Source: Candidatus Aminicenantota bacterium
Lineage (GTDB): Bacteria; Acidobacteriota; Aminicenantia; UBA2199
Assembly: GCA_023135565.1 (NCBI GenBank)
Contig: JAGLSW010000298.1
Span: 1 to 57,834 of the forward strand
Length of the DNA: 57,834 nucleotides
Reading direction: 5' to 3'
This document shows positions 1 to 57,834 of this stretch, piece by piece; positions within the stretch are counted from its first letter, which is position 1, and the number at the start of each line of letters is the position of its first letter. The notes beneath the pieces are model-generated. The model was not told the DNA's origin. It made no database searches and worked only from the letters and a program-made list of their open reading frames with translations. The position numbers and the translations under genes are program-made.

Positions 1-5
1 TTACT

Positions 6-1019
6 TTATCTGAGCGCTATAGTCCTTATTGCTTCATTTTTCCGCAGCGCATTTGTGTGCGCGTAAATCTGTGTGGTTTTGGTGTCCTGGTGTCCCATGA
101 TCTCAGAAATAGTAACCAGGTCAACTCCCTGCCCGGCCAACATGCTGCCGAAATAATGCCGCAGATCGTGAAAACGGGCATCTTTCACTTTTGCCGCCTC
201 AGCAACTTTTTTCCAGAGCTTTGTGATCGAATCGCTCTCCCTCCTTAATAAAGGAAAGATGTACTCAGTATTTTGCTTAAGTTGCAGCAATTCGCTTTTT
301 AAGGCCGGGTGGACAGGAACCAGCCGCTTCATACCAGACTTCGACATCTGGATGACGAAATTGTCGTCCCGGATATCGAACCACTTCAAGTTGAGTATCT
401 CCCGGAGTCTCATACCGGTATAAATTGCGGTCAGGTAGATGTAATAAAAATAATACCTGGTACTTCCTTCCTCAGCTTCCCGGGACATCTCAGAAGCTGC
501 TGCGGACAGCCTTTCAATTTCGGCCTCAGTGAAAAACCTATACCGCGGGGTTTCCCTGGACTTTTTCACTTTTGAGAATGGGTTTCTTTCTGCCATTTCT
601 ATATCGATGGCGAAATTGAAGAGATGTTTATAGGTGGCAATGTACCGATTAACTGATGACTTTTTGATACCTCTTTTCTTGCCCAATTCATCTATGAACT
701 TCTGGCATTCTCGATATGTAATGTCATCAAGTGATCTATCGCCCAGGAACTCATGCAGTAATGATATTTGCTGCATCTTTGTTTTCCAAATCTTGTTTTT
801 TGTTCTTATGTGGGAGCGGTAAGACTCTATCAGATCAGGTAGAGTGTGACTCGAATTCCCCCTGATTTTTCCGATTTCTTCCTGGACTATTCTCAATGCT
901 TCCATTTCAGCCTGGGTTTTGCGCTGGCAGCGGGTTGATTTTTTGAACCTTTTCCCGTCAATCCAGAAATCAACAAACCAAAAGGGAGAGTCCTCGCGCT
1001 GAAATAGCTTAATTTGCAT
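6..1019 (-). CDS. int: Tyrosine recombinase phage integrase
   Basis: Site-specific recombinase expected to integrate and excise this prophage. The N-terminal ~60 residues resemble an arm-binding domain, followed by a SAM-like core-binding domain. The C-terminal catalytic domain shows the first Arg in TGMRLREIL, the H-x-x-R box HDLRHYF, the second His in MGHQ and the nucleophile Tyr in TTQIYAH. I start it at ATG 1019 (337 aa) rather than the in-frame GTG at 1043, because a consensus promoter overlaps the GTG and puts +1 on the ATG. It reads toward the left edge, so the adjoining attachment site should lie just outside the window. The recombinase assignment is firm; the start is inferred. Confidence 0.96.
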   Translation of the reverse strand: MQIKLFQREDSPFWFVDFWIDGKRFKKSTRCQRKTQAEMEALRIVQEEIGKIRGNSSHTLPDLIESYRSHIRTKNKIWKTKMQQISLLHEFLGDRSLDDITYRECQKFIDELGKKRGIKKSSVNRYIATYKHLFNFAIDIEMAERNPFSKVKKSRETPRYRFFTEAEIERLSAAASEMSREAEEGSTRYYFYYIYLTAIYTGMRLREILNLKWFDIRDDNFVIQMSKSGMKRLVPVHPALKSELLQLKQNTEYIFPLLRRESDSITKLWKKVAEAAKVKDARFHDLRHYFGSMLAGQGVDLVTISEIMGHQDTKTTQIYAHTNALRKNEAIRTIALR

Positions 1020-1054
1020 ACACGGATTATATAAAAAAATCACTTAGAATTCAA
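1020..1054 (-). promoter_or_regulatory. Leaderless promoter of the integrase gene
   Basis: On the minus strand TTGAAT (1049-1054) and TATAAT (1026-1031) are separated by exactly 17 bases. The ATG at 1017-1019 begins seven bases after the -10, where transcription would start. There is no Shine-Dalgarno sequence, so a leaderless integrase mRNA is predicted. Confidence 0.72.
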
Positions 1055-1095
1055 GGGGAAGTTAGAAAGGACAAGGTTACGCCTAAATTTGGGGC

Positions 1096-1147
1096 AATGT
1101 AGACAAAATTAAAATAAATGTCTGCAAATCTTGACAAAATGTAGACA
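1096..1147. repeat. Direct repeats between divergent promoters (possible operator or Xis sites)
   Basis: AATGTAGACA occurs at 1096-1105 and again at 1138-1147, 42 bp apart (four helical turns). A related inverted element, TGTCTGCA, lies between them. The repeats sit between the integrase promoter and the rightward promoter at 1131, and the second copy lies inside the latter's spacer. A regulator or directionality-factor site is plausible but unproven. Confidence 0.4.
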
Positions 1148-1165
1148 TTGTATTATAATATAGAT
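1131..1165 (+). promoter_or_regulatory. Perfect-consensus leaderless promoter
   Basis: TTGACA (1131-1136), 17-base spacer, TATAAT (1154-1159), then six bases to the ATG at 1166. Both hexamers and the spacing are perfect sigma70 consensus. No ribosome-binding site is present upstream of the ATG, so the mRNA should begin at the start codon. Confidence 0.78.
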
Positions 1166-1498
1166 ATGAACCAAATAAATAAAACAAACAATGATTTAAG
1201 GAAGCGGGCTTACGTAATGAAACCTTTTATCCATTCGAGCACTGTTTTCGTCTTCCATGACAAAAAATTGGATAAGAGTTATTGCTATCAGGTAATTCGA
1301 GAAACCGAAAAACTGATATGGGTTCAACTGACAGAAAATATTGAAGTGACCAATTTTGATGGAGGAAAAGGGGAATTGCCTCTCAGTGGCAAGTACCGAG
1401 GCAAGCCGCTCCTAAAGAAAGCTTTTTATGATAATGACGGAGTATACATAAAAACAAATCACGGAGTGGCCAGACTGTGGTCAAGTTTATGGAGTTAA
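1166..1498 (+). CDS. Small accessory protein, paralogue of the next gene's C-terminus
   Basis: A 110-residue protein of unknown function. The start at 1166 is set by the promoter; an upstream in-frame Met at 1148 lies inside the promoter. The C-terminal half (PLSGKYRG ... NHGVARLW) aligns by eye with the end of the 1502 gene (PLPGKYTG ... EHGVLRAW), so the two are tandem relatives. Small domains of this kind, with the pattern of a Gly-Asp-Ile-Phe turn and a C-terminal basic-aromatic strand, are common in phage and plasmid accessory regions. It is the first gene of a rightward cluster reaching to about 3.6 kb. Confidence 0.72.
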   Translation: MNQINKTNNDLRKRAYVMKPFIHSSTVFVFHDKKLDKSYCYQVIRETEKLIWVQLTENIEVTNFDGGKGELPLSGKYRGKPLLKKAFYDNDGVYIKTNHGVARLWSSLWS

Positions 1499-1501
1499 AA
1501 A

Positions 1502-2056
1502 ATGTCAAGAGAATATTACATGAAAAATTTTCCAGAAAAGATCGAGTTTAAGTACGGGGTGGTTTTCGTTAATCCACAAAAATTAGAGGCAATTTGTTTT
1601 CTGGATGGGGAGAAGCGGCATAAATTTTATATGGTTTCCACGTCGAAAACCGTAATGAAAAAGTATATCACTGATAACATCGCATACTATACGAAAGAAA
1701 AAGAGGAAGGCGCAGCAAGACTGGCAGTACAGGAAAAAATTTACCTCAAGTTTATGGCAAACGTCAAACCGGGAGACATATTCCTCTGCTCCTGGGGGTA
1801 TGAGCAAACTAATATTGATTTCTATGAGGTCACGAAAAAGAGTAAGAAGTGTATCTTTATTCGACCGATAGAAAAAAGAAAAGAGGAAGGGGGAAAACAG
1901 ATGGACTATTATGTTTCCCCGCTGCCGGGCAAATACACCGGAGAGGAGATCAGGAAACTTGTACAATTCTATGAGTATGGGATACTGATTAGGATGGAAC
2001 ACGGAGTTCTTAGAGCCTGGGACGGCAAGCCGGTAAACGAAACAAGCTATGCTTAG
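1502..2056 (+). CDS. Accessory phage/plasmid protein (GDIF...SWGYxQTN...DFYEV domain)
   Basis: 184 residues. The C-terminal ~95 residues carry GDIFLCSWGYEQTNIDFYEV, a basic strand, then PLPGKYTGEE and the ending AWDGKPVNETSYA. I recognise this as a widespread small domain of phage and plasmid accessory genes with no assigned function. The N-terminal ~85 residues are charged and not recognised. It lies 3 bases after the previous gene and its end domain is related to that gene, suggesting duplication. Co-transcription from the promoter at 1131 is likely. Confidence 0.78.
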   Translation: MSREYYMKNFPEKIEFKYGVVFVNPQKLEAICFLDGEKRHKFYMVSTSKTVMKKYITDNIAYYTKEKEEGAARLAVQEKIYLKFMANVKPGDIFLCSWGYEQTNIDFYEVTKKSKKCIFIRPIEKRKEEGGKQMDYYVSPLPGKYTGEEIRKLVQFYEYGILIRMEHGVLRAWDGKPVNETSYA

Positions 2057-2064
2057 GAGGTAAC

Positions 2065-2457
2065 ATGGTAGGCGTAAGAGATGTTATCGGGTTTCTCCGA
2101 AGAGAGAACCGCCTTGGAGCAATATCCTATATAAGGCAAGGTCTAACCTGTAGTGTGGATGCAGCAAAAGAAACTTTAGCAGAAATAGAAAAGGATGAAG
2201 GGTTTTATATTTCCTGCCCCTCGTGCGGTTCAAAAAACGCATACTTTCTTCATGGCCGGTCGGTAAGTGTTTGCCTTCGATGCAATGCGATATTTGGTAA
2301 AATTAAAAGGCAGGACATGAAAGAATTTGTGGACTATGAAAGAATGGGGGGACACAGCGGTAACGTTCACTATTTTGACTTCAAGATCACAGATGAAGAT
2401 ATCAGGACTCATGGTTGGTATGATCCTGAGACAAAGATAGTTGCACAATGGGGGTGA
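2065..2457 (+). CDS. Zinc-ribbon accessory protein
   Basis: 130 residues. The N-terminus is helical (possible small DNA- or partner-binding helices). A C-P-S-C ... C-L-R-C zinc ribbon occupies about residues 52-75, and the ending THGWYDPETKIVAQWG is shared by other small phage proteins. It has a clear AGGAGG site at 2055-2060 before the ATG and follows the previous stop by 8 bases, so it belongs to the same cluster. Its role is unknown; nucleic-acid binding is a guess based on the ribbon. Confidence 0.75.
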   Translation: MVGVRDVIGFLRRENRLGAISYIRQGLTCSVDAAKETLAEIEKDEGFYISCPSCGSKNAYFLHGRSVSVCLRCNAIFGKIKRQDMKEFVDYERMGGHSGNVHYFDFKITDEDIRTHGWYDPETKIVAQWG

Positions 2458-2507
2458 GAATGGATAAGTTAGTTATAAAGAAATCATAAAAATAAAGGAG
2501 AAAAAAA

Positions 2508-3296
2508 ATGAGAAGTGATTACTACGAAAAAAAACAGGACAGGATTGACAGTTACAAAGAACGTGCCGAAAAGGCGAGGGAAGAATCGAGTCGGCAATTT
2601 GATTCATCGAAAGAGATTTCAGACCACATTCCTCTCGGTCAACCGATATTGGTGGGCCACCATTCAGAAAGACGGCACCGCAATGATATTAAAAAAATTG
2701 ACCGCCATATGCGCAAATCTATCGAGGCACAGGGAAAGGCTGAATACTACGATCATAAGGCCGAGGCAGCGGAAAGAAACAGGGCCATATCCAGTGACGA
2801 CCCGGACGCGCTCCAAAAGCTGAGGGAAAAACTTTCTGGCCTGGAAGAACTCAGGGCGAGAATGAAGGAGGTCAACGCTGATTTCAGGAAGTGCAAGAAG
2901 GATGTTGATAAAATGACCACCCTTAACGATAAAGAAAAGGCAGCTTTGAAAGAAGGACTCAGCAACGATTGGCGCCAAAACCCAAAACCATTTGAGCAAT
3001 ATCAATTCCAGAACCTTTCAGGGAAAATTCGTCAGGTTAAACTGCGCATAAAAAAACTTGAAGCCGAAAAGGATGAGCAGACCCAGGTAATCCCGTTTGA
3101 CGGCGGTAAAATTGTTGACAACGTAGAGGATAACAGGCTCCAAATATACTTTGATGAAAAGCCATCAGAAGAAAAAAGAAAAGAACTAAAGGAGCGCGGT
3201 TACCGGTGGGCCCCGTCCGTGAAATGCTGGCAGCGGTACAGGAAGTTTTGGGCTTTAATTGATGCTAAAAAATTAGTTGGGATCGAAGAGGAATAA
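2508..3296 (+). CDS. DUF3560-type coiled-coil protein
   Basis: 262 residues, very rich in Lys, Glu and Arg, with long predicted coiled coils between about residues 1 and 195. The C-terminus (FDEKPSEEKRKELKERGYRWAPSVKCWQRYR) is the module seen in DUF3560 and related plasmid/phage proteins. Family members occur in mobile-element accessory regions near anti-restriction and ssDNA genes, but no function is established. The GGAGAAAAAAA stretch before the ATG is a good ribosome-binding site. Confidence 0.75.
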   Translation: MRSDYYEKKQDRIDSYKERAEKAREESSRQFDSSKEISDHIPLGQPILVGHHSERRHRNDIKKIDRHMRKSIEAQGKAEYYDHKAEAAERNRAISSDDPDALQKLREKLSGLEELRARMKEVNADFRKCKKDVDKMTTLNDKEKAALKEGLSNDWRQNPKPFEQYQFQNLSGKIRQVKLRIKKLEAEKDEQTQVIPFDGGKIVDNVEDNRLQIYFDEKPSEEKRKELKERGYRWAPSVKCWQRYRKFWALIDAKKLVGIEEE

Positions 3297-3297
3297 T

Positions 3298-3624
3298 ATG
3301 GAAAAGAAAAGAACACAATGGATAATACAAGCTGTAAAGCTCGGCCCACCCTGGCACATCGTGAAGCATGAGGAAACCGGCAAGGTCGATACATTCATAC
3401 CTGGGGACCCGGAGAGAAAGAGCCTGATAGAAAAGAAGGGCTATGCAGAAGCGGACTTGATCGAATGCCGGGCCGGTCTTGTCATTAGCAGCGGAATTTT
3501 GCCGTTCGAGACTAAAAACAAAGCCCTGCAGTGGCTCCGTGATAACGCTGATAATTTCTACTTTTTTTCATTCAGCAGCAAGGAGTTGAAGGATAAGTTC
3601 CCGGAAATACCGGTTATAGAGTAA
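3298..3624 (+). CDS. Hypothetical accessory protein
   Basis: 108 residues from the ATG at 3298, which directly follows the preceding stop with GAGGAATAAT in front as binding site; an upstream in-frame Met at 3277 would overlap the previous gene and lacks a site. The sequence is mixed alpha/beta with no recognised motif. It is the last gene of the first accessory cluster. Confidence 0.65.
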   Translation: MEKKRTQWIIQAVKLGPPWHIVKHEETGKVDTFIPGDPERKSLIEKKGYAEADLIECRAGLVISSGILPFETKNKALQWLRDNADNFYFFSFSSKELKDKFPEIPVIE

Positions 3625-3638
3625 GCCGGGTGCCGGGC

Positions 3639-3673
3639 TTGACAAGCATTTATCTTTGTATTAAGATAGTTGT
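3639..3673 (+). promoter_or_regulatory. Leaderless promoter
   Basis: TTGACA (3639-3644), 17-base spacer, TAAGAT (3662-3667), six bases, then ATG at 3674. The geometry is identical to the promoters of int and the 1166 gene. There is no Shine-Dalgarno sequence. Confidence 0.68.
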
Positions 3674-4081
3674 ATGGATAACGTTGATAAAAGAATGAGC
3701 GTCAGGTTAACGCATCATACCGGTAGTGATGTCGCTATATTTCTTGAGAAAAACTTCAAAAACAAGAGCCGTGGAGTCAATGAGATTCTCGACAAATACC
3801 TGGAATTAAGAAAGGTCGCCATGGGGCAGATGAAAGGGATGTTTTCAAGAGAAGAAATAAACGCAATGATAGAGGCGGTGGAAGGTGTCGAAGTAAATAA
3901 CCTGTGGGTGGGGAATAATCTCCTGTTGACGACCGTTCAGAAAGCGGCATTAGGGAAAAATTGGGATATCGATACCCCCTCCCTGATCGACCGGCTAAAA
4001 GCCCTGAATAATTTCCAGGCGTTTTTCTTAAGCACCTGGTTAAAAAACGTGCAAGGCGAAGATATAAAAGAGCTATTGTGA
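3674..4081 (+). CDS. Phage accessory protein, possible N-terminal RHH-like segment
   Basis: 135 residues. The start MDNVDKRMSVRLT, with a following short strand and two helices, resembles a ribbon-helix-helix DNA-binding segment, though this is not certain. The rest is helical and contains the pattern FSREEINAMIEAVEGVEV, which I associate with small conserved phage proteins of unknown role. It is a monocistronic gene with its own predicted leaderless promoter, so it may be expressed in the lysogen. Confidence 0.7.
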   Translation: MDNVDKRMSVRLTHHTGSDVAIFLEKNFKNKSRGVNEILDKYLELRKVAMGQMKGMFSREEINAMIEAVEGVEVNNLWVGNNLLLTTVQKAALGKNWDIDTPSLIDRLKALNNFQAFFLSTWLKNVQGEDIKELL

Positions 4082-4128
4082 TAGGATAGGGTGCTGCCCT
4101 ACGCCCTTAATTAACACCCTCAGTGGAT

Positions 4129-6399
4129 TTAATTTTTAGATTTCTTGAATAATTCTGGCCTTTTCTTTTTAAGATTTGCTTCCAATTTGGGATCTAATCC
4201 TTCAACCTTGTGCAGCGAAAGAACATGCAATAGCTGCTCCTCTGTCAACCCTGTGGCCCCTTCGAGATTGGCCCCTTCGAGATCGGCCCCGAAGAGATTG
4301 GCCCCGGCGAGATCGGCCCCGGCGAGATTGGCCACGGCGAGATCGGCCTTCAGGAGATTGGCCCCGGTGAGATTGGCCTCCCGGAGATTGGCCTGCCGGA
4401 GATCGCCCCCCCAGAGATCGGCCCCCCAGAGATTGGCCCCCAGGAGCTTGGCCCCGGTAAGATTGCCCTCCCGGAGATTGGCCCCGGCGAGATCGGCCAC
4501 CCTGAGATCGGCCTGCCGGAGATCGGCCCTCAGAAGCTTGGCCCCTTCCAGCTTGGCCCCCAGGAGCTTGGCCCCGGTAAGATTGCCCTCCCGGAGATTG
4601 GCCCCGGAGAGATCGGCCCCGGAGAGATCGGCCCCGGAGAGATCGGCCCGGGAGAGCTTGGCCCCTTCCAGCTTGGCCCCTTCCAGCTTGGCCCCGGTGA
4701 GATCGGCCTTCAGGAGATTGGCCTTCAGGAGATTGGCCTCCAGAAGCTTGGCCCCGGTGAGATTGGCCCCGGTGAGATTGGCCCCGGAAAGATCGGCCCC
4801 TTCGAGATTGGCCTCCAGAAGCTTGGCCCCTTCGAGATTGGCGCCTCTGAGATCGGCCCCGGAGAGAGTGGCCTCCCGGAGATCGGCCCTCAGAAGATTG
4901 GCCCCGGAGAGATCGGCCCCGGAGAGATTGGCCACGGAGAGTTCGGCCCCGAAGAGATCGGTCTCGGAGAGAGTGGCCCCGGAGAGATCGATCTCGGAGA
5001 GAGTGGCCCCGGAGAGATTGGCCCCGGAGAGTTCGGCCCCGAAGAGATCGGTCTCGGAGAGAGTGGCCCCGGAGAGATCGGCCCCGGAGAGATTGGCCCT
5101 GGAGAGATTGGCCCTTATAAAAGAAAAATTTTTGAAAATATAGTCTTTATGTTTAGAGTCCTCTTTACACTTATCTAACAATAATTGCAGAATGAAGTCA
5201 CTATGATGTATTTTTTTTTCAACCCTTAAATCAGGATTTTCAACAAATCTCTTGACAACAAGAAACTCCTGGATGCTGTAATGGGAAAAGCGGTAATCAC
5301 CTTCCGAATTTTTATTTAGCAGGGAGCGCCCTTTTATATCAATCGCTTTAACCTTCTTTAAGTCAGAAAGAGCAGCAATTTTAAAATCAAGCTCTTTTTC
5401 GGGTATACTTCGGATCTCATTCTTTTGCAATTCAATGGCGAGTATCTCACAGGCTTTTAAAAGCTCTTTTCGTGGAATTTTAGTTTTAGCCTGTTCTCTC
5501 GACAACCAATAATCGACCAGGGCATCATAAATACCGTACTCATTCATTTTATTCTGGATGAGTTCAGATTCCTTAAGATCGTCAATTAATGACAGGAGCA
5601 TCGGGCGACAGCGCAAAGCTCCCATGCTTTTTATTAATTCTTTTGCTTCCTTAATCTTTTTCTTCTGTTTGAAAAACAGCCATTTCCTGGGGAAAAGCTT
5701 ATCCAGATAAGCATCAACTTTCTTGTCATTGAAAAAAGAAAGGTATTTTGACGGACATAAATAGCCCCCGATTTTGATTCTTCCCGGACGTTCGAGCTGG
5801 TCTTTATCTGCTTTAGGAAAGAACTGTGTCCGACAGGTTATAATTACTTTGTGAAATTTTTTGGTTGCATCGAGAATTTCAATCAACCTTTCCTCTACCC
5901 GGCCGTATGCGGTGGAGTCCTCATCCAGGGAATCGAGGAGTAAAATAGTTTTCATTTTGTTTTCGATCTCATTGATTTCTTTAATAGAATCTTTACCCAA
6001 CTTCTTTACGACACAATCGGTGTTTTTGGGCCAGAAGGATGATAAGTGCAGCATTTTTAACATTACAAGCAAAGAGGTTTTCCCCATACCCGCATCAGAT
6101 AAGATAAACATCTGGCTATAGCCCGCTCTATCAAATTTTTTTGCTCTAAAAAACTCATCGATTTTTATTAATATCAGGTTACTGGTTACCAGGAAGTCCT
6201 CTTCGTAACTGTCCGCGGGGTTCACTTCCTGGCAATCGGGATCAACGTAGAATTTGGCAAGCTCTAAAGGATTCATGCCCAGGGCATCGTTTACTTCATT
6301 CAATTCCTTTTGACGTTTTTTTTGTGTTCTCCTCAGCTTTTTAAATAACTTTGCTATCCAGTTAGCCCCTAAACCAAAGGAAATTAATTCCAGTGTCAT
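4129..6399 (-). CDS. NACHT NTPase with a giant pentapeptide-repeat C-terminus
   Basis: 756 residues. A short basic N-terminus is followed by a STAND/NACHT NTPase: Walker A SDAGMGKTS near residue 101, Walker B ILLLDSLDED near 151, and a sensor-like VIITCRTQFF. A helical region then leads into about 57 tandem A(D/N)LxG pentapeptides at roughly 428-715, which should form a right-handed quadrilateral beta-helix. NACHT proteins are established antiphage defence proteins in bacteria, and repeat C-termini usually act as sensors. As a monocistronic gene with its own promoter inside a prophage, it is a good candidate for superinfection defence. The domain calls are clear; the function is inferred. Confidence 0.88.
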   Translation of the reverse strand: MTLELISFGLGANWIAKLFKKLRRTQKKRQKELNEVNDALGMNPLELAKFYVDPDCQEVNPADSYEEDFLVTSNLILIKIDEFFRAKKFDRAGYSQMFILSDAGMGKTSLLVMLKMLHLSSFWPKNTDCVVKKLGKDSIKEINEIENKMKTILLLDSLDEDSTAYGRVEERLIEILDATKKFHKVIITCRTQFFPKADKDQLERPGRIKIGGYLCPSKYLSFFNDKKVDAYLDKLFPRKWLFFKQKKKIKEAKELIKSMGALRCRPMLLSLIDDLKESELIQNKMNEYGIYDALVDYWLSREQAKTKIPRKELLKACEILAIELQKNEIRSIPEKELDFKIAALSDLKKVKAIDIKGRSLLNKNSEGDYRFSHYSIQEFLVVKRFVENPDLRVEKKIHHSDFILQLLLDKCKEDSKHKDYIFKNFSFIRANLSRANLSGADLSGATLSETDLFGAELSGANLSGATLSEIDLSGATLSETDLFGAELSVANLSGADLSGANLLRADLREATLSGADLRGANLEGAKLLEANLEGADLSGANLTGANLTGAKLLEANLLKANLLKADLTGAKLEGAKLEGAKLSRADLSGADLSGADLSGANLREGNLTGAKLLGAKLEGAKLLRADLRQADLRVADLAGANLREGNLTGAKLLGANLWGADLWGGDLRQANLREANLTGANLLKADLAVANLAGADLAGANLFGADLEGANLEGATGLTEEQLLHVLSLHKVEGLDPKLEANLKKKRPELFKKSKN
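4255..5115. repeat. 15-bp tandem repeat array encoding the pentapeptides
   Basis: About 57 imperfect 15-bp units of the type GAGATTGGCCCC+variable triplet. Larger blocks recur almost exactly: the segment at about 4933-4990 is repeated at about 5023-5080, and a segment near 4437-4480 is repeated near 4557-4600. This points to recent duplication by slippage or recombination, so repeat number probably varies between strains. Confidence 0.9.
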
Positions 6400-6418
6400 A
6401 ATGCCTCCTTAAGAACTC

Positions 6419-6447
6419 ATTATACACATTTGGAGATACGATTTCAA
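6419..6447 (-). promoter_or_regulatory. Promoter of the NACHT gene
   Basis: On the minus strand TTGAAA (6442-6447), 17 bases, TATAAT (6419-6424). A leader with AAGGAGG precedes the ATG at 6399, so unlike int this gene has a conventional leader. Confidence 0.7.
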
Positions 6448-6604
6448 GTCGTGTTAATGATTCGCCCCCGGAAGGGCCGCCCTACTCCACCGGCCCCGGA
6501 AGCGGCCCTAACTCCGCCGCGCCGGTTTGTTGGCCAGGATGCTGATTAGCCTACTCCTCCCTTCTGGTAAACGGAATTTATTTCCTGTACTTTCGATATT
6601 TTGA

Positions 6605-6687
6605 TAGACAAAAAAAATCTAAGCTGATATAATGCGTCCAAGAGGTCTGCACGGAGGGGGACGGCGTCCCCAGCCTATAAGCCTCTT
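6605..6687 (+). promoter_or_regulatory. Promoter and structured leader of the RadC-like gene
   Basis: TAGACA (6605-6610), 17 bases, TATAAT (6628-6633). The leader then folds: AAGAGG (6640-6645) can pair with CCTCTT (6682-6687), enclosing the perfect hairpin GGGGAC-GGC-GTCCCC (6657-6671). A strong AGGAGGT site follows before the ATG at 6706. The rest of the 306-bp gap upstream (6400-6600) is GC-rich and shows no other feature. Confidence 0.55.
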
Positions 6688-6705
6688 TGCAGCAGGAGGT
6701 TTTAT

Positions 6706-7395
6706 ATGCAAGTTAGACTGTCCAAAGATCAAAAGATCAAGGTTTCCAGTTCCCATAGTGTTTTCAAAGTTATGAGGCAGATATTGCTGCGTGAGAATGA
6801 AATCGAACGGGAGCAGGAACATGTCTGGGTGTTAGGGCTGGCCTCCAACTGTAAGATTTTAAATGTAGAACTTGTCAGCCTGGGTGACATCAATAAAGTC
6901 TTTATAAAACCCATGCAGATTTTCAGATTGGCACTTATGAAAGGATCAGCAGCAATAATTATGGTTCACAATCATCCTTCCGGGGATTTAAAACCTACGC
7001 CGGAAGATTTAGATACCACCGACCAGATGATCCAGGTGGGTAAAATCATAGGTGTAGAGGTTATAGACCACCTGATTATTTCGACGGAGAAACATATTTC
7101 TTTTGATAAAGCAGGCCTAATGGAAAAGTTAGCAGATAGTAAAAAATGGGTTCCACCGTTTGTCGAGCAGGAGAGGATTCGCAAGGAGAAGGAGAAGATT
7201 CGGAAAGAGGCTCTCAAGCTGGGCAAGCAGGAAGGTATCAAAGAGGGTAAAAAACTCGGCAAGCAGATGGGCCTTGAGAAGGGCATGAAAAAGAAAGCTA
7301 AAGAGATTGCAAAGAAATCGTTAAAAGAGGGCCTTTCAATAGAATTAATATCGAATTTAACCGGTCTTACTAAAGATGAGATCGAGAAATTATAG
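6706..7395 (+). CDS. RadC/JAMM-domain protein with Rpn-like C-terminal tail
   Basis: 229 residues. Residues ~1-140 form the RadC-type JAB/MPN domain with the metal motif HNHPSGDLKPTPED (H-x-H-x10-D). The helix-hairpin-helix part of full-length RadC is absent. From ~145 there is a charged segment with GKQEGIKEGKKLGKQ repeats and the ending LISNLTGLTKDEIEKL, which is the typical C-terminus of Rpn/PD-(D/E)XK transposase-family proteins. The RadC function is unsettled in general; mobile-element RadC proteins are common. The chimera is unusual. It has its own promoter. Confidence 0.85.
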   Translation: MQVRLSKDQKIKVSSSHSVFKVMRQILLRENEIEREQEHVWVLGLASNCKILNVELVSLGDINKVFIKPMQIFRLALMKGSAAIIMVHNHPSGDLKPTPEDLDTTDQMIQVGKIIGVEVIDHLIISTEKHISFDKAGLMEKLADSKKWVPPFVEQERIRKEKEKIRKEALKLGKQEGIKEGKKLGKQMGLEKGMKKKAKEIAKKSLKEGLSIELISNLTGLTKDEIEKL

Positions 7396-7438
7396 AGCGG
7401 TAAAAAACGCCCCGGGCCAACTTCCTGCTGCTGAAAGC

Positions 7439-8125
7439 TTATTTCCCCACAGCTTTAACGTCCCATTTGTGAACCCAGCCTGAAACGGTCTTGTTTTTTA
7501 TTTGAGTTTCAATCCTGAACCTAATCATGTCCTCTTTTCCCAGGCTAAAGCTCTGGAATCCTACAACTTTGACTCTCGTTCCATTCGGTAAACGGTGAGT
7601 TATATCTTCGTCCCTCCATCCGCCCGGGTCCCGGGACAATTCGACTGTTTTTGAGTCGTTTGACTTCAAGATCACAAATGAACCGACTTTTAAATCCGTC
7701 GATTTCTGGAAATAACTTTTTTCTATCACTATCGACACTTTATAAGTGTCAAGGTTTATTTCCCGGCTTGCTTTTTCCCATTTACCTTCCGGTGCAAAAA
7801 TGCACCTTGCATGGTACGTTCCAGAGGTAAACCCCTCTTTTAGCGCATTAACAGCAATCACACAGGGTTTCCGACTTAGAAAGAACTTTTGGGCTGCATG
7901 TTTCAAGTTGTTTTCAAGCTGCTCTTTTGACAGCCCTACGGGGACGTATACCTGAACGGCCAGCCTTTTTAATTGAACGTAATTTAAATTTTTGACTTCT
8001 TTTACTTTGTACACCGGTTCAAATCCTTCCGGTACATTGATGATTTCTTTAACTTTTTGGGCAGGGTCAGTCGAACATCCCAACATGATAAGTATTCCCA
8101 GTGATAATAATAAAATTCTCTTCAT
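7439..8125 (-). CDS. Lipoprotein with C-terminal SH3-like region
   Basis: 228 residues from ATG 8125, preceded by GGAGGTAAAA. The start gives a clean lipoprotein signal peptide, MKRILLLSLGILIMLGC, with Cys17 as lipidated residue; the longer upstream reading has no signal peptide. The mature part is beta-rich and ends in a bacterial SH3-like segment (LPNGTRVKVVGF ... VSGWVHKWDV). It is probably anchored in the inner or outer membrane facing the periplasm. Function is unknown; it could be a lysogenic-conversion cargo gene. It is monocistronic with its own promoter. Confidence 0.8.
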   Translation of the reverse strand: MKRILLLSLGILIMLGCSTDPAQKVKEIINVPEGFEPVYKVKEVKNLNYVQLKRLAVQVYVPVGLSKEQLENNLKHAAQKFFLSRKPCVIAVNALKEGFTSGTYHARCIFAPEGKWEKASREINLDTYKVSIVIEKSYFQKSTDLKVGSFVILKSNDSKTVELSRDPGGWRDEDITHRLPNGTRVKVVGFQSFSLGKEDMIRFRIETQIKNKTVSGWVHKWDVKAVGK

Positions 8126-8153
8126 TTTTACCTCCACAATAAGATTAGATGTC

Positions 8154-8182
8154 AATATACACAGATCGGAATCATTTGTCAA
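8154..8182 (-). promoter_or_regulatory. Promoter of the lipoprotein gene
   Basis: On the minus strand TTGACA (8177-8182), 17 bases, TATATT (8154-8159), followed by a leader with GGAGGT before the ATG at 8125. Confidence 0.7.
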
Positions 8183-8355
8183 GAGAGCATCGGCCTTTAT
8201 TTGGCTATACCGAGTCCCGGTGGTGGTGGAACGGTAGAGATGAAATCTACAGGCCCCCAGCGTCCAGAATGCCGGGGGGTGGGCAATATTTTGGTTGGTA
8301 GGCGATATGCCTGTTGATGTGATACCAAAAAAAAGGCGAACAGTCAAGAAAAAAC

Positions 8356-8400
8356 TTTGATTTTTGCTCGCATTGTAGTTTGATTTTTGTTCGCCTGTAG
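8356..8400 (+). repeat. Tandem 22-23 bp repeat, probable operator
   Basis: Two adjacent near-identical units starting TTTGATTTTTG(C/T)TCGC and ending TGTAG, at 8356-8378 and 8379-8400. The second unit covers the -35 hexamer of the promoter for the 8438 gene, which suggests a regulator binds here. GTTCGCC in the second copy is also present inverted near 8333. Confidence 0.55.
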
Positions 8401-8408
8401 TATATAAT
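8380..8408 (+). promoter_or_regulatory. Promoter of the secreted protein/permease pair
   Basis: TTGATT (8380-8385), 17 bases, TATAAT (8403-8408), with a perfect AGGAGGT at 8427-8433 before the ATG at 8438. It overlaps the tandem repeat described at 8356-8400. Confidence 0.68.
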
Positions 8409-8437
8409 TAAAACTAAGAAAAATTCAGGAGGTTAAG

Positions 8438-9031
8438 ATGAAAAAAATAATAATTTTACTAAGTATAGTCTGTTTTTGGGGTATTAATTTATACCCCATA
8501 ATTTTAGGTAATGAGGTTCCACCTCTGCCCGTCCCCGGTGAAAAGGAAGCAACCCTAAGCAGTCATGAGGGCTACGTGAAACAAGGTGCAAGCTTCTATT
8601 TTCTTGCACGATTAGAGATCAATCGGTATTTCTCTATCGTAGAGATCGAAGGCATGGAAGCGAGTAAAGAAAGTCTTAAAAATGCCAGGATTCAATTAGG
8701 TAAGGCAATATATTGGTTTAACTTAGCCAGGGATAAAGCTTCCCTTACGCGAGAGCAGGAAGAAAAGTTCAAGAATTTCGACTACACTTCATTTTTGAAT
8801 AATCCCCAATATCACCGGCAAACAATGGAAAGTGTCGTTAGTTATTTTAAAGACGCAGACATCAAGGCATTTTTCAATCAAATAGTGGTCAATTTGACAG
8901 AGATAAGCTCCCAGGTAGAGGAAATGGAAAATGGAAATTTTAATAAAGACGATTTGTGGAGACTGTATGAGCTTTCTTCAAACAGCTTCGGCCACTATGG
9001 GACAGTAATTTCTAACACAATATTTAAATAA
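8438..9031 (+). CDS. Secreted helical protein, partner of the permease fusion
   Basis: 197 residues with an N-terminal signal peptide (MKKIIILLSIVCFWGINL, cleavage likely near residue 24). The mature part is predicted to be all-helical, without cysteines or known motifs. It ends 3 bases before the membrane protein at 9035, so the two form an operon. A periplasmic partner of the transporter-like protein is the likely role. I do not recognise a family. Confidence 0.75.
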   Translation: MKKIIILLSIVCFWGINLYPIILGNEVPPLPVPGEKEATLSSHEGYVKQGASFYFLARLEINRYFSIVEIEGMEASKESLKNARIQLGKAIYWFNLARDKASLTREQEEKFKNFDYTSFLNNPQYHRQTMESVVSYFKDADIKAFFNQIVVNLTEISSQVEEMENGNFNKDDLWRLYELSSNSFGHYGTVISNTIFK

Positions 9032-9034
9032 TGA

Positions 9035-10945
9035 ATGAGACATCATTTTAGATTTGAATACCAGAGGTTAAAAAACCTTTTTTTTGCAGCTACTCTTGTA
9101 GCTTTTGCTATAGTTGGCTATTTAATCTTTTCTGGTTATTCAGATTTTCAATTGGGGAAAGAAAAGGATGCCGCACTTATCGACAGTGAGAATCTAAGGG
9201 AACAGAATTACACCACTTACGTGCAATACGCAAATGAAGGGGTGGAAATTCTGAACTTGTTACCAAATATCAATATCCTTTTTTTTCCCCAAAAATTTGT
9301 TCTTTCCGATAGAGGGCATATCCATAATAACGCAATCCTTAAGATTTACCAGGACAAAAGAGGTATTGAAAAAATAAGGTCATCAGAAATATCGACTTTT
9401 GCAATATTTTTGTTGGCCTTAATAATTATCGTTTCCATATTTACAGCAATGACAACGGTCAAGAGTTTAAAAAACGTAATGGCATTGGGTAAATTTAAAA
9501 ATGTCATTTTCTCGGCCTTAGCAAGATTTTCCCTTCTTTTAATTTTTCTTTTGCTAACATTCGCGTTTACTCTTGTGGCAGTCTATTTTACCGTTCCTTT
9601 TCAAAAGATAGAAATACAAAATTGCATGTTTTTTTTGTTAAATGCGATACTTCTGTCTGCTCTGTTTTTTTGGGTTTCGATTTTATCCTCTCTGTTCGAT
9701 TCACAGAAAAAAAAGGTATTAAGTTTGATAGTTTTTAATGGGCTTATACTAATAATATTTCCTGTAATCGTTCACAATATATCTATCCGACTTCCTATGC
9801 AAATATCATATGTTGTAAGCGCAAAAAAGGTGCATCAAGTTCTCAAATTTGAGCAGAGAGGTAAATCGATTTTAAAAGACACCGCCCCGGCTGAAAGATA
9901 CGAAGTAAGAAAAAAACTCGCAAAAGGTTTCACAAAAAATGAATATAAAAATATTCAGGAACTTGAAAAAGATTTACTGGCAGACGAAAGCCGGGGATTC
10001 GATACCATTCAAATAATCTCAATGTTTTCTCCAGTATCTTATTACTTTGTGATTTGTGAATATGTTTCCGGTGCAAGTAACACACAATACCTTGAATTTG
10101 CTAAATATTGTGATAGAAAACAAACCGAGTTATTACATTTTTTCGTTGACAAGAGATTCAACCTTATCCCTCCTGATAAAACAGGAAAAGTTGAGCCTTT
10201 CCTGAAGCCAGGGGAAAATACATTCAAATCAAAATCGCAGCAACCAGAATACTACAATTTCAATACTATCATAAATCTTATTTATCTTTTTTTTGTCATT
10301 GGATTTACGGCTATTAGATTGAAAAAGATTTTCACTAATAAAGACCGCGAAAAAGACGAAGCCCAAAAAATAATATCAGGCATTGATTCAGCAAAGGCTA
10401 ACTTCATAAAAGCTCGAATGCCCGTTGAACGGAACGATCTCTTCTACTCAATGAAATCCAAAAACAGCGACTGGATATATCTTGATCGGATTTCAAGAAC
10501 AGATTTCTTCAACACAAAGCTCCGGTATCTTTTCGATCTACATTCCAGCGTCCACGGCGTTAATAAGGAAAAATTCAAAAACTACTGTGGGATTTTTCAT
10601 CTCCCGGGTAACATCCTGAATAAAAAGATCATGGATATTGAAGAGCTTGATTTCAGGAGATTTTGGGCTGCCATGACCCTGGCAAACGATTCGCAGGTAA
10701 TCGTATTGAATGACTTTGCCCAGGAGGGCGACCTGGAATTCGCAGCGAATTTCTTTTCCCTCATTAAGCATATTAATACCGTAGAAAAAAGGGGGATTGT
10801 CTATATCTCTGTGAAAATATACACTCCATTAATAATCGAGGAGACGATCAAACAAGACTCGGATGTGAAAGGCTTCAAGAAATATATACCGGTTGATCTG
10901 AATGAATCAACCAGGGGTTTCCAAGATAAGGTCGTTTTTAATTAG
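9035..10945 (+). CDS. ABC-2-like permease fused to a degenerate ABC ATPase half
   Basis: 636 residues. A transmembrane helix near residues 12-32, a long extracytoplasmic loop, then about five helices (~120-255) and another near ~415, the layout of ABC-2/DUF3526 permeases. The cytosolic C-terminal ~180 residues look like the second half of an ABC ATPase: a signature-like region (IMDIEELDFRRFWAAMTLAND), a Walker-B-like strand (QVIVLNDF) and an H-loop-like strand (GIVYIS). No Walker A is present. No intact ATPase gene lies nearby, so if active it would need a partner encoded elsewhere. The ATPase relationship is by eye only. Confidence 0.68.
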   Translation: MRHHFRFEYQRLKNLFFAATLVAFAIVGYLIFSGYSDFQLGKEKDAALIDSENLREQNYTTYVQYANEGVEILNLLPNINILFFPQKFVLSDRGHIHNNAILKIYQDKRGIEKIRSSEISTFAIFLLALIIIVSIFTAMTTVKSLKNVMALGKFKNVIFSALARFSLLLIFLLLTFAFTLVAVYFTVPFQKIEIQNCMFFLLNAILLSALFFWVSILSSLFDSQKKKVLSLIVFNGLILIIFPVIVHNISIRLPMQISYVVSAKKVHQVLKFEQRGKSILKDTAPAERYEVRKKLAKGFTKNEYKNIQELEKDLLADESRGFDTIQIISMFSPVSYYFVICEYVSGASNTQYLEFAKYCDRKQTELLHFFVDKRFNLIPPDKTGKVEPFLKPGENTFKSKSQQPEYYNFNTIINLIYLFFVIGFTAIRLKKIFTNKDREKDEAQKIISGIDSAKANFIKARMPVERNDLFYSMKSKNSDWIYLDRISRTDFFNTKLRYLFDLHSSVHGVNKEKFKNYCGIFHLPGNILNKKIMDIEELDFRRFWAAMTLANDSQVIVLNDFAQEGDLEFAANFFSLIKHINTVEKRGIVYISVKIYTPLIIEETIKQDSDVKGFKKYIPVDLNESTRGFQDKVVFN

Positions 10946-11313
10946 CTGACCTTTTCGACATCATCAACCAAATCTTCCCAAAGGAAAGGTTTCACTGAAT
11001 TTGCCGTCGATAAGAGAATGGTTGCCAGTGCTGCATTATTTCCAACTTTAGCGTTTACTTCATCCATTATCTTTTCAGCTTCCGATTTTTCTTGAATATA
11101 ATCCCCGCCCTTTTTGAAGGGAAATAAAACTAAATTGTCAGTGATTTGTTCACTTCCTCCGGCATCGGTCGTTGTTTTACCTGCCTTGCCAGTCTTTGAG
11201 GGCATTCTGGCGATTGTCATCCATGATTCCATTTGAGATTTTATTGCATTACCAAAACCAGCCTCAGTCAAAGCTTCAATTACTTGAGCATAATAGTATG
11301 TTTGAGATTTCAT
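10942..11313 (-). CDS. Hypothetical protein in the repressor operon
   Basis: 123 residues, not recognised. A GGAGGAATAACTA sequence precedes the ATG. It lies 45 bases downstream of the CI-like repressor on the same strand, so it is probably co-expressed in the lysogen; an immunity or exclusion role is possible. It overlaps the convergent permease gene by 4 bases. Confidence 0.68.
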   Translation of the reverse strand: MKSQTYYYAQVIEALTEAGFGNAIKSQMESWMTIARMPSKTGKAGKTTTDAGGSEQITDNLVLFPFKKGGDYIQEKSEAEKIMDEVNAKVGNNAALATILLSTANSVKPFLWEDLVDDVEKVS

Positions 11314-11358
11314 TAGTTATTCCTCCGTATCAAAAAATCTTCCCTTCATTTAACCCTC

Positions 11359-11775
11359 TTATAAAGAAGTAACCACTTCTTTTATGTTTTCCTTCTGGAG
11401 ATAGCTTTTGTATGGCTCTATCAACTTCATTTCGGCTATCTTCGACTTAATATATAGCAAAATCGCTTTATCTTCCATAAATTCAAGAATTTCTAAAGTA
11501 TCCGGGTCATCCGGGATGTCCGGGTAAATATCTTGAATTTGCACTTTCGACTTATCTCCAGTAGTAAACATTGTTCCTTCGCCTGTAAGGAGCCAATGGA
11601 TATTAACATTGTATTTGCTGTGCAACTGATACATCACGCTTGCGCTCGGTAATGTATCCCCTTCCTTTCCATACCTTGCCATTGCAGGAACGGACACACC
11701 GAGTTCTTTGGCAATATCCTTTTGTTTCCCTATACTTTTTATTGCTTCCCGGAATCTCAAGCTAATGCCTACCAT
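11359..11775 (-). CDS. CI-like phage repressor lacking a protease domain
   Basis: 138 residues. The N-terminus is an XRE-type helix-turn-helix (KQKDIAKELGVSVPAMARYGKEG) followed by NIHWLLTGEGTMF, a hallmark of phage CI-type repressors. The C-terminal ~60 residues are acidic and helical and lack a LexA/S24 peptidase, so RecA-driven self-cleavage is not expected; induction must work another way. It is divergent from the Cro-like gene, with the shared control region at 11776-11849. A GGAGAATACAC sequence precedes the ATG. Confidence 0.88.
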   Translation of the reverse strand: MVGISLRFREAIKSIGKQKDIAKELGVSVPAMARYGKEGDTLPSASVMYQLHSKYNVNIHWLLTGEGTMFTTGDKSKVQIQDIYPDIPDDPDTLEILEFMEDKAILLYIKSKIAEMKLIEPYKSYLQKENIKEVVTSL

Positions 11776-11811
11776 GTGTATTCTCCTAAAAAATCTACAA
11801 AATAAACTTTT

Positions 11812-11849
11812 TTGTTGACAAAACCAACAATTTGTATTATATTAAAGTT
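11812..11849 (+). promoter_or_regulatory. Operator and leaderless rightward promoter
   Basis: TTGACA (11815-11820), 17 bases, TATATT (11838-11843), six bases, then ATG 11850. The inverted repeat TTGTTG-N7-CAACAA (11812-11830) covers the -35, and the half-site ACCAACAA recurs at 11856 inside the gene. This is the expected position of the repressor operator. On the other strand TTGGTT-17-TATTTT could drive the repressor gene. Confidence 0.68.
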
Positions 11850-12074
11850 ATGAAAACCAACAAAAAGTATAGCCTGAGCGTAGTGCTTAACGACGCCGAC
11901 AGAAGAAAGGTTATCATCAGCAAGATCGGTGCTGATGTAATCGCCCAAAAATTTGGAGTTAAAACCGGATACATATATATGTTGATTGGAAAAAGAAAAG
12001 TTGTGAAAAAAGGGAAGGGTAAGGAAATTCTTGATTACATTGATGGGCATGAAATAGCTATAGGAGAAACGTAA
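11850..12074 (+). CDS. Cro-like DNA-binding protein
   Basis: 74 residues from ATG 11850. The segment KIGADVIAQKFGVKTGYIYMLIGKRK fits a helix-turn-helix, and the total length is typical of Cro. It lies divergent to the CI-like repressor and is the first gene of the long rightward operon, which is where Cro belongs. A longer in-frame reading from 11832 would start inside the promoter. The identity rests on size, fold and position. Confidence 0.75.
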   Translation: MKTNKKYSLSVVLNDADRRKVIISKIGADVIAQKFGVKTGYIYMLIGKRKVVKKGKGKEILDYIDGHEIAIGET

Positions 12075-12380
12075 ATGCACGATAGAAGAAATCATAAAGT
12101 AAATATACATCAAAGCGGTCTTTTTTTCAACCTTTTCCATAATTTTTTTTCAGGATTACTAAGCGCCGGGTGCGCTAAATGCTTTTCGGTAGGCCCGGCC
12201 CGGAGACAGGGGAATTTTAGGGCCGGTGCTTTTCGATTATATCCAGAAAAAACAACGTTAAGCGCAAACGTGCAACTAATTGCACCGGACGGAACCCCGG
12301 ACATAACGGTTCACATGCATTACGCTGTAAAGTATTGCAGAAATAATCCTGGATGGAGTTGGAGGTATATCGATGGCTGA
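12075..12380 (+). CDS. Doubtful small early gene
   Basis: 101 residues, beginning on the base after the previous stop with AGGAG at 12062-12066 and overlapping the next gene by 8 bases. The second half looks protein-like, but the first half is Phe/Cys-rich and atypical, and the underlying DNA has homopolymer runs. No family is recognised. It may be real but misread, or only its 3' part may be coding. Confidence 0.4.
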   Translation: MHDRRNHKVNIHQSGLFFNLFHNFFSGLLSAGCAKCFSVGPARRQGNFRAGAFRLYPEKTTLSANVQLIAPDGTPDITVHMHYAVKYCRNNPGWSWRYIDG

Positions 12381-12570
12381 ATTTTTTGAGAATGAAGAGT
12401 ACTTGATCCCATTTCACCTGATTAATGGCTTACGAAAAAGAATAAACAGTCGAACAAAAACCAAAATCACAGCAGTTTATATGATGGGGTCTGACGACCC
12501 TTTTGTGATTCCAGATCGAGCAATAATTCAAGAATACAAAGAGTGGCTTGCGAAGAGAGAGGAATCATAG
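12373..12570 (+). CDS. Hypothetical early protein
   Basis: 65 residues, charged, ending EYKEWLAKREES. No family is recognised. It overlaps the upstream frame by 8 bases and belongs to the rightward early operon. Confidence 0.6.
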   Translation: MAEFFENEEYLIPFHLINGLRKRINSRTKTKITAVYMMGSDDPFVIPDRAIIQEYKEWLAKREES

Positions 12571-12621
12571 TGGGCAATATATACCAGAACCCGGAACTTA
12601 TACCGGATATAGTGAGATAAC

Positions 12622-12903
12622 ATGGACACTGTAGGTAGTCGCCTTCTTAATCGAAAACAGGTAATGGAAATCCTGAATATCAAGAGTACTACCTACACGA
12701 AGTGGATTGTTGAGGGGAAAATAACCCCATTAGATACGCTCTCAGAAGGGAAACACTTATTCTGGTCACGTGAAATTGAGGAGTTAATCGAAGATCATTA
12801 CGAGCGTTCAAAAAGAAAAAGAGAGAAAAACCAGAGAGAAACAAAAGATCAACTCAGCAAAGGGCAAATATTTGTCACGGTCAGAAAAAGGAGGAAGAAG
12901 TGA
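12622..12903 (+). CDS. MerR/excisionase-type helix-turn-helix protein
   Basis: 93 residues. The pattern LLNRKQVMEILNIKSTTYTKWIVEGKITPLDT ... HLFWSREIEEL matches the winged helix-turn-helix of AlpA/Xis-like proteins, and is followed by a very basic C-terminus (ERSKRKREKNQRE). It could be the excisionase partner of the integrase or an early activator. Its stop overlaps the GTG start of the next gene. Confidence 0.75.
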   Translation: MDTVGSRLLNRKQVMEILNIKSTTYTKWIVEGKITPLDTLSEGKHLFWSREIEELIEDHYERSKRKREKNQRETKDQLSKGQIFVTVRKRRKK

Positions 12904-13607
12904 ATCAAGACGAACTTAACGAAATTATAAAAAATCATGAAAAGTGGGTAATCGGTATACACGGAGGCAAAAAGGCAGACCTTCAGGGGGCCGATCTTCA
13001 TAAAGCTGATTTCCAGGGAGCTAAACTGGGCCGCATCGACCTGCGGGGGGCTTTCCTTGAAAGGGCTAACTTCCAGGATACTGTTTTGTGCGAAGGATGT
13101 TTCAAGGGAGCTTCCCTTTGTGAGGCAAACTTCCAGGGGGCCGATCTCTCCTATAGTAATTTTCAGGGAGCCGACCTGGAAAAAGCAATCCTGATTCATG
13201 CGAGCCTTCAGGAAGCTAAGTTTCACGGAGCTAACCTGATGAGAGCAAACCTCAAATATGCGCATTGTTACGGACTTGAATTGCAGGGCGCGAACCTCCA
13301 GTTGGCAAACCTGCAGGGAATAAATCTTGAATTAGTAGACCTTTCCATGGTCAGTCTTCAAGAGGCCGACCTCTCAGGAATAAATAATTACCAAAACGAC
13401 CGAGAGGTCTTTTTAGAGCTATGCAGGAGAGTCGATCTAAGCCGTCAGGAATATTCAATCTTTGGCGAGATCATAATCCACGAAGAATGGTGCTGGAAGG
13501 AAATTGCTGAGAACATTGGAAAAGATTTCCTTACGATATTGGAAAAAATTCATAAAATCGGTTTCGGTGAGTACAACAGACGGTATCAGAAGGAGTTGGG
13601 CGAATGA
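12900..13607 (+). CDS. Early pentapeptide-repeat protein
   Basis: 235 residues, GTG start overlapping the previous stop, with AGGAGGAAGAA as site. Residues ~22-160 are A(D/N)(L/F)xG-type pentapeptides, often with F-Q-G-A, predicted to form a right-handed beta-helix. The C-terminal ~75 residues are helical and unlike the NACHT protein. Free pentapeptide proteins include DNA mimics that act on topoisomerases (Qnr/MfpA), but nothing here proves that role. Translational coupling to the DNA-binding gene suggests an early regulatory or host-takeover job. Confidence 0.82.
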   Translation: MNQDELNEIIKNHEKWVIGIHGGKKADLQGADLHKADFQGAKLGRIDLRGAFLERANFQDTVLCEGCFKGASLCEANFQGADLSYSNFQGADLEKAILIHASLQEAKFHGANLMRANLKYAHCYGLELQGANLQLANLQGINLELVDLSMVSLQEADLSGINNYQNDREVFLELCRRVDLSRQEYSIFGEIIIHEEWCWKEIAENIGKDFLTILEKIHKIGFGEYNRRYQKELGE

Positions 13608-13876
13608 TAATAGATAAAACATACAGTGATGAACTAATTAAAACTCTGAAAAAAAATAGAGATTACAGGAAGGTAGAAAAAAAAAATGATAAAGATAGAC
13701 GTTGTTCGATATGTCAATATTCTGTATATTGTCACCCGCGCTATCAATGCAGAAAACTTAATGGAGCATTTGTTTCCTCAGGAAATATATGCGATTTGTT
13801 TTTATATAATTTTGAATTAGCGAAACAGAGACGCCAAATTGCCAAATATAAAATAATGGAGCAACACAAAAAATGA
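13604..13876 (+). CDS. Small cysteine-rich protein
   Basis: 90 residues. The motif CSICQYSVYCHPRYQC followed by a Cys in NICDLF gives four to five Cys suited to zinc or an Fe-S cluster. Lys-rich flanks. Overlaps both neighbours by 4 bases (ATGA), so it is translated with the PriA-like gene and may serve replication. Family not recognised beyond small phage Cys-rich proteins. Confidence 0.68.
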   Translation: MIIDKTYSDELIKTLKKNRDYRKVEKKNDKDRRCSICQYSVYCHPRYQCRKLNGAFVSSGNICDLFLYNFELAKQRRQIAKYKIMEQHKK

Positions 13877-15831
13877 CTAAAGGAACCGGACAAATAAAGA
13901 GGATAACCGTATCGCCGGCCCTGGCGATTAAAGAACCACTTACCTACGCCCACACCGGTGCTGAGGAATTGAAACCGGGGCAAACCGTAATAGTCACTAT
14001 TAGAAACCGCATAACCCCGGGCTGGGTTACCGGCACCGATTCCACATACACCGGCCCGGCATCACAAATCATTGGTTATGTTACCGGAGGCTACCTGCCG
14101 GATCAGAAGTTCTTTGAATACATCCGCCAGATCGCTGAATTCTATTTTGTTTCTCAAGGTCAGCTTTTCGATCTCTCCCTCCCACCCAACCGGAAGCCCC
14201 TGAGCAACCTGCATTTTTATACCGGTTCAAAAGAGCCTGGAGGAAGAGGAAGGGTTGAAAGACTGGGAAAATATTTGCGGGGTCGAGGCGGTGAGCTTCA
14301 AAGATTAGCAGCTAACGCCCCGCTCGAATTTTACTATAAAAACGACGCACCCCCGGATGAAGGTACGGGCGAGATCGTTATAGGCGAGCCGGGTTATCAG
14401 AGGGAGTTCCTGTTAAGTTACGACCGCCTTGAACAATATCGGAAGACTATCGACCGCTATAAAGATGAAGGCCGGAGTGTACTCATTACGGCGCCAGACA
14501 ATCTTACCGCCCGGTATTTACACGAAAACTTATCCGGCAGCGATTTATATACTTCGGAAACAAAAGCCAGAGATAGGAATACCCTATGGCAGGAATATGC
14601 GATGCAAGGCAAAGTAGGAGTAGTAATCGGCGGTCTCTCTGCTGTTTTAATGCCCATCAAAAACCTGGGCGCTGTTATATGCGACAGAGCAAGTTCCCAC
14701 ATTTATAAAAACAGCTATTTTTCTAAATTCGATGTCAGCAGGCTGGCCCGTATTAGAGCGGAAATCTTCCAGGTAAAACTTGTAGAAGGGGCGCCATCTT
14801 TCACCATGGAAGCATATGTTGCATTACATAACAATGAATTGGCGTCCTCAGAAAAACGAAAATCAAAGGAACTACCTTACATAGAAGTGCGGATGATTAA
14901 CCACAGGAAAAAAGGTATTGCCCCGCAACTGCTGGAAATGATTAAAAGTAATTTTTTAGAAAACAAGAAAACCCTTGTGATTTTGAATAAAAGAGAGGGG
15001 GATGATTTCCTCTTCTGTCCTAAATGCCAGAAATTGCAGCAGTGCCCCGGATGTAAGGCAACATTGAAAATCACTCCCCAAAAGGGGCCGGGGCTTTTTT
15101 TTCCGGTCTATTGTCCTCGCTGCGGGTTTAAACGGGACATAATGGACGTCTGTTCTAAATGCAACTCACCTCTTAACAAGATAGAGGACACAAGTATCGC
15201 TTCTTTAAAAAGAAGCATCTGCCGGGAGATTGTTGAAACCGGTGTTGTAACTCTTTTCGATGGAGCGGCAAAGGCCGCAGACCAATTGGATGAAATCAAA
15301 TCCACCGACATCGTACTTTCAACCCCTACGGTGATTAATCCTTACTTCAAAGGCATATTCGATGCTGTAATTTACATCGAACCTGCGTCAATTTTCTCCC
15401 AGAAATACCATGCCGCGGAAGCCACTTTTGCCCTGGTTGCTGAACTGCGAGAACTGGTAAAAGAGAAGGGCAGTATTGACATATATTCTACCTTTCACTT
15501 TCACTACGCGCTAAAGTTGGTGAATCATGAAATTATCTTTTTCGAGAGGGAGTTGAAGTACCGCGAATGGTTCAATCTCCCACCCCATGCCCACGTGTAC
15601 AACATCGAAGTGATGGCCGGGAGTTTAAGGGAGTTGGGCAAAGAGATGAGAATGATCTTTATCCGGCTAAGAAAGAACCTGGGCATCATGAGGGTTTACC
15701 TGTTTTCCCGGCAGCGCATCAAGGGAGCTTACCGCGGTATCATAGAAGCTCACACCCTGCCCCGGGTGCTGTGGGACACTGAGTTGCACAAAATGAAGCA
15801 AATTTCAATAGAACCCATACTGGAGGTATAG
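13873..15831 (+). CDS. PriA-like primosomal protein with lost ATPase motifs
   Basis: 652 residues, close to PriA length. The N-terminal 3'-DNA-binding domain is seen in PLTYAHTGAEELKPGQTV. The helicase fold follows, but the Walker A position (near 179-193, LLSYDRLEQYRKT) has no GxGKT and the DEEH box has become DRAS (near 269). The PriA zinc region is intact: four CxxC pairs between ~382 and 430 (CPKC, CPGC, CPRC, CSKC). Actinobacterial PriA is a known precedent for a helicase-dead PriA. I infer a phage initiator that recognises forks or D-loops and loads the host replisome without unwinding. Confidence 0.82.
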   Translation: MTKGTGQIKRITVSPALAIKEPLTYAHTGAEELKPGQTVIVTIRNRITPGWVTGTDSTYTGPASQIIGYVTGGYLPDQKFFEYIRQIAEFYFVSQGQLFDLSLPPNRKPLSNLHFYTGSKEPGGRGRVERLGKYLRGRGGELQRLAANAPLEFYYKNDAPPDEGTGEIVIGEPGYQREFLLSYDRLEQYRKTIDRYKDEGRSVLITAPDNLTARYLHENLSGSDLYTSETKARDRNTLWQEYAMQGKVGVVIGGLSAVLMPIKNLGAVICDRASSHIYKNSYFSKFDVSRLARIRAEIFQVKLVEGAPSFTMEAYVALHNNELASSEKRKSKELPYIEVRMINHRKKGIAPQLLEMIKSNFLENKKTLVILNKREGDDFLFCPKCQKLQQCPGCKATLKITPQKGPGLFFPVYCPRCGFKRDIMDVCSKCNSPLNKIEDTSIASLKRSICREIVETGVVTLFDGAAKAADQLDEIKSTDIVLSTPTVINPYFKGIFDAVIYIEPASIFSQKYHAAEATFALVAELRELVKEKGSIDIYSTFHFHYALKLVNHEIIFFERELKYREWFNLPPHAHVYNIEVMAGSLRELGKEMRMIFIRLRKNLGIMRVYLFSRQRIKGAYRGIIEAHTLPRVLWDTELHKMKQISIEPILEV

Positions 15832-16131
15832 ATGAACGGATATAGTTTGAAATTAGGCCAAAGGGTTGTTATAAAACAGCGACGGTGTTCTGATGCAATC
15901 GCTGTAGTTGATGAAATCAGGCCGAAATCAGTGAGCTTAAAGGGCACGAACGGAGTAACGGTTTCTGCATTTTTCCCCAAAAGTGGTCTGGTTAAGAAGG
16001 TTGTATCAAAAGAGGAACAAAATGGGAAAGGTACATTCTATTGTGAATTTGCCGGTTGGTTCCTGCCTACAGGGTATCAAAAATTCGCACTCAGAAAGTT
16101 TGCCAACTTAAAAATTGAGGCAACCGTATGA
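15832..16131 (+). CDS. Hypothetical early protein
   Basis: 99 residues, basic and beta-rich, start on the base after the previous stop and ATGA overlap with the next gene. The opening LKLGQRVVIKQRR ... AVVDEIRPKSVSLKG suggests a small barrel such as an SH3/KOW-like fold, but this is a guess. Confidence 0.65.
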   Translation: MNGYSLKLGQRVVIKQRRCSDAIAVVDEIRPKSVSLKGTNGVTVSAFFPKSGLVKKVVSKEEQNGKGTFYCEFAGWFLPTGYQKFALRKFANLKIEATV

Positions 16132-17108
16132 CTCATTCTAAGATGCGGGTAGGCTTGATTGACGTAGACAACCGTCTGCCGTCTCTGCCTCTCATGAAAA
16201 TCAAGTCCTACTACTCCGTGAGAAATATCGCTGCGGAATTTGCCTACCCTCTGAATTATTATGAATATGACCCGCTCTATGCTTCTGCGATATTTGACTT
16301 CTCAGACAAAGAATTTGTACCGAGACGAGCTATCGCAGGAGGAACCGGTTATGACCCGGCAACCCGGCTGCCGGAAGAAATTGAAACCTGCCAGCCGGAC
16401 TACTCCCTATATCCTCAATGTGATTTTTCCTATCAGCGGTTCACCTACGGGTGCACCAGGAAATGCGGTTTCTGTGTGGCCTGGAAAATGGGAACGTTTG
16501 AAGAGTTAGCCCCCATGAATTTGAACCCCCGTGGGAAAAGCATCTACCTCCTGGATAATAATTTCTTTGCGTCCGAACGATGGCGCGAAAATATCAAGAT
16601 ATTAATCGGTTACAACCAGCCCGTTCAGTTCGAGGGCATCGATGCCCGGATAGTGTCACAGGATGATGAAATGCTCCACTATCTTAACCAGGTGAAATTG
16701 AAAAATCACGGGCTGCATATGGCGTGGGACACCCCCGGTATTGATATGGAGCCGGATTTCAAGAAAATTATTGAAAAAATCAAACCCTACAAAATCACCT
16801 GTTACGTTCTGATAGGATACTTTTCGACCGAAGAGCAGGACATGCACCGGGTCCAGACGCTGGATGCGTTGGGGATCAGCCCATATGTTATGCCCTTCAA
16901 TAAATCGAACTATTACCAAAAAACCTTTGCTGCCTGGGTAAACAATCCGAGGCTTTTCAAGACTATCGCCTGGGACACGTTCCTGAAAAATCGGCAGCGC
17001 AAACAGATCGAACGTTGGAAGCAGAATGAAATAAAGCAAGGCGATAACGCATTCCCGTTTATCCGGGAATGTCAAAATAAATCACTTTACGGAGGACAAA
17101 ATGAGTGA
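16128..17108 (+). CDS. Radical-SAM-type phage protein
   Basis: 326 residues. It carries the 4Fe-4S motif C-T-R-K-C-G-F-C (CxxxCxxC) near residue 111, preceded by a segment resembling the B12-like N-terminal region of radical-SAM enzymes (MRVGLIDVDNRLPSLPLMKI) and followed by a partial TIM barrel (LLDNNFFAS, FEGIDARI, VLIGYF). Relatives occur in phage replication modules with unknown substrate; nucleoside or RNA modification is one possibility. It overlaps both neighbours, so it is embedded in the early operon. Confidence 0.82.
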   Translation: MTHSKMRVGLIDVDNRLPSLPLMKIKSYYSVRNIAAEFAYPLNYYEYDPLYASAIFDFSDKEFVPRRAIAGGTGYDPATRLPEEIETCQPDYSLYPQCDFSYQRFTYGCTRKCGFCVAWKMGTFEELAPMNLNPRGKSIYLLDNNFFASERWRENIKILIGYNQPVQFEGIDARIVSQDDEMLHYLNQVKLKNHGLHMAWDTPGIDMEPDFKKIIEKIKPYKITCYVLIGYFSTEEQDMHRVQTLDALGISPYVMPFNKSNYYQKTFAAWVNNPRLFKTIAWDTFLKNRQRKQIERWKQNEIKQGDNAFPFIRECQNKSLYGGQNE

Positions 17109-18216
17109 TCCAAAAGATGCACAATATGAAGTAATCAGTTCAGGAGGTGCTCCACATCCCTTTGCGGGCAGCATTGTTCCAGTCCAGGGAAACCTAAAAC
17201 CACCTGAGCCAATGTCATTAGACGAAATTGCCAGCGTATCGGGATATTGCGAAAAGCTTATGAATAAGATGAAAGAAGGTAGCCATTCGACCGGTGCACA
17301 TTACGGGCTTGTAGACGGAATCAAGAAAAGAATTCTCTACAAAGAAGGCGGTCAGTTCTTGATGAAAGCGTTTAAATTGAAGAAGGTTCATGTTGAAGTA
17401 GACGAAAAAGAATTGCCTGATATTGAAACTTTCGATGGCAATAAAATCGCCGGCCACATGAGAATAACAGCAAAAGTCCATTTTATTTTTGAAAATGGAT
17501 TATACGCCGGGTTTGGCCTCGGGATGTGTTCCACTATGGAACCGTCAATACGCTATAGAGGAGAACACAGGAAATGTCCGGAATGTAATAAGTATACGGT
17601 GAAGAAAGGTATAGAAATATATGGTGGGGGATGGTATTGTGCTAATAAAGAGGAAAATTGTAAGGCTAAATTCAAAGATGGAGATAAAATAATTGAAGAT
17701 CAGCCTTTGGGAAAAACTGAAAACATTGATATTATCGGTGAGCATCACAATGTAACATCAAAAGCAGAAAAAAGAGCCACATTGCTGGGAGTACTCGACA
17801 TCACTGCTATGTCTGTATATTTCACCATAGAAAGAGATGAAAAAGCTAATGGTGATAATGGAAATCAGACAAGCAATGGTGGCCAGAAAAACCAGTCAGG
17901 CGATGACGGTAACGACAAAGACCGGAACAGGCAATCTCAAGGCAGTGCACATAGCAATGGACAGCGCCCCAGGAGTGAAAAGCCCACTAAAGAAGCCCTG
18001 GACGCATTCCATCTTGAATTGAAAAACTATCTCGGTTCTAATGATGGTGTTGAGGAGTTTCTCATAGAACAGACAAAGAGTTTTAGAGAAATCCACTCCG
18101 TAGACAAGATAACGACAGTTAAGTGGCTCGGAAACCTCAAGCGAAAATTCGATGAAAAGGTAAAAGCAGAAACCGGTGGAAAGCAGAAATCATTTGAAGG
18201 TATGAAGCATGGGTGA
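17101..18216 (+). CDS. Phage recombination-associated protein with zinc ribbon
   Basis: 371 residues. Residues ~1-240 contain a beta-rich core, a zinc ribbon (C-P-E-C ... GGGWYC ... C) and the segment NVTSKAEKRATLLGVLDITAMSVYF, a pattern I know from phage proteins encoded next to recombination nucleases and probably involved in ssDNA annealing. A low-complexity Asn/Gln/Gly/Asp linker (~255-290) joins it to a helical C-terminal domain. The next gene is a PD-(D/E)XK nuclease with an 8-base overlap, which supports a recombination pair. The annealing role is inferred. Confidence 0.62.
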   Translation: MSDPKDAQYEVISSGGAPHPFAGSIVPVQGNLKPPEPMSLDEIASVSGYCEKLMNKMKEGSHSTGAHYGLVDGIKKRILYKEGGQFLMKAFKLKKVHVEVDEKELPDIETFDGNKIAGHMRITAKVHFIFENGLYAGFGLGMCSTMEPSIRYRGEHRKCPECNKYTVKKGIEIYGGGWYCANKEENCKAKFKDGDKIIEDQPLGKTENIDIIGEHHNVTSKAEKRATLLGVLDITAMSVYFTIERDEKANGDNGNQTSNGGQKNQSGDDGNDKDRNRQSQGSAHSNGQRPRSEKPTKEALDAFHLELKNYLGSNDGVEEFLIEQTKSFREIHSVDKITTVKWLGNLKRKFDEKVKAETGGKQKSFEGMKHG

Positions 18217-18817
18217 GTTCAAATTTTATCCAGATGGCCACAGGTATACCTATGATGGACAGGATATTCCTTCCGTCACACAGGTACTTAAGATTTTTTT
18301 CGATTTCCACTTCATGAATAACGAGCAGGCGTTAAGACGTGGAACCGACGTTCACCAGATGATTGAAGGATTTGAGAAGGGAAATCCTGATGATGAAACC
18401 ATAGACCTGATGTGCCAATATGAAGATCACCTTTTATACTGGCAGGAGTTCAAAAAGGAATTCAATTTCAAAAGCAGTAAAGATGACCTGATAGAGCAAC
18501 GCATGTTTTCTAAAAACCATAGGTATGCAGGAACACTTGACAGGGTGTTTTTTTCTCCTGAGCCGACGATAATTGATATTAAGGCCGGCGTTCCTATTAA
18601 AAAAATTCACAGGCTTCAACTTCTTGCCTATCATCAACTGGCAGTCGAACACACAGGGAATAAGAAATTCAAGCTTGCCTGTGTATACCTTAAGCCATCG
18701 GGATATAAGGTGAAATTTCACAAATTCGACAAATCCGATTATAACGTGTTTCTATCGGGTTTGTGCGTCCATAATTACAAAAAACTTTATAAGGAGAAAG
18801 TAAATGAAAGTACATGA
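18209..18817 (+). CDS. PD-(D/E)XK (Cas4/RecB-like) exonuclease
   Basis: 202 residues. RRGTDVHQMIE is the conserved helix of RecB/Cas4-type nucleases, and the active site is visible as YAGTLDRVFF ... TIIDIKAG (D-x(n)-D-I-K) with QLLAYHQLA after it. Expected role: 5'-3' end resection for phage recombination, with the upstream annealing-type protein. Overlaps both neighbours. Confidence 0.85.
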   Translation: MGEFKFYPDGHRYTYDGQDIPSVTQVLKIFFDFHFMNNEQALRRGTDVHQMIEGFEKGNPDDETIDLMCQYEDHLLYWQEFKKEFNFKSSKDDLIEQRMFSKNHRYAGTLDRVFFSPEPTIIDIKAGVPIKKIHRLQLLAYHQLAVEHTGNKKFKLACVYLKPSGYKVKFHKFDKSDYNVFLSGLCVHNYKKLYKEKVNEST

Positions 18818-19700
18818 AGAAGACAAAAATTCAAATTTACCGGTGGCAGCCCAACAGCCCGGTATTGCCATGGGTTTTATGACAACCGCCAATGTAGACG
18901 GTGATTTTGTTGTTTACGGGATACCCCAGGAAGTCCAGGGGGGAGATGAAGCAATTTACTACGAAACCCTGGCATTGGAAGTAAAAGGAAATACCAGATT
19001 AGAAGCAGCAGATCAATTGGATAACCTAAAAACCAGTATCGCAAAAATGAAAAATGAGGCGGAAGCGATAACTGTTGAAAACGACAAAGAGATGGATACA
19101 GCCAGTGGGTTCCTACTGGAAATAAAGCCTATCTATAAAAATATTGAAAAAGAGAAAGACAAAATTATAAAACCAATGAATGAGTTTACGAAAAAACTGC
19201 GTAAATTCTTTGCCGATTTCATGTCTCCCCTCGAAACTGCCGAAATAGGTATAAAGGGAAAAATTGCCACCTACGTAACCGAGAAAGAAAGAAAACAACA
19301 GGCAGAGCAGAGCAGACTTGCTGAGGAGGCCAGGAAAGCAGAAGAGCGCAGAAAAAAAGAACTTCTAAAACAAGCAGAAAAACATATGGATAAAGGAAAC
19401 CTTGAAAAAGCGCAAGAGAGAATAGAAGAATCTCAGAAAACCTTTGTTTCTACCACGATAACTCCAGAAGCCAAAAGGGCGAGCCGGTCGGAAAGCGGCG
19501 GTCTGGTTTCCACACAAAATGATATCGAGGTCACTGTGTTAGACAAGCAAAAGTTAGTTGCGTGGATTGCAAATCAACCGAACATCGATAAATATGTAAG
19601 TATTAAGCTGGGTGCGCTCAAGGCGTACATCAAGGCCACAGGCGTGAACATTCCTGGAGTAAGTCACAAGAATATCAAGACCGTATCCGTAAGAGCATGA
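18804..19700 (+). CDS. Coiled-coil phage protein
   Basis: 298 residues. A long coiled coil (~55-205, rich in E, K, A) is flanked by an N-terminal beta region and a C-terminal segment ending KLGALKAYIKATGVNIPGV ... SVRA, which I recognise from phage proteins encoded near recombination nucleases. Function is not known. The position suggests a structural or accessory role in recombination or replication. Confidence 0.68.
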   Translation: MKVHEEDKNSNLPVAAQQPGIAMGFMTTANVDGDFVVYGIPQEVQGGDEAIYYETLALEVKGNTRLEAADQLDNLKTSIAKMKNEAEAITVENDKEMDTASGFLLEIKPIYKNIEKEKDKIIKPMNEFTKKLRKFFADFMSPLETAEIGIKGKIATYVTEKERKQQAEQSRLAEEARKAEERRKKELLKQAEKHMDKGNLEKAQERIEESQKTFVSTTITPEAKRASRSESGGLVSTQNDIEVTVLDKQKLVAWIANQPNIDKYVSIKLGALKAYIKATGVNIPGVSHKNIKTVSVRA

Positions 19701-19735
19701 AACCTCCAGGTAAAATAACTATGATAAACACGAAT

Positions 19736-19757
19736 GGGCCCTCCTCCGGGTGGGCCC
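19736..19757. other. GC-rich hairpin in an intergenic gap
   Basis: GGGCCC (19736-19741) and GGGCCC (19752-19757) form a perfect 6-bp stem around a 10-base loop, in the 98-bp gap before the replisome organizer gene. No U-run follows, so it is not a classical terminator; it may be an RNA processing or attenuation site. Confidence 0.45.
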
Positions 19758-19798
19758 GCTTCCAATTTTACGAAAATGAAAATCAATAAGGACTGAAA

Positions 19799-20935
19799 AT
19801 GGCGAGACCGGTAAAAGCTGTAGTTGAGTATTTCCCTCACGAATGCAACCAGAGCAAAGAATTAACAATAATTTGTTCGCGGTTCAATAATGACGGGTAT
19901 GCGTTTTATTTTACTTTATTTGAGCTGCTGGGGAGAACCGAGCACCACTATTACAGTTGCAGAAAAAAAATTGATTGGGAGTTTTTGTTATCAATAACCC
20001 ACGTGAACGGGGATATTGCAGTCCAAATCCTCGACCTATTGGTAGAGGTGGGTGAAATCGATGAAGAACTATGGAAACAGAAAGTGATTCGATCACAAAA
20101 ATTCATTGATAGCCTGAACACACTATACCAGCGCAGGCGGGTTAGTGTGCTCGATAAAACCGCTGTAATGAGTTTCTGTACACAAAAACCCCTTTCAACT
20201 GCGTTTTTTGCTCGCACAAAAACGCATAATGTATGCAGAAACCCGCAAAGTAAAGTAGAGTATAGTATAGTAAAAGAGAGAGAGAGAGAGAGTACTGAAA
20301 TAAAAGATAGCCCCCCCGGTGGTAAAAAAAGAGAGAGAGAAAACCACCCCCCCAAATTAGAAGAAGTAAAAAATTTCTTCAAGGAAAACGATTTCCTGGA
20401 TTGGGCGTTAGAGGCGGAGACTTTCTTTTATTTTTGGAATGAAAAAGAATGGAAAAGAGACGGTAGGTCAATCTCCTGGAAGAACAATGCTCACATATGG
20501 AATGCCAGAAGTAAAAAATTTACTTCTCAAAATGAAGCAAAAAATCAAGAGTTTAAAGAGCATAAAGAAAGCAGACAAAAAGAGTTAATGGTTGGCGCGC
20601 CAACGGAAAAAATAGACATCACTATTGAAGATAGAATAAAGTCAAAACAGGAATTAATTGATAATTTAGAATCGAAAGGCATTAAGAGGCTGAGCTTAAA
20701 TGAACTGCAAAAATATTATATGTGGAAAGAGGATTTAGAAAAGCATAAGTACCTGTCAGATGGAGGGAGCGAAACCTCGGTAGGTTACAGGAAAATAGAG
20801 GTGAAATTCGGTATAGCCAAAAGGATAGTATATTTGAAAGACCCGGGGAAAAAGGGGAAACAAAAAAAAAATATTCGAGAAAATTTAAAAAATCTACAAC
20901 AAGAATTGCGGGAGTTAGAAAATGCCGAAAGGTAA
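19799..20935 (+). CDS. DUF4373 replisome organizer
   Basis: 378 residues. The N-terminal ~115 residues (YFPHECNQSKELTIICSRFNNDGYAFYFTLFELLG) are the DUF4373/Lin1244-type winged helix found in phage replication initiators. A charged linker with simple repeats (~155-190) precedes a C-terminal helical domain with an aromatic patch (ALEAETFFYFWNEKEWKRDG) like those of DnaD-type and replisome-organizer proteins. With the PriA-like protein it probably starts phage replication; the origin may lie in or near this gene. The linker-coding DNA holds an (AG)9 tract. Confidence 0.82.
   Translation: MARPVKAVVEYFPHECNQSKELTIICSRFNNDGYAFYFTLFELLGRTEHHYYSCRKKIDWEFLLSITHVNGDIAVQILDLLVEVGEIDEELWKQKVIRSQKFIDSLNTLYQRRRVSVLDKTAVMSFCTQKPLSTAFFARTKTHNVCRNPQSKVEYSIVKERERESTEIKDSPPGGKKRERENHPPKLEEVKNFFKENDFLDWALEAETFFYFWNEKEWKRDGRSISWKNNAHIWNARSKKFTSQNEAKNQEFKEHKESRQKELMVGAPTEKIDITIEDRIKSKQELIDNLESKGIKRLSLNELQKYYMWKEDLEKHKYLSDGGSETSVGYRKIEVKFGIAKRIVYLKDPGKKGKQKKNIRENLKNLQQELRELENAER
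20275..20339. repeat. Simple-sequence tracts inside the replisome organizer gene
   Basis: (AG)9 at 20275-20292, then a run of seven C, a run of seven A and a second (GA) tract up to ~20339, followed by another run of C near 20347. All are coding. Length changes would shift the frame, so this is a potential hypermutable spot. Confidence 0.8.
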
Positions 20936-21263
20936 GAATGATTTCCTATCAAAGGCAACGCTGGTCTGCACAAGATATTCGAGTGAATTCCACGAATATA
21001 AAAGCAGTCACCCTGGAAAAATATTGATTCATATAACACCTGCCAACTCTCATACCTACTTCAATTTGCCGCTGGTAACTGTCGGAGAAGCCATTGTCCA
21101 CACCTACAATTGGGAAGCAATCCTTAACAACCGGTGGCTCAATGGTAAGATAGTAGATCGAGCAGCATTCCTCCTGGGTTATGAAAGGCAGGTAGAGTAC
21201 GAAGCTAAAATAGATAGAGAATTGGCAGAGGAATTGAAAAAAAAGCCCGGGGTTGCCGCATGA
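20922..21263 (+). CDS. Hypothetical early protein
   Basis: 113 residues, overlapping the replisome organizer by 14 bases and the methyltransferase by 4. No family is recognised. It is basic at the N-terminus with a mixed fold. Confidence 0.68.
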   Translation: MPKGKNDFLSKATLVCTRYSSEFHEYKSSHPGKILIHITPANSHTYFNLPLVTVGEAIVHTYNWEAILNNRWLNGKIVDRAAFLLGYERQVEYEAKIDRELAEELKKKPGVAA

Positions 21264-21964
21264 GCAGTAATATTACCTCAGTGTTCGCCGGGAGTCATGG
21301 TGAACTGCTGCAGGGTGATTGTATCCACTTCCTGAAAAGCCAGGGAGACAATACCTTCGATCTAACTCTATCAGACCCGCCATACGGCACAAATATAATG
21401 AACCGAAATCCCGAAAGAACATCAAAGCTTTATCCTGATGTAACGTCATATGACTATGGTAAATACGAATGGGACATTGTCCCACCACCCCGTTATTTCA
21501 GAGAAATTAGGAGAGTCTCGAAAAACCAGGTGATATTTGGTTTCCAATATTTCACAAAGATACTCCCGCCCCCTCAGTGTGTAATCTGCTGGGATAAGAT
21601 GAACGGGAAGTCAAGTTTTGGGGACTGCGAATTAGCCTGGACATCATTCGAGACCGCCAACAAAGTATACAGGTATATGTGGAACGGGATAATCCAGGAG
21701 GAGTATATTACCTGGAAACGAGAAAAAAGAATCCATCCAAACCAGAAACCAGTGCCCTTATTGGTGGGCATCCTGAAAGATTTTGCTCCGCAAGTGGCAG
21801 CAATTCTTGACCCCTACGCCGGGTCATGTGCCACCGCCATTGCTTGTGAAATCCTGGGGCTAAAGTGGGTGTGCATCGAGAGAGAAGAGGAATATTGCCT
21901 CAAGGCAAAAGAAAGATTTGAGGAATTTTCAAAACAAAAAAAATTATTTAAAACAGGAGGCTAA
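21260..21964 (+). CDS. DNA methyltransferase (DPPY, N6-adenine/N4-cytosine type)
   Basis: 234 residues. Motif IV LSDPPYGTN lies near residue 34 and the SAM-binding motif I (LDPYAGSCATAIA) near residue 191, preceded by HPNQKP, i.e. the order of beta-class amino-methyltransferases. It has no cognate restriction gene nearby, so it is a solitary phage enzyme likely to protect phage DNA from host restriction. Target sequence cannot be read from here. Confidence 0.92.
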   Translation: MSSNITSVFAGSHGELLQGDCIHFLKSQGDNTFDLTLSDPPYGTNIMNRNPERTSKLYPDVTSYDYGKYEWDIVPPPRYFREIRRVSKNQVIFGFQYFTKILPPPQCVICWDKMNGKSSFGDCELAWTSFETANKVYRYMWNGIIQEEYITWKREKRIHPNQKPVPLLVGILKDFAPQVAAILDPYAGSCATAIACEILGLKWVCIEREEEYCLKAKERFEEFSKQKKLFKTGG

Positions 21965-21965
21965 A

Positions 21966-22454
21966 ATGGAGCTTAAAATCTACGACCATACTTTGAATAT
22001 GTTCGAGAAAGAAGTGATAGCTATGGAGATATGCGAGTTATATGGTAAAAAAGAAGAACTCGAAAATGAAATAAAACAATTAAGAGCAACCTTTAAAACA
22101 AAAATAGACGGGCTTGAAGAAAAAATTACAAAGCTCGCCGCCGCATACCGGAAGGGAAAAGAAAGAAGAGAAGTCAATGCCGATTTCAGGTTGGACCCGA
22201 AAACTAAAGAGCGGGTTTGGTTTTGTGTGGATACTGACGAAGAAATTCTGAGGGAGCCATATCGTGAGGAAGATTACCAACAGAAATTGTTTAGCCTGCA
22301 TGACCAGTACGATGATGAAGAAAACGAATCTCAGCAACCCGGTGATGTAGATACAGCCGTTGCGTCAATCGGTGTAGCAATGGAAATCCTGGGGATCGAA
22401 GACAAAAAAGAAGAAAGCCCCGCGGAGGATACTCCCAAAGGAGAGAGAGAGTAA
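21966..22454 (+). CDS. Coiled-coil early protein
   Basis: 162 residues from ATG 21966, directly after AGGAGGCTAAA; an upstream Met at 21918 would overlap the methyltransferase. The N-terminal half is a coiled coil (KKEELENEIKQLRATFKTKIDG) and the C-terminus is acidic. The arrangement resembles small host-nuclease-inhibitor or Gp157-like coiled-coil phage proteins, but identity is uncertain. Confidence 0.68.
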   Translation: MELKIYDHTLNMFEKEVIAMEICELYGKKEELENEIKQLRATFKTKIDGLEEKITKLAAAYRKGKERREVNADFRLDPKTKERVWFCVDTDEEILREPYREEDYQQKLFSLHDQYDDEENESQQPGDVDTAVASIGVAMEILGIEDKKEESPAEDTPKGERE

Positions 22455-22456
22455 TA

Positions 22457-22906
22457 ATGAAATTCCATATAATCGGAATCCCCTTCTCCAAGCAGTCCAT
22501 GAGACACCGGATGGTTAACGTTCCAGGGAAAAAAACTTATATTCAAAACTATAAGCCTTCGGCAGTTCGAGACAATGAGGATAGCGTCCGGTATCAGGTG
22601 TTGGCTCAGTTACCGCGGGGCTTTACCCCCTGGCGAGGCCCGGTTATCATCGATGAATTGACCTACATTTTCCCTCTATTGAAATCTTTTTCCAAAAAAA
22701 AATTGAAAAGCATTGAAGCCGGTGATACCCATTTCAAACATACCAAACCTGATCTAACAGATAACTTAAATAAAGGCGTCTTTGATGCTCTCGAAGGGGT
22801 ATTGTTCCTCAACGATTCCCAAATCTGTGAGATCATGAATGCCCGGAAAATTTACGGGCTTAAGCCCGGTATAGTACTTGAAATCAGGGAGATGAAAAAT
22901 GCTTGA
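22457..22906 (+). CDS. rusA: RusA-like Holliday junction resolvase
   Basis: 149 residues. The motif KPDLTDNLNKGVFDALEGVLFLNDSQI, with the metal-binding Asp residues, is the RusA signature. It resolves branched recombination intermediates or trims DNA before packaging. Overlaps the next small membrane gene by 8 bases. Confidence 0.92.
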   Translation: MKFHIIGIPFSKQSMRHRMVNVPGKKTYIQNYKPSAVRDNEDSVRYQVLAQLPRGFTPWRGPVIIDELTYIFPLLKSFSKKKLKSIEAGDTHFKHTKPDLTDNLNKGVFDALEGVLFLNDSQICEIMNARKIYGLKPGIVLEIREMKNA

Positions 22907-23027
22907 AAACATAATTTTCGTTGTCTCTCAGCACATAGTGAAGCCGAAGCAATATCACACCTTCGGCCTGATGCTTTTATTTGCCTGCATAATTTTGATT
23001 TTTGTTTTTTTAGGAGGGCAGACATGA
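22899..23027 (+). CDS. 42-residue single-pass membrane peptide
   Basis: Small reading frame starting MLENIIFVVSQHIVKPKQYH and ending in a hydrophobic helix (MLLFACIILIFVFLGG). Its start overlaps the RusA stop and its stop overlaps the next start as ATGA, a strong sign of coupled translation. Function unknown; small early membrane peptides can affect host membrane or lysis timing. Confidence 0.6.
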   Translation: MLENIIFVVSQHIVKPKQYHTFGLMLLFACIILIFVFLGGQT

Positions 23028-23218
23028 AGGTTGTGAAGGTCAACAAGACATTGACAATCGAGATTCACGAAGTAATTTATCTGGAAGAAACCGATTTAAA
23101 AAATAAAATCTTGACGCGAGTGCTTGTTTCCCTGGCAATTTTTTTTATACTCAAGCGGATTTTTTATCTCAATTTTATCCACGTATTTTTTGAAGTCATA
23201 AATTTTTTAGGAGGTTAA
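23024..23218 (+). CDS. 64-residue membrane protein
   Basis: Residues 1-28 are soluble and charged; ~30-62 are strongly hydrophobic (VLVSLAIFFILKRIFYLNFIHVFF). AGGAGGGCAGAC precedes the ATG. Coupled to the preceding membrane peptide. Function unknown. Confidence 0.62.
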   Translation: MKVVKVNKTLTIEIHEVIYLEETDLKNKILTRVLVSLAIFFILKRIFYLNFIHVFFEVINFLGG

Positions 23219-23219
23219 C

Positions 23220-23492
23220 ATGAGTATTGTAGTTATAAAAAACACATACCCTGAATTTCCGAACGTTCCCCACGCAGAGCCGGGGGACATTTGTGAATGG
23301 AAACGAGAGCCGGGGTGCTTCCAGCTTATACGGAAAGCCGATAAAAAAACGGTTTTTGTTTCCCCACGTGTCAATGCAGTAGGCTTAAAATCTAACGGTC
23401 AGCCACCCACACTTGTGGGGGTAGTGGCCCGGGTAAAGAGTAAAGGCTATGTCCTGGAAGTAGAAAACACCGGGTCCAGGGATAGGAGGTAA
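23220..23492 (+). CDS. Hypothetical early protein
   Basis: 90 residues with an excellent AGGAGGTTAAC site. Beta-rich, no recognised family. Confidence 0.65.
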   Translation: MSIVVIKNTYPEFPNVPHAEPGDICEWKREPGCFQLIRKADKKTVFVSPRVNAVGLKSNGQPPTLVGVVARVKSKGYVLEVENTGSRDRR

Positions 23493-23496
23493 GAAA

Positions 23497-23904
23497 GTGA
23501 TCGAAGTACCAAAAAAACCTGAATATGTAAAAGATGAACATTTAGAGGCATTAGAGAATGCCTTTGCAAAAGATATTTTTTGTAAGGAAGGATTCGATCC
23601 CTTCAATTCGATAGCTGATGCAATGGAATTGAGGGAAGCGCTATGTAATCTTGGGCAGTACAGGATCGATATCGAATCGAACCACGCCACCGGAGGTGGG
23701 GACATTGTCACTCTTGAAAGAATTACGGGCGGTGAATGGAAAAACGTAGTGTTCAAGCTTGATAAAAAGAGCAAAATAATAGGCCGGGCCCGGGACAAAG
23801 AAGAATCAGACATTTTGCCTATACAACTGGAAGGGCACCCCACAGCGTTCCTCATTTCATGCGCCGTCCTCTACAGTATCATCGATCAGGAGTTAAGGAA
23901 GTAA
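23497..23904 (+). CDS. Phage ABA-sandwich-like hypothetical protein
   Basis: 135 residues, GTG start after AGGAGGTAAGAAA. The pattern of paired helices around three strands (LREALCNLGQYRIDIESN ... WKNVVFKLD) and the acidic C-terminus recall small early phage proteins of the BC1872/ABA-sandwich kind, without certainty. Position just before the C5 methyltransferase. Confidence 0.55.
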   Translation: MIEVPKKPEYVKDEHLEALENAFAKDIFCKEGFDPFNSIADAMELREALCNLGQYRIDIESNHATGGGDIVTLERITGGEWKNVVFKLDKKSKIIGRARDKEESDILPIQLEGHPTAFLISCAVLYSIIDQELRK

Positions 23905-23905
23905 A

Positions 23906-24889
23906 ATGAAAGGCAGTAATACCCACCCCCGGAGCACCCCGAAAGAACACATTAACACGGGGACGTCCTCCAACCGCTCCGGGGGTGGCCCTGCCTCCGG
24001 CATTCGCTATCTCGATTTGTTTTCCGGGTGTGGGGGATTCCGGCTTGCACTGGAGCAGGCAGGTGTGCAGATAGATAATTCTGTGCATTGTGAAATCAAT
24101 AAATTCGCCGACCGGGTATATCGGTATCATTACCCGGAAAGCCGAAACTTAGGAGATATACAAAATGTCAGAGCAGCAGAAGTTATTGCCCAACTTACCG
24201 GAAGTCCAGACCTTATCACTTTCGGATGGCCTTGCACAAATAATTGCAAAGCTGGAAAATGCGAAGGACAACGAAGAGATTTGCCAAGCGGCCTCATACA
24301 TGAAGCTATGCGCCTTATCTCTGAATTGCAGCCTCAGTTTTGGATTGCTGAAAACGTCGAAAACCTCCTCAGTGTCAAGGAAGGTTTTGACATCATTGAA
24401 ACATTTCAACTTTTTTCCTCAATACCTGCGGGTAGTGTGGAATACAACGTTGAAATGCAAGTTTTTGATAGCGTGCACTATACCGGACAGAGTAGACGCC
24501 GAACCTATTTTGTTGGATATATTAGAGAAGGATGTCCCGGACAAATATTTCCTATCCTCCCGGAGAATAAATACCATATTCAGGAAGGTGATTCGACACA
24601 AGGCCAGCCTTCGTATACTATCGTTGCGCGGAGAGGACTATCGGGGGTATGCGAGAAGGATAATCTTGTCTTTGAAGGAGCGCGGGGTTTCAGAGGTCTC
24701 ACGGCGAAAGAATGCGAAATCCTCCAGGGAATGCCCCCAGACTACACTCTTTGGGGAGTTCACGAAAAAAAAGAAAAAAAGGTAAAGATGAGCGATTCTC
24801 AGCGATTCCAGATGCTGGGCAATACAATAACTATCCCCATCGTGGTAAAGATCGTAAAGAAGCTTATAGAGGTGTTCAGTGAATTATAA
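23906..24889 (+). CDS. DNA cytosine-5 methyltransferase
   Basis: 327 residues. Motif I YLDLFSGCGGFRLALE, motif IV FGWPC with the catalytic Cys, motif VI ENVENLL, motif VIII QSRRRTYFVG, and the C-terminal motifs IX/X (LTAKECEILQGMP ... LGNTI) are all present, so the enzyme looks complete. The region between VIII and IX is the target-recognition domain. No restriction endonuclease gene is adjacent; anti-restriction is the likely role. It overlaps the PAPS-reductase-like gene by 11 bases. Confidence 0.94.
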   Translation: MKGSNTHPRSTPKEHINTGTSSNRSGGGPASGIRYLDLFSGCGGFRLALEQAGVQIDNSVHCEINKFADRVYRYHYPESRNLGDIQNVRAAEVIAQLTGSPDLITFGWPCTNNCKAGKCEGQRRDLPSGLIHEAMRLISELQPQFWIAENVENLLSVKEGFDIIETFQLFSSIPAGSVEYNVEMQVFDSVHYTGQSRRRTYFVGYIREGCPGQIFPILPENKYHIQEGDSTQGQPSYTIVARRGLSGVCEKDNLVFEGARGFRGLTAKECEILQGMPPDYTLWGVHEKKEKKVKMSDSQRFQMLGNTITIPIVVKIVKKLIEVFSEL

Positions 24890-25787
24890 ATCCGCCCTCC
24901 TAAAGCAGCGGCAGTCATTACCACTGGCCGGTAAAGTTGCTATATCCCTGAAAAAAATCAGGGAATGGTATAACCATTGGGAGGGGGAGGTATATGTAAG
25001 CTATTCAGGCGGAAAGGATTCCACTGTGCTGCTGCACATGGTCAGAAGTCTATACCCCGGAGTCCCGGCCGTATTTTGCGACACTGGCTTAGAGTTCCCG
25101 GAGATAAAGGAGTTTGTCCGCGACACTCCAAATACAATCACCATCCGCCCCAAAGTAGGATTCAAGCAGGTCATCGAAAAATATGGATACCCAATAATTT
25201 CCAAAGAGACCGCTTGCTACATCGATCAGATCAGAAAAACAAAGTCAGAAAGGCAGCGCAGGCTGCGCATGGAAGGAAAACCCCGCAGAGACGGAAAAGG
25301 AGTTGTGGGGAAAATTGCTGAAAAATGGAAGTTTCTTTTAGACGCTCCTTTCAGAATTTCTGACCGGTGCTGTTATGTTATGAAGAAAAATCCATTTCAT
25401 AAATATGAAAAAGATACCGGCAAGAAAGGATTCGTCGGCACCATGGTATTTGAAAGCTTCAACCGCAGAGTTTCCCATCAAAAGTACGGATGCAATGCTT
25501 TCGCCCTGAAAAACCCACAATCAAGGCCGCTCTCGTTCTGGTTAGAAGAGGACATCTGGCATTATATCAGGGAAAATCAGCTTGAATACTGCAAAATATA
25601 TGACAAAGGTTACAAAAGAACCGGCTGTGTCTTTTGCGGTTTCGGGGCCCACCTTGAACCGTCCGATCTATTCAGAAAAAACAGGTATCAACTACTTGCG
25701 CAAACCCACCCGAAGCTGCATGAGTACTGCATGGAGACGCTGGGTTTCCGTGAAGTGCTGGAATATATAAAAGTGAAATATAAGTAA
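24879..25787 (+). CDS. PAPS-reductase/ATP-pyrophosphatase family protein
   Basis: 302 residues, GTG start inside the end of the methyltransferase gene. The PP-loop is SYSGGKDSTVLLHM (residues ~42-55), followed by the family's FCDTGLEFPEI. Cys residues in RCCYVMKK and GCVFCGF (near 170 and 250) could hold an Fe-S cluster. The family adenylates or reduces sulfur compounds; relatives in phage occur beside DNA-modification genes, and DndC of phosphorothioation is a distant relative. No dnd partners are present here, so the substrate is open: sulfur metabolism or DNA/tRNA thiolation. Confidence 0.87.
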   Translation: MNYKSALLKQRQSLPLAGKVAISLKKIREWYNHWEGEVYVSYSGGKDSTVLLHMVRSLYPGVPAVFCDTGLEFPEIKEFVRDTPNTITIRPKVGFKQVIEKYGYPIISKETACYIDQIRKTKSERQRRLRMEGKPRRDGKGVVGKIAEKWKFLLDAPFRISDRCCYVMKKNPFHKYEKDTGKKGFVGTMVFESFNRRVSHQKYGCNAFALKNPQSRPLSFWLEEDIWHYIRENQLEYCKIYDKGYKRTGCVFCGFGAHLEPSDLFRKNRYQLLAQTHPKLHEYCMETLGFREVLEYIKVKYK

Positions 25788-25798
25788 AGGAGATAAAA

Positions 25799-27205
25799 GT
25801 GAATAAACTAATGATTTCAAGTGAAAATCCCCGGTACTTTAAGTACAGGGGAAAAGTACAGCCCCTCATCGGGGCCGGATACAATGGCACGAAAAATAGC
25901 GAAGAGCTTCGAGAACTCGGCGTCAACCTCGTTACCTTCGGGGTGATGCCCTGGGGGGAAAAAAGCCCATACGTGGGCGGCCCCGGAGCCTCGGTGGATA
26001 ATAACTGGAATGACTTCTCTTCTGGATACTGGAAGGGTTTTGAGGGAGAGATCAGGCGATGCCAAAAGCTCAACATGGTTTGCTTGATATATATCTTCTC
26101 CACATGCTTGCGGAAAAAAGGCAAAGGCACATGGAGCCATCATCTGTGGAACAAAAAAAACGGTGGCCCCATCGATGCGAATAATGGCGTGGGGCCTTTT
26201 TACGCCATGGGTTCCGATAATGTACTCTATGGAAAAAAAACCTATGAATCCCTTACCTCCTGGCAAGCGAAATCACAGTACCGGCAAGAGGAACTTATAG
26301 CGAAAACCATGCACATATTGGAAAAATACCCCAACACCGGCGTGATACTCTCCTGGGAGTTATATGACCAATTTAACCTGCGCTGGACGGCCCATATGGT
26401 CGAGTATATGCGGAGTCTATCGAGTATCCCTATCGGCCTGGGCACCTGGCTCAACCATGATGTGGGCTATGTAAGAAGAAAGACCGGGGTCAATGTGTTT
26501 ATGTTTATGGAAGGGGCTGTGCCATCATATCCGATTCATCACGGAAAAAAGAGAACCGACTTGTTGACCCTGGGCAAATCTCCGCTTGTTGTCAACGGCT
26601 TTCAGGCCCAACTCCCGGACAGCCGCTACTCAGCCCTGCAGAAAACAAGAAAATGCAAATTCTTCTGTCCCGGCATGGAAAGAGAAAACATCATTAATAT
26701 CTGCACTCATATGCTCGGATCCATTCGCATTGGTGCGAATATATCGCTCCCTTTTCCTTTCTGGTGGAAGGACATCAGGACGGATTACGTTGCGAGAGAC
26801 TGCGCTGCTCAATACCCGGAGATAAAGAACTATGACATCAAGTTTGTAAACAATGAAGTAAAAAAGTTCATGAAAACTCTGCACCGGAAAATGCAGAAAA
26901 TCGACTGGAAAAGAGAGCCGGGAAGGGTTGTCAGCAATGATTGGGGAAAAGAGTTATTGCCTGTCTTGGAAGAACCGGTAAGGCTTACCGACCCCATCCT
27001 TCCGGGTCCCGGGGGCGAACAGCAAGAGACTCCCGGCCCCGGTGATGAGCCGGTAGATGAAACGGCGCCGGTAGCTAACAGCAGCGACCTGGAACCGGGG
27101 TTCATTGGCTTTATTTGGAGCTTTTTCAGGGATGCCCCTCTGTGGGTAAAGATAACCCTGGGAATCCTTGCAGTAGTAATTCTTTTACTAATTTTATTAA
27201 AGTGA
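25799..27205 (+). CDS. Membrane-anchored glycoside-hydrolase-like protein
   Basis: 468 residues, GTG start after AAGGAGATAAAA. The opening NPRYFKYRGKVQPLIGAGYN resembles the start of TIM-barrel glycosidases related to cellulase-like GH families. Candidate acid/base and nucleophile glutamates are in VILSWELYDQFN (near 185) and NVFMFMEGAVP (near 238). A Pro/Gly-rich linker (~398-430) leads to a C-terminal transmembrane helix (~446-467). There is no signal peptide. The family is a guess by pattern; the tail-anchored design in an early phage operon is unusual. Confidence 0.6.
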   Translation: MNKLMISSENPRYFKYRGKVQPLIGAGYNGTKNSEELRELGVNLVTFGVMPWGEKSPYVGGPGASVDNNWNDFSSGYWKGFEGEIRRCQKLNMVCLIYIFSTCLRKKGKGTWSHHLWNKKNGGPIDANNGVGPFYAMGSDNVLYGKKTYESLTSWQAKSQYRQEELIAKTMHILEKYPNTGVILSWELYDQFNLRWTAHMVEYMRSLSSIPIGLGTWLNHDVGYVRRKTGVNVFMFMEGAVPSYPIHHGKKRTDLLTLGKSPLVVNGFQAQLPDSRYSALQKTRKCKFFCPGMERENIINICTHMLGSIRIGANISLPFPFWWKDIRTDYVARDCAAQYPEIKNYDIKFVNNEVKKFMKTLHRKMQKIDWKREPGRVVSNDWGKELLPVLEEPVRLTDPILPGPGGEQQETPGPGDEPVDETAPVANSSDLEPGFIGFIWSFFRDAPLWVKITLGILAVVILLLILLK

Positions 27206-27212
27206 GGTGATG

Positions 27213-27881
27213 ATGAAGCAGTTAAAACAGATTCAACAATGTGTCGATTTTTTTTGTTGGAAAATCCTGGATGATCTTTTAGCGTTTAGTGGAAAACCTG
27301 CAAACGACCCTTTTGCCGAAGAGGGGAACGAAGCCGAAACCGGTTTAAGTGGTATCGAGTGTTGGATTGCCGGAGGTGCTGTCCGGGATTACTTCATGGG
27401 AATCAGGCAATTTAAAACTGATATCGATCTCTTCTTTCCTGATGAGACAGAATTCCTGAAAGCAGACATTTTTTTTATAGAAAAAGGCAAAGAGTTGCGG
27501 GAAACCCGAAACAGCAAATCTTTTCTCTACAAAAGTAACCGGTACGATCTTGTGAAAAAGTTTTTCTCATCTCCCGATGAAACCATTAAAGCCTTTGACT
27601 TTACAGTCTGCTGTGCTGCTGTTGATCGTAAGAGGCTTTATCTCCATGATTCATTTTTCATCGATCTTTCATCCAGGAAGCTTGTAATCAATACGCTGCC
27701 TTACCCATTATCTACGCTCCAGAGAATGCAGAAGTACATCAGGAAGGGATTTTCTATATGCAATGGTGGTATTCTTGAAATCGCAAATGCTATCCGGGAG
27801 TTAGATCAGGAAGAAATGGAAGCCAAACACATCGAGTCCTATCCTGATGGAACAAAAAGATTTGTGGGAATAGACAGATGA
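27213..27881 (+). CDS. Nucleotidyltransferase (poly(A) polymerase/CCA-enzyme head-like)
   Basis: 222 residues from ATG 27213 (ATG 27210 and GTG 27207 are alternative starts; GAGGTG lies just upstream). The motif IAGGAVRDYFMGIRQFKTDIDLF with D-x-D is the catalytic core of the Pol-beta-type class II tRNA nucleotidyltransferase head. The RNA-binding part is missing, so this is a minimal enzyme, as seen in several phages. Substrate unknown; RNA tailing or repair is possible. Confidence 0.82.
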   Translation: MKQLKQIQQCVDFFCWKILDDLLAFSGKPANDPFAEEGNEAETGLSGIECWIAGGAVRDYFMGIRQFKTDIDLFFPDETEFLKADIFFIEKGKELRETRNSKSFLYKSNRYDLVKKFFSSPDETIKAFDFTVCCAAVDRKRLYLHDSFFIDLSSRKLVINTLPYPLSTLQRMQKYIRKGFSICNGGILEIANAIRELDQEEMEAKHIESYPDGTKRFVGIDR

Positions 27882-28609
27882 GCGCTCAAACGAAAATCGA
27901 ATGGTGCGATGCGACGGTAAACGTAGCATGGCACTGCCACAATAATGATTGCCCTTACTGCGCGGCCCGCAGAATAGCGAAACTAAGGGCGGAATATGTC
28001 GGGAAAAAGAGAGGGTACAGCCCTGATCTCATTGCAAAGATGAAGCGTTTCGAGTCCGGTTTGTTCCCGGATTGGAAAAAAATCATAGAGAAAACCTGCA
28101 AAACCAGGAAATCGAAAAGGATTTTCTTTTCGTTCATGGGTGATATTTATTATTTCAGTCGCGAAATGTTATATCAAATATTCGATGAATTTGGGAAATA
28201 CCCTCAGCATACATATCTATTTTTGACTAAATATCCGAGAATATATGTTGACGAACTCGAACTATTCGCAAGAAAAGACATCAAAAAACTAACAGGGATG
28301 ACGGTAACCTGCAATGCTGATTATCTGGAATGCTACACAAGATACACCGGACTTTTCCAGACTGGATATTTTGATTTCATCTCTCTGGAACCCCTGGTAG
28401 AGGATATTAACCCAGAATGGCTGAGATTCTTCAAGTGGGTAATTATAGGGAGTGAGACCGGGAACCGGAAGGGAAAAGTAGTGCCAGAGTATGACTGGAT
28501 TGATAAGATTGTACAGTACTGCATATCTAATCGAATCCCGGTATTCTGCAAGGACAACCTGAAAGAGGTTTATCCATCATACTTTTTATATCAGGAGTTT
28601 CCAAAATGA
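27878..28609 (+). CDS. DUF5131 (phage Gp37/Gp68-type) protein
   Basis: 243 residues. The opening TKIEWCDATVNV, the cysteines in WHCHNNDCPYCAAR, and the patterns FFSFMGDIYY, YLFLTKYP, FDFISLEPLVEDI and WVIIGSETG match DUF5131, a radical-SAM-like family common in phages near DNA-modification genes. The exact reaction is unknown. It overlaps the next gene by 4 bases. Confidence 0.82.
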   Translation: MSAQTKIEWCDATVNVAWHCHNNDCPYCAARRIAKLRAEYVGKKRGYSPDLIAKMKRFESGLFPDWKKIIEKTCKTRKSKRIFFSFMGDIYYFSREMLYQIFDEFGKYPQHTYLFLTKYPRIYVDELELFARKDIKKLTGMTVTCNADYLECYTRYTGLFQTGYFDFISLEPLVEDINPEWLRFFKWVIIGSETGNRKGKVVPEYDWIDKIVQYCISNRIPVFCKDNLKEVYPSYFLYQEFPK

Positions 28610-29832
28610 AAGCATTATCTATTCAACAGCCCTGGGCGTGGCTTATAGTCAATAGAATCAAACCGATAGAAAACAGGACGTGGAAAACACCATACAGTGG
28701 CCCGGTACTCATTCATGCAGGCAAGAAAGTAGACAGACAGGGTTATGACTGGGTACTGGAGACTTTTAAAAATCATGAATTTATTAAAACTATGCCCACT
28801 CTTGAAAAAATGCCCACAGGCGGAGTAATTGGCGCGTCATATATATATACATGCACTAAAATAAGTAAGGAAAAAATTTGGAAAGGTCATAATTATGCCC
28901 CCTGGTATATTGGGCCATATTTCCTTGAATTGTATAAGCCAAAAACCTTTGAAATGGAATTTATACCCTGTCCAGGTAAGCTGAGATTTTTCGATATTCC
29001 ACTAAAGATTGAAACCAACAGAGCATATCGCGAAAATTGCCTTGCGACAATGCTGCGGATGCCTTCCGGCTTCATTGATCTAACTGTAACCTCCCCACCT
29101 TATGATGATTTAAGGGAATATAAAGGAGGAGTAAAGGCTTTCGATTTTGAGGAGATAGCTGGCGAACTCTACCGGGTTACAAAGCCCGGTGGTGTTGTAG
29201 TGTGGGTTGTTGGTGACCAGACGAAAGATGGTAGTGAAAGCGGTACTTCCTTCATGCAGGCTTTGTATTTCAAAAAAATTGGATTCAACCTGCATGACAC
29301 TATGATTTTTAAGAAGAAAAATAGAATAGTAACGAATCACAGGCGATATGAGCAAGAATTTGAATTTATGTTTGTGCTCTCAAAAGGAGAGCCAAAAACA
29401 TGGAACCCCATAAAATTACCCTGTGTGGAAGCCGGAAAGAAACGGAAGTGGAAAGACACCTGTGTCGGTTCAAAAAATACGAAAAGCTCAAAAGCTGCAC
29501 GATACCGAAGTGGGCGTGTAACCGTAACCGGAAGTGAAAAAACAAAGGGGAACATATGGGAGTACGCCACCGGCGCGCATATGACAAAGGATAAAATTGC
29601 GTTTGAACATCCCGCCATATTCCCGGAAGGTCTGCCCCGGGACCATATTTTTACCTGGACAGATCCCGGTGACGTGGTCTATGATCCCATGGCCGGTTCC
29701 GGCACCGTCCCCAAAATAGCGAAGCTTGCCGGGAGGGAGTGGATTGCTTCCGAAGTAGTGCCTGAGTACTGCGATATAATTGATAAACGGTTGAAAAACA
29801 CATTTAAATTTCCCCCAAAGGAGGTAGAGTGA
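28606..29832 (+). CDS. ASCH domain fused to a DNA amino-methyltransferase
   Basis: 408 residues. Residues ~1-130 are an ASCH domain (IQQPWAWLIVNRIKPIENRTW ... SGPVLIHAGKK). Residues ~145-405 are a methyltransferase with motif IV TSPPYDDL near 163 and motif I YDPMAGSGTVPKIA near 360, the beta-class order, and look complete. ASCH domains bind RNA or modified nucleobases, and one subfamily hydrolyses N4-acetylcytidine. The fusion suggests that the enzyme senses or acts on a modified base or RNA while methylating DNA; this is inference. Confidence 0.88.
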   Translation: MKALSIQQPWAWLIVNRIKPIENRTWKTPYSGPVLIHAGKKVDRQGYDWVLETFKNHEFIKTMPTLEKMPTGGVIGASYIYTCTKISKEKIWKGHNYAPWYIGPYFLELYKPKTFEMEFIPCPGKLRFFDIPLKIETNRAYRENCLATMLRMPSGFIDLTVTSPPYDDLREYKGGVKAFDFEEIAGELYRVTKPGGVVVWVVGDQTKDGSESGTSFMQALYFKKIGFNLHDTMIFKKKNRIVTNHRRYEQEFEFMFVLSKGEPKTWNPIKLPCVEAGKKRKWKDTCVGSKNTKSSKAARYRSGRVTVTGSEKTKGNIWEYATGAHMTKDKIAFEHPAIFPEGLPRDHIFTWTDPGDVVYDPMAGSGTVPKIAKLAGREWIASEVVPEYCDIIDKRLKNTFKFPPKEVE

Positions 29833-30128
29833 TGTTCACTAAGGATGAGGCTGATGCTACATTTCAGCAGTATGGCGACAAGTGTAAAAAGGATAATACA
29901 GACCCGGTAAAAAACGGAGAAACAAAATTGAAAAGAAATAAGACTGTATACCCTTTCTGGAGATACAAATCTCACGTCTACGGGAAGATCAATATCGATT
30001 TCCCCCAAAAGGCTGAGATAGGTTCCAGAAAAAAGATGCGGAACATTCCCAGGAAAGTAATACACTCAAAAATAAGAATCACATCATCTAATGAATTTGA
30101 AGTATCCAGAAGAGGCCATAATCAATGA
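29832..30128 (+). CDS. Hypothetical basic protein
   Basis: 98 residues from ATG 29832, which overlaps the previous stop as TGATG. Basic (many Lys/Arg), no recognised family. It overlaps the next membrane gene by 4 bases. Confidence 0.58.
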   Translation: MFTKDEADATFQQYGDKCKKDNTDPVKNGETKLKRNKTVYPFWRYKSHVYGKINIDFPQKAEIGSRKKMRNIPRKVIHSKIRITSSNEFEVSRRGHNQ

Positions 30129-31186
30129 AATTAAAAAATACCGAAGGAACCACAACCCGAAAAATAATCCTCTTCCGGTTGATCGTTTTTCTATGCACGG
30201 TGATTTCAGTGAGGAATGGATTCGTTTTTATCCAGGTGATTTTTGGTGGAGTGTTGGCCGTCATGATCGGGGTGGTGGTAGAAATCGGCAGACTAACCGG
30301 TATATTTTTGTTGTGGAAGTCGAAGGGGCTAATAAGGATACTCTCCGTGATATTGTATATGGCCACCGCGGGGGCGTGTGTCTTTTTTTCCATTACAGCG
30401 TTCTCTCTTGAAATCGTTTCAAGAGAGAACACCGTTGACCAATTCCTGCGAGAGCAAGTTGCCCGGATTAAGGCTGAGTACTCCCGGAAGGCTGCAAGAG
30501 AGCTCGCGGCTATCGATGAAGAAATTTATAAAAGAAAGAACAAAGTCGCTTATTACCCGGGTAATCGTTACTGGCAAAAAAAGCTCGAACAATCGGTCAC
30601 GCAACGTGGTGAGATCGCCACGAAACGTGACGGCTTCCTGGCGGAAAAACCCACTAATTTAGTTTTGTGGATCGAAGAAAAAACAGCGCTGCTAAACCTG
30701 CAAACCGTGGAAATCCCGCAGCAAGAAAACAAGGTGATCGATGCAACCAACGCCCTACAAAACACCTGGGGGCTATCGAAGAAAGGCACCCAAAAAATAA
30801 CCGGTATAATTGTGACGACCGTACTGGAACTCGTGATCTTCCTGCTGGGGTTCATGAGTGTCAGGTTACCTAAAAAAGTATACCCGGATAAAAACCAAAA
30901 AGAAGAAAAACAAATCACGACTCGTGATTTTTTCAGAGATTTATTCGCCGAGTTAAGCAAAGAATTTAGCAGGGATGAGATTAAAGGATATTTTGCGGCC
31001 GCAAAAAAATATTATGAGCAGCATAAAAAATTGCCCGCAAAACGGGAATTCCCTAACAACGTAAGTAGAAAAATTCACGAATTCATAAAACGATGGGAAT
31101 TACAAAATTGGGGAAAATTATTATCTGCTGAAGGGAGTGGGGCGAGAGGTGAGACTCAAAAAAAAAGGAGTATTAAAAATGGCTGA
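30125..31186 (+). CDS. Membrane protein with large cytosolic/periplasmic coiled coil
   Basis: 353 residues. Two or three hydrophobic helices near 13-63 and 75-99, a charged coiled-coil segment (~100-215), another helix (~225-245), and a basic C-terminal tail. It directly precedes and overlaps the lysozyme gene, so it may be part of an unusual lysis set (holin- or pinholin-like), or an early membrane anchor. Family not recognised. Confidence 0.7.
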   Translation: MKLKNTEGTTTRKIILFRLIVFLCTVISVRNGFVFIQVIFGGVLAVMIGVVVEIGRLTGIFLLWKSKGLIRILSVILYMATAGACVFFSITAFSLEIVSRENTVDQFLREQVARIKAEYSRKAARELAAIDEEIYKRKNKVAYYPGNRYWQKKLEQSVTQRGEIATKRDGFLAEKPTNLVLWIEEKTALLNLQTVEIPQQENKVIDATNALQNTWGLSKKGTQKITGIIVTTVLELVIFLLGFMSVRLPKKVYPDKNQKEEKQITTRDFFRDLFAELSKEFSRDEIKGYFAAAKKYYEQHKKLPAKREFPNNVSRKIHEFIKRWELQNWGKLLSAEGSGARGETQKKRSIKNG

Positions 31187-31796
31187 TTTTGAAGAGGCAT
31201 TAAATGAAACACTTAAAAATGAGGGAGTTTATTCCTATCACCCGGATGATCGCGGTGGTGAAACCTACATGGGTATCGCAAGACGGTTTCATCCTGGATG
31301 GAAAGGGTGGCAGGTAATCGACTTGATAAAAAAAAACCAGAGTAGTGGCTGGACTGAATTAGATAAGAAATCAATCATTAATCGCAATTTGCAAGATAAT
31401 GAAGAACTTCAAAAGCATGTTAAGGATTTCTACTACATGGAATTCTGGAAGCCGATCAGAGGCGATGAAATCCTTCTGCAACAAATTGCAAACAAAATCT
31501 TTGATCTGGCCGTAAATGTAGGGATTTTCCCGGCAGTTCGGTTCCTGCAGGAGAGCCTAAACATGCTAAATCGAAATCAGAAAGATTATCCGGATATAAA
31601 AGTAGATGGAAAGTTTGGAAAGCAGACTCTCTCAACACTACGACGGCATCTACAGCTATCACAATACACTTCATACGGCACCGATTTATTAAAAATGATT
31701 TCAGCCTTTCAGGCACGATATTATATCGAGATCATGAGATCGCATCCAGAGCAAAGGGTTTTTGCCCGCGGGTGGATGGGCAGGGTGTGGGACTAA
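31179..31796 (+). CDS. Phage lysozyme (GH108-type muramidase)
   Basis: 205 residues from ATG 31179, with AAAGGAG just upstream. The N-terminus LNETLKNEGVYSYHPDDRGGETYMGIARR contains the catalytic Glu of GH108 N-acetylmuramidases (E-G-x-Y-x-x-x-P-x-D-x-G-G-x-T). The C-terminal half carries a peptidoglycan-binding_3-like part (KVDGKFGKQTLSTLRRH) and the family's ending FARGWMGRV. No signal peptide, so it needs a holin. It sits in the early region, ~23 kb from the other lysis-like genes. Confidence 0.9.
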   Translation: MADFEEALNETLKNEGVYSYHPDDRGGETYMGIARRFHPGWKGWQVIDLIKKNQSSGWTELDKKSIINRNLQDNEELQKHVKDFYYMEFWKPIRGDEILLQQIANKIFDLAVNVGIFPAVRFLQESLNMLNRNQKDYPDIKVDGKFGKQTLSTLRRHLQLSQYTSYGTDLLKMISAFQARYYIEIMRSHPEQRVFARGWMGRVWD

Positions 31797-31823
31797 TGCA
31801 AATTTCAAAAAGGAGCAAAAAAC

Positions 31824-32054
31824 ATGGCAGGTGCTAAAAACCAAATAAAAGAAAATTTTGAGGCATACTTCAAACAGAACACATATACCATCGATGCTTT
31901 TGCCGCTTTGATGGGGGTAACAACCCAAACCGTCAGAAATTGGACTAAAAAAAAAAAAGAACCCATTCTTAAAACATCCTGGTTAGGTGGCTTCCATATT
32001 AGAAGAGATGACGCGATAAATTATTGTGTTAAAATGAACATGGAAATAAATTAA
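31824..32054 (+). CDS. Small helix-turn-helix protein
   Basis: 76 residues. TIDAFAALMGVTTQTVRNWTKKKKEP is a helix-turn-helix, and the C-terminus (FHIRRDDAINYCV) resembles an excisionase-like wing. Could regulate the switch from early to late genes or act as a second Xis candidate. Confidence 0.72.
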   Translation: MAGAKNQIKENFEAYFKQNTYTIDAFAALMGVTTQTVRNWTKKKKEPILKTSWLGGFHIRRDDAINYCVKMNMEIN

Positions 32055-32081
32055 TAAATAAGCGAAAAATACCGATATAAC

Positions 32082-32109
32082 TTGATATTCAGGTTATTTA
32101 TGGTATAAT
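32082..32109 (+). promoter_or_regulatory. Internal promoter
   Basis: TTGATA (32082-32087), 16 bases, TATAAT (32104-32109), then a 24-base leader with AGAGGA before ATG 32134. It could restart transcription ahead of the modification and late genes. Confidence 0.62.
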
Positions 32110-32133
32110 AAATATATAAAAAAGAGGAAAAAA

Positions 32134-32490
32134 ATGAAAATTTATACAAGTAATTTTAAGTCAATGTTTTCGATTCAAGAACTCGGAATAATCCCGATTT
32201 CAATTGCCATAAAACCTCCTCGATGGTATAAAGGAGAGAGAATAATGGCCCTTGCTCCTGCCCTTGAAACATTAAACTGGGAAACAACGAGATACACCCA
32301 ACGTTATAATCAACAACTTAAATCGTTAAATCCATTAGAGATAATGAACAAAATAGAATTGATAACCGTTGGAGAGAGAGATGTTGCTTTGCTATGTTTT
32401 GAAAAAGTAGGTGATTTTTGCCACCGGCAGCTTGTTGCTCAATGGCTAAAAGCAACTTTAGGGATAGAAGTTACAGAGCTAAAATTTTAA
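32134..32490 (+). CDS. DUF488-family protein
   Basis: 118 residues. The layout IYTSNF ... ISIAIKPPRWYKG ... LAPALETL ... ALLCFEKVGDFCHRQLVAQWL is DUF488, with the conserved Cys-His-Arg. The family is widespread in bacteria and phages without known biochemistry. It has its own promoter. Confidence 0.85.
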   Translation: MKIYTSNFKSMFSIQELGIIPISIAIKPPRWYKGERIMALAPALETLNWETTRYTQRYNQQLKSLNPLEIMNKIELITVGERDVALLCFEKVGDFCHRQLVAQWLKATLGIEVTELKF

Positions 32491-32575
32491 AAATTACCAA
32501 ATTAGCCAAAATTACCAAATTTTTATTAAAAAACCAAATTTTTATGAAAAAACCAAAATAACCAAAATTATAAAG
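32491..32575 (+). repeat. Phased CCAAA repeats (iteron-like)
   Basis: Six copies of (A/G)CCAAA(A/T)T-like units with CC at 32497, 32506, 32515, 32534, 32553 and 32562, i.e. spacings 9, 9, 19, 19, 9. The region is extremely AT-rich and noncoding, between the early operon and the packaging genes. Candidates are a replication origin, a regulator site, or a packaging site for the terminase. Confidence 0.6.
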
Positions 32576-32584
32576 GTTTTTTTC

Positions 32585-32617
32585 TTTCACCCATGCTATG
32601 TTTAGCATAGGTGAAAA
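32585..32617. other. Strong hairpin upstream of the tRNA-like gene
   Basis: TTTCACC-C-ATGCTA and TAGCAT-A-GGTGAAA form a stem of 13 pairs interrupted by one C-A mismatch, with a 4-base loop. No U-run on either strand, so not a simple terminator. It may be a tRNA-processing signal or a protein-binding site. Confidence 0.5.
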
Positions 32618-32627
32618 ATGAAAAAAT

Positions 32628-32697
32628 GCGGATATAGTGTAACGGCAGCACACCTGGCTTCCCGCCCGGCAGAATGGTTCAACTCCATTAATCCGCT
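32628..32697 (+). tRNA. tRNA-Gly(TCC)-like phage tRNA
   Basis: Acceptor GCGGATA pairs with AATCCGC (six pairs, one mismatch at position 7), D-arm GTGT/GCAC, anticodon arm CCTGG-CTTCCCG-CCCGG with U33 and anticodon TCC (one T-C mismatch), and T-arm AATGG-TTCAACT-CCATT (perfect). No encoded CCA. The mismatches and the C at position 37 suggest a divergent phage tRNA or one losing function. Confidence 0.65.
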
Positions 32698-32721
32698 TCC
32701 TTTTCATTTAGAGGGGTGGAC

Positions 32722-34068
32722 ATGTTCTTAGGCGCCATTCCTCCGGTAATAGGGCAATACATAAGAGATGAGATAGCCCGCCACCATCCCAAAAGAGTGA
32801 TAATCCCTTTCTCCGGTAACTTTTCTATCGAGCAAATTGCACATGCAGCCTGTCCCCAGGCTGATGTGCACAGCACGGATATTATTTTTTATTCCAGGGC
32901 TATAGGTTTCGGGGTAAATGACATCGATTTCCGCTGCGAGATAAAGCCTGAGTTTGAGAAGGATTTTTCCTTTCTTGCAGGAAAAGTAAAGCCGATAGAA
33001 AAAGCTGCTGTAGTGGTTATGTTCTTATGCATAGCAGATGCTTTCGTAAAAAAGAATAAAATATATTACTTGCGTCTCTACCAGAATTTAGTGAAAAATC
33101 AGGAGGTGTATTACCAGAAAATATTGCAGAAATTAGAGCAGCTTAAATCATCATCGGATTTCACTTTTTACGGAACCTGCGCATCAAAGCTTATAGAGAA
33201 AGTGGGAGATGGCGATCTTGTGATTTTCGATCCTCCTTACTTTGTAGACGGATATGTGAATATGTTTAAAAATCTCCCTGAGTGCCTGAATTTTGATGAA
33301 GTCGACTTTCTGGAAATCACTGATGAAGTAAAGGCACAGCAGCTTGAGGAATTAAGCGAGAGGGGGGCTTTAGTATACTATCGGACTATATCGGATAGTA
33401 TACTAACCGATCAGTATCGGTTAGTATATTACTATCAGTACAAATACAACCTGGCATATTTGATCTACAGCACTTCGGCTAAGTCTGAATTTGTAGGAAG
33501 AAAACAGTTAATCAAAGAAAAGGTACAAAACATCCATCTTATAGGGAGGGGAGATGAGATAAGTGAGAATGGTGAAGTTGATATTGTAAAAACCGAAACC
33601 CCGGTAGTAAACCACTACAGGCTAATGTGGTTAAAAAAAAGCCGGATGAGAGACGGAAGATACAGTTTTCTTGTATTCATCGATAAAAAATTAATTGGAA
33701 TTCTCATGCTCCAAGGAGGGCTAAATTTTGGAACTGACTTAGTAACTATTTTTGCAGACACATCAGCACCTTCGAGCCGATATAAAAGACTGTCCAAGCT
33801 AATTCTTTATCTTTGCTCTACCGAGAAAATGCTGAACACCATAAATGACCTGACGATGTGGCCGCATTCAGGTTTTACAACGAGAGTGACATCGAACTCT
33901 CCGGTATCGATGAAATACCGAGGAATCTTTAAACTTGCCAAAAGAGAGAAAGATAGCGACTCAGAGTTTAAATACAAATTGATATACCAGAACCGGGACC
34001 GCATTTTCCCTGATTATAAGATTGCATTAAAAGAGTGGGTGAGAAAGCATGGACGATATATTATCTAA
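32722..34068 (+). CDS. DPPY methyltransferase-like protein with Mom/GNAT-like C-terminus
   Basis: 448 residues from ATG 32722, placed 5 bases after GAGGGG; GTG 32716 lies inside the site. The N-terminal ~290 residues contain VIFDPPYFV near 168, motif IV of adenine methyltransferases; a clear motif I is not evident (IIPFSGNFSIE near 29 is the best candidate). The C-terminal ~150 residues (NHYRLMW ... KKLIGILMLQGG ... YKRLSKLILYL ... PVSMKYRGIFKL) look like the GNAT-like fold of phage Mom-type proteins. Together they suggest adenine hypermodification for anti-restriction. A ParB-like gene overlaps by 20 bases. Domain assignment by eye. Confidence 0.62.
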   Translation: MFLGAIPPVIGQYIRDEIARHHPKRVIIPFSGNFSIEQIAHAACPQADVHSTDIIFYSRAIGFGVNDIDFRCEIKPEFEKDFSFLAGKVKPIEKAAVVVMFLCIADAFVKKNKIYYLRLYQNLVKNQEVYYQKILQKLEQLKSSSDFTFYGTCASKLIEKVGDGDLVIFDPPYFVDGYVNMFKNLPECLNFDEVDFLEITDEVKAQQLEELSERGALVYYRTISDSILTDQYRLVYYYQYKYNLAYLIYSTSAKSEFVGRKQLIKEKVQNIHLIGRGDEISENGEVDIVKTETPVVNHYRLMWLKKSRMRDGRYSFLVFIDKKLIGILMLQGGLNFGTDLVTIFADTSAPSSRYKRLSKLILYLCSTEKMLNTINDLTMWPHSGFTTRVTSNSPVSMKYRGIFKLAKREKDSDSEFKYKLIYQNRDRIFPDYKIALKEWVRKHGRYII

Positions 34069-34816
34069 AACTCAGTCGAAACTAAAAGAGTTAACCCAAC
34101 TCTTCAAAGAGTTGGGACTCGCTCCGATCATGATAATTAACCCATCAGACTGCATCCCACAAAATAAGAATGCAAGGTACTTCCAGCCGGAAGTATTCGA
34201 GCAACTTGTGAAGAATATCAAGGATGACAAACGACTCGAAAGTGTCCCTCTTGTATATCATCACCCGGAGATTAACGGAAAATACATAATAATTTCAGGC
34301 CACCACCGTATCGATGCCGCAAAGCAGGCTAAACTCGAATTCATCATTGTGATGGTCATAAAGCCGGAAAGTAATGATGAAATCATTGCAAAGCAGCTAT
34401 CCCACAACTCCCTTGTAGGAAAGGATGACCAGCAAGCCTTGAAGGAATTATTTGAGGAAATCAAGAGTATCGAGAGTAAGATCGCTTCCGGGGTTGAGAG
34501 TGAAATAAGTAAAGTTGATTTTGTTTCGATAAACTTTACTCCTGACATGTTCCAGCAGCTTATATTGTTATTCCTGCCCGAAGAAATTGAGAAATTCGAT
34601 AACGTGTTAAAACAAATAGAGGAGAGAGTTCTGCTATCGGGAGAGAGCACCATTAGAGTTGTACCCGGAAAAATATATGATAAATTCGCAGATAGTCTAA
34701 GAACGATCAAAAAAAAGGAGAACATAAAAAGTAACGCAGCAGCATTTACCGTCATGGTTGAAATCGTAGCAGCGGCATTAGAAGATAGGTATAAGGGCGA
34801 TGGCGAGAAAAAGTAA
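34049..34816 (+). CDS. ParB-like nuclease-fold protein
   Basis: 255 residues. The ParB N-terminal domain is clear at ~25-115: NPSDCIPQNKNARYFQPEVFEQLVKNI and YIIISGHHRIDAAKQA, with the GHHR box that in ParB/Srx proteins binds NTP. The remaining part is helical. ParB-like proteins beside Mom-like enzymes and terminase small subunits are recurrent in phages and are thought to help in base modification or DNA targeting. It overlaps the neighbours on both sides. Confidence 0.87.
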   Translation: MDDILSKTQSKLKELTQLFKELGLAPIMIINPSDCIPQNKNARYFQPEVFEQLVKNIKDDKRLESVPLVYHHPEINGKYIIISGHHRIDAAKQAKLEFIIVMVIKPESNDEIIAKQLSHNSLVGKDDQQALKELFEEIKSIESKIASGVESEISKVDFVSINFTPDMFQQLILLFLPEEIEKFDNVLKQIEERVLLSGESTIRVVPGKIYDKFADSLRTIKKKENIKSNAAAFTVMVEIVAAALEDRYKGDGEKK

Positions 34817-35252
34817 ATACAATCCCGACACCTTCCCGCTGCTTGCCGAAGGCCATGCACGAAATGAGTTGAATGATGCACAGATTGCTACTAAATTAGG
34901 TGTTGGCCTATCAAGTTTTTATTCCTACCAAAAAAAATATCCGCAGTTTTTGGACGCATTAAAAAGAGGGAGGATTCCGGTAAATTTTAAGGTCGAAAAC
35001 ACCTTACTTAAAAAGTGTTATGGTTATGATGTTGATGAAACCCATACAACTATGAAAATATCTCAAGGGGGCGAGGCCAAAGTAACTGAAATCAAAAAAG
35101 TAACAAAACACATACAGCCTGATGCAACGTCGATAATATTTTATCTGAAAAACAAGATGCCGGAAACATATAAGAACAGGCATGATGTAAATGTTGACTT
35201 TGAGGATTTGAATAAAATCGCAAATGCTTTGATGGGACAGGGGAATGATTAA
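34800..35252 (+). CDS. terS: Terminase small subunit
   Basis: 150 residues. A helix-turn-helix (NELNDAQIATKLGVGLSSFYSYQKKYPQFLDALKRGR) is followed by a core with the pattern QPDATSIIFYLKNKMPETYKNRHDV, typical of small terminases that read pac/cos DNA. It overlaps the ParB-like gene and the large subunit gene (8 bases). Confidence 0.85.
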   Translation: MARKSKYNPDTFPLLAEGHARNELNDAQIATKLGVGLSSFYSYQKKYPQFLDALKRGRIPVNFKVENTLLKKCYGYDVDETHTTMKISQGGEAKVTEIKKVTKHIQPDATSIIFYLKNKMPETYKNRHDVNVDFEDLNKIANALMGQGND

Positions 35253-36596
35253 TAATAGATTCCTGCCGTCAAAGTTTCCAAAGCTAACGCCTATTCAATT
35301 GAAATATTTCAATGATTGGGATCACAGGTTCCAGGTAATCTCAGCCGGTCGGAGAAGTGGGAAAAGTATGATAGGGAAGAGGAAAGGATTAATCTTTTCT
35401 CTCCAACATCAGCATGTTCGGGGGTTTTATGCCGCGCCCACCCATTTGCAGGCGAAGGCGATATTCTGGAAGCAATTAAAGGACGAGACAAAGTACTTGC
35501 GGCATCGAATAAGCGAATCTGAGTTGAGTATTGAACTCAGGAACGGTTCCTTCATCCAGGTAGTAGGGCTTGATAAGCCGGAAAGAGTCGAAGGGCAACC
35601 CTGGGACTGGGCACACCTCACAGAATTTCCGAACATGAAGTCAAATGTCTGGATAGAACATCTAAGACCGGCGTTTTCTGAGGTTTCAGAAGTAACCGGC
35701 AAGCCGGGCTGGGTGATTTTCGATGGAACACCCGAAGGACTAAACCATTACTACAACCTCGCGCTGATGGCAACTGATGGAGTCATACCCGAACCGGTTC
35801 CCATTGAAGGGGCGTTTGCTTCAAGTGAGCAAAATCCAGAGTGGGCATTATATACCTGGCTATCATCCGATATTCTTCCAGGGTATGAAATTGCCAATGC
35901 TGAAAGTGAGTTAGATCAAGTCACCTTCTACCAGGAATATGGCGGAAAGTTTCTTGGCAGGAAAGGCCGGGCCTATTATGCTTTTGGAGATGATAATATA
36001 AGGAATATTAGGTATAATCCAGAAGAGGAGATACACTGCGGTATTGACTTCAATGTCAACCCCATGACCTGCACGATAGGCCACATCAGGGGAAATGAAT
36101 ATCAGCAATTCGGAGAATTATACCTGCCGAACTCGAACACCCCGGCATTGTGTAAGGAAATCGCAAGAAAATTTTCAGAAAAAAAAACAATTTTGATAAA
36201 TATCCGGGTATACATTTTTACCCTGATGCAACCGGAGCCAACCGGCATACGTCATCAGACGACACGGACGTGGAGATACTGCGGGAATTCGGCTTTACGG
36301 TGCACTGCCCGGCCTCGAATCCCTTTGTCAAGGATAGAATCAACACAACCAACAGCCGCATCTGCTCAACCAATGGAAAGCGGAAATATTTCGTTGACCC
36401 GTCATGTAAAAAAACTATCAGAGATTTGCAGCTTGTACAGCGTATTGACAATGGCGATATTGACAAATCAAGCGAGGCGAACTCTATGGGGCTTACTCAT
36501 ATTAGTGACGCTCTCGGGTACTTGCTCTGTTATTTGTTCCCGATCAAAGAGACCAGAGGATCATATGTCGGGTTTAGTGAGGAGAGTGTAACATGA
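35245..36596 (+). CDS. terL: Terminase large subunit, interrupted by a -1 frameshift
   Basis: The ATPase half reads from 35245 with Walker A SAGRRSGKSMIG and a Walker-B-like WDWAHLTEF. At a run of nine A (36179-36187) the reading frame must shift by -1 to give the nuclease half: GIHFYPDATGANRHT, FTVHCPASNPFVKDRI and ending HISDALGYLLCYLFP. In the -1 frame the stop overlaps the portal start as ATGA, which supports it as native. In the zero frame the reading stays open to 36591 but is nonsense-like. Either programmed -1 slippage on A-AAA-AAA, a real mutation, or a one-A sequencing error. Total about 450 residues. Confidence 0.88.
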
Positions 36597-37939
36597 AAGT
36601 ATGGAAGAGGGATGGTGTTTTTCATCGATTCCAACGTGCTTTTTCTGCTTTCAGGTTCTTTCAACCTCCTGATGATGAAGACGGCGGCAGTAACGACAAC
36701 GTAGGAATATCAGCTTATAAAAATTACGCGGAAGCGGTGCAAAAAATATCAGCAATGCGGGCAGGTGGATTCGGGAAAAGCGTATTTAATACGGTTGTTA
36801 GACTGAGAAGCGCATTTACTCTCGGTGTCGGAGTGGAGATACAGGGAGTGGAGAGTGACCGGAATAAAGACTCCAGGGAATGGGTTGATGAATTTTTACA
36901 CGCCAATTCGTTAGATAGCAAGGGAACCGAAATATTAAAGTGGATAAAAGAGTTTGAGTATGAAGGTAAAATGCTCGTTAAGCTCTTTTTTGATAAGAAT
37001 TATGTCTGGCGGGACGATAAGAAAAAAGGAATGGTTATGGCTAAGTTCATGACCTGGGGTAGTTATCAGTATGAGGTATTTGCTGATTTAAACAATTACT
37101 CGAAGTACAAGAAAGTAAAGTGGGACAAGAAAACCAAGAACCTGCCTGAAAGTCAGTTTGTTTACCGGAAAAACGGTGGGAGAATTGATGATGTGAACGC
37201 ATCAGACATGGTGGCCTGGGATATAGCTCCCTTTTGTGAAGCCCTTGAAAAAGCGCAGTCTGATTTGAGAAAAAATAATGCCTATTATGGAAAACCGATT
37301 CCAGACCTTAAGGTAGACACAATTCACGATGTAGAAGGTATGCAAGAAGCTTTAGACAAGGGCGGGGCAAAAGATTTCAAAAAAAGAAAATTTTTTGTAC
37401 ATATCGGAACATTCGACCTGAAGGGGCCCCCACTTGATGCAGCCGAATCATTGTTAAAAGAAACAAAGGAACTTAAGCAGTTAATAACCGGGTTTTCAGG
37501 TGTACCGGCTCATTTTATAGGGATGCCTGAACTCATAAAGAATCGTTCTGTGTCCGACGAGTCGAGTTATGACACGATAGCAGCGTTAACAAGCGACGGA
37601 AAACATGAAGTAGAATCTGGAATAAATGAAACACTTTTTAAGGCCGCGGCGTTGTATGCATTAAAAACAAAAATTGTCATTGACATAGATTGGATATGGT
37701 TAGCCTTCACTCCGATGAACTCGAATCAATGGAAAGAAATCGGTTCGCTGATAACCATGAGAGAAAACGGAGATATATCCAGGCAAACGTTGTTAGAGAG
37801 AACGCCAGGGATAGACCCGGATGAAGAGATAAAAAGACTAAAAGAAGAGGCAGAAACAAAAGAAAAAGGTGATTATGAACGCTCTAACAAAAGGGCGGAA
37901 GAAATAGAAGAAAAAAAACAAGGAGACCATTATGGATGA
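36593..37939 (+). CDS. Portal protein
   Basis: 448 residues. Placed right after terL and with the pattern of siphovirus portals: KSVFNTVVRLRSAFTLGVGVE, the long central helix and GVPAHFIGMPE, LLERTPGIDPDEEIKRL at the end. Forms the dodecameric DNA gate and the connector for head assembly. The last ~40 residues are a basic/acidic tail. It overlaps the next gene by 8 bases. Confidence 0.87.
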   Translation: MKVWKRDGVFHRFQRAFSAFRFFQPPDDEDGGSNDNVGISAYKNYAEAVQKISAMRAGGFGKSVFNTVVRLRSAFTLGVGVEIQGVESDRNKDSREWVDEFLHANSLDSKGTEILKWIKEFEYEGKMLVKLFFDKNYVWRDDKKKGMVMAKFMTWGSYQYEVFADLNNYSKYKKVKWDKKTKNLPESQFVYRKNGGRIDDVNASDMVAWDIAPFCEALEKAQSDLRKNNAYYGKPIPDLKVDTIHDVEGMQEALDKGGAKDFKKRKFFVHIGTFDLKGPPLDAAESLLKETKELKQLITGFSGVPAHFIGMPELIKNRSVSDESSYDTIAALTSDGKHEVESGINETLFKAAALYALKTKIVIDIDWIWLAFTPMNSNQWKEIGSLITMRENGDISRQTLLERTPGIDPDEEIKRLKEEAETKEKGDYERSNKRAEEIEEKKQGDHYG

Positions 37940-38177
37940 AAACAAAAAAAAAACCGATGAAATCATGGATGAAGTTTTAACCGGAGATGAAACCAGTGTT
38001 GTAAAGAAAAACAAACCGGAGGAAACTAAAAAACCTGCAAAGACAAAACCTTCTGCAAAGGCTAATACTAAAACAGCCACTAAAGTAGACCCGGTTGAAG
38101 AAGAGAGGGTTTTTTTCAAAATAGCCGAGTTCACCAGCAAGGACCAAATCGGCAAGAACACCGTAATCCACAACTAA
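37932..38177 (+). CDS. Small Lys-rich structural-region protein
   Basis: 81 residues, mostly disordered Lys/Thr/Pro-rich, with a short structured end (EERVFFKIAEFTSKDQIGKNTVIHN). The ending resembles small head-associated proteins located near portals. Role unknown. Confidence 0.6.
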   Translation: MDENKKKTDEIMDEVLTGDETSVVKKNKPEETKKPAKTKPSAKANTKTATKVDPVEEERVFFKIAEFTSKDQIGKNTVIHN

Positions 38178-38183
38178 AGAAAA

Positions 38184-39395
38184 ATGGATGAAAAATTAGT
38201 CGTAAAATTTGTAACTTCGAGCCTTCAATTTTTGGAAGATTTCCAGTTCATGAGTGCTGCTGAAATCATGAAGAAAATCCCGGCCCAGGTGTTCGCAAAG
38301 ATGAAGGCCGCGGACTCAAGCCCACTGGTGAAAGTATTCCCGGTCGGTCACGAGGGGAAATCATACCCTCAAGAAATTAACCGTTTCGGGGAAAAAGTAT
38401 CGAAGGTTTTAAATTGGCTAAAAAGCGGTGTAAAAGGGATATTCAATAACCTGAAAATTGGGAATCTACTATTCGATGGCCACAACGAAGACAACTCACT
38501 TGAAAACAGGACAGTAGTGGGCGAACTTGTTGGAAAAGTACTGCAAAAAATCAATGGCAAACTTCACACCATAGGTATTACCTGGATTTATCCTGAATAT
38601 AAAAACAGGGATTTTGACGTGGCGAGTATTGAGACGACTCTAAATGTACCACCCACAAGAGAAATGACCGAGGCTAATGTAGGCGAAATTACCGGGATTG
38701 CCCTTGCTGAATCCGCAAAAAAAGCGAAACCGGCATTCCCCGGGGCAACCCTCCTGACTGCAATGCAATTTCTACAAGAGCAGGAGTCGGATGATAAAGA
38801 TGTAAAAAATGCCAAAGAAAAAATCGAAGAAAAAAAGGAGGAAAATAACGTGGAAATAACGTTTGAAAAAATTAAAGAATTTTTAGAAAAGTTCAAAGTA
38901 TCAGTAACCCAACTATTTAGCGTCGAAGAAATTCTTCAGGACAAATCAGTCTTGAATTCCCTGGCTGAAAACTATATCAACAAAAAAGAGTTCGACAAAT
39001 TGAAGGGTGAGCTTGAAACCGAAAATGCTGACCTAAAAAGCCAGATCAACCGGACAAACGTCGAAAAAGAAATCACCATTGCCCTTGACGATGAGAAAAG
39101 GAGTCTCGGCGGAAAAGCAAAGGAATTCATCCGGGACCACCTAAAAGATTTTAACCTTCAAGATGACGGAACCCCATTGGAAAAGCAAATCCAGAAATTT
39201 GTAAACGAAAAGGTCGAAGCCTATGGTAAATACTTCGATTCAGAAGAGGAAGAAACCGACGATACCGACGACACCGGAAAAGGAAGCGGAAAAGGAAAAA
39301 AGAGTGAAGCTGATAAAGGCGTAGGCCCCGCGAAAAAGGGCGCCGGTGCAGTGGATTATACCAAACCCGAAGAGAACGACCTGATTGCCGATTAG
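38184..39395 (+). CDS. Putative prohead protease/scaffold protein
   Basis: 403 residues. The N-terminal ~200 residues (KVFPVGHEGKSYPQEINRFGE ... VVGELVGKVLQKINGKLHTIGITWIY) occupy the place of Mu-I-like proteases or head proteins. The C-terminal half is an acidic/basic coiled coil (~215-340) with a low-complexity end (EEEETDDTDDTGKGSGKG), typical of scaffolds. I see no certain catalytic triad. The order portal - this - decoration - capsid supports a scaffold or protease-scaffold role. Confidence 0.58.
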   Translation: MDEKLVVKFVTSSLQFLEDFQFMSAAEIMKKIPAQVFAKMKAADSSPLVKVFPVGHEGKSYPQEINRFGEKVSKVLNWLKSGVKGIFNNLKIGNLLFDGHNEDNSLENRTVVGELVGKVLQKINGKLHTIGITWIYPEYKNRDFDVASIETTLNVPPTREMTEANVGEITGIALAESAKKAKPAFPGATLLTAMQFLQEQESDDKDVKNAKEKIEEKKEENNVEITFEKIKEFLEKFKVSVTQLFSVEEILQDKSVLNSLAENYINKKEFDKLKGELETENADLKSQINRTNVEKEITIALDDEKRSLGGKAKEFIRDHLKDFNLQDDGTPLEKQIQKFVNEKVEAYGKYFDSEEEETDDTDDTGKGSGKGKKSEADKGVGPAKKGAGAVDYTKPEENDLIAD

Positions 39396-39434
39396 AAAAA
39401 TAATGAAAAATTTCAAGTTTACCAGGAGGTAAAA

Positions 39435-39809
39435 ATGAGTGAAGTATTTACGGGTACTGATTGGGTAAGAAGTGGCGATTACGAAAGTTTAAGAGTCACT
39501 GCTGTCCTGGCCCAAATAGCAAGAGACCTCGTGCTTTTAAACGATCTCTATCACATTGTCATAAAGGACGTAGTGATCGGAGAGTTGTATACAGGGATAA
39601 CCAGGTGTCATGAGATTATCCTACAAAAAAAGACAGGAGTTGGCGAATCGTTCAACCACTGCCAGAAGGTGTACATCGAGGCAGTTTCCGGCCTTGTGAC
39701 CCCGGTTGCTACAGGCAATGTCCTCTGCGGACATGCCCATGAGAACGGGGCAGGTGAAAGCGATACGGATGTGATGATACATTTTGATGCATTGCTGGCA
39801 TTATCGTAA
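39435..39809 (+). CDS. Head decoration-like protein
   Basis: 124 residues between the scaffold and the major capsid genes, with ACCAGGAGG before the ATG. Beta-rich; the core VTPVATGNVLCGHAHENGAGESDTDVMIHFDALLAL resembles DUF2190-type head decoration/stabilisation proteins. Assignment rests on pattern and position. Confidence 0.65.
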   Translation: MSEVFTGTDWVRSGDYESLRVTAVLAQIARDLVLLNDLYHIVIKDVVIGELYTGITRCHEIILQKKTGVGESFNHCQKVYIEAVSGLVTPVATGNVLCGHAHENGAGESDTDVMIHFDALLALS

Positions 39810-39849
39810 AGCTTATTAGCTCTAATGCCGGAAATAAAAGGAGTGAAAT

Positions 39850-40875
39850 ATGTTTGATTATACAAAACTTGAAAGCTTAGACCTTTCAAATCAAGATGAC
39901 CTGAAAAAGCTTATTGGGGCCATCAAGTTCCAGATGGGTAAGTTTAATCTTTTTAAAAATCCCTGGGACAGCCAAGATGCCGGGAAGAAAAAAACGCAGT
40001 TCATGAAAAGTCCCCATCAGTTCCTTACTTTGAGTACAGATTTTCCCAGCGTAGATCATGAGACCATATTAAAACACTATGAGACCCCTCCCATCCCTGA
40101 TACAGGCTGGCTATTAGCCTTCAAATTCAAAGATATGACAGGCATACGAAAAAGTGGAGTAAAGCTCAAGACGATCAAAGATGGTTTGACTTTTGAGAAG
40201 ATACCAAAAGGAGGCAAAGTCAGGTATTTCGGATTTGAAGGTACTGAAATAGTACTTTCGTTTCAGCGTTATGGAACCGGGCTAAAATTAGATGCCGATA
40301 TATTTGAGGATGGTGAGTGGCTGTCCCTGGAAGAGGCAATCGAGTTATACAGGGGAAAACATGCCAAACTATATCCTGAAATCGCCTACGGTTTGATGGA
40401 AGCCATAAGCACTGATTTTGACATTTTATTTGAACCCCCATCTCCCACGTCGTTGCCTGAAAGCCATGAAAATTATCAGCTAATAAGGATTATCCAGACC
40501 CTGAACAAAGCAGGGTTGGAATTAAAAGAGTATGCCCACCAAAAGGGGTATGAGGTTCCGTTTATCCCGGTATTTTGTCCGGGTGCTCTATTCAATAAAG
40601 TTAAAGCCGCGATCAAACTGCATTATCTCAATGGAGACACGGCGTTCCGATCGAATTATAATTTCATCCCAGTAGAAACGATGTACTTCAAAAATACCGA
40701 CTCCGTATACCCCTGTATCCCTTACAACAAAACGGGAGGAGCGCAAAAGCTAAACCTTAAGTTATTCGACCGGTTTGACTCCGACTCTTACTCTTTCAAA
40801 ATTCCCGGATGGCTTCGTTTTGTCATGTGGATTGGAGATCAAGGTCAATTCAGACGGTGCAAACTCACAGACTAA
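39850..40875 (+). CDS. Major capsid protein
   Basis: 341 residues with a strong AGGAG site. Size, position after the decoration protein and before the connectors, and a beta-rich sequence fit an HK97-fold capsid protein, with some likeness to Mu-type gpT heads. No unambiguous motif; the call is mostly positional. A hairpin follows the gene. Confidence 0.7.
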   Translation: MFDYTKLESLDLSNQDDLKKLIGAIKFQMGKFNLFKNPWDSQDAGKKKTQFMKSPHQFLTLSTDFPSVDHETILKHYETPPIPDTGWLLAFKFKDMTGIRKSGVKLKTIKDGLTFEKIPKGGKVRYFGFEGTEIVLSFQRYGTGLKLDADIFEDGEWLSLEEAIELYRGKHAKLYPEIAYGLMEAISTDFDILFEPPSPTSLPESHENYQLIRIIQTLNKAGLELKEYAHQKGYEVPFIPVFCPGALFNKVKAAIKLHYLNGDTAFRSNYNFIPVETMYFKNTDSVYPCIPYNKTGGAQKLNLKLFDRFDSDSYSFKIPGWLRFVMWIGDQGQFRRCKLTD

Positions 40876-40913
40876 CACCGGAAGGCAGGATGGTGAAATT
40901 ACAAAAGATTAAA

Positions 40914-40952
40914 GGAACCCGGAGTGGGAAGCTTTTCCCCTCCGGGTGTTCC
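40914..40952. other. Strong intergenic hairpin after the capsid gene
   Basis: GGAA-CCCGGA ... TCCGGG-TG-TTCC with an inner GGGAA/TTCCC stem and GCTT loop. No U-run follows. Likely an mRNA 3'-end stabiliser or partial terminator that keeps capsid expression above the downstream connectors. Confidence 0.6.
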
Positions 40953-40969
40953 TTCCAGGAGGCTAAGTA

Positions 40970-41398
40970 ATGTCGGCAGGATGGTTTGATTCGATTGAAG
41001 AGGCGGACGCCTACTTCCAGAAAAAGTACGGTGCCGGTGATTGGAAAGGACTCGACCTTACTACTCAGAAAACCCCTCTACTTGAAACGGCATTCAATTG
41101 GATTGGTTGGTCAAATCTGTTTTCAATCCCCCCAGAGCCTACAGCAGAGCAGAAAGTAATTTTACAAAAGGCACAGGCAGAAATGGCGTGGTTCCTGTAC
41201 AAAAACAACGAAGATATGGAACCTCGAATGGCGCTCAGAACTCAAGGAGTTTTTGAAGCGGGAATTGTAAAAGAGAAATATTCTAAACATGACCCCACCC
41301 TTCCCATTCCCCCTATCGTTCTAAATATCTTGCAAGATTTTCGCAAGGTGGGGGCTACGGCTACGGGAACGTATTTTGCCGCCGTCGATATCGAATAA
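40970..41398 (+). CDS. Head-tail adaptor (DnaT-like fold)
   Basis: 142 residues. FDSIEEADAYFQKKYGAGDWKGLD ... LLETAFNWI is the pattern of phage connector proteins annotated as DnaT-like or gp6-like adaptors, which dock below the portal. First gene of the connector/tail block after the capsid hairpin. Confidence 0.78.
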   Translation: MSAGWFDSIEEADAYFQKKYGAGDWKGLDLTTQKTPLLETAFNWIGWSNLFSIPPEPTAEQKVILQKAQAEMAWFLYKNNEDMEPRMALRTQGVFEAGIVKEKYSKHDPTLPIPPIVLNILQDFRKVGATATGTYFAAVDIE

Positions 41399-41404
41399 GG
41401 AAGT

Positions 41405-42364
41405 ATGATGAAGAAAACAAAGCTCCCATCTCTACCACCCTTAAAACCCCGGCTCCGGGGATTAGAGGCAAGGTACGCCTCTATACAAGAGGAAATAGGG
41501 GAGCATATACTATCCGTCCACACCTACAGCGATAAAGCAAAGAAGAGAATCATTACCCGGGTAAAGACTCTTCTGGATGAGCACAAACTTAAGGATTTGG
41601 CATTTTGCGAAGAGAATGTCAAAAAAGCATATGATGAGGCATCCACAAGGGCTGAGGAAAGGCTAAAGCAAATCGGTGCAACACTTGACTATACTTATAA
41701 GGAGATCGAATTCCAGGAGTCCATTGAGAAGTACACAGCCCTGCTTTACGGGGACTTTCAAAGGGCAAAAGAAACTATAATAGGCCAGGTAAAGCTATAT
41801 TTTCGACTCCTTAAAGAGGCCACTGAGAAGAAAAGGAAAGCAAGTTTGCAGTTCCTGGATAAATCTGAAATAATCGAGGAAGGTGTTGATCGAATAGTGA
41901 CAGAAGGCGCGGTCGTCCGGGAGCGGGTTACTAAGGCTGGCCATAAATATTACGCAGCGAAATCGAGAGGCGAAATATCGAAAGAAATCAAGCTGCTTTT
42001 TGAGAAAACCTTCGGCAAGCTGGATTTTATTGCAATCGACTGCAAGGATGGAATCCGGCGCCACTACCAGGCCTCCTCCTGGTTCAAGATGCAGGCTCGC
42101 ACCCGCATGAGGGAATGCCAGACCCACGCGGTACGTGATAGGTGCAAGCAGTGGCAAAATGACCTGGTAAGAGTGAGTTCCCACGATAACCCCTGTAAGA
42201 GGTGCGCAGACTTTGAAGGGGAGGTGTTCTCTCTTTCCGGCGATCACCCTAAGTACCCGGTTCTTGATAATTTTCCCCCGCACCCGAACTGTGAGCATCA
42301 CATCGACCCGACTTCGGAAGTGGCCATCCAGGTTGAGGAAGAATACAGGAGTTTGGCAGCATGA
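41405..42364 (+). CDS. Minor head protein (phage minor capsid protein 2 type)
   Basis: 319 residues. A long helical N-terminus is followed by a C-terminal domain with metal-like Cys/His residues: SSHDNPCKRCADFEGEVFSLSGDHPKYP ... PPHPNCEHHIDP, the signature of minor capsid protein 2 (related to Mu gpF and SPP1 gp7). Such proteins enter the procapsid with the portal and may be ejected with DNA. Location after the adaptor, not next to the portal, is slightly unusual. Confidence 0.83.
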   Translation: MMKKTKLPSLPPLKPRLRGLEARYASIQEEIGEHILSVHTYSDKAKKRIITRVKTLLDEHKLKDLAFCEENVKKAYDEASTRAEERLKQIGATLDYTYKEIEFQESIEKYTALLYGDFQRAKETIIGQVKLYFRLLKEATEKKRKASLQFLDKSEIIEEGVDRIVTEGAVVRERVTKAGHKYYAAKSRGEISKEIKLLFEKTFGKLDFIAIDCKDGIRRHYQASSWFKMQARTRMRECQTHAVRDRCKQWQNDLVRVSSHDNPCKRCADFEGEVFSLSGDHPKYPVLDNFPPHPNCEHHIDPTSEVAIQVEEEYRSLAA

Positions 42365-42660
42365 TTAACGCATACCTTACCGACAGCGCCACCCTGATAA
42401 TTTCCGGTGGTCTTGACGAAATCAACCGCCCCCTCCCCGGGACACCGGTCGAGATTAAGTGCCGGTTTGAATTTTCCACGAAGCGCGTGACCGGGAAAAC
42501 GGGTGATGAAGTGGTAGCTGCTGCAAAGGTAATGCTGCCGCAAGATCGGGAAATCTCCCACATGGACAAGATAAAATTCAAGGAAATAGAGTACACCGTA
42601 ATAAAAATCCAGAAGGTGAAAGCCTTTTCTAAAGGATTCACAGAGGTATATGTGAAATGA
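42361..42660 (+). CDS. Head-tail closure protein
   Basis: 99 residues, beta-rich, ending with a strand pattern (HMDKIKFKEIEYTVIKIQKV) typical of head-closure/stopper proteins that bind under the adaptor. ATGA overlaps both neighbours. Call by size and position. Confidence 0.6.
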   Translation: MINAYLTDSATLIISGGLDEINRPLPGTPVEIKCRFEFSTKRVTGKTGDEVVAAAKVMLPQDREISHMDKIKFKEIEYTVIKIQKVKAFSKGFTEVYVK

Positions 42661-43148
42661 GTGAAAAAGTCGACATTTTTTTATTTGGACACATCGATGC
42701 TAAAAAAGCAGAAGCCGTATCTCAAAAGATAATCGAATCGAAAGGTAAACAGGTAAACCTTTACATTTCGTCGGAGGGAGGGTTTCTTCATCCGGGATTT
42801 GCCATTATTGGAGCAATGAGTGTGAATAAAAATGTCACTACTATTGGATTGGGTAGAGTCGCGAGTACGGCATTTGCCATATTTCTTTCCGGGAAAAAAA
42901 GAACCTGTCACAAAAATTGCTTATTCTTTTATCACGGGATTAGTGACACGATTGAAGGGGAAATTCAGCAGCTAAAAGAAATGGTTGCCGCTAATGTCGA
43001 GTTGCAGAATCAGGCAGACCAGATTGTCTTGAATAAAACGCTAATCACTAAAAAGAAACTCACTTCGATAAAAAAGAAAAGTCAAACATGGATGATAACT
43101 TCCGACGAAGCCCTTGATTTAAGAATAGTTGAAGGGGTGTGTTTGTGA
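42657..43148 (+). CDS. ClpP-like serine protease
   Basis: 163 residues with the ClpP/crotonase fold signs: LYISSEGGFLHPGFAIIGAM, the nucleophile Ser in GRVASTAFAIFLSG (near residue 69) and the His in CLFFYHGISD (near 95); the ending ITSDEALDLRIVEG is the ClpP MTxxEAxxxGLID region. ClpP-like proteases normally mature phage proheads and lie between portal and capsid genes; here it sits among connectors. It is probably the head-maturation protease, displaced. Confidence 0.82.
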   Translation: MSEKVDIFLFGHIDAKKAEAVSQKIIESKGKQVNLYISSEGGFLHPGFAIIGAMSVNKNVTTIGLGRVASTAFAIFLSGKKRTCHKNCLFFYHGISDTIEGEIQQLKEMVAANVELQNQADQIVLNKTLITKKKLTSIKKKSQTWMITSDEALDLRIVEGVCL

Positions 43149-43525
43149 TACTCGACACCAGTGACTTCGACAAGAAATTTGATTTGATATGCAAAGGAAT
43201 CATTCCCAGTCGAACTAAAGTCGGATTGGTACACGCGGCCCAGCAAGCCATGATCGATGCAGACACCATAGAGCCGAAAACCCCACATTTAGAGGGCAAT
43301 TTAAGAGGCTCTAAAAAGGTCGGTTTAGTTGAAAATTCAAAAAAAGAATTCTCTATAGAATTCGGATTCGATCAGCCATACGCAGGCGCATTACATGAAC
43401 GTGAAAAACCGACAAACTGGAGTGAGGAGGGCGTTGGCCCCAAATATTTACAATCAAAGTTGGCGAGATTCATGGATAAATATAAACGAATCTTTGGACT
43501 TGCTATTAAGAGAGGAAAAAAATGA
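43139..43525 (+). CDS. HK97 gp10-like tail-completion protein
   Basis: 128 residues, GTG start (43139 or 43145) overlapping the previous stop. IPSRTKVGLVHAAQQAMIDADTIEPKTPHLEGNLRGS ... FGFDQPYAGALHER is the gp10-like pattern of neck/tail-completion proteins. Confidence 0.82.
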   Translation: MFVILDTSDFDKKFDLICKGIIPSRTKVGLVHAAQQAMIDADTIEPKTPHLEGNLRGSKKVGLVENSKKEFSIEFGFDQPYAGALHEREKPTNWSEEGVGPKYLQSKLARFMDKYKRIFGLAIKRGKK

Positions 43526-43749
43526 AAAATTATAAAATCCAGAATAAGAAAAACAAGAAACAATCATTTGAGATTGCTTACAATTGGAGTAAAGAAGCCC
43601 TTCGGTCACACCTCATTAATACAGCGCATCCGGATAACGGCCCCCTGTATGCGGCAATAGCTGAGAATGGCATCGAAGCATATGAAATATCGGTTTTAGA
43701 AGAGAAGGACGAAAAGGAAAAATCTGCTGCTCAGGAAACCAAGGTTTAG
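43522..43749 (+). CDS. Small hypothetical structural-region protein
   Basis: 75 residues, overlapping the gp10-like gene by 4 bases. N-terminal basic segment, acidic end. No family recognised. Confidence 0.58.
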   Translation: MKNYKIQNKKNKKQSFEIAYNWSKEALRSHLINTAHPDNGPLYAAIAENGIEAYEISVLEEKDEKEKSAAQETKV

Positions 43750-43763
43750 GGATAGAAGATAGC

Positions 43764-44165
43764 ATGATACATGAGATCGGGAAACATATAGCAAATAACA
43801 TACCTTTTTTCGTATGTGGTGAAACCCTGCAAATCGGGTTCACCGCCCAGTATGCCCCGGTCAGGCACACAGTGATTCTTAACAGCGTTGGCGGTTCAAC
43901 AAGTGTACACCTACCAGATCAAGTAGAACCCATAATTCAATTTATTTCCCGTTCAGAAGATCACCTGCAGGCTTATAATGACAGTATGCTTCTTTTTAGT
44001 TTATTTCATGGCGCCACTTCGATTGAATTGCCGGTTGAGAACGAAAAGCAGTACATTGTAACCCTTGCACAGGCCGTATCGACCCCATTCAACATCGGGT
44101 TTGACGGAAAAAAACATGAGTATTCGCTGAATATAAAATTTGATTTAAAAGAAAAGGAGGAATAA
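43764..44165 (+). CDS. Tail terminator-like protein
   Basis: 133 residues located between the gp10-like and tail-tube genes, the usual place of the tail terminator or minor capsid 3-type protein. Alpha/beta sequence with a short helix near the start (EIGKHIANNIPFFVCGETLQIGF) fits such a fold. Assigned by synteny. Confidence 0.6.
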   Translation: MIHEIGKHIANNIPFFVCGETLQIGFTAQYAPVRHTVILNSVGGSTSVHLPDQVEPIIQFISRSEDHLQAYNDSMLLFSLFHGATSIELPVENEKQYIVTLAQAVSTPFNIGFDGKKHEYSLNIKFDLKEKEE

Positions 44166-44168
44166 AAA

Positions 44169-44699
44169 ATGCCAAAATTACCGGATAAAGGAACCGCGGC
44201 AATTGTGTGGGATCCTGATGGAGATAACATAGTCTTTAAGAAAGCATTTGAAGATATTGTATTCAAAGATGAAGAAATCACCTCAGAGGTTTTTGAAGCA
44301 CAGTTCGGTCAAACTCCCGTCGATGAATTTACCGAAGGAGTTAAAATTAATTTCGAGGCGGTTTTTACGAGAGAAGATATCGAAAAGCTGGCTACTTTCT
44401 GCGTTGGCGCCACAGTATCGGGCACCACATCAAAACAAATCGAATTTAGCGTACCTGTAGGAGAAAGCAAGTACCAATACGCCAAACAGGTGATAATAAA
44501 ACCTATGGTTAACCAACAGCCGGTCAGTGATGAAAGCCAGTGGCTCTATTTGTATAAATGTTTCCCTGGCAGAGCGTTTGAAATCGGATTTGGCACCGAC
44601 CAGAAAAAGTTCAGCTTCAACTTCAAGGTTTTCCCCGATCAGGATGAAGCATCCCCGACCTACGGCAAAACCCACCGGTTTGGAACTGCTGCTGCTTAA
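44169..44699 (+). CDS. Major tail tube protein
   Basis: 176 residues, beta-rich, immediately before the tail chaperone genes. The Ig-free tube fold and length agree with siphovirus tube proteins. AAGGAGGAATAAAAA gives very strong translation initiation. No sheath gene is present, so the tail is non-contractile. Confidence 0.78.
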   Translation: MPKLPDKGTAAIVWDPDGDNIVFKKAFEDIVFKDEEITSEVFEAQFGQTPVDEFTEGVKINFEAVFTREDIEKLATFCVGATVSGTTSKQIEFSVPVGESKYQYAKQVIIKPMVNQQPVSDESQWLYLYKCFPGRAFEIGFGTDQKKFSFNFKVFPDQDEASPTYGKTHRFGTAAA

Positions 44700-44743
44700 A
44701 ACCATCTAATTAAACAAAAAAAAAGAAAAATAAGGAGTAAAAA

Positions 44744-45061
44744 ATGCCAAAATTAGTGATTAACACAAAAAAATCATGCTATGAACCTTTCGAGGTTGTA
44801 ATCAATGGGAAAAGTTATGTTTTAGAAATGCAAATTAACAGGAGTTTTATCAGTGAATTTGAAGCCCTTTCGGAAGGTGTAGATGATACCTTCGAAATTC
44901 AAGACAAGCAGTTGGATTTCCTTTTTTCGGAACTTCCTGAAGCGGAAATCAAAGAGATGGACATAAGAGAGAAAAGCTTTATTCTAACTTCATGGCAGGA
45001 TTATGCTTTAAATTTTAATTCGCGCGTAGAGAGCAATAAAAAAAAAGGGAAAAAATTATAG
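44744..45061 (+). CDS. Tail assembly chaperone, short (G-type) product
   Basis: 105 residues. Acidic helical protein between tube and tape measure genes, as for lambda gpG. It ends in a Lys-rich run encoded by a slippery sequence (45040-45046, A-AAA-AAA), at which -1 slippage gives the longer GT-type product. Confidence 0.8.
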   Translation: MPKLVINTKKSCYEPFEVVINGKSYVLEMQINRSFISEFEALSEGVDDTFEIQDKQLDFLFSELPEAEIKEMDIREKSFILTSWQDYALNFNSRVESNKKKGKKL

Positions 45062-45291
45062 AGATTTCTCAAGCCTTCCCGGGCCTCTTTAAATTTGAGC
45101 AATTAGATTCGATGCCCACCTACGATATCCAGTGGTGGCTTGTCAGGGCAAGGCTGTCTAATATGGAAAAAGAAATGAAGTTCATCGATAACTTTCGTTT
45201 AGCTTTGCATGGGGAAGAAAAACATTTACACCCCGTGCAGGCCAATCACGAATACACAACGCGGGTACTCTCAGATGTTTTGGGATACTAG
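45046..45291 (+). CDS. Tail chaperone -1 frame extension (T-type part)
   Basis: From the slippery A-AAA-AAA at 45040-45046 the -1 frame is open for 81 codons to the TAG at 45289-45291 (QAFPGLFKFEQLDSMPTYD ... TRVLSDVLGY). No good independent start exists. A -1 frameshift giving a G-T fusion is a conserved feature of tailed phages at exactly this place, and the total of ~182 residues is typical. Confidence 0.82.
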   Translation, partial: REKIIEISQAFPGLFKFEQLDSMPTYDIQWWLVRARLSNMEKEMKFIDNFRLALHGEEKHLHPVQANHEYTTRVLSDVLGY

Positions 45292-45298
45292 GTGATAC

Positions 45299-48211
45299 AT
45301 GTCGGGTGGAATATTTAACGCAGGTGCCGTAGTCGTTAAAATGCAAGCGAAAATGGATGAATGGAATGCATCCACCCGCACAATAAAAAAAGACATGACA
45401 ACCATTCAGGGGTTTGCTGCCAGGAATGAGAAGCAACTGAAAAAGATGTCCGGTTCATTTGCTAAAGTTGCTGCCGTCACCACCCTGGCGTTTACCGTTT
45501 TCCTGAATTCATCGATTAAGCTAAACAAAGGACTTGCCAACGTTGCAACCCTGGCGCCGAAATCGACCCAACAAATTCTAAATTTAAAAAGTGAAGTTCA
45601 AGACCTCAGCATCAAGTATGGAAAGGCTGCCGAAGATTTAACAGGCGGCTCATATCAAATCGTCTCAGCTTTTGGTGCACAGGCCCTGGCAAGTAAAAAA
45701 CTTGACCTGACTGCACGGGCCGCCGCCGCGGGCATGGCAACAACGGCAGACACCCTGAATTATCTCTCCGCCGTTACTAAAGGGTACAATAAAACCACCG
45801 ATGAAGCATATGAACGAGCCTCCGATCTCGGATTCATGACGGTCAAGCTTGGGCAAACCACTTTCCCGGAGTTGGCCGCAAGTATTGGCAGGGCAATCCC
45901 CACTGCGGCGAAAATGGGGGTGGGTGTTGCCGAGTTGCACGCCGAGTTCGCTACATTGACCGGTGTGACCGGGAACGCCGCCGAAGTGAGCACCCAGGTT
46001 GCGGGTATTCTCCGGGGAATGATAAAACCCACCCAGGGAATGAAAGCTGCAATCAGTGAGCTGGGTTACTCCACAGCGGAAGGCATGATTAAAAACCTGG
46101 GCATGGTGGGGTCATTAAAGGCGTTGATCGGGACTACAGATGGTACTTCCGAGAGTGTGGGGAAACTGTTTCGCCGGGCCGAGGCTCTTACCGCCATATT
46201 TGCTTTGACTGGAGCGCAGGCTGCTGATTTCAAAAGGAAGTTTGCCGAAATGAAGGAAGCTGCAGGGGCTACGGGAGAGGCTTTTATCGCAATGTCGAGC
46301 GGCATCAACAAAACCGGCTATGAATTTGAGCAGACAAAACAAAGAGTAGCTGTCCTCAGCCAGAATATCGGTGATTCGCTGATACCGATTTTTTCAACAC
46401 TCCTTGATATCGTGTCTCCCGGTATTACCCTTTTCTCAAATATGGCTGTGAATTTCAAAGCGCTTCCGGCACCGATCAAATTCATTACCACCGGTATGAT
46501 AGCGCTTACCGGGGCTACGGTGGCCTTAATCGCTATGAAAGCAAAGCTATTGGTCTTATGGGGAAAAATCCCTGCCAGACTTGCAAAAATGGCGGTTGCA
46601 ATGGGGCCATATGTTGCGGCAATTATGGCAGGATATGCGGCCTACACCGCAATAAAGGCTGCTGCCGAAAAAGCGGGCAAAGCTCATGATAAACATATGG
46701 GTATCATTGCCTCCACCGCACAAAGAGAAAAGAAAATTTTTGACGCTCTAATCGCCTTTAAAAAACAGGCTACCGCGGAAGACCTGGGCATATACCGGCA
46801 GTCGATAGCGATGAAAAAAACGCTGCTTTTCGCATCTCATGAGCAGAGATTGAAATTTCAGCAGAACTTCCTATTGAAAAACAGTGCCAATTTTAGTAAT
46901 TTCTGGAAAAACCGGCAGAAAAATTTGAAAGGAAACTTAAATGATGAAAACGTTCAGACCGATGAGCAGAGGCAAAGCATAGCTGCGATTCTAAAAAAAT
47001 CCAGGGAAACGCAAAAGCAGGCCACTCTCAATGAATTCGACTTCCGCATCTGGAAGGCCCGGCAGGCATATGAGGCAGAGAAGAAAATTCTCGATGAAAA
47101 CCGGGCTTCAAAAGAAGAATTCATAGAGCTTCAAAGAGGGTATAATTCCGAACTCAAAGCAATAGAAAAAGACCGGCTTGAATATAACACCCAAAAACAA
47201 AAAGAGGAAAACGAAAAAAGACAGGAAGCAAATGAAGCCTTCTACGAACACAGAAGGTTGCAGATAGAGGAATTTGATGGTTTCGTCCGGGAGCAAGATA
47301 CTTTGGCGGAGTTCGAGGCCCTTACCGGCCGGGAACGGCAGCGGGCGGAACTTGACCGCTGGCATCAAGAGCAGCGGCAGAAGTTAATCGCGCTCCTCAG
47401 GTTCAACATACTCCAGGGGACTACATTCACGGCAATGCGCATAGCCCTGGAAAAGCAATTTTACAACGAAAAAAATAAATTAGACGATGATGATGAAAAA
47501 ACATGGATTGGAAGGCTAAACAAAAAGCTAAAGAAATACTATGAGTACTTCCAGGTTACCTTTGCCAGTTTCAAAGGATACCTCGACGCGAAGCAAAAAA
47601 AGTTAGATACAGAGTACGAAAAAGAAAAGGCTTTTATAGAAGCGAACATCACGGATGAAGCGGAAAGGAAGGCTGCCCTCGAAAAACTCGACGCGGAATA
47701 CACCGAAAAGCGGCGAAAAATGGAAAGGCAGAAGGCCATGTACGCCAAGGTTAGCAATATCGCATCTGCAATAATGAACACCGCTGCCGCGGTAACGAAA
47801 GCTCTCACCGCGGGTCCTTTCCTCGGCCCGGTGCTGGCCGGTATAATCGGCGTTATGGGAGCGGCGCAGGTGGCTATGATCGCGCGCACCCCTATTCCTA
47901 TGGCGGTAGGTGGAAGGGTAAAAGAGGAAGGAATGGCCTTACTCCATAAAGATGAAGTTGTCATGCCTTATGAAAGGGCAATGCAGATAGAGCGCACTAA
48001 TACTTTTGTTGAGAGGCGTTTTTCAAGCCCACCGCGGGAAGCGGCAGGGACCCGGGGCGGAGGCGGGGATACAGTCAACATATATATCAACACCATCGAC
48101 GGTTCGAACCTTGAAGAGATTTTTGATACAAAGATAATCCCCCTAATCCAAAGCCGTACCAGAACTGAAAACCTTTTAATTTATAAAGGGGCCGTAAAGG
48201 AGCATGTCTAA
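45299..48211 (+). CDS. Tail tape measure protein
   Basis: 970 residues, the largest structural gene. N-terminal helical TP901-type tape measure region (MATTADTLNYLSAVTKGYN, GVGVAELHAEFATLTGVTGN), hydrophobic helices near 395-450 (with MIALTGATVALIAMKAK), a long coiled coil (~500-810), and a late hydrophobic Ala/Gly segment (~830-870). Sets tail length; at about 0.15 nm per residue a tail near 145 nm is expected. The stop overlaps the next start. Confidence 0.93.
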   Translation: MSGGIFNAGAVVVKMQAKMDEWNASTRTIKKDMTTIQGFAARNEKQLKKMSGSFAKVAAVTTLAFTVFLNSSIKLNKGLANVATLAPKSTQQILNLKSEVQDLSIKYGKAAEDLTGGSYQIVSAFGAQALASKKLDLTARAAAAGMATTADTLNYLSAVTKGYNKTTDEAYERASDLGFMTVKLGQTTFPELAASIGRAIPTAAKMGVGVAELHAEFATLTGVTGNAAEVSTQVAGILRGMIKPTQGMKAAISELGYSTAEGMIKNLGMVGSLKALIGTTDGTSESVGKLFRRAEALTAIFALTGAQAADFKRKFAEMKEAAGATGEAFIAMSSGINKTGYEFEQTKQRVAVLSQNIGDSLIPIFSTLLDIVSPGITLFSNMAVNFKALPAPIKFITTGMIALTGATVALIAMKAKLLVLWGKIPARLAKMAVAMGPYVAAIMAGYAAYTAIKAAAEKAGKAHDKHMGIIASTAQREKKIFDALIAFKKQATAEDLGIYRQSIAMKKTLLFASHEQRLKFQQNFLLKNSANFSNFWKNRQKNLKGNLNDENVQTDEQRQSIAAILKKSRETQKQATLNEFDFRIWKARQAYEAEKKILDENRASKEEFIELQRGYNSELKAIEKDRLEYNTQKQKEENEKRQEANEAFYEHRRLQIEEFDGFVREQDTLAEFEALTGRERQRAELDRWHQEQRQKLIALLRFNILQGTTFTAMRIALEKQFYNEKNKLDDDDEKTWIGRLNKKLKKYYEYFQVTFASFKGYLDAKQKKLDTEYEKEKAFIEANITDEAERKAALEKLDAEYTEKRRKMERQKAMYAKVSNIASAIMNTAAAVTKALTAGPFLGPVLAGIIGVMGAAQVAMIARTPIPMAVGGRVKEEGMALLHKDEVVMPYERAMQIERTNTFVERRFSSPPREAAGTRGGGGDTVNIYINTIDGSNLEEIFDTKIIPLIQSRTRTENLLIYKGAVKEHV

Positions 48212-49314
48212 TGGCGAATATCCTTTTTTTCTACAAAAATGATTGGGACACCCCGGAAGCTGGGTGCAGTTCGGCACACAGCAGCTTCCCGGTCGCCAAC
48301 ACCCAGGAAAGAATTCTCATGAAGCCATGGAGATCGAACTACGGCCCCGGTTCCGGGTGGGGTACTTTTAAAATCGACGAAACTAACCGGTATATATGTT
48401 TTCAAGAAACCGGGCAACCACAGCAGAGCGCGGAGATTTCAACCGGTACATTCAACGCCGCTACTCTTGCTGCTGAAATCGAATTGCAAATGGAAGCCTC
48501 CGGCACCCATGATTTTATCGTCTGGTATGATGAAGAGCAGAATAAATTCAGAATTGCTTCAAATACCGGCACCTTTGCGGTGTTGGGTTCGCAAACCACA
48601 AACGCCATCTGGTCAACCATCGGATTCGATGAGGTCGATACCGAGGATACACTTGATAGCTATACCGCAAATGAAGTGCGCATTCACACCGCAGAATGGC
48701 TCAAGATCAATAGCGCAAACGTTACTGTGGCCGGTGTTTTTGTATTTCACCACAATATCCAGAACTCCGGCGACGTGAAGGTGCAATTCTCGAATGATGA
48801 CTTTATAACCATCGAGTATGAGTATTCGTTGCTGAAAGGTGACGGCGTGATGGTTAAGCTGCTGCACCCGTCCCCTCTGCAATACAACGACATACGGATT
48901 TTCATCCAGGACAAAAGCAACCCGGCAGGGTATGTTGAGTTTGGCCGGGTTTGGTTGGGCGATTGCTTTGAGCCGAAACACGGTTTTTCTCCGAATTTTT
49001 CCGATAAACCAAAAGACCTATCAAGAGTCATTGTTGGCGGCGGTGGGCAGGCGTTCTCCCTGATAAATCCGCATATACAAAACCAGTCATACAGCTTTGG
49101 TCTGGCTGACCCGAAAGATAAATTTGATGAAATATTTAACGAGGTTGGACTGGCTAAGCCTCTTGTGATAGTTGAGAAACCGCTCACACCTATATCGGCA
49201 GAATACCTGGAACCGGAAAAGCATTCGCATTACTGCCGGTTGTCGAGTTGGAGCATGAAGCATGAATCAGGAAACAAATTTTCGTTGAAAACAGGTAGAA
49301 CGGAGGAAAAATAA
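48211..49314 (+). CDS. Tail-tip protein
   Basis: 367 residues following the tape measure gene, the usual place of the distal-tail protein. Beta-rich with jelly-roll-like stretches (YICFQETGQPQQSAEISTGT, VFVFHHNIQNSGDVKVQFSN). No specific family recognised. It is coupled to its neighbours by TAATG overlaps on both ends. Confidence 0.7.
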   Translation: MANILFFYKNDWDTPEAGCSSAHSSFPVANTQERILMKPWRSNYGPGSGWGTFKIDETNRYICFQETGQPQQSAEISTGTFNAATLAAEIELQMEASGTHDFIVWYDEEQNKFRIASNTGTFAVLGSQTTNAIWSTIGFDEVDTEDTLDSYTANEVRIHTAEWLKINSANVTVAGVFVFHHNIQNSGDVKVQFSNDDFITIEYEYSLLKGDGVMVKLLHPSPLQYNDIRIFIQDKSNPAGYVEFGRVWLGDCFEPKHGFSPNFSDKPKDLSRVIVGGGGQAFSLINPHIQNQSYSFGLADPKDKFDEIFNEVGLAKPLVIVEKPLTPISAEYLEPEKHSHYCRLSSWSMKHESGNKFSLKTGRTEEK

Positions 49315-49451
49315 TGAAAGATGAAGCCCCGGTTATATTGGTAGAAATCAAGGCAGGTGTCCCCATAGATAACGGTTCAGAGGGATTATTGCTGTGCCAG
49401 GATGGAGATAAGCTGTTTCTACAGACCGGTGAAAAAATCGCGGTGAATTGA
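49314..49451 (+). CDS. 45-residue tail-region protein
   Basis: Starts MKDEAPVILVEIKAGVPIDN and ends LFLQTGEKIAVN; the start overlaps the previous stop (TAATG) and AGGAAAAA is just upstream. Beta-hairpin-like. Function unknown; a small tip or chaperone component. Confidence 0.58.
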   Translation: MKDEAPVILVEIKAGVPIDNGSEGLLLCQDGDKLFLQTGEKIAVN

Positions 49452-49458
49452 GGATACT

Positions 49459-49914
49459 ATGGCAGGGAAAAAAATATCAGAACTTTTTTTGATTCCGGCA
49501 ATTGCGGGCGATGATGTGTTTCCAGTTGTTGACATTTCATCCGATACTACAAAAAAAGTAGCGTTTTCAAATCTCACTGCTTGCATTGCTCCAAATATGG
49601 TAGGAACCGAAGGGATCACAATCTCCAATGACACTATAACAATAACATCACAATGCCCTATTGTTCTTGTAACTATCGATACAGAAGGAGGGGCGGCCAC
49701 CGATGACCTCAAGCAAATCAATTGCTCAATCATCGGGCAATTCCTGATATTACAAATAGCGAACAATGACCATATCGTAACCATCAAAGACAGAGCTGTG
49801 GAAGGCAAAATATACGGAATGGGGGATTTTACATTTGCAACGAAAAGATCAAAATATGTCTGCGTGTACGTAGACGGGCGCACCGATGAGATTTCAAGGA
49901 GCGCAAACGCATGA
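49459..49914 (+). CDS. Tail/receptor-binding-region protein
   Basis: 151 residues. The opening KKISELFLIPAIAGDDVFPVVDISSDTTKKVAFSNL is the head-binding/collar-type N-terminus of many phage tail fibre proteins. The rest is beta-rich and short, so it may be an adapter for a fibre rather than a full fibre. ATGA overlap with the hub gene. Confidence 0.68.
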   Translation: MAGKKISELFLIPAIAGDDVFPVVDISSDTTKKVAFSNLTACIAPNMVGTEGITISNDTITITSQCPIVLVTIDTEGGAATDDLKQINCSIIGQFLILQIANNDHIVTIKDRAVEGKIYGMGDFTFATKRSKYVCVYVDGRTDEISRSANA

Positions 49915-52025
49915 GCATATGGGACTCGACAGGTCATGGAGCATATTCCACTGAGTATACAGGTGGTGAACTTGTCCAGGTTGACGAAAACGGGACAAGT
50001 CTCGTCAGGAAACTGTCGGTTTCAAACTGCGATTCGACTCCCGGTTCATATTTTCATGACATGGATAATTGCCGGCTATATGTTCACACTTCCACGGGTG
50101 ATTCGCCCCGCAGTGATAACTATAGTTTCCAGGGGTATACCTGGTTAGCCATAACCAACCGGCAGGAACCGGGTAATCCTGTAGATTTCATCCCCCAGGA
50201 GGGGGAACCTGATGGCGCGGCCCGGAATGCATATTATATGCCAATATTGGCGCCAACTCCCATTTCCCTTACCCAGGCCGTGAGTGATTTTTATACTTCC
50301 GCCATGCGTTCACAATTCGGGTCGCTCTCCTTTGGCGACCCCGCCTACTGGTGGGCAAACAGCCAGGTGTTAAATTTCCACAACAAAAAGGTTGTTATCA
50401 AGGTTGGCAATGTAGGTGACGTATATTCGGATTTTCAAACGATTTTCATAGGTAAGGCCGGGACTCCTGATTTTTCAGATTCGGGGCTGAGGTTGTCTCT
50501 TAGTGACATCCGGGAAGGGGTGCTCAGGCAAATACCGGCAGACCGATTCGACTCCACCGCGTACCCCAACCTTAACTCACAAGCTGAGAATAAGGTTATT
50601 CCAATTCTGTGGGGTATAAAATATGGAATTCAACCGGTTAAAATCGACACCGCCACCCACAGGTACAAAGTGACCAAAACGATATTTCTTAGTGGGACAA
50701 CATATCCGATAGAGAGTATTACCGTCTACAAAGACGGTGTGCAGATATACGAACCCGGCGATTACGCATCAGACCTAAACAACGGAGAATTCACACTCGC
50801 AGCGGACCCGGGAGAGGCTGAAATTACTGTGGATGTTCATGGCTTGCAGTGCAAGTACGATTTTTCAACCGGTACTCCTACCCTTCAATTCTCAGAAAAC
50901 ACCGCTGACATCCTGTTTTTTATCCTGCTGGAACTAAACGGGATTCCAGTCGGGCAAATTCACCTGGAAGATTTTCAGGCACTCCAATTGAAACGTACCC
51001 AGCGCATCGGGATATACCTGACCCAGGCCACGGAAACCATTGAGATGATTCGCCTACTGCAGCGGTCGGCAGTTTTTCACTTCATCCCCACGCAGGACGG
51101 GAAGTACACCGTGAAATATTACGACCGGGGTGTACCTGCGGACGCAAAATCAATCCAGGATTATAACTATGGACCCGGAGGAGTGTCGATGACCCAGGAG
51201 ACGAAATCCGCATTCCAACATGTGGTACTCCAATATGGAAAATCCCCGCATGAGGATAATTACCAGACGGTCTACTCCTCAGAGCCGGAAACCGGATATC
51301 GATATGGAAACGAGGAAACACTCACTATTGTGACTGCACTCGCCAGCCGGGAGGAAGCCGAAGCCCTACTTGAGTTCTATTTGAATCTTGTCAAAGAACC
51401 GGCAAAAAAAATTACTGCTGAACTGCTGGGAGTAGGTGTTAACATCATGCCTACCGAAAAGGTGAAATTTTCCCGCTCTGTCAAAAACGAGAAAGGCGAA
51501 ACGATTAGTATAGCAGTTAACGAAGTGTACGTAATTCTTGAAGCCAGAAAGGATGTGTCGGGAAAAAAAACCAGGATTGTTGGGCTGCTCGATGAGCAGG
51601 TACAGGGGGATATTCTCCATACGGACACTGACCATGCAGAGAACTACACTGAGTATCCCGATATAGTCAACACCGAACACACAAACGATCACACGAACGT
51701 TCCACACATAGACCACAACAATAGCACTAATGAACCCCACATTGATGAAAGAGAAAATTATACCGACCATACCGATCATGATTATTATACTGAGTCCCAT
51801 GCGAACTATACGGACGGTAGTTTGCACTTTGATAATCCCGTCAATAAGCATACACTCTACAGTGATGGCCCCGGCTACCTTCAAAGTCATGAAAATGTCC
51901 CGCATCAAGATTATCCAGACACGACAAACATACCACGTATCGACTGGCATGTGAACGGGCACGGTGACCATAACGATCACGGTGACCTTCATATGAATGT
52001 TCCGCATACAAATTCGGAGTTATAA
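49911..52025 (+). CDS. Tail-tip/hub protein with an H-x-[D/N] repeat tail
   Basis: 704 residues. Residues ~100-565 have the layout of phage tail-tip hub proteins (GDPAYWWANSQVLNFHNKKVV, NKVIPILWGIKYGIQPVKI). From residue 570 to the end, 135 residues contain 20 His; 17 are in H-x-D or H-x-N motifs, with five Y-x-D motifs as well, often as NVPHxD or NYTD units. No Cys, few hydrophobics. Such a tail is likely exposed at the tip. The next gene is a radical-SAM/SPASM enzyme, so the tail is the probable substrate; metal binding at the tip is an alternative. Hub identity moderate, repeat certain. Confidence 0.78.
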   Translation: MSIWDSTGHGAYSTEYTGGELVQVDENGTSLVRKLSVSNCDSTPGSYFHDMDNCRLYVHTSTGDSPRSDNYSFQGYTWLAITNRQEPGNPVDFIPQEGEPDGAARNAYYMPILAPTPISLTQAVSDFYTSAMRSQFGSLSFGDPAYWWANSQVLNFHNKKVVIKVGNVGDVYSDFQTIFIGKAGTPDFSDSGLRLSLSDIREGVLRQIPADRFDSTAYPNLNSQAENKVIPILWGIKYGIQPVKIDTATHRYKVTKTIFLSGTTYPIESITVYKDGVQIYEPGDYASDLNNGEFTLAADPGEAEITVDVHGLQCKYDFSTGTPTLQFSENTADILFFILLELNGIPVGQIHLEDFQALQLKRTQRIGIYLTQATETIEMIRLLQRSAVFHFIPTQDGKYTVKYYDRGVPADAKSIQDYNYGPGGVSMTQETKSAFQHVVLQYGKSPHEDNYQTVYSSEPETGYRYGNEETLTIVTALASREEAEALLEFYLNLVKEPAKKITAELLGVGVNIMPTEKVKFSRSVKNEKGETISIAVNEVYVILEARKDVSGKKTRIVGLLDEQVQGDILHTDTDHAENYTEYPDIVNTEHTNDHTNVPHIDHNNSTNEPHIDERENYTDHTDHDYYTESHANYTDGSLHFDNPVNKHTLYSDGPGYLQSHENVPHQDYPDTTNIPRIDWHVNGHGDHNDHGDLHMNVPHTNSEL
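51618..52022 (+). repeat. Coding repeat region, H-x-[D/N] motif array
   Basis: Nucleotides for hub residues 570-704. The recurring units are protein-level motifs (H-x-D/N, Y-x-D/E, N-V-P-H), while the DNA is not a clean tandem repeat and codons differ between copies. This argues for selection on the protein motif rather than recent slippage. Confidence 0.9.
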
Positions 52026-52028
52026 AAA

Positions 52029-53390
52029 ATGAGTCATTACGCAATAAAATATCTCGGATGTAACGCAGGCTGTGCATCCTGTTATGAGAATGTCATAAGG
52101 GGATGTAATCAGCAGAATTATGACATCACTAAGATGATGAACACTGTGAAATCAGTGTTATATCGTGAAGTCAAAAAGCAACGGCGAAACAAGAATCTGA
52201 AAAATTTCAAGCGCCACTTTCAGAAACCGATGCTCCACGGAGGAGAACCCCTGCTAATGAAAACTAACGATATTGAAACCATCTTGAGTTATGTTTTTTC
52301 ATTTTTCAAGTGCAGTGGCATTCAGACAAATTTGACACTTCTTAAAGATGAGCATATCGATATTTTCAAAAAATGCAAAACTCATGTGGGTGTGTCGCTC
52401 GACGGCGATTATCCGGAACTGAATAGAGGGCGGTTTGCTGCCGGGGCCCCACTTAAAAAAATCATAAAAGATACCGGTAAGGTACTTGAAAATATGGCCC
52501 GGCTTCGGGAAGCCGGGTTGGATATGTCCTGTATCATCGTGCTAAGAAAATACAATGCAGCCTGTGACAGGCTTGACCGGTTAGTCAAGTTCATCGAAAG
52601 GCTTCGGGATGAGTTTGGAATCATTTATTTCAGAACTAATCCCGGTATCGTTTTTGACCCGAAACTTCGGCCTATCGAAGAGTTGACCACTGGGGAATTG
52701 TTTAACGCCTGGAAGCGTATTTCAAATATTCAGGGAGTAATGATACAGCCTTATAGAGATATGGTTGATCTTCTGATGGGGTCTCGGGACACAAGTTGCA
52801 ATTTCTCTGAATGCGACCCCTGGAAAACTTCGGCGGAAATCCCCATCTCCGGGAATGGTGAAATCGGGAACTGTCTGAAAAATGGTGCCGCCCCGGACGG
52901 CATACAATCCCTTACGGCAGATCGAAGGTCCCGCCAGAGGTATCAATTACTCGAACAAATTCCTTTCGACCAGGGAGGGTGTAAAGACTGCCGGTACTGG
53001 AATATCTGCTATGGCGGCTGTCCTGGTGCCGGTATCGATAACGATTTCAGGAACCGCACCCGGTTTTGCGAGGCGTACAAGCTGTTTTATGAGTTTGTTG
53101 AGAAAAAGATAAAAGACCTTTTCCCGAATATCATGCTGGTGACAGATGCGCACCCCCTGCCCATACAACCCGGCATAACCGATATTCTCAATACTATTAC
53201 CCGCGGTACCTGGCGGCAGGAATCACGGGTTGGAGTCAATAATTTCAAAAAATTGCTCAAACAAAAAAAACCAAAGAAGGGCAGCCCCGGGACTGGACAC
53301 ACCGATGTTGGACATCAAAATCAGCACGGTGATTCCAATAGCCACAAGTGGCTCAATGAAAATCCCTGGTATAAGGGAAGTAGGAGGTAA
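52029..53390 (+). CDS. Radical-SAM/SPASM peptide maturase
   Basis: 453 residues. The 4Fe-4S motif C-N-A-G-C-A-S-C (C11, C15, C18), the GGE motif HGGEPLL near 72, and VGVSLDGDYPELNRGR near 122-138 define a radical-SAM barrel. A SPASM-type Cys cluster follows near 318-350 (CKDCRYWNICYGGCPG ... RFC). These features match anaerobic sulfatase-maturase/peptide-modifying rSAM enzymes. The C-terminus (~421-440) carries HTD, HQN and HGD, the motif of the upstream hub tail. It lies 3 bases downstream of the hub gene. Inferred role: crosslinking or otherwise modifying the hub tail. Confidence 0.9.
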   Translation: MSHYAIKYLGCNAGCASCYENVIRGCNQQNYDITKMMNTVKSVLYREVKKQRRNKNLKNFKRHFQKPMLHGGEPLLMKTNDIETILSYVFSFFKCSGIQTNLTLLKDEHIDIFKKCKTHVGVSLDGDYPELNRGRFAAGAPLKKIIKDTGKVLENMARLREAGLDMSCIIVLRKYNAACDRLDRLVKFIERLRDEFGIIYFRTNPGIVFDPKLRPIEELTTGELFNAWKRISNIQGVMIQPYRDMVDLLMGSRDTSCNFSECDPWKTSAEIPISGNGEIGNCLKNGAAPDGIQSLTADRRSRQRYQLLEQIPFDQGGCKDCRYWNICYGGCPGAGIDNDFRNRTRFCEAYKLFYEFVEKKIKDLFPNIMLVTDAHPLPIQPGITDILNTITRGTWRQESRVGVNNFKKLLKQKKPKKGSPGTGHTDVGHQNQHGDSNSHKWLNENPWYKGSRR

Positions 53391-53393
53391 CTC

Positions 53394-54296
53394 ATGGAGC
53401 TAATGAAAAAATTCGACCTCCCCCCCTCTCTTGATCTCAACTGGATATCACAGCAGGCCCTGGATACCTGGGAGGGAGTCATTCAGGATATTTCCTTGAT
53501 GATACAGGAGTTGGAAATTGAATCGGTTGCTGCCGGGCACAGGCCCTGCGCCTGGCGTACCATCGGCCTGAAAGAAATAGATGACTTCTCCCGGAGGTGT
53601 GCGGAAATTGACCTTTCGGTGCTTCCGGTCAAACAGGTCGGCGATTGGGGAAACGGCTTTTCTCATTTCAATCCCCCCGTAAAAGAGGGCGAAACTCCAA
53701 ATATCTACTGCATCATATATAGAAACATCCAGGACGCCAGGGTACTGGCAAAAGCGCATGATGATGAAGATCATATCACCCAGGGCAAAATGCTGGGCTT
53801 CCCGGATTGCTGCGTGAAGTTTTTTGACCGGGTGTGGAAAGATGGGTATTTCGATCCCGTCTGGCAGATAGCTCTTGACGATGAGAAAAAGAGTCCTCCG
53901 GGCAAATTACCCGGGGAAAGCATCAGGACGCTCGATGCGCACCCCTTCAGTAATCCTTTGCTACGATACGTCGGCGTCCGGGTCGGCTTCCACGTCCCCT
54001 GCTCATTTCACTGCCAAAAGTCAATAGCTGTGGCCCAGCAGCGGCTATCTCTATGCCTGAAGTCGGAGAGAAAAGACCTGATCCCACTGCTAACCTCACT
54101 GCTGTCAATGCCGGTGGAGTGGAATGTATATCGAGGAATAGCGGTGGTTAAGACCCCAGTTTTCTATCTGAGAACCAATTCTATCCCCACGAAAGAGCAC
54201 TACACAGTGAGACTGCAGGGGACATTCAAACCCAGGGAAGCCGCCAGGGGCGTTTGTTTCCCGTTTCAGGAGAATCCAGATGACAGTAGAAAATGA
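53394..54296 (+). CDS. DUF483-like Cys-Cys protein, third gene of the cassette
   Basis: 300 residues. GKMLGFPDCCVKFF (near 132-142) and FHVPCSFHCQKS (near 199-209) match the DUF483 pattern, with a Cys pair and a C-x-x-x-C. DUF483 has no firm function. It lies 3 bases after the rSAM gene with a 17-base overlap with the next, so it is probably part of the same process, e.g. a partner, reductant or substrate-recognition protein. The family call is by motif only. Confidence 0.72.
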   Translation: MELMKKFDLPPSLDLNWISQQALDTWEGVIQDISLMIQELEIESVAAGHRPCAWRTIGLKEIDDFSRRCAEIDLSVLPVKQVGDWGNGFSHFNPPVKEGETPNIYCIIYRNIQDARVLAKAHDDEDHITQGKMLGFPDCCVKFFDRVWKDGYFDPVWQIALDDEKKSPPGKLPGESIRTLDAHPFSNPLLRYVGVRVGFHVPCSFHCQKSIAVAQQRLSLCLKSERKDLIPLLTSLLSMPVEWNVYRGIAVVKTPVFYLRTNSIPTKEHYTVRLQGTFKPREAARGVCFPFQENPDDSRK

Positions 54297-54597
54297 TGAT
54301 ACAACCATCGATTTGAAAGAAGCATTAAACATGAATGAAAAAATTAATACTATAGACAGGAATGTCGCAGTCCTGATGGAAAGGTCTGATAATACGCAAA
54401 GATTCATTAATGATTACATGAAACGCACAGATAAAGAAATCGAAAACCTAAAAGGCGATAATGAAAAAATAAATAAAAACATGAATGATGAAAATGATAA
54501 AATTCACCACAGAATTAACGGTCTTTACAGGTGGCTGTTAGGTACTGTGTTTGCCATAATTTTGGGAGCAATCTTAAAAGCATTACTTGGAGGTTAA
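54280..54597 (+). CDS. Holin-like coiled-coil membrane protein
   Basis: 105 residues. A charged N-terminal coiled coil (~20-80) is followed by one C-terminal transmembrane helix (WLLGTVFAIILGAILKALL). This is the layout of XhlA/hemolysin-type phage holin accessory proteins. First of four membrane genes at the end of the late operon. Confidence 0.72.
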   Translation: MTVENDDTTIDLKEALNMNEKINTIDRNVAVLMERSDNTQRFINDYMKRTDKEIENLKGDNEKINKNMNDENDKIHHRINGLYRWLLGTVFAIILGAILKALLGG

Positions 54598-54598
54598 T

Positions 54599-54958
54599 AT
54601 GCACAAATTAAAATCAATGAAATTCTGGTTTTTTTGTTTCATCCTTGTTTCGGCTAGCGTTTTCCTGCCACTTAAGCAAATCTCCGGCACTCAGTGGGTG
54701 GAGTTAGTAACGTGGGTGCTGGGGGGCTATTTCCTGGCGAATGTTGCGATGAAATGGACGAAGGCTGCCGCCCGGAGAGAACTCAGGGAAAAGCTTAAAT
54801 CGGTCAAATTTTGGGCCACCACCGGCGTGATAATATCGGCGACGGTTTTTCTCCCTGCCGGGCTGATTACAAGTGTGCAGTGGGTGGCCGTTATGAAATA
54901 TATCGGGAACGGATATTTCATTGCAAATGTCATAAACAAAAAAATATCAAAAATATAA
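54599..54958 (+). CDS. Membrane protein with an internal duplication
   Basis: 119 residues from ATG 54599 after TTGGAGGTTAAT. Two homologous halves: LKSMKFWFFCFILVSASVFL ... QWVELVTWVLGGYFLANV and LKSVKFWATTGVIISATVFL ... QWVAVMKYIGNGYFIANV, each with two hydrophobic stretches, giving about four helices. A holin role is possible by position and size. Confidence 0.68.
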   Translation: MHKLKSMKFWFFCFILVSASVFLPLKQISGTQWVELVTWVLGGYFLANVAMKWTKAAARRELREKLKSVKFWATTGVIISATVFLPAGLITSVQWVAVMKYIGNGYFIANVINKKISKI

Positions 54959-54975
54959 AATTTAGGAGGTAAACG

Positions 54976-55278
54976 ATGTTTCGGAAAATAACTATTTTTT
55001 CTATCGTAGTCGCTATTTTAGGCGCGATAACCCTGGGCATTCACAAAGAATGGATTTGGTTGGTTGCCCTGGGTGTCCTTTTTGCTATTGCAGGCGTGGT
55101 TGCACTGGGCATCCACAAGGAGCGAATATGGATGGTGGTTTTGGCTTTTGCAGCAGCAATCGCAGGGGCAATAACCCTGGGCATATCCGCGCATTGGGCA
55201 TGGATGACAACGTACATAGTGGTTTCGGTGGTTCTCGGGGCACTTCTTTGGTTCACAAAGTATTTCAAGCCTAACTGA
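54976..55278 (+). CDS. Membrane protein with three ~24-residue repeats
   Basis: 100 residues. The unit GAITLGIHKEWIWLV recurs as GVVALGIHKERIWMV and GAITLGISAHWAWMT, each a hydrophobic helix with a conserved W and basic cap, plus a C-terminal helix. AGGAGGTAAACG precedes the ATG. Position suggests holin/anti-holin function; family unknown. Confidence 0.66.
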   Translation: MFRKITIFSIVVAILGAITLGIHKEWIWLVALGVLFAIAGVVALGIHKERIWMVVLAFAAAIAGAITLGISAHWAWMTTYIVVSVVLGALLWFTKYFKPN

Positions 55279-55290
55279 GGGAGGTACACC

Positions 55291-55638
55291 ATGAAGAATA
55301 CTAAAAAATGGCTTGCCCCTGTAATCGGTGTATCGGGTTCAATAATGCTGGGCATTTTCGGCAAATGGGCGCTCCTGGTACTGTGTGTCGCTGCCTTGCT
55401 TTATTTTGGGCTTGTCTATTTCCTGAGAATTAGGCAGCAAGGCACGATGATATTGAAGTGGATTAACATAAGGGTGAACCGAAATGGAGTGCTTATCTCC
55501 ATGGCTACAATCATGTGGGTTTTCGTTCCCCTGGTAGTGTCCTGGGTGTTTCCCGGCTTACCTTTCCGCAATATCTTTGCTTCGATGATTATCCCCTATG
55601 TCTTTGCGGTTCTGGCTATTTTGCGGTGTGAAAAATGA
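55291..55638 (+). CDS. Membrane protein of the lysis region
   Basis: 115 residues, three to four hydrophobic segments, overlaps the next gene by 4 bases. Not recognised. Confidence 0.62.
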   Translation: MKNTKKWLAPVIGVSGSIMLGIFGKWALLVLCVAALLYFGLVYFLRIRQQGTMILKWINIRVNRNGVLISMATIMWVFVPLVVSWVFPGLPFRNIFASMIIPYVFAVLAILRCEK

Positions 55639-56321
55639 CCGGCCCGGCTCCCACCACCAAAAAAAGGAAATGGCGTCTCTGGTTTGGTGTGTGTGTTGCG
55701 TTAATCGCGCTGCATGTTGCCATTGATAACTGTGATCGAAAACCCGCCCAGCCCGATAAGTATGAGAAGAAACGCGAAAAAATCCAGGCAAGTCGGCAAG
55801 TGGCCGAAGTAAATGCTGAACTCACCAAATTTGAGATCATAGGCTTAACCGTTGAAGGGGAAAAAGCAGAAGCCAAAGCCGCTGTTGTGAAAGAAAAAAT
55901 GGAAAATGCCCCCGCACATGTCCCCTCCCGGAAGCTTGAAGAGGAAAACGCCCCGCTCGAAAAGTGGAAGAAAAACTACCAGGTACTTAAGGGAAAATAC
56001 GCCCAGGCAAAAATAAGAATCTCACTACTGGAATTTGCGCTGCTGAAAAAAACCGAAGCCCTGGCAAAGCTTCCGCAGCTATACCAGGAGTTCGCCGAAA
56101 TAATTAAAACCTATGATGAAGAAATAGGTATCCTGGAAGATCAGGTCGGTTCCCTCCAGAAAGCCCTGGACAGGGAGCGGCGACCGGGAGCGATAATCGC
56201 AAGCCTGGGGGCCTATTTCGGCTTTTCGTACAATTGGAAACCAAATGTCGGTATCTCCCTGCAGGTAGGCGTTCAGCTATTCAAAGTAAGGCTATCGAAA
56301 ATCCTGAAATGGATATTTTGA
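55635..56321 (+). CDS. Spanin-like protein with N-terminal membrane anchor
   Basis: 228 residues. A basic N-terminus and one transmembrane helix (~13-31), then a long charged coiled coil (~38-185) and a beta-rich end (GVQLFKVRLSKILKWIF). The design fits an inner-membrane spanin or a periplasmic coiled-coil lysis protein. No partner outer-membrane lipoprotein frame was found inside it. Confidence 0.6.
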   Translation: MTGPAPTTKKRKWRLWFGVCVALIALHVAIDNCDRKPAQPDKYEKKREKIQASRQVAEVNAELTKFEIIGLTVEGEKAEAKAAVVKEKMENAPAHVPSRKLEEENAPLEKWKKNYQVLKGKYAQAKIRISLLEFALLKKTEALAKLPQLYQEFAEIIKTYDEEIGILEDQVGSLQKALDRERRPGAIIASLGAYFGFSYNWKPNVGISLQVGVQLFKVRLSKILKWIF

Positions 56322-56357
56322 GTTGATATTTTCCTATAGCAATGGTATATTAAGGGC

Positions 56358-56657
56358 ATGGATATTTCAATAACGATTATTGGTGAAGGGGTAAAACCCG
56401 GCAAAAATGGCAAAAACGAGCATTGTTTTTTTTTGGCGGATCATTTTATCCCTTCTTTTTCTGAATCTAAAGACATTACCCGCTCATTATTATTGAAATT
56501 CAACGAATTGGATTCTTCTGTATCTCCTTGTCTTTCAGAGTGCACCAATGTATCCAGTCTTATATATCAAATCCGCTACCGCTACAGTGAAAATCATAAG
56601 GGAGATTTCATAGGCTCAAAAAATCCGAAATGGGGGCAAGTAGCAGCCGGGCAGTAA
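56358..56657 (+). CDS. Hypothetical protein at the right end
   Basis: 99 residues. No family recognised. It follows the spanin-like gene by 36 bases and is the last gene before the noncoding right arm. Its start has no strong ribosome-binding site, although TGATATTTTCCTATAGCAATGGTATATT upstream contains -10-like elements, so it may have its own promoter. Confidence 0.5.
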   Translation: MDISITIIGEGVKPGKNGKNEHCFFLADHFIPSFSESKDITRSLLLKFNELDSSVSPCLSECTNVSSLIYQIRYRYSENHKGDFIGSKNPKWGQVAAGQ

Positions 56658-57043
56658 CTCCGGGCCCCTTCTCGGCCCTCAGCAGCACCAAGACCCAAAA
56701 TCCACAAGACTACCATTTACCTTTCCCGCCCAAAATATAACAATGACAATGGACGCCTGGGAAAGTAGTAGTTATGGCCTTAGAAGCGTATTTTGAATCC
56801 CTAACATAATACCCACAATTCGGGGAAACGATGAGGTATGAGCGCCTCAGTTAACCCCCCGATGGTTTACCGGGACTATCCCAACCTTATATCCTGATGA
56901 AAAAAAGACTTGCCTTTAAGATCGCTTTTTAGGGGAGAGCGGGATTATTCATCCAGGATGTTTTTTTTCGTACCGTCCCAAATGTGTCCCAGAAGCAATT
57001 GATTCTTGAGTGAGGAGGGTGCAGGGAACCGCGATAGTAAATG
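56658..57043. other. Noncoding right arm of the prophage
   Basis: 386 bases without a credible gene. It contains a GC-rich inverted repeat GGGCC/GGCCC (56662-56678), a run of eight T near 56961, and the repeat GTCCCAAATGTGTCCC near 56977. The sequence directly before 57044 probably contains the attachment-site arm next to the tRNA 3' end. A copy of that core is expected left of position 1. Confidence 0.55.
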
Positions 57044-57116
57044 TGATCCCTGAAGGAATTGAACCTTCAACCTATTGATTAAGAGTCAATTGCTCTGCCA
57101 ATTGAGCTAAGGGACC
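57044..57116 (-). tRNA. tRNA-Lys(CTT), likely attB
   Basis: 73 nt. Acceptor GGTCCCT pairs with AGGGATC, D-arm GCTC/GAGC, anticodon arm ATTGA-CTCTTAA-TCAAT with anticodon CTT, and T-arm GAAGG-TTCAATT-CCTTC; discriminator A, CCA not encoded. The tRNA 3' end faces the prophage, so integration into the tRNA 3' end that regenerates the gene is the simplest model. Confidence 0.93.
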
Positions 57117-57215
57117 ATTTCATTTCCGTGCTATAAAATAACATATTACAGCCTCTATGTCAATAGCAAATTCCTTAACTTACGGAAGGGGCTGCGACAA
57201 AAATATGGGTAAAAC

Positions 57216-57244
57216 TTGACATTTGCCTTTTTTTGCTTTAAAAT
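57216..57244 (+). promoter_or_regulatory. Promoter of the insertion-sequence gene
   Basis: TTGACA (57216-57221), 17 bases, TAAAAT (57239-57244), upstream of ATG 57282. Confidence 0.62.
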
Positions 57245-57281
57245 ATGATTGCCGATAAGCATTCAGGTAAAGGGGGGCAGC

Positions 57282-57668
57282 ATGACTAACGAATTAAAAA
57301 CATTGGAAGCTAAAAGAAATTCTTTGTACAAAAAATTAATGAATCTCGGTGATTTTAGAAGAGGAACTATTTCTATAAATTATCGAAGATGTGGCAAAAA
57401 AAATTGTGCTTGCGCAAAACCAGACCATCCAGGGCACGGTCCACAATATCTATGGAATGCAACAATTGAAGGAAAAAGCTATGCAAAAAATTTAAAGATG
57501 GGAACTGAATTACATAAGTATACAGAAGAGACTGATAATTACCGAACTTTCGTGAAATTTTATAAAGAAATCATTCAGGTGAATGAAAACATATGTCAAC
57601 TACGGACACCTCTTGATTCGGATGATAAAGAGCTTAAGGAGCTAAAAAAAAAACGAAAGAGGAACTAA
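57282..57668 (+). CDS. DUF6788-type IS accessory protein
   Basis: 128 residues from ATG 57282, with GGGGGG just upstream. The pattern LYKKLMNLGDFRRGTISINYRRCGKKNCACA followed by HGPQYLWNATIEGKSYAKN is a small protein found ahead of transposase genes in insertion sequences (DUF6788-like). It lies right of the tRNA, so it is outside the prophage. Its stop overlaps a short following frame. Confidence 0.72.
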   Translation: MTNELKTLEAKRNSLYKKLMNLGDFRRGTISINYRRCGKKNCACAKPDHPGHGPQYLWNATIEGKSYAKNLKMGTELHKYTEETDNYRTFVKFYKEIIQVNENICQLRTPLDSDDKELKELKKKRKRN

Positions 57669-57736
57669 TGGAATTGTATAAGAGATTGCTTTCAAAGGAT
57701 GGTCATTTAAGCGACAATGAATTGATAGGATGTTAG
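57668..57736 (+). pseudogene. Truncated transposase start
   Basis: Overlaps the previous stop (TAATG) and reads MELYKRLLSKDGHLSDNELIGC before a stop at 57734-57736. In the usual arrangement a full transposase follows the DUF6788-like gene, so this looks like a transposase interrupted after 22 codons. The bases from 57737 to the edge are not coding in this frame and may belong to a different inserted element. Confidence 0.5.
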
Positions 57737-57834
57737 GTATATCGCGGAGTCAATTTTACAGTTGGCGTCATGGAATAGAGGAGAGGAAGGTACGCGAGGC
57801 TAAGTCAGTGTGCACCGAGGGGGAAGGCCACACG

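Follow-up and report, generated by a model that had tools for sequence, protein, structure and literature searches.

The window analysed here is a stretch of 57,834 nucleotides, the complete contig JAGLSW010000298.1 of a metagenome-assembled genome of Candidatus Aminicenantota bacterium, and it carries a phage tail module (Table 1). Genes for a terminase large subunit and a minor head protein lie upstream of the tail genes. A DNA methyltransferase gene (phrog_67, 28606-29832) is also found upstream on the same phage contig. For the tail protein encoded between the tape measure gene and the hub gene a curated family was sought and none matched. The hub-like protein as a whole spans 49911-52025, and its C-terminal array of H/Y-x-D/N motifs is followed by genes for a radical SAM (rSAM) enzyme and a DUF483-like protein.

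Table 1. Features of the tail module and of the adjoining rSAM/DUF483 genes in the window (L numbers denote other loci)
Feature	Position	Strand	Evidence
Tape measure protein (tail module context)	45299..48211	+	PF10145 / TIGR01760 above cut-offs; syntenic in L185-L187, L189, L190
Tail protein, distal-tail-like, between tape measure and hub	48211..49314	+	Same-place homologue in L185-L187, L189, L190
Hub body, without repeats	49911..51617	+	phrog_8917, E 2e-19; array-less homologue L181 (G053) stops at matching residue
Hub C-terminal H/Y-x-D/N array, proposed substrate	51618..52013	+	17 HxD/N and 5 YxD/N, direct count
Radical-SAM/SPASM enzyme, 453 aa	52029..53390	+	PF04055 44.3 bits versus cut-off 29.5; family alignments and trees
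CX3CX2C [4Fe-4S]/SAM motif (C11, C15, C18)	52059..52082	+	Invariant in alignments
SPASM region, Cys C257, C262, C282, C318, C321, C327, C331, C347	52797..53069	+	Eight Cys invariant in alignments
Substrate-motif tail of rSAM: HTD, HQN, HGD, further His	53298..53351	+	Aligns with sister tails; GHGDAHGDEHGDKPHGDHTDV
DUF483-like partner, Cys/His motifs GFPDCC and HVPCSFHC	53394..54296	+	PF04467 26.4 bits versus cut-off 25

The enzyme belongs to the radical SAM superfamily by both its CX3CX2C motif and its PF04055 score. It carries eight invariant cysteines after the barrel, where at least seven auxiliary-cluster cysteines define a SPASM protein, and its TIGR04085 score of 25.9 bits lies slightly below the cut-off of 27. 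None of the named cyclophane maturase models (DynA, AmcB, YhhB, XyeB, GrrM, FxsB) is reached: the best score, 66.7 bits for DynA, compares with a cut-off of 450 and the others are far lower, which places the enzyme outside every named family. It is not a member of the His-Xaa-Ser family either (HxsB model, 22.6 versus a cut-off of 370). In a fold search of the PDB, the closest solved structure is ChlB, a multiple-cyclophane synthase (PMC12636437), followed by the anaerobic sulfatase-maturating enzyme.

The partner is a member of PF04467 (Table 1) and matches the DUF483 protein of Thermus phage Cumys (phmmer 1.4e-50). Its AF2 model has a pLDDT of 92, and a fold search of the PDB returned nothing below E 0.001 (best 2guk, E 0.04). 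The conserved GYPxCC and HLPCSxxC motifs of this protein suggest a metal or Fe-S site. Most phage DUF483-like proteins of 425-490 aa, including that of L145 (10164-11501), have a C-terminal class I methyltransferase domain with the motif LDLGCGNG; the domain is absent from the versions of the window, the Thermus phages and L038.

The motif count of the window array was matched by none of 20,000 shuffles. The array is the most diverged in its clade: the whole hub contains 10 HxD and 8 HxN, versus 22-35 HxD and 3-9 HxN in its sisters, whose homologous arrays hold 25-44 HxD/N. The hub homologue L181, from another genome, ends where the array would start, and the remaining 1.5 kb of its contig contains no rSAM gene. 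A more general rule emerges from residue pairs at distance two in 59 arrays (11,808 residues), for which the expected numbers were taken from shuffles of the arrays, themselves rich in H and D. HxD (1675 versus 360 expected), HxN (219 versus 88), FxN (87 versus 17.5) and YxD are all in excess. In contrast, HxE is avoided (1 versus 31.7), as is HxH (7 versus 331), and HxS is depleted (7 versus 178), so that the third residue is not that of His-Xaa-Ser substrates. The arrays therefore have H, Y or F at position i and D or N at i+2, the substrate pattern of triceptides. Three-residue cyclophane enzymes link Trp, Phe, Tyr or His at i to Asn, Asp, Arg, Ala or Ser at i+2 (PMC11002830).

At most sampled loci, an array of aromatic-x-D/N motifs adjoins the rSAM gene, on carrier proteins unrelated to one another; NCBIfam has no family for the repeat proteins. 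Four loci from acidobacterial genomes (L050-L053) have an rSAM-DUF483 fusion beside peptides of 62-98 aa composed largely of HxD repeats, a layout resembling the classic arrangement of a RiPP or modified-peptide cluster. The same three-gene module of repeat protein, rSAM and DUF483 is present in the Thermus phages Cumys and phiMa. It has been noted there before, and the passages of PMC11437467 considered here propose a role in DNA modification, place some relatives near deazapurine genes and make no mention of HxD arrays or of an enzyme tail. For the module as a whole, modification of DNA seems very improbable to us, because the arrays adjoin the rSAM on such different carriers and because the folds closest to the enzyme belong to SPASM proteins that modify peptides or proteins. 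In the genome of the window itself, a second copy (L002, G000:C1031; 328-2625, 2579-3736) is an rSAM-DUF483 fusion, and the protein preceding it ends in HVK/PHVK repeats. Its relatives L055 and L056 also carry HxK arrays, indicating that the third motif residue can be Lys. Other rSAM families lie near YxN and HxS repeat proteins on the large viral contigs L178 (179 kb) and L177, where modification of phage repeats may have arisen independently.

The C-terminus of the window enzyme contains HTD (residues 424-426, 53298-53306), HQN (residues 429-431, 53313-53321) and HGD (residues 433-435, 53325-53333). These three motifs in 12 residues bear out the cluster that a sequence-only reading had placed at 53285-53360. 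The same reading held that the enzyme has no such motif elsewhere. This is not exact: another HxD, an HID at residue 109, belongs to the catalytic core, where it sits in a conserved D-E-H-I-D-I-F segment. A fourth tail histidine, H439 of SHKW (53343-53345), lies approximately where sister enzymes carry their next HGD, and the tail as a whole is a diverged form of sister tails with 4-5 units (HGD-HGD-HGD-HGD-HTD). Chance clustering was considered and ruled out by shuffles and control proteins. At least three HxD/N within 14 residues were reached by 62 of 200,000 shuffles of the whole protein (P about 3e-4), by only the hub and the adjacent rSAM among the 218 window ORFs of 60 aa or more, and by no member of a by-catch set of 58 generic SPASM rSAMs. 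After the cluster, the window enzyme has the segment W-L-N-E-N-P-W-Y (53346-53372), which is absent from its closest sisters. In the rSAMs of L145, L150, L154, L155 and L161 a short conserved end, approximately G-I-P-A-x-x-L-x-E-x-P-x-W, occupies the same place.

When the rSAM, the hub body or DUF483 of the window was used singly to scan viral contigs, there were no matches, and relatives were gathered by alignment-based scans, which yielded roughly 22 loci from bacteria and 60 from viruses, some of them on truncated contigs. The first relatives were the Thermus phages Cumys, phiMa and phiLo. In Cumys and phiMa the HxD-rich repeat protein, the rSAM and the DUF483 protein adjoin one another; in phiLo the rSAM adjoins DUF483 and the HxD proteins lie about 6 kb downstream. 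The rSAMs of all three phages end in an HxD tail, PEHGDYTDHGDAPHGDHWDG in the case of Cumys. A search with DUF483 led to L185, a sister locus with the same synteny as the window. Aligning the window and L185 rSAMs then led to six viral loci of the same clade, and with these sisters the long branch of the window in the first tree was resolved. All eight loci of this clade (the window and L185-L191, with five non-redundant sisters) combine an array, a tailed rSAM and DUF483. The gene order of hub array, tailed rSAM (HGDAHGDEHGDKPHGDHTD) and DUF483-like gene is kept in all seven further loci, the five non-redundant sisters included, and the sister tails read HGDAHGDEHGDKPHGDHTDV or near variants of it.

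For the whole family, we compared 69 enzymes differing by more than 5% in their cores and counted as a tail at least two HxD/N. A tail is present in 43 of the 69 and, for nearly all of its bearers, shuffles of the tail give p<0.01. It is found in 41 of 47 phage enzymes versus 2 of the 22 encoded on bacterial contigs, and the contig of one of these two, L038, has a phage-type carrier protein. We also considered a strictly phage-specific tail. The distribution is mostly of this kind, but L039 (Chloroflexota), with HisRS and NAD kinase as chromosomal neighbours, is tailed too. Among the 26 tail-less enzymes are a clade from freshwater phages and almost all of those from chromosomes, which makes it unlikely that the tail is required for catalysis. 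Presence and absence of the tail imply about 6 state changes on the family tree. The alignment of homologues proposed by the sequence-only reading therefore finds the tail conserved, in all window-clade sisters among others, rather than missing from most homologues that have an array. In four phages (L157, L160, L162 and L163) two rSAM paralogues stand in tandem, and the first has a tail of 190-310 residues with 14-24 HxD/N of the PHGDHTD type, being nearly an enzyme with its own array.

Codon changes are consistent with this picture. In a clade of 11 enzymes, the share of comparisons with a nonsynonymous difference is 0.12 for the motif H/D codons versus 0.31 for the core and 0.59 for other tail columns, part of this gap being built in because the motif itself decided which columns were taken; synonymous change of the tail motif codons is similar to that of the core. 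Among window-clade sisters, with no choice of columns, the tail shows 0.16 versus 0.23 for the core. The retention of the tail in dozens of other phages indicates that it is under selection. It is neither a chance product nor a private oddity of the window.

Among phages, tailed enzymes accompany arrays of at least 26 motifs and tail-less ones mostly arrays of 17-19 (Mann-Whitney p 0.009, kinship ignored), which would fit a role of the tail in staying on long arrays. At L135 (2908-3945), a phage array is mainly of the FxN type (20 FxN in 120 aa) and the adjoining rSAM, which belongs to the same enzyme family, is tail-less.

The sequence-only reading equated the tail with the hub motif. They do share HxD/N clusters, but they differ in dialect. 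The middle residue is Gly in 135 of 230 tail motifs (59%) versus 297 of 1894 array motifs (16%), and the third is Asp in 228 of 230 versus 1675 of 1894. The preference for Asp holds even beside N-rich arrays (40/42 in tails versus 205/396 in the arrays; Fisher p 4e-9), where the HQN of the window is one of the two exceptions. Across relatives, the H and D of the tail are conserved while the linkers vary. These differences bear on another suggestion of that reading, an exchange of repeat sequence between the two adjacent genes, by which the tail would be a recent and functionless copy of the array. A motif common to neighbouring genes invites this idea. However, the best DNA match between tail and array in the window is 9 bases, equalled by 14 of 60 codon-randomised tails, and the tail is kept across deep branches of the family. 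A recent exchange is not supported, and a functionless copy has very little to recommend it; tail and array could conceivably share an ancestor in the distant past.

Both tail and arrays might instead be metal ligands, comparable to the His-rich tails of metallochaperones, and no substrate at all. His and Asp are good ligands, and the enzyme itself is an Fe-S protein as judged by its Cys motifs. However, chelation requires neither a fixed spacing nor aromatic substitutes, whereas 228 of 286 tail histidines have Asp at exactly +2 and the arrays use FxN and YxD beside HxD while shunning HxE and HxH. On these residue patterns pure metal binding appears unlikely, and we give it only a small chance.

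The sequence-only reading also suggested self-modification or a docking mimic, and both stand up to the present data. The docking mimic is the main rival to the explanation preferred below; in it, the tail would be an unmodified tether that binds DUF483 or an exosite through array-type recognition and so keeps the enzyme complex assembled or attached to the array. There are several data consistent with this possibility. First, the tail is short and multivalent, and in a modelled family member (L154) AF2 predicts it to be disordered next to a high-confidence core; the active site of this model is free of the tail and, the tail being disordered, the model is uninformative on docking. Second, seven chromosomal relatives have DUF483 fused C-terminally, at the position of the tail, and none of the seven has the tail cluster. 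However, at least 12 unfused chromosomal enzymes are also tail-less, so that phylogeny confounds the link between fusion and tail loss. Third, a strict D at the third position whatever the D/N use of the array suits binding. On the other hand, a pure mimic would be expected to be non-reactive, yet the canonical substrate motif is kept. Overall, we regard docking as rather unlikely. The DUF483-like proteins of the same loci served as a negative control and showed no motif cluster; the idea that loss of the enzyme tail is offset by a motif tail on DUF483 was accordingly dropped.

Our preferred reading is that the gene encodes the maturase of a phage-borne rSAM/SPASM plus DUF483 module, whose substrate would be the repeated aromatic-x-Asp/Asn motif on a tail protein (hub or tip). 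That the array is the substrate is very likely, and cyclophane chemistry is, with somewhat less assurance, probable. Given the motif rule and ChlB as the nearest fold, the aromatic ring of His (or Tyr/Phe) would be joined to the beta-carbon of the Asp or Asn at i+2, which would leave many three-residue cyclophanes along the array. The enzyme C-terminus would be a flexible extension with a compact copy of the array motif, engaged by the machinery that reads this motif, that is, its own active site and/or the DUF483 partner. The tail keeps the canonical motif and not a dead variant, suggesting that it is read by the array machinery and probably cross-linked in cis. The strict retention of H-x-D likewise favours a motif that is truly read, probably as a substrate; the restriction to D and the preference for Gly could reflect a role other than that of a substrate. 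With such a built-in substrate tail, the enzyme complex would stay engaged, or primed, while it works on long arrays. For this explanation as a whole, a maturase that cross-links the hub array and bears a copy of its motif that is probably modified in cis, we see roughly an even chance; modification in cis, taken separately, falls a little short of that. More tentatively, the family may be one of rSAM enzymes that autocatalytically cross-link their own substrate motif and are dedicated to poly-cyclophane arrays on phage tail tips.

Comparison with known systems may provide some perspective. The triceptide synthases XncB, OscB, MscB, YxdB, HaaB and YhhB, as well as ChlB, share with the window family the rSAM plus SPASM fold and an aromatic residue at i with D/N or a similar residue at i+2. 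Moreover, ChlB, the best fold match, acts repeatedly on one precursor. In contrast to these enzymes, the window family has as its proposed substrate a long array on a structural protein of the phage tail, a constant DUF483 partner and the substrate motif on its own C-terminus, and the window enzyme reaches the cut-off of no NCBIfam cyclophane model. The His-Xaa-Ser system (HxsA/HxsB/HxsC) also pairs a repeated His-x-residue substrate with rSAM maturases, but its third residue is Ser. A precedent for self-modification is the borosin omphalotin precursor methyltransferase, in which the substrate forms part of the enzyme's own C-terminus and is modified autocatalytically (PMC7878506). By analogy, the substrate-type motif in the tails of the present family may play a comparable part. 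However, the borosin enzyme performs backbone N-methylation, whereas the window enzyme is an rSAM/SPASM protein and does not qualify as a methyltransferase, and the proposed main substrate here is a separate protein. In the literature searched, with subscription journals largely outside it, no paper on phage tail cyclophanes or on an enzyme motif tail was found.

Enzymes of the rSAM type that modify peptides are known in the context of small natural products. In the present case, such an rSAM seems to belong regularly to the tail module in many phages and to act on a structural protein. Cross-linking of the arrays is a possible account of the rSAM/DUF483 module, whose only previously suggested role was to modify DNA. 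The conserved tail also provides a direct and simple handle on how such enzymes are kept on a repetitive substrate. If cross-links do form in the arrays, the tips of phage tails would hold a type of modified polymer on which the literature searched contains no paper, and this would bear on how stable the tip is and how the host is recognised. If self-cross-linking is true as well, the family would be a radical-SAM counterpart of borosin-type self-modification, together with a cross-linked part of the virion.
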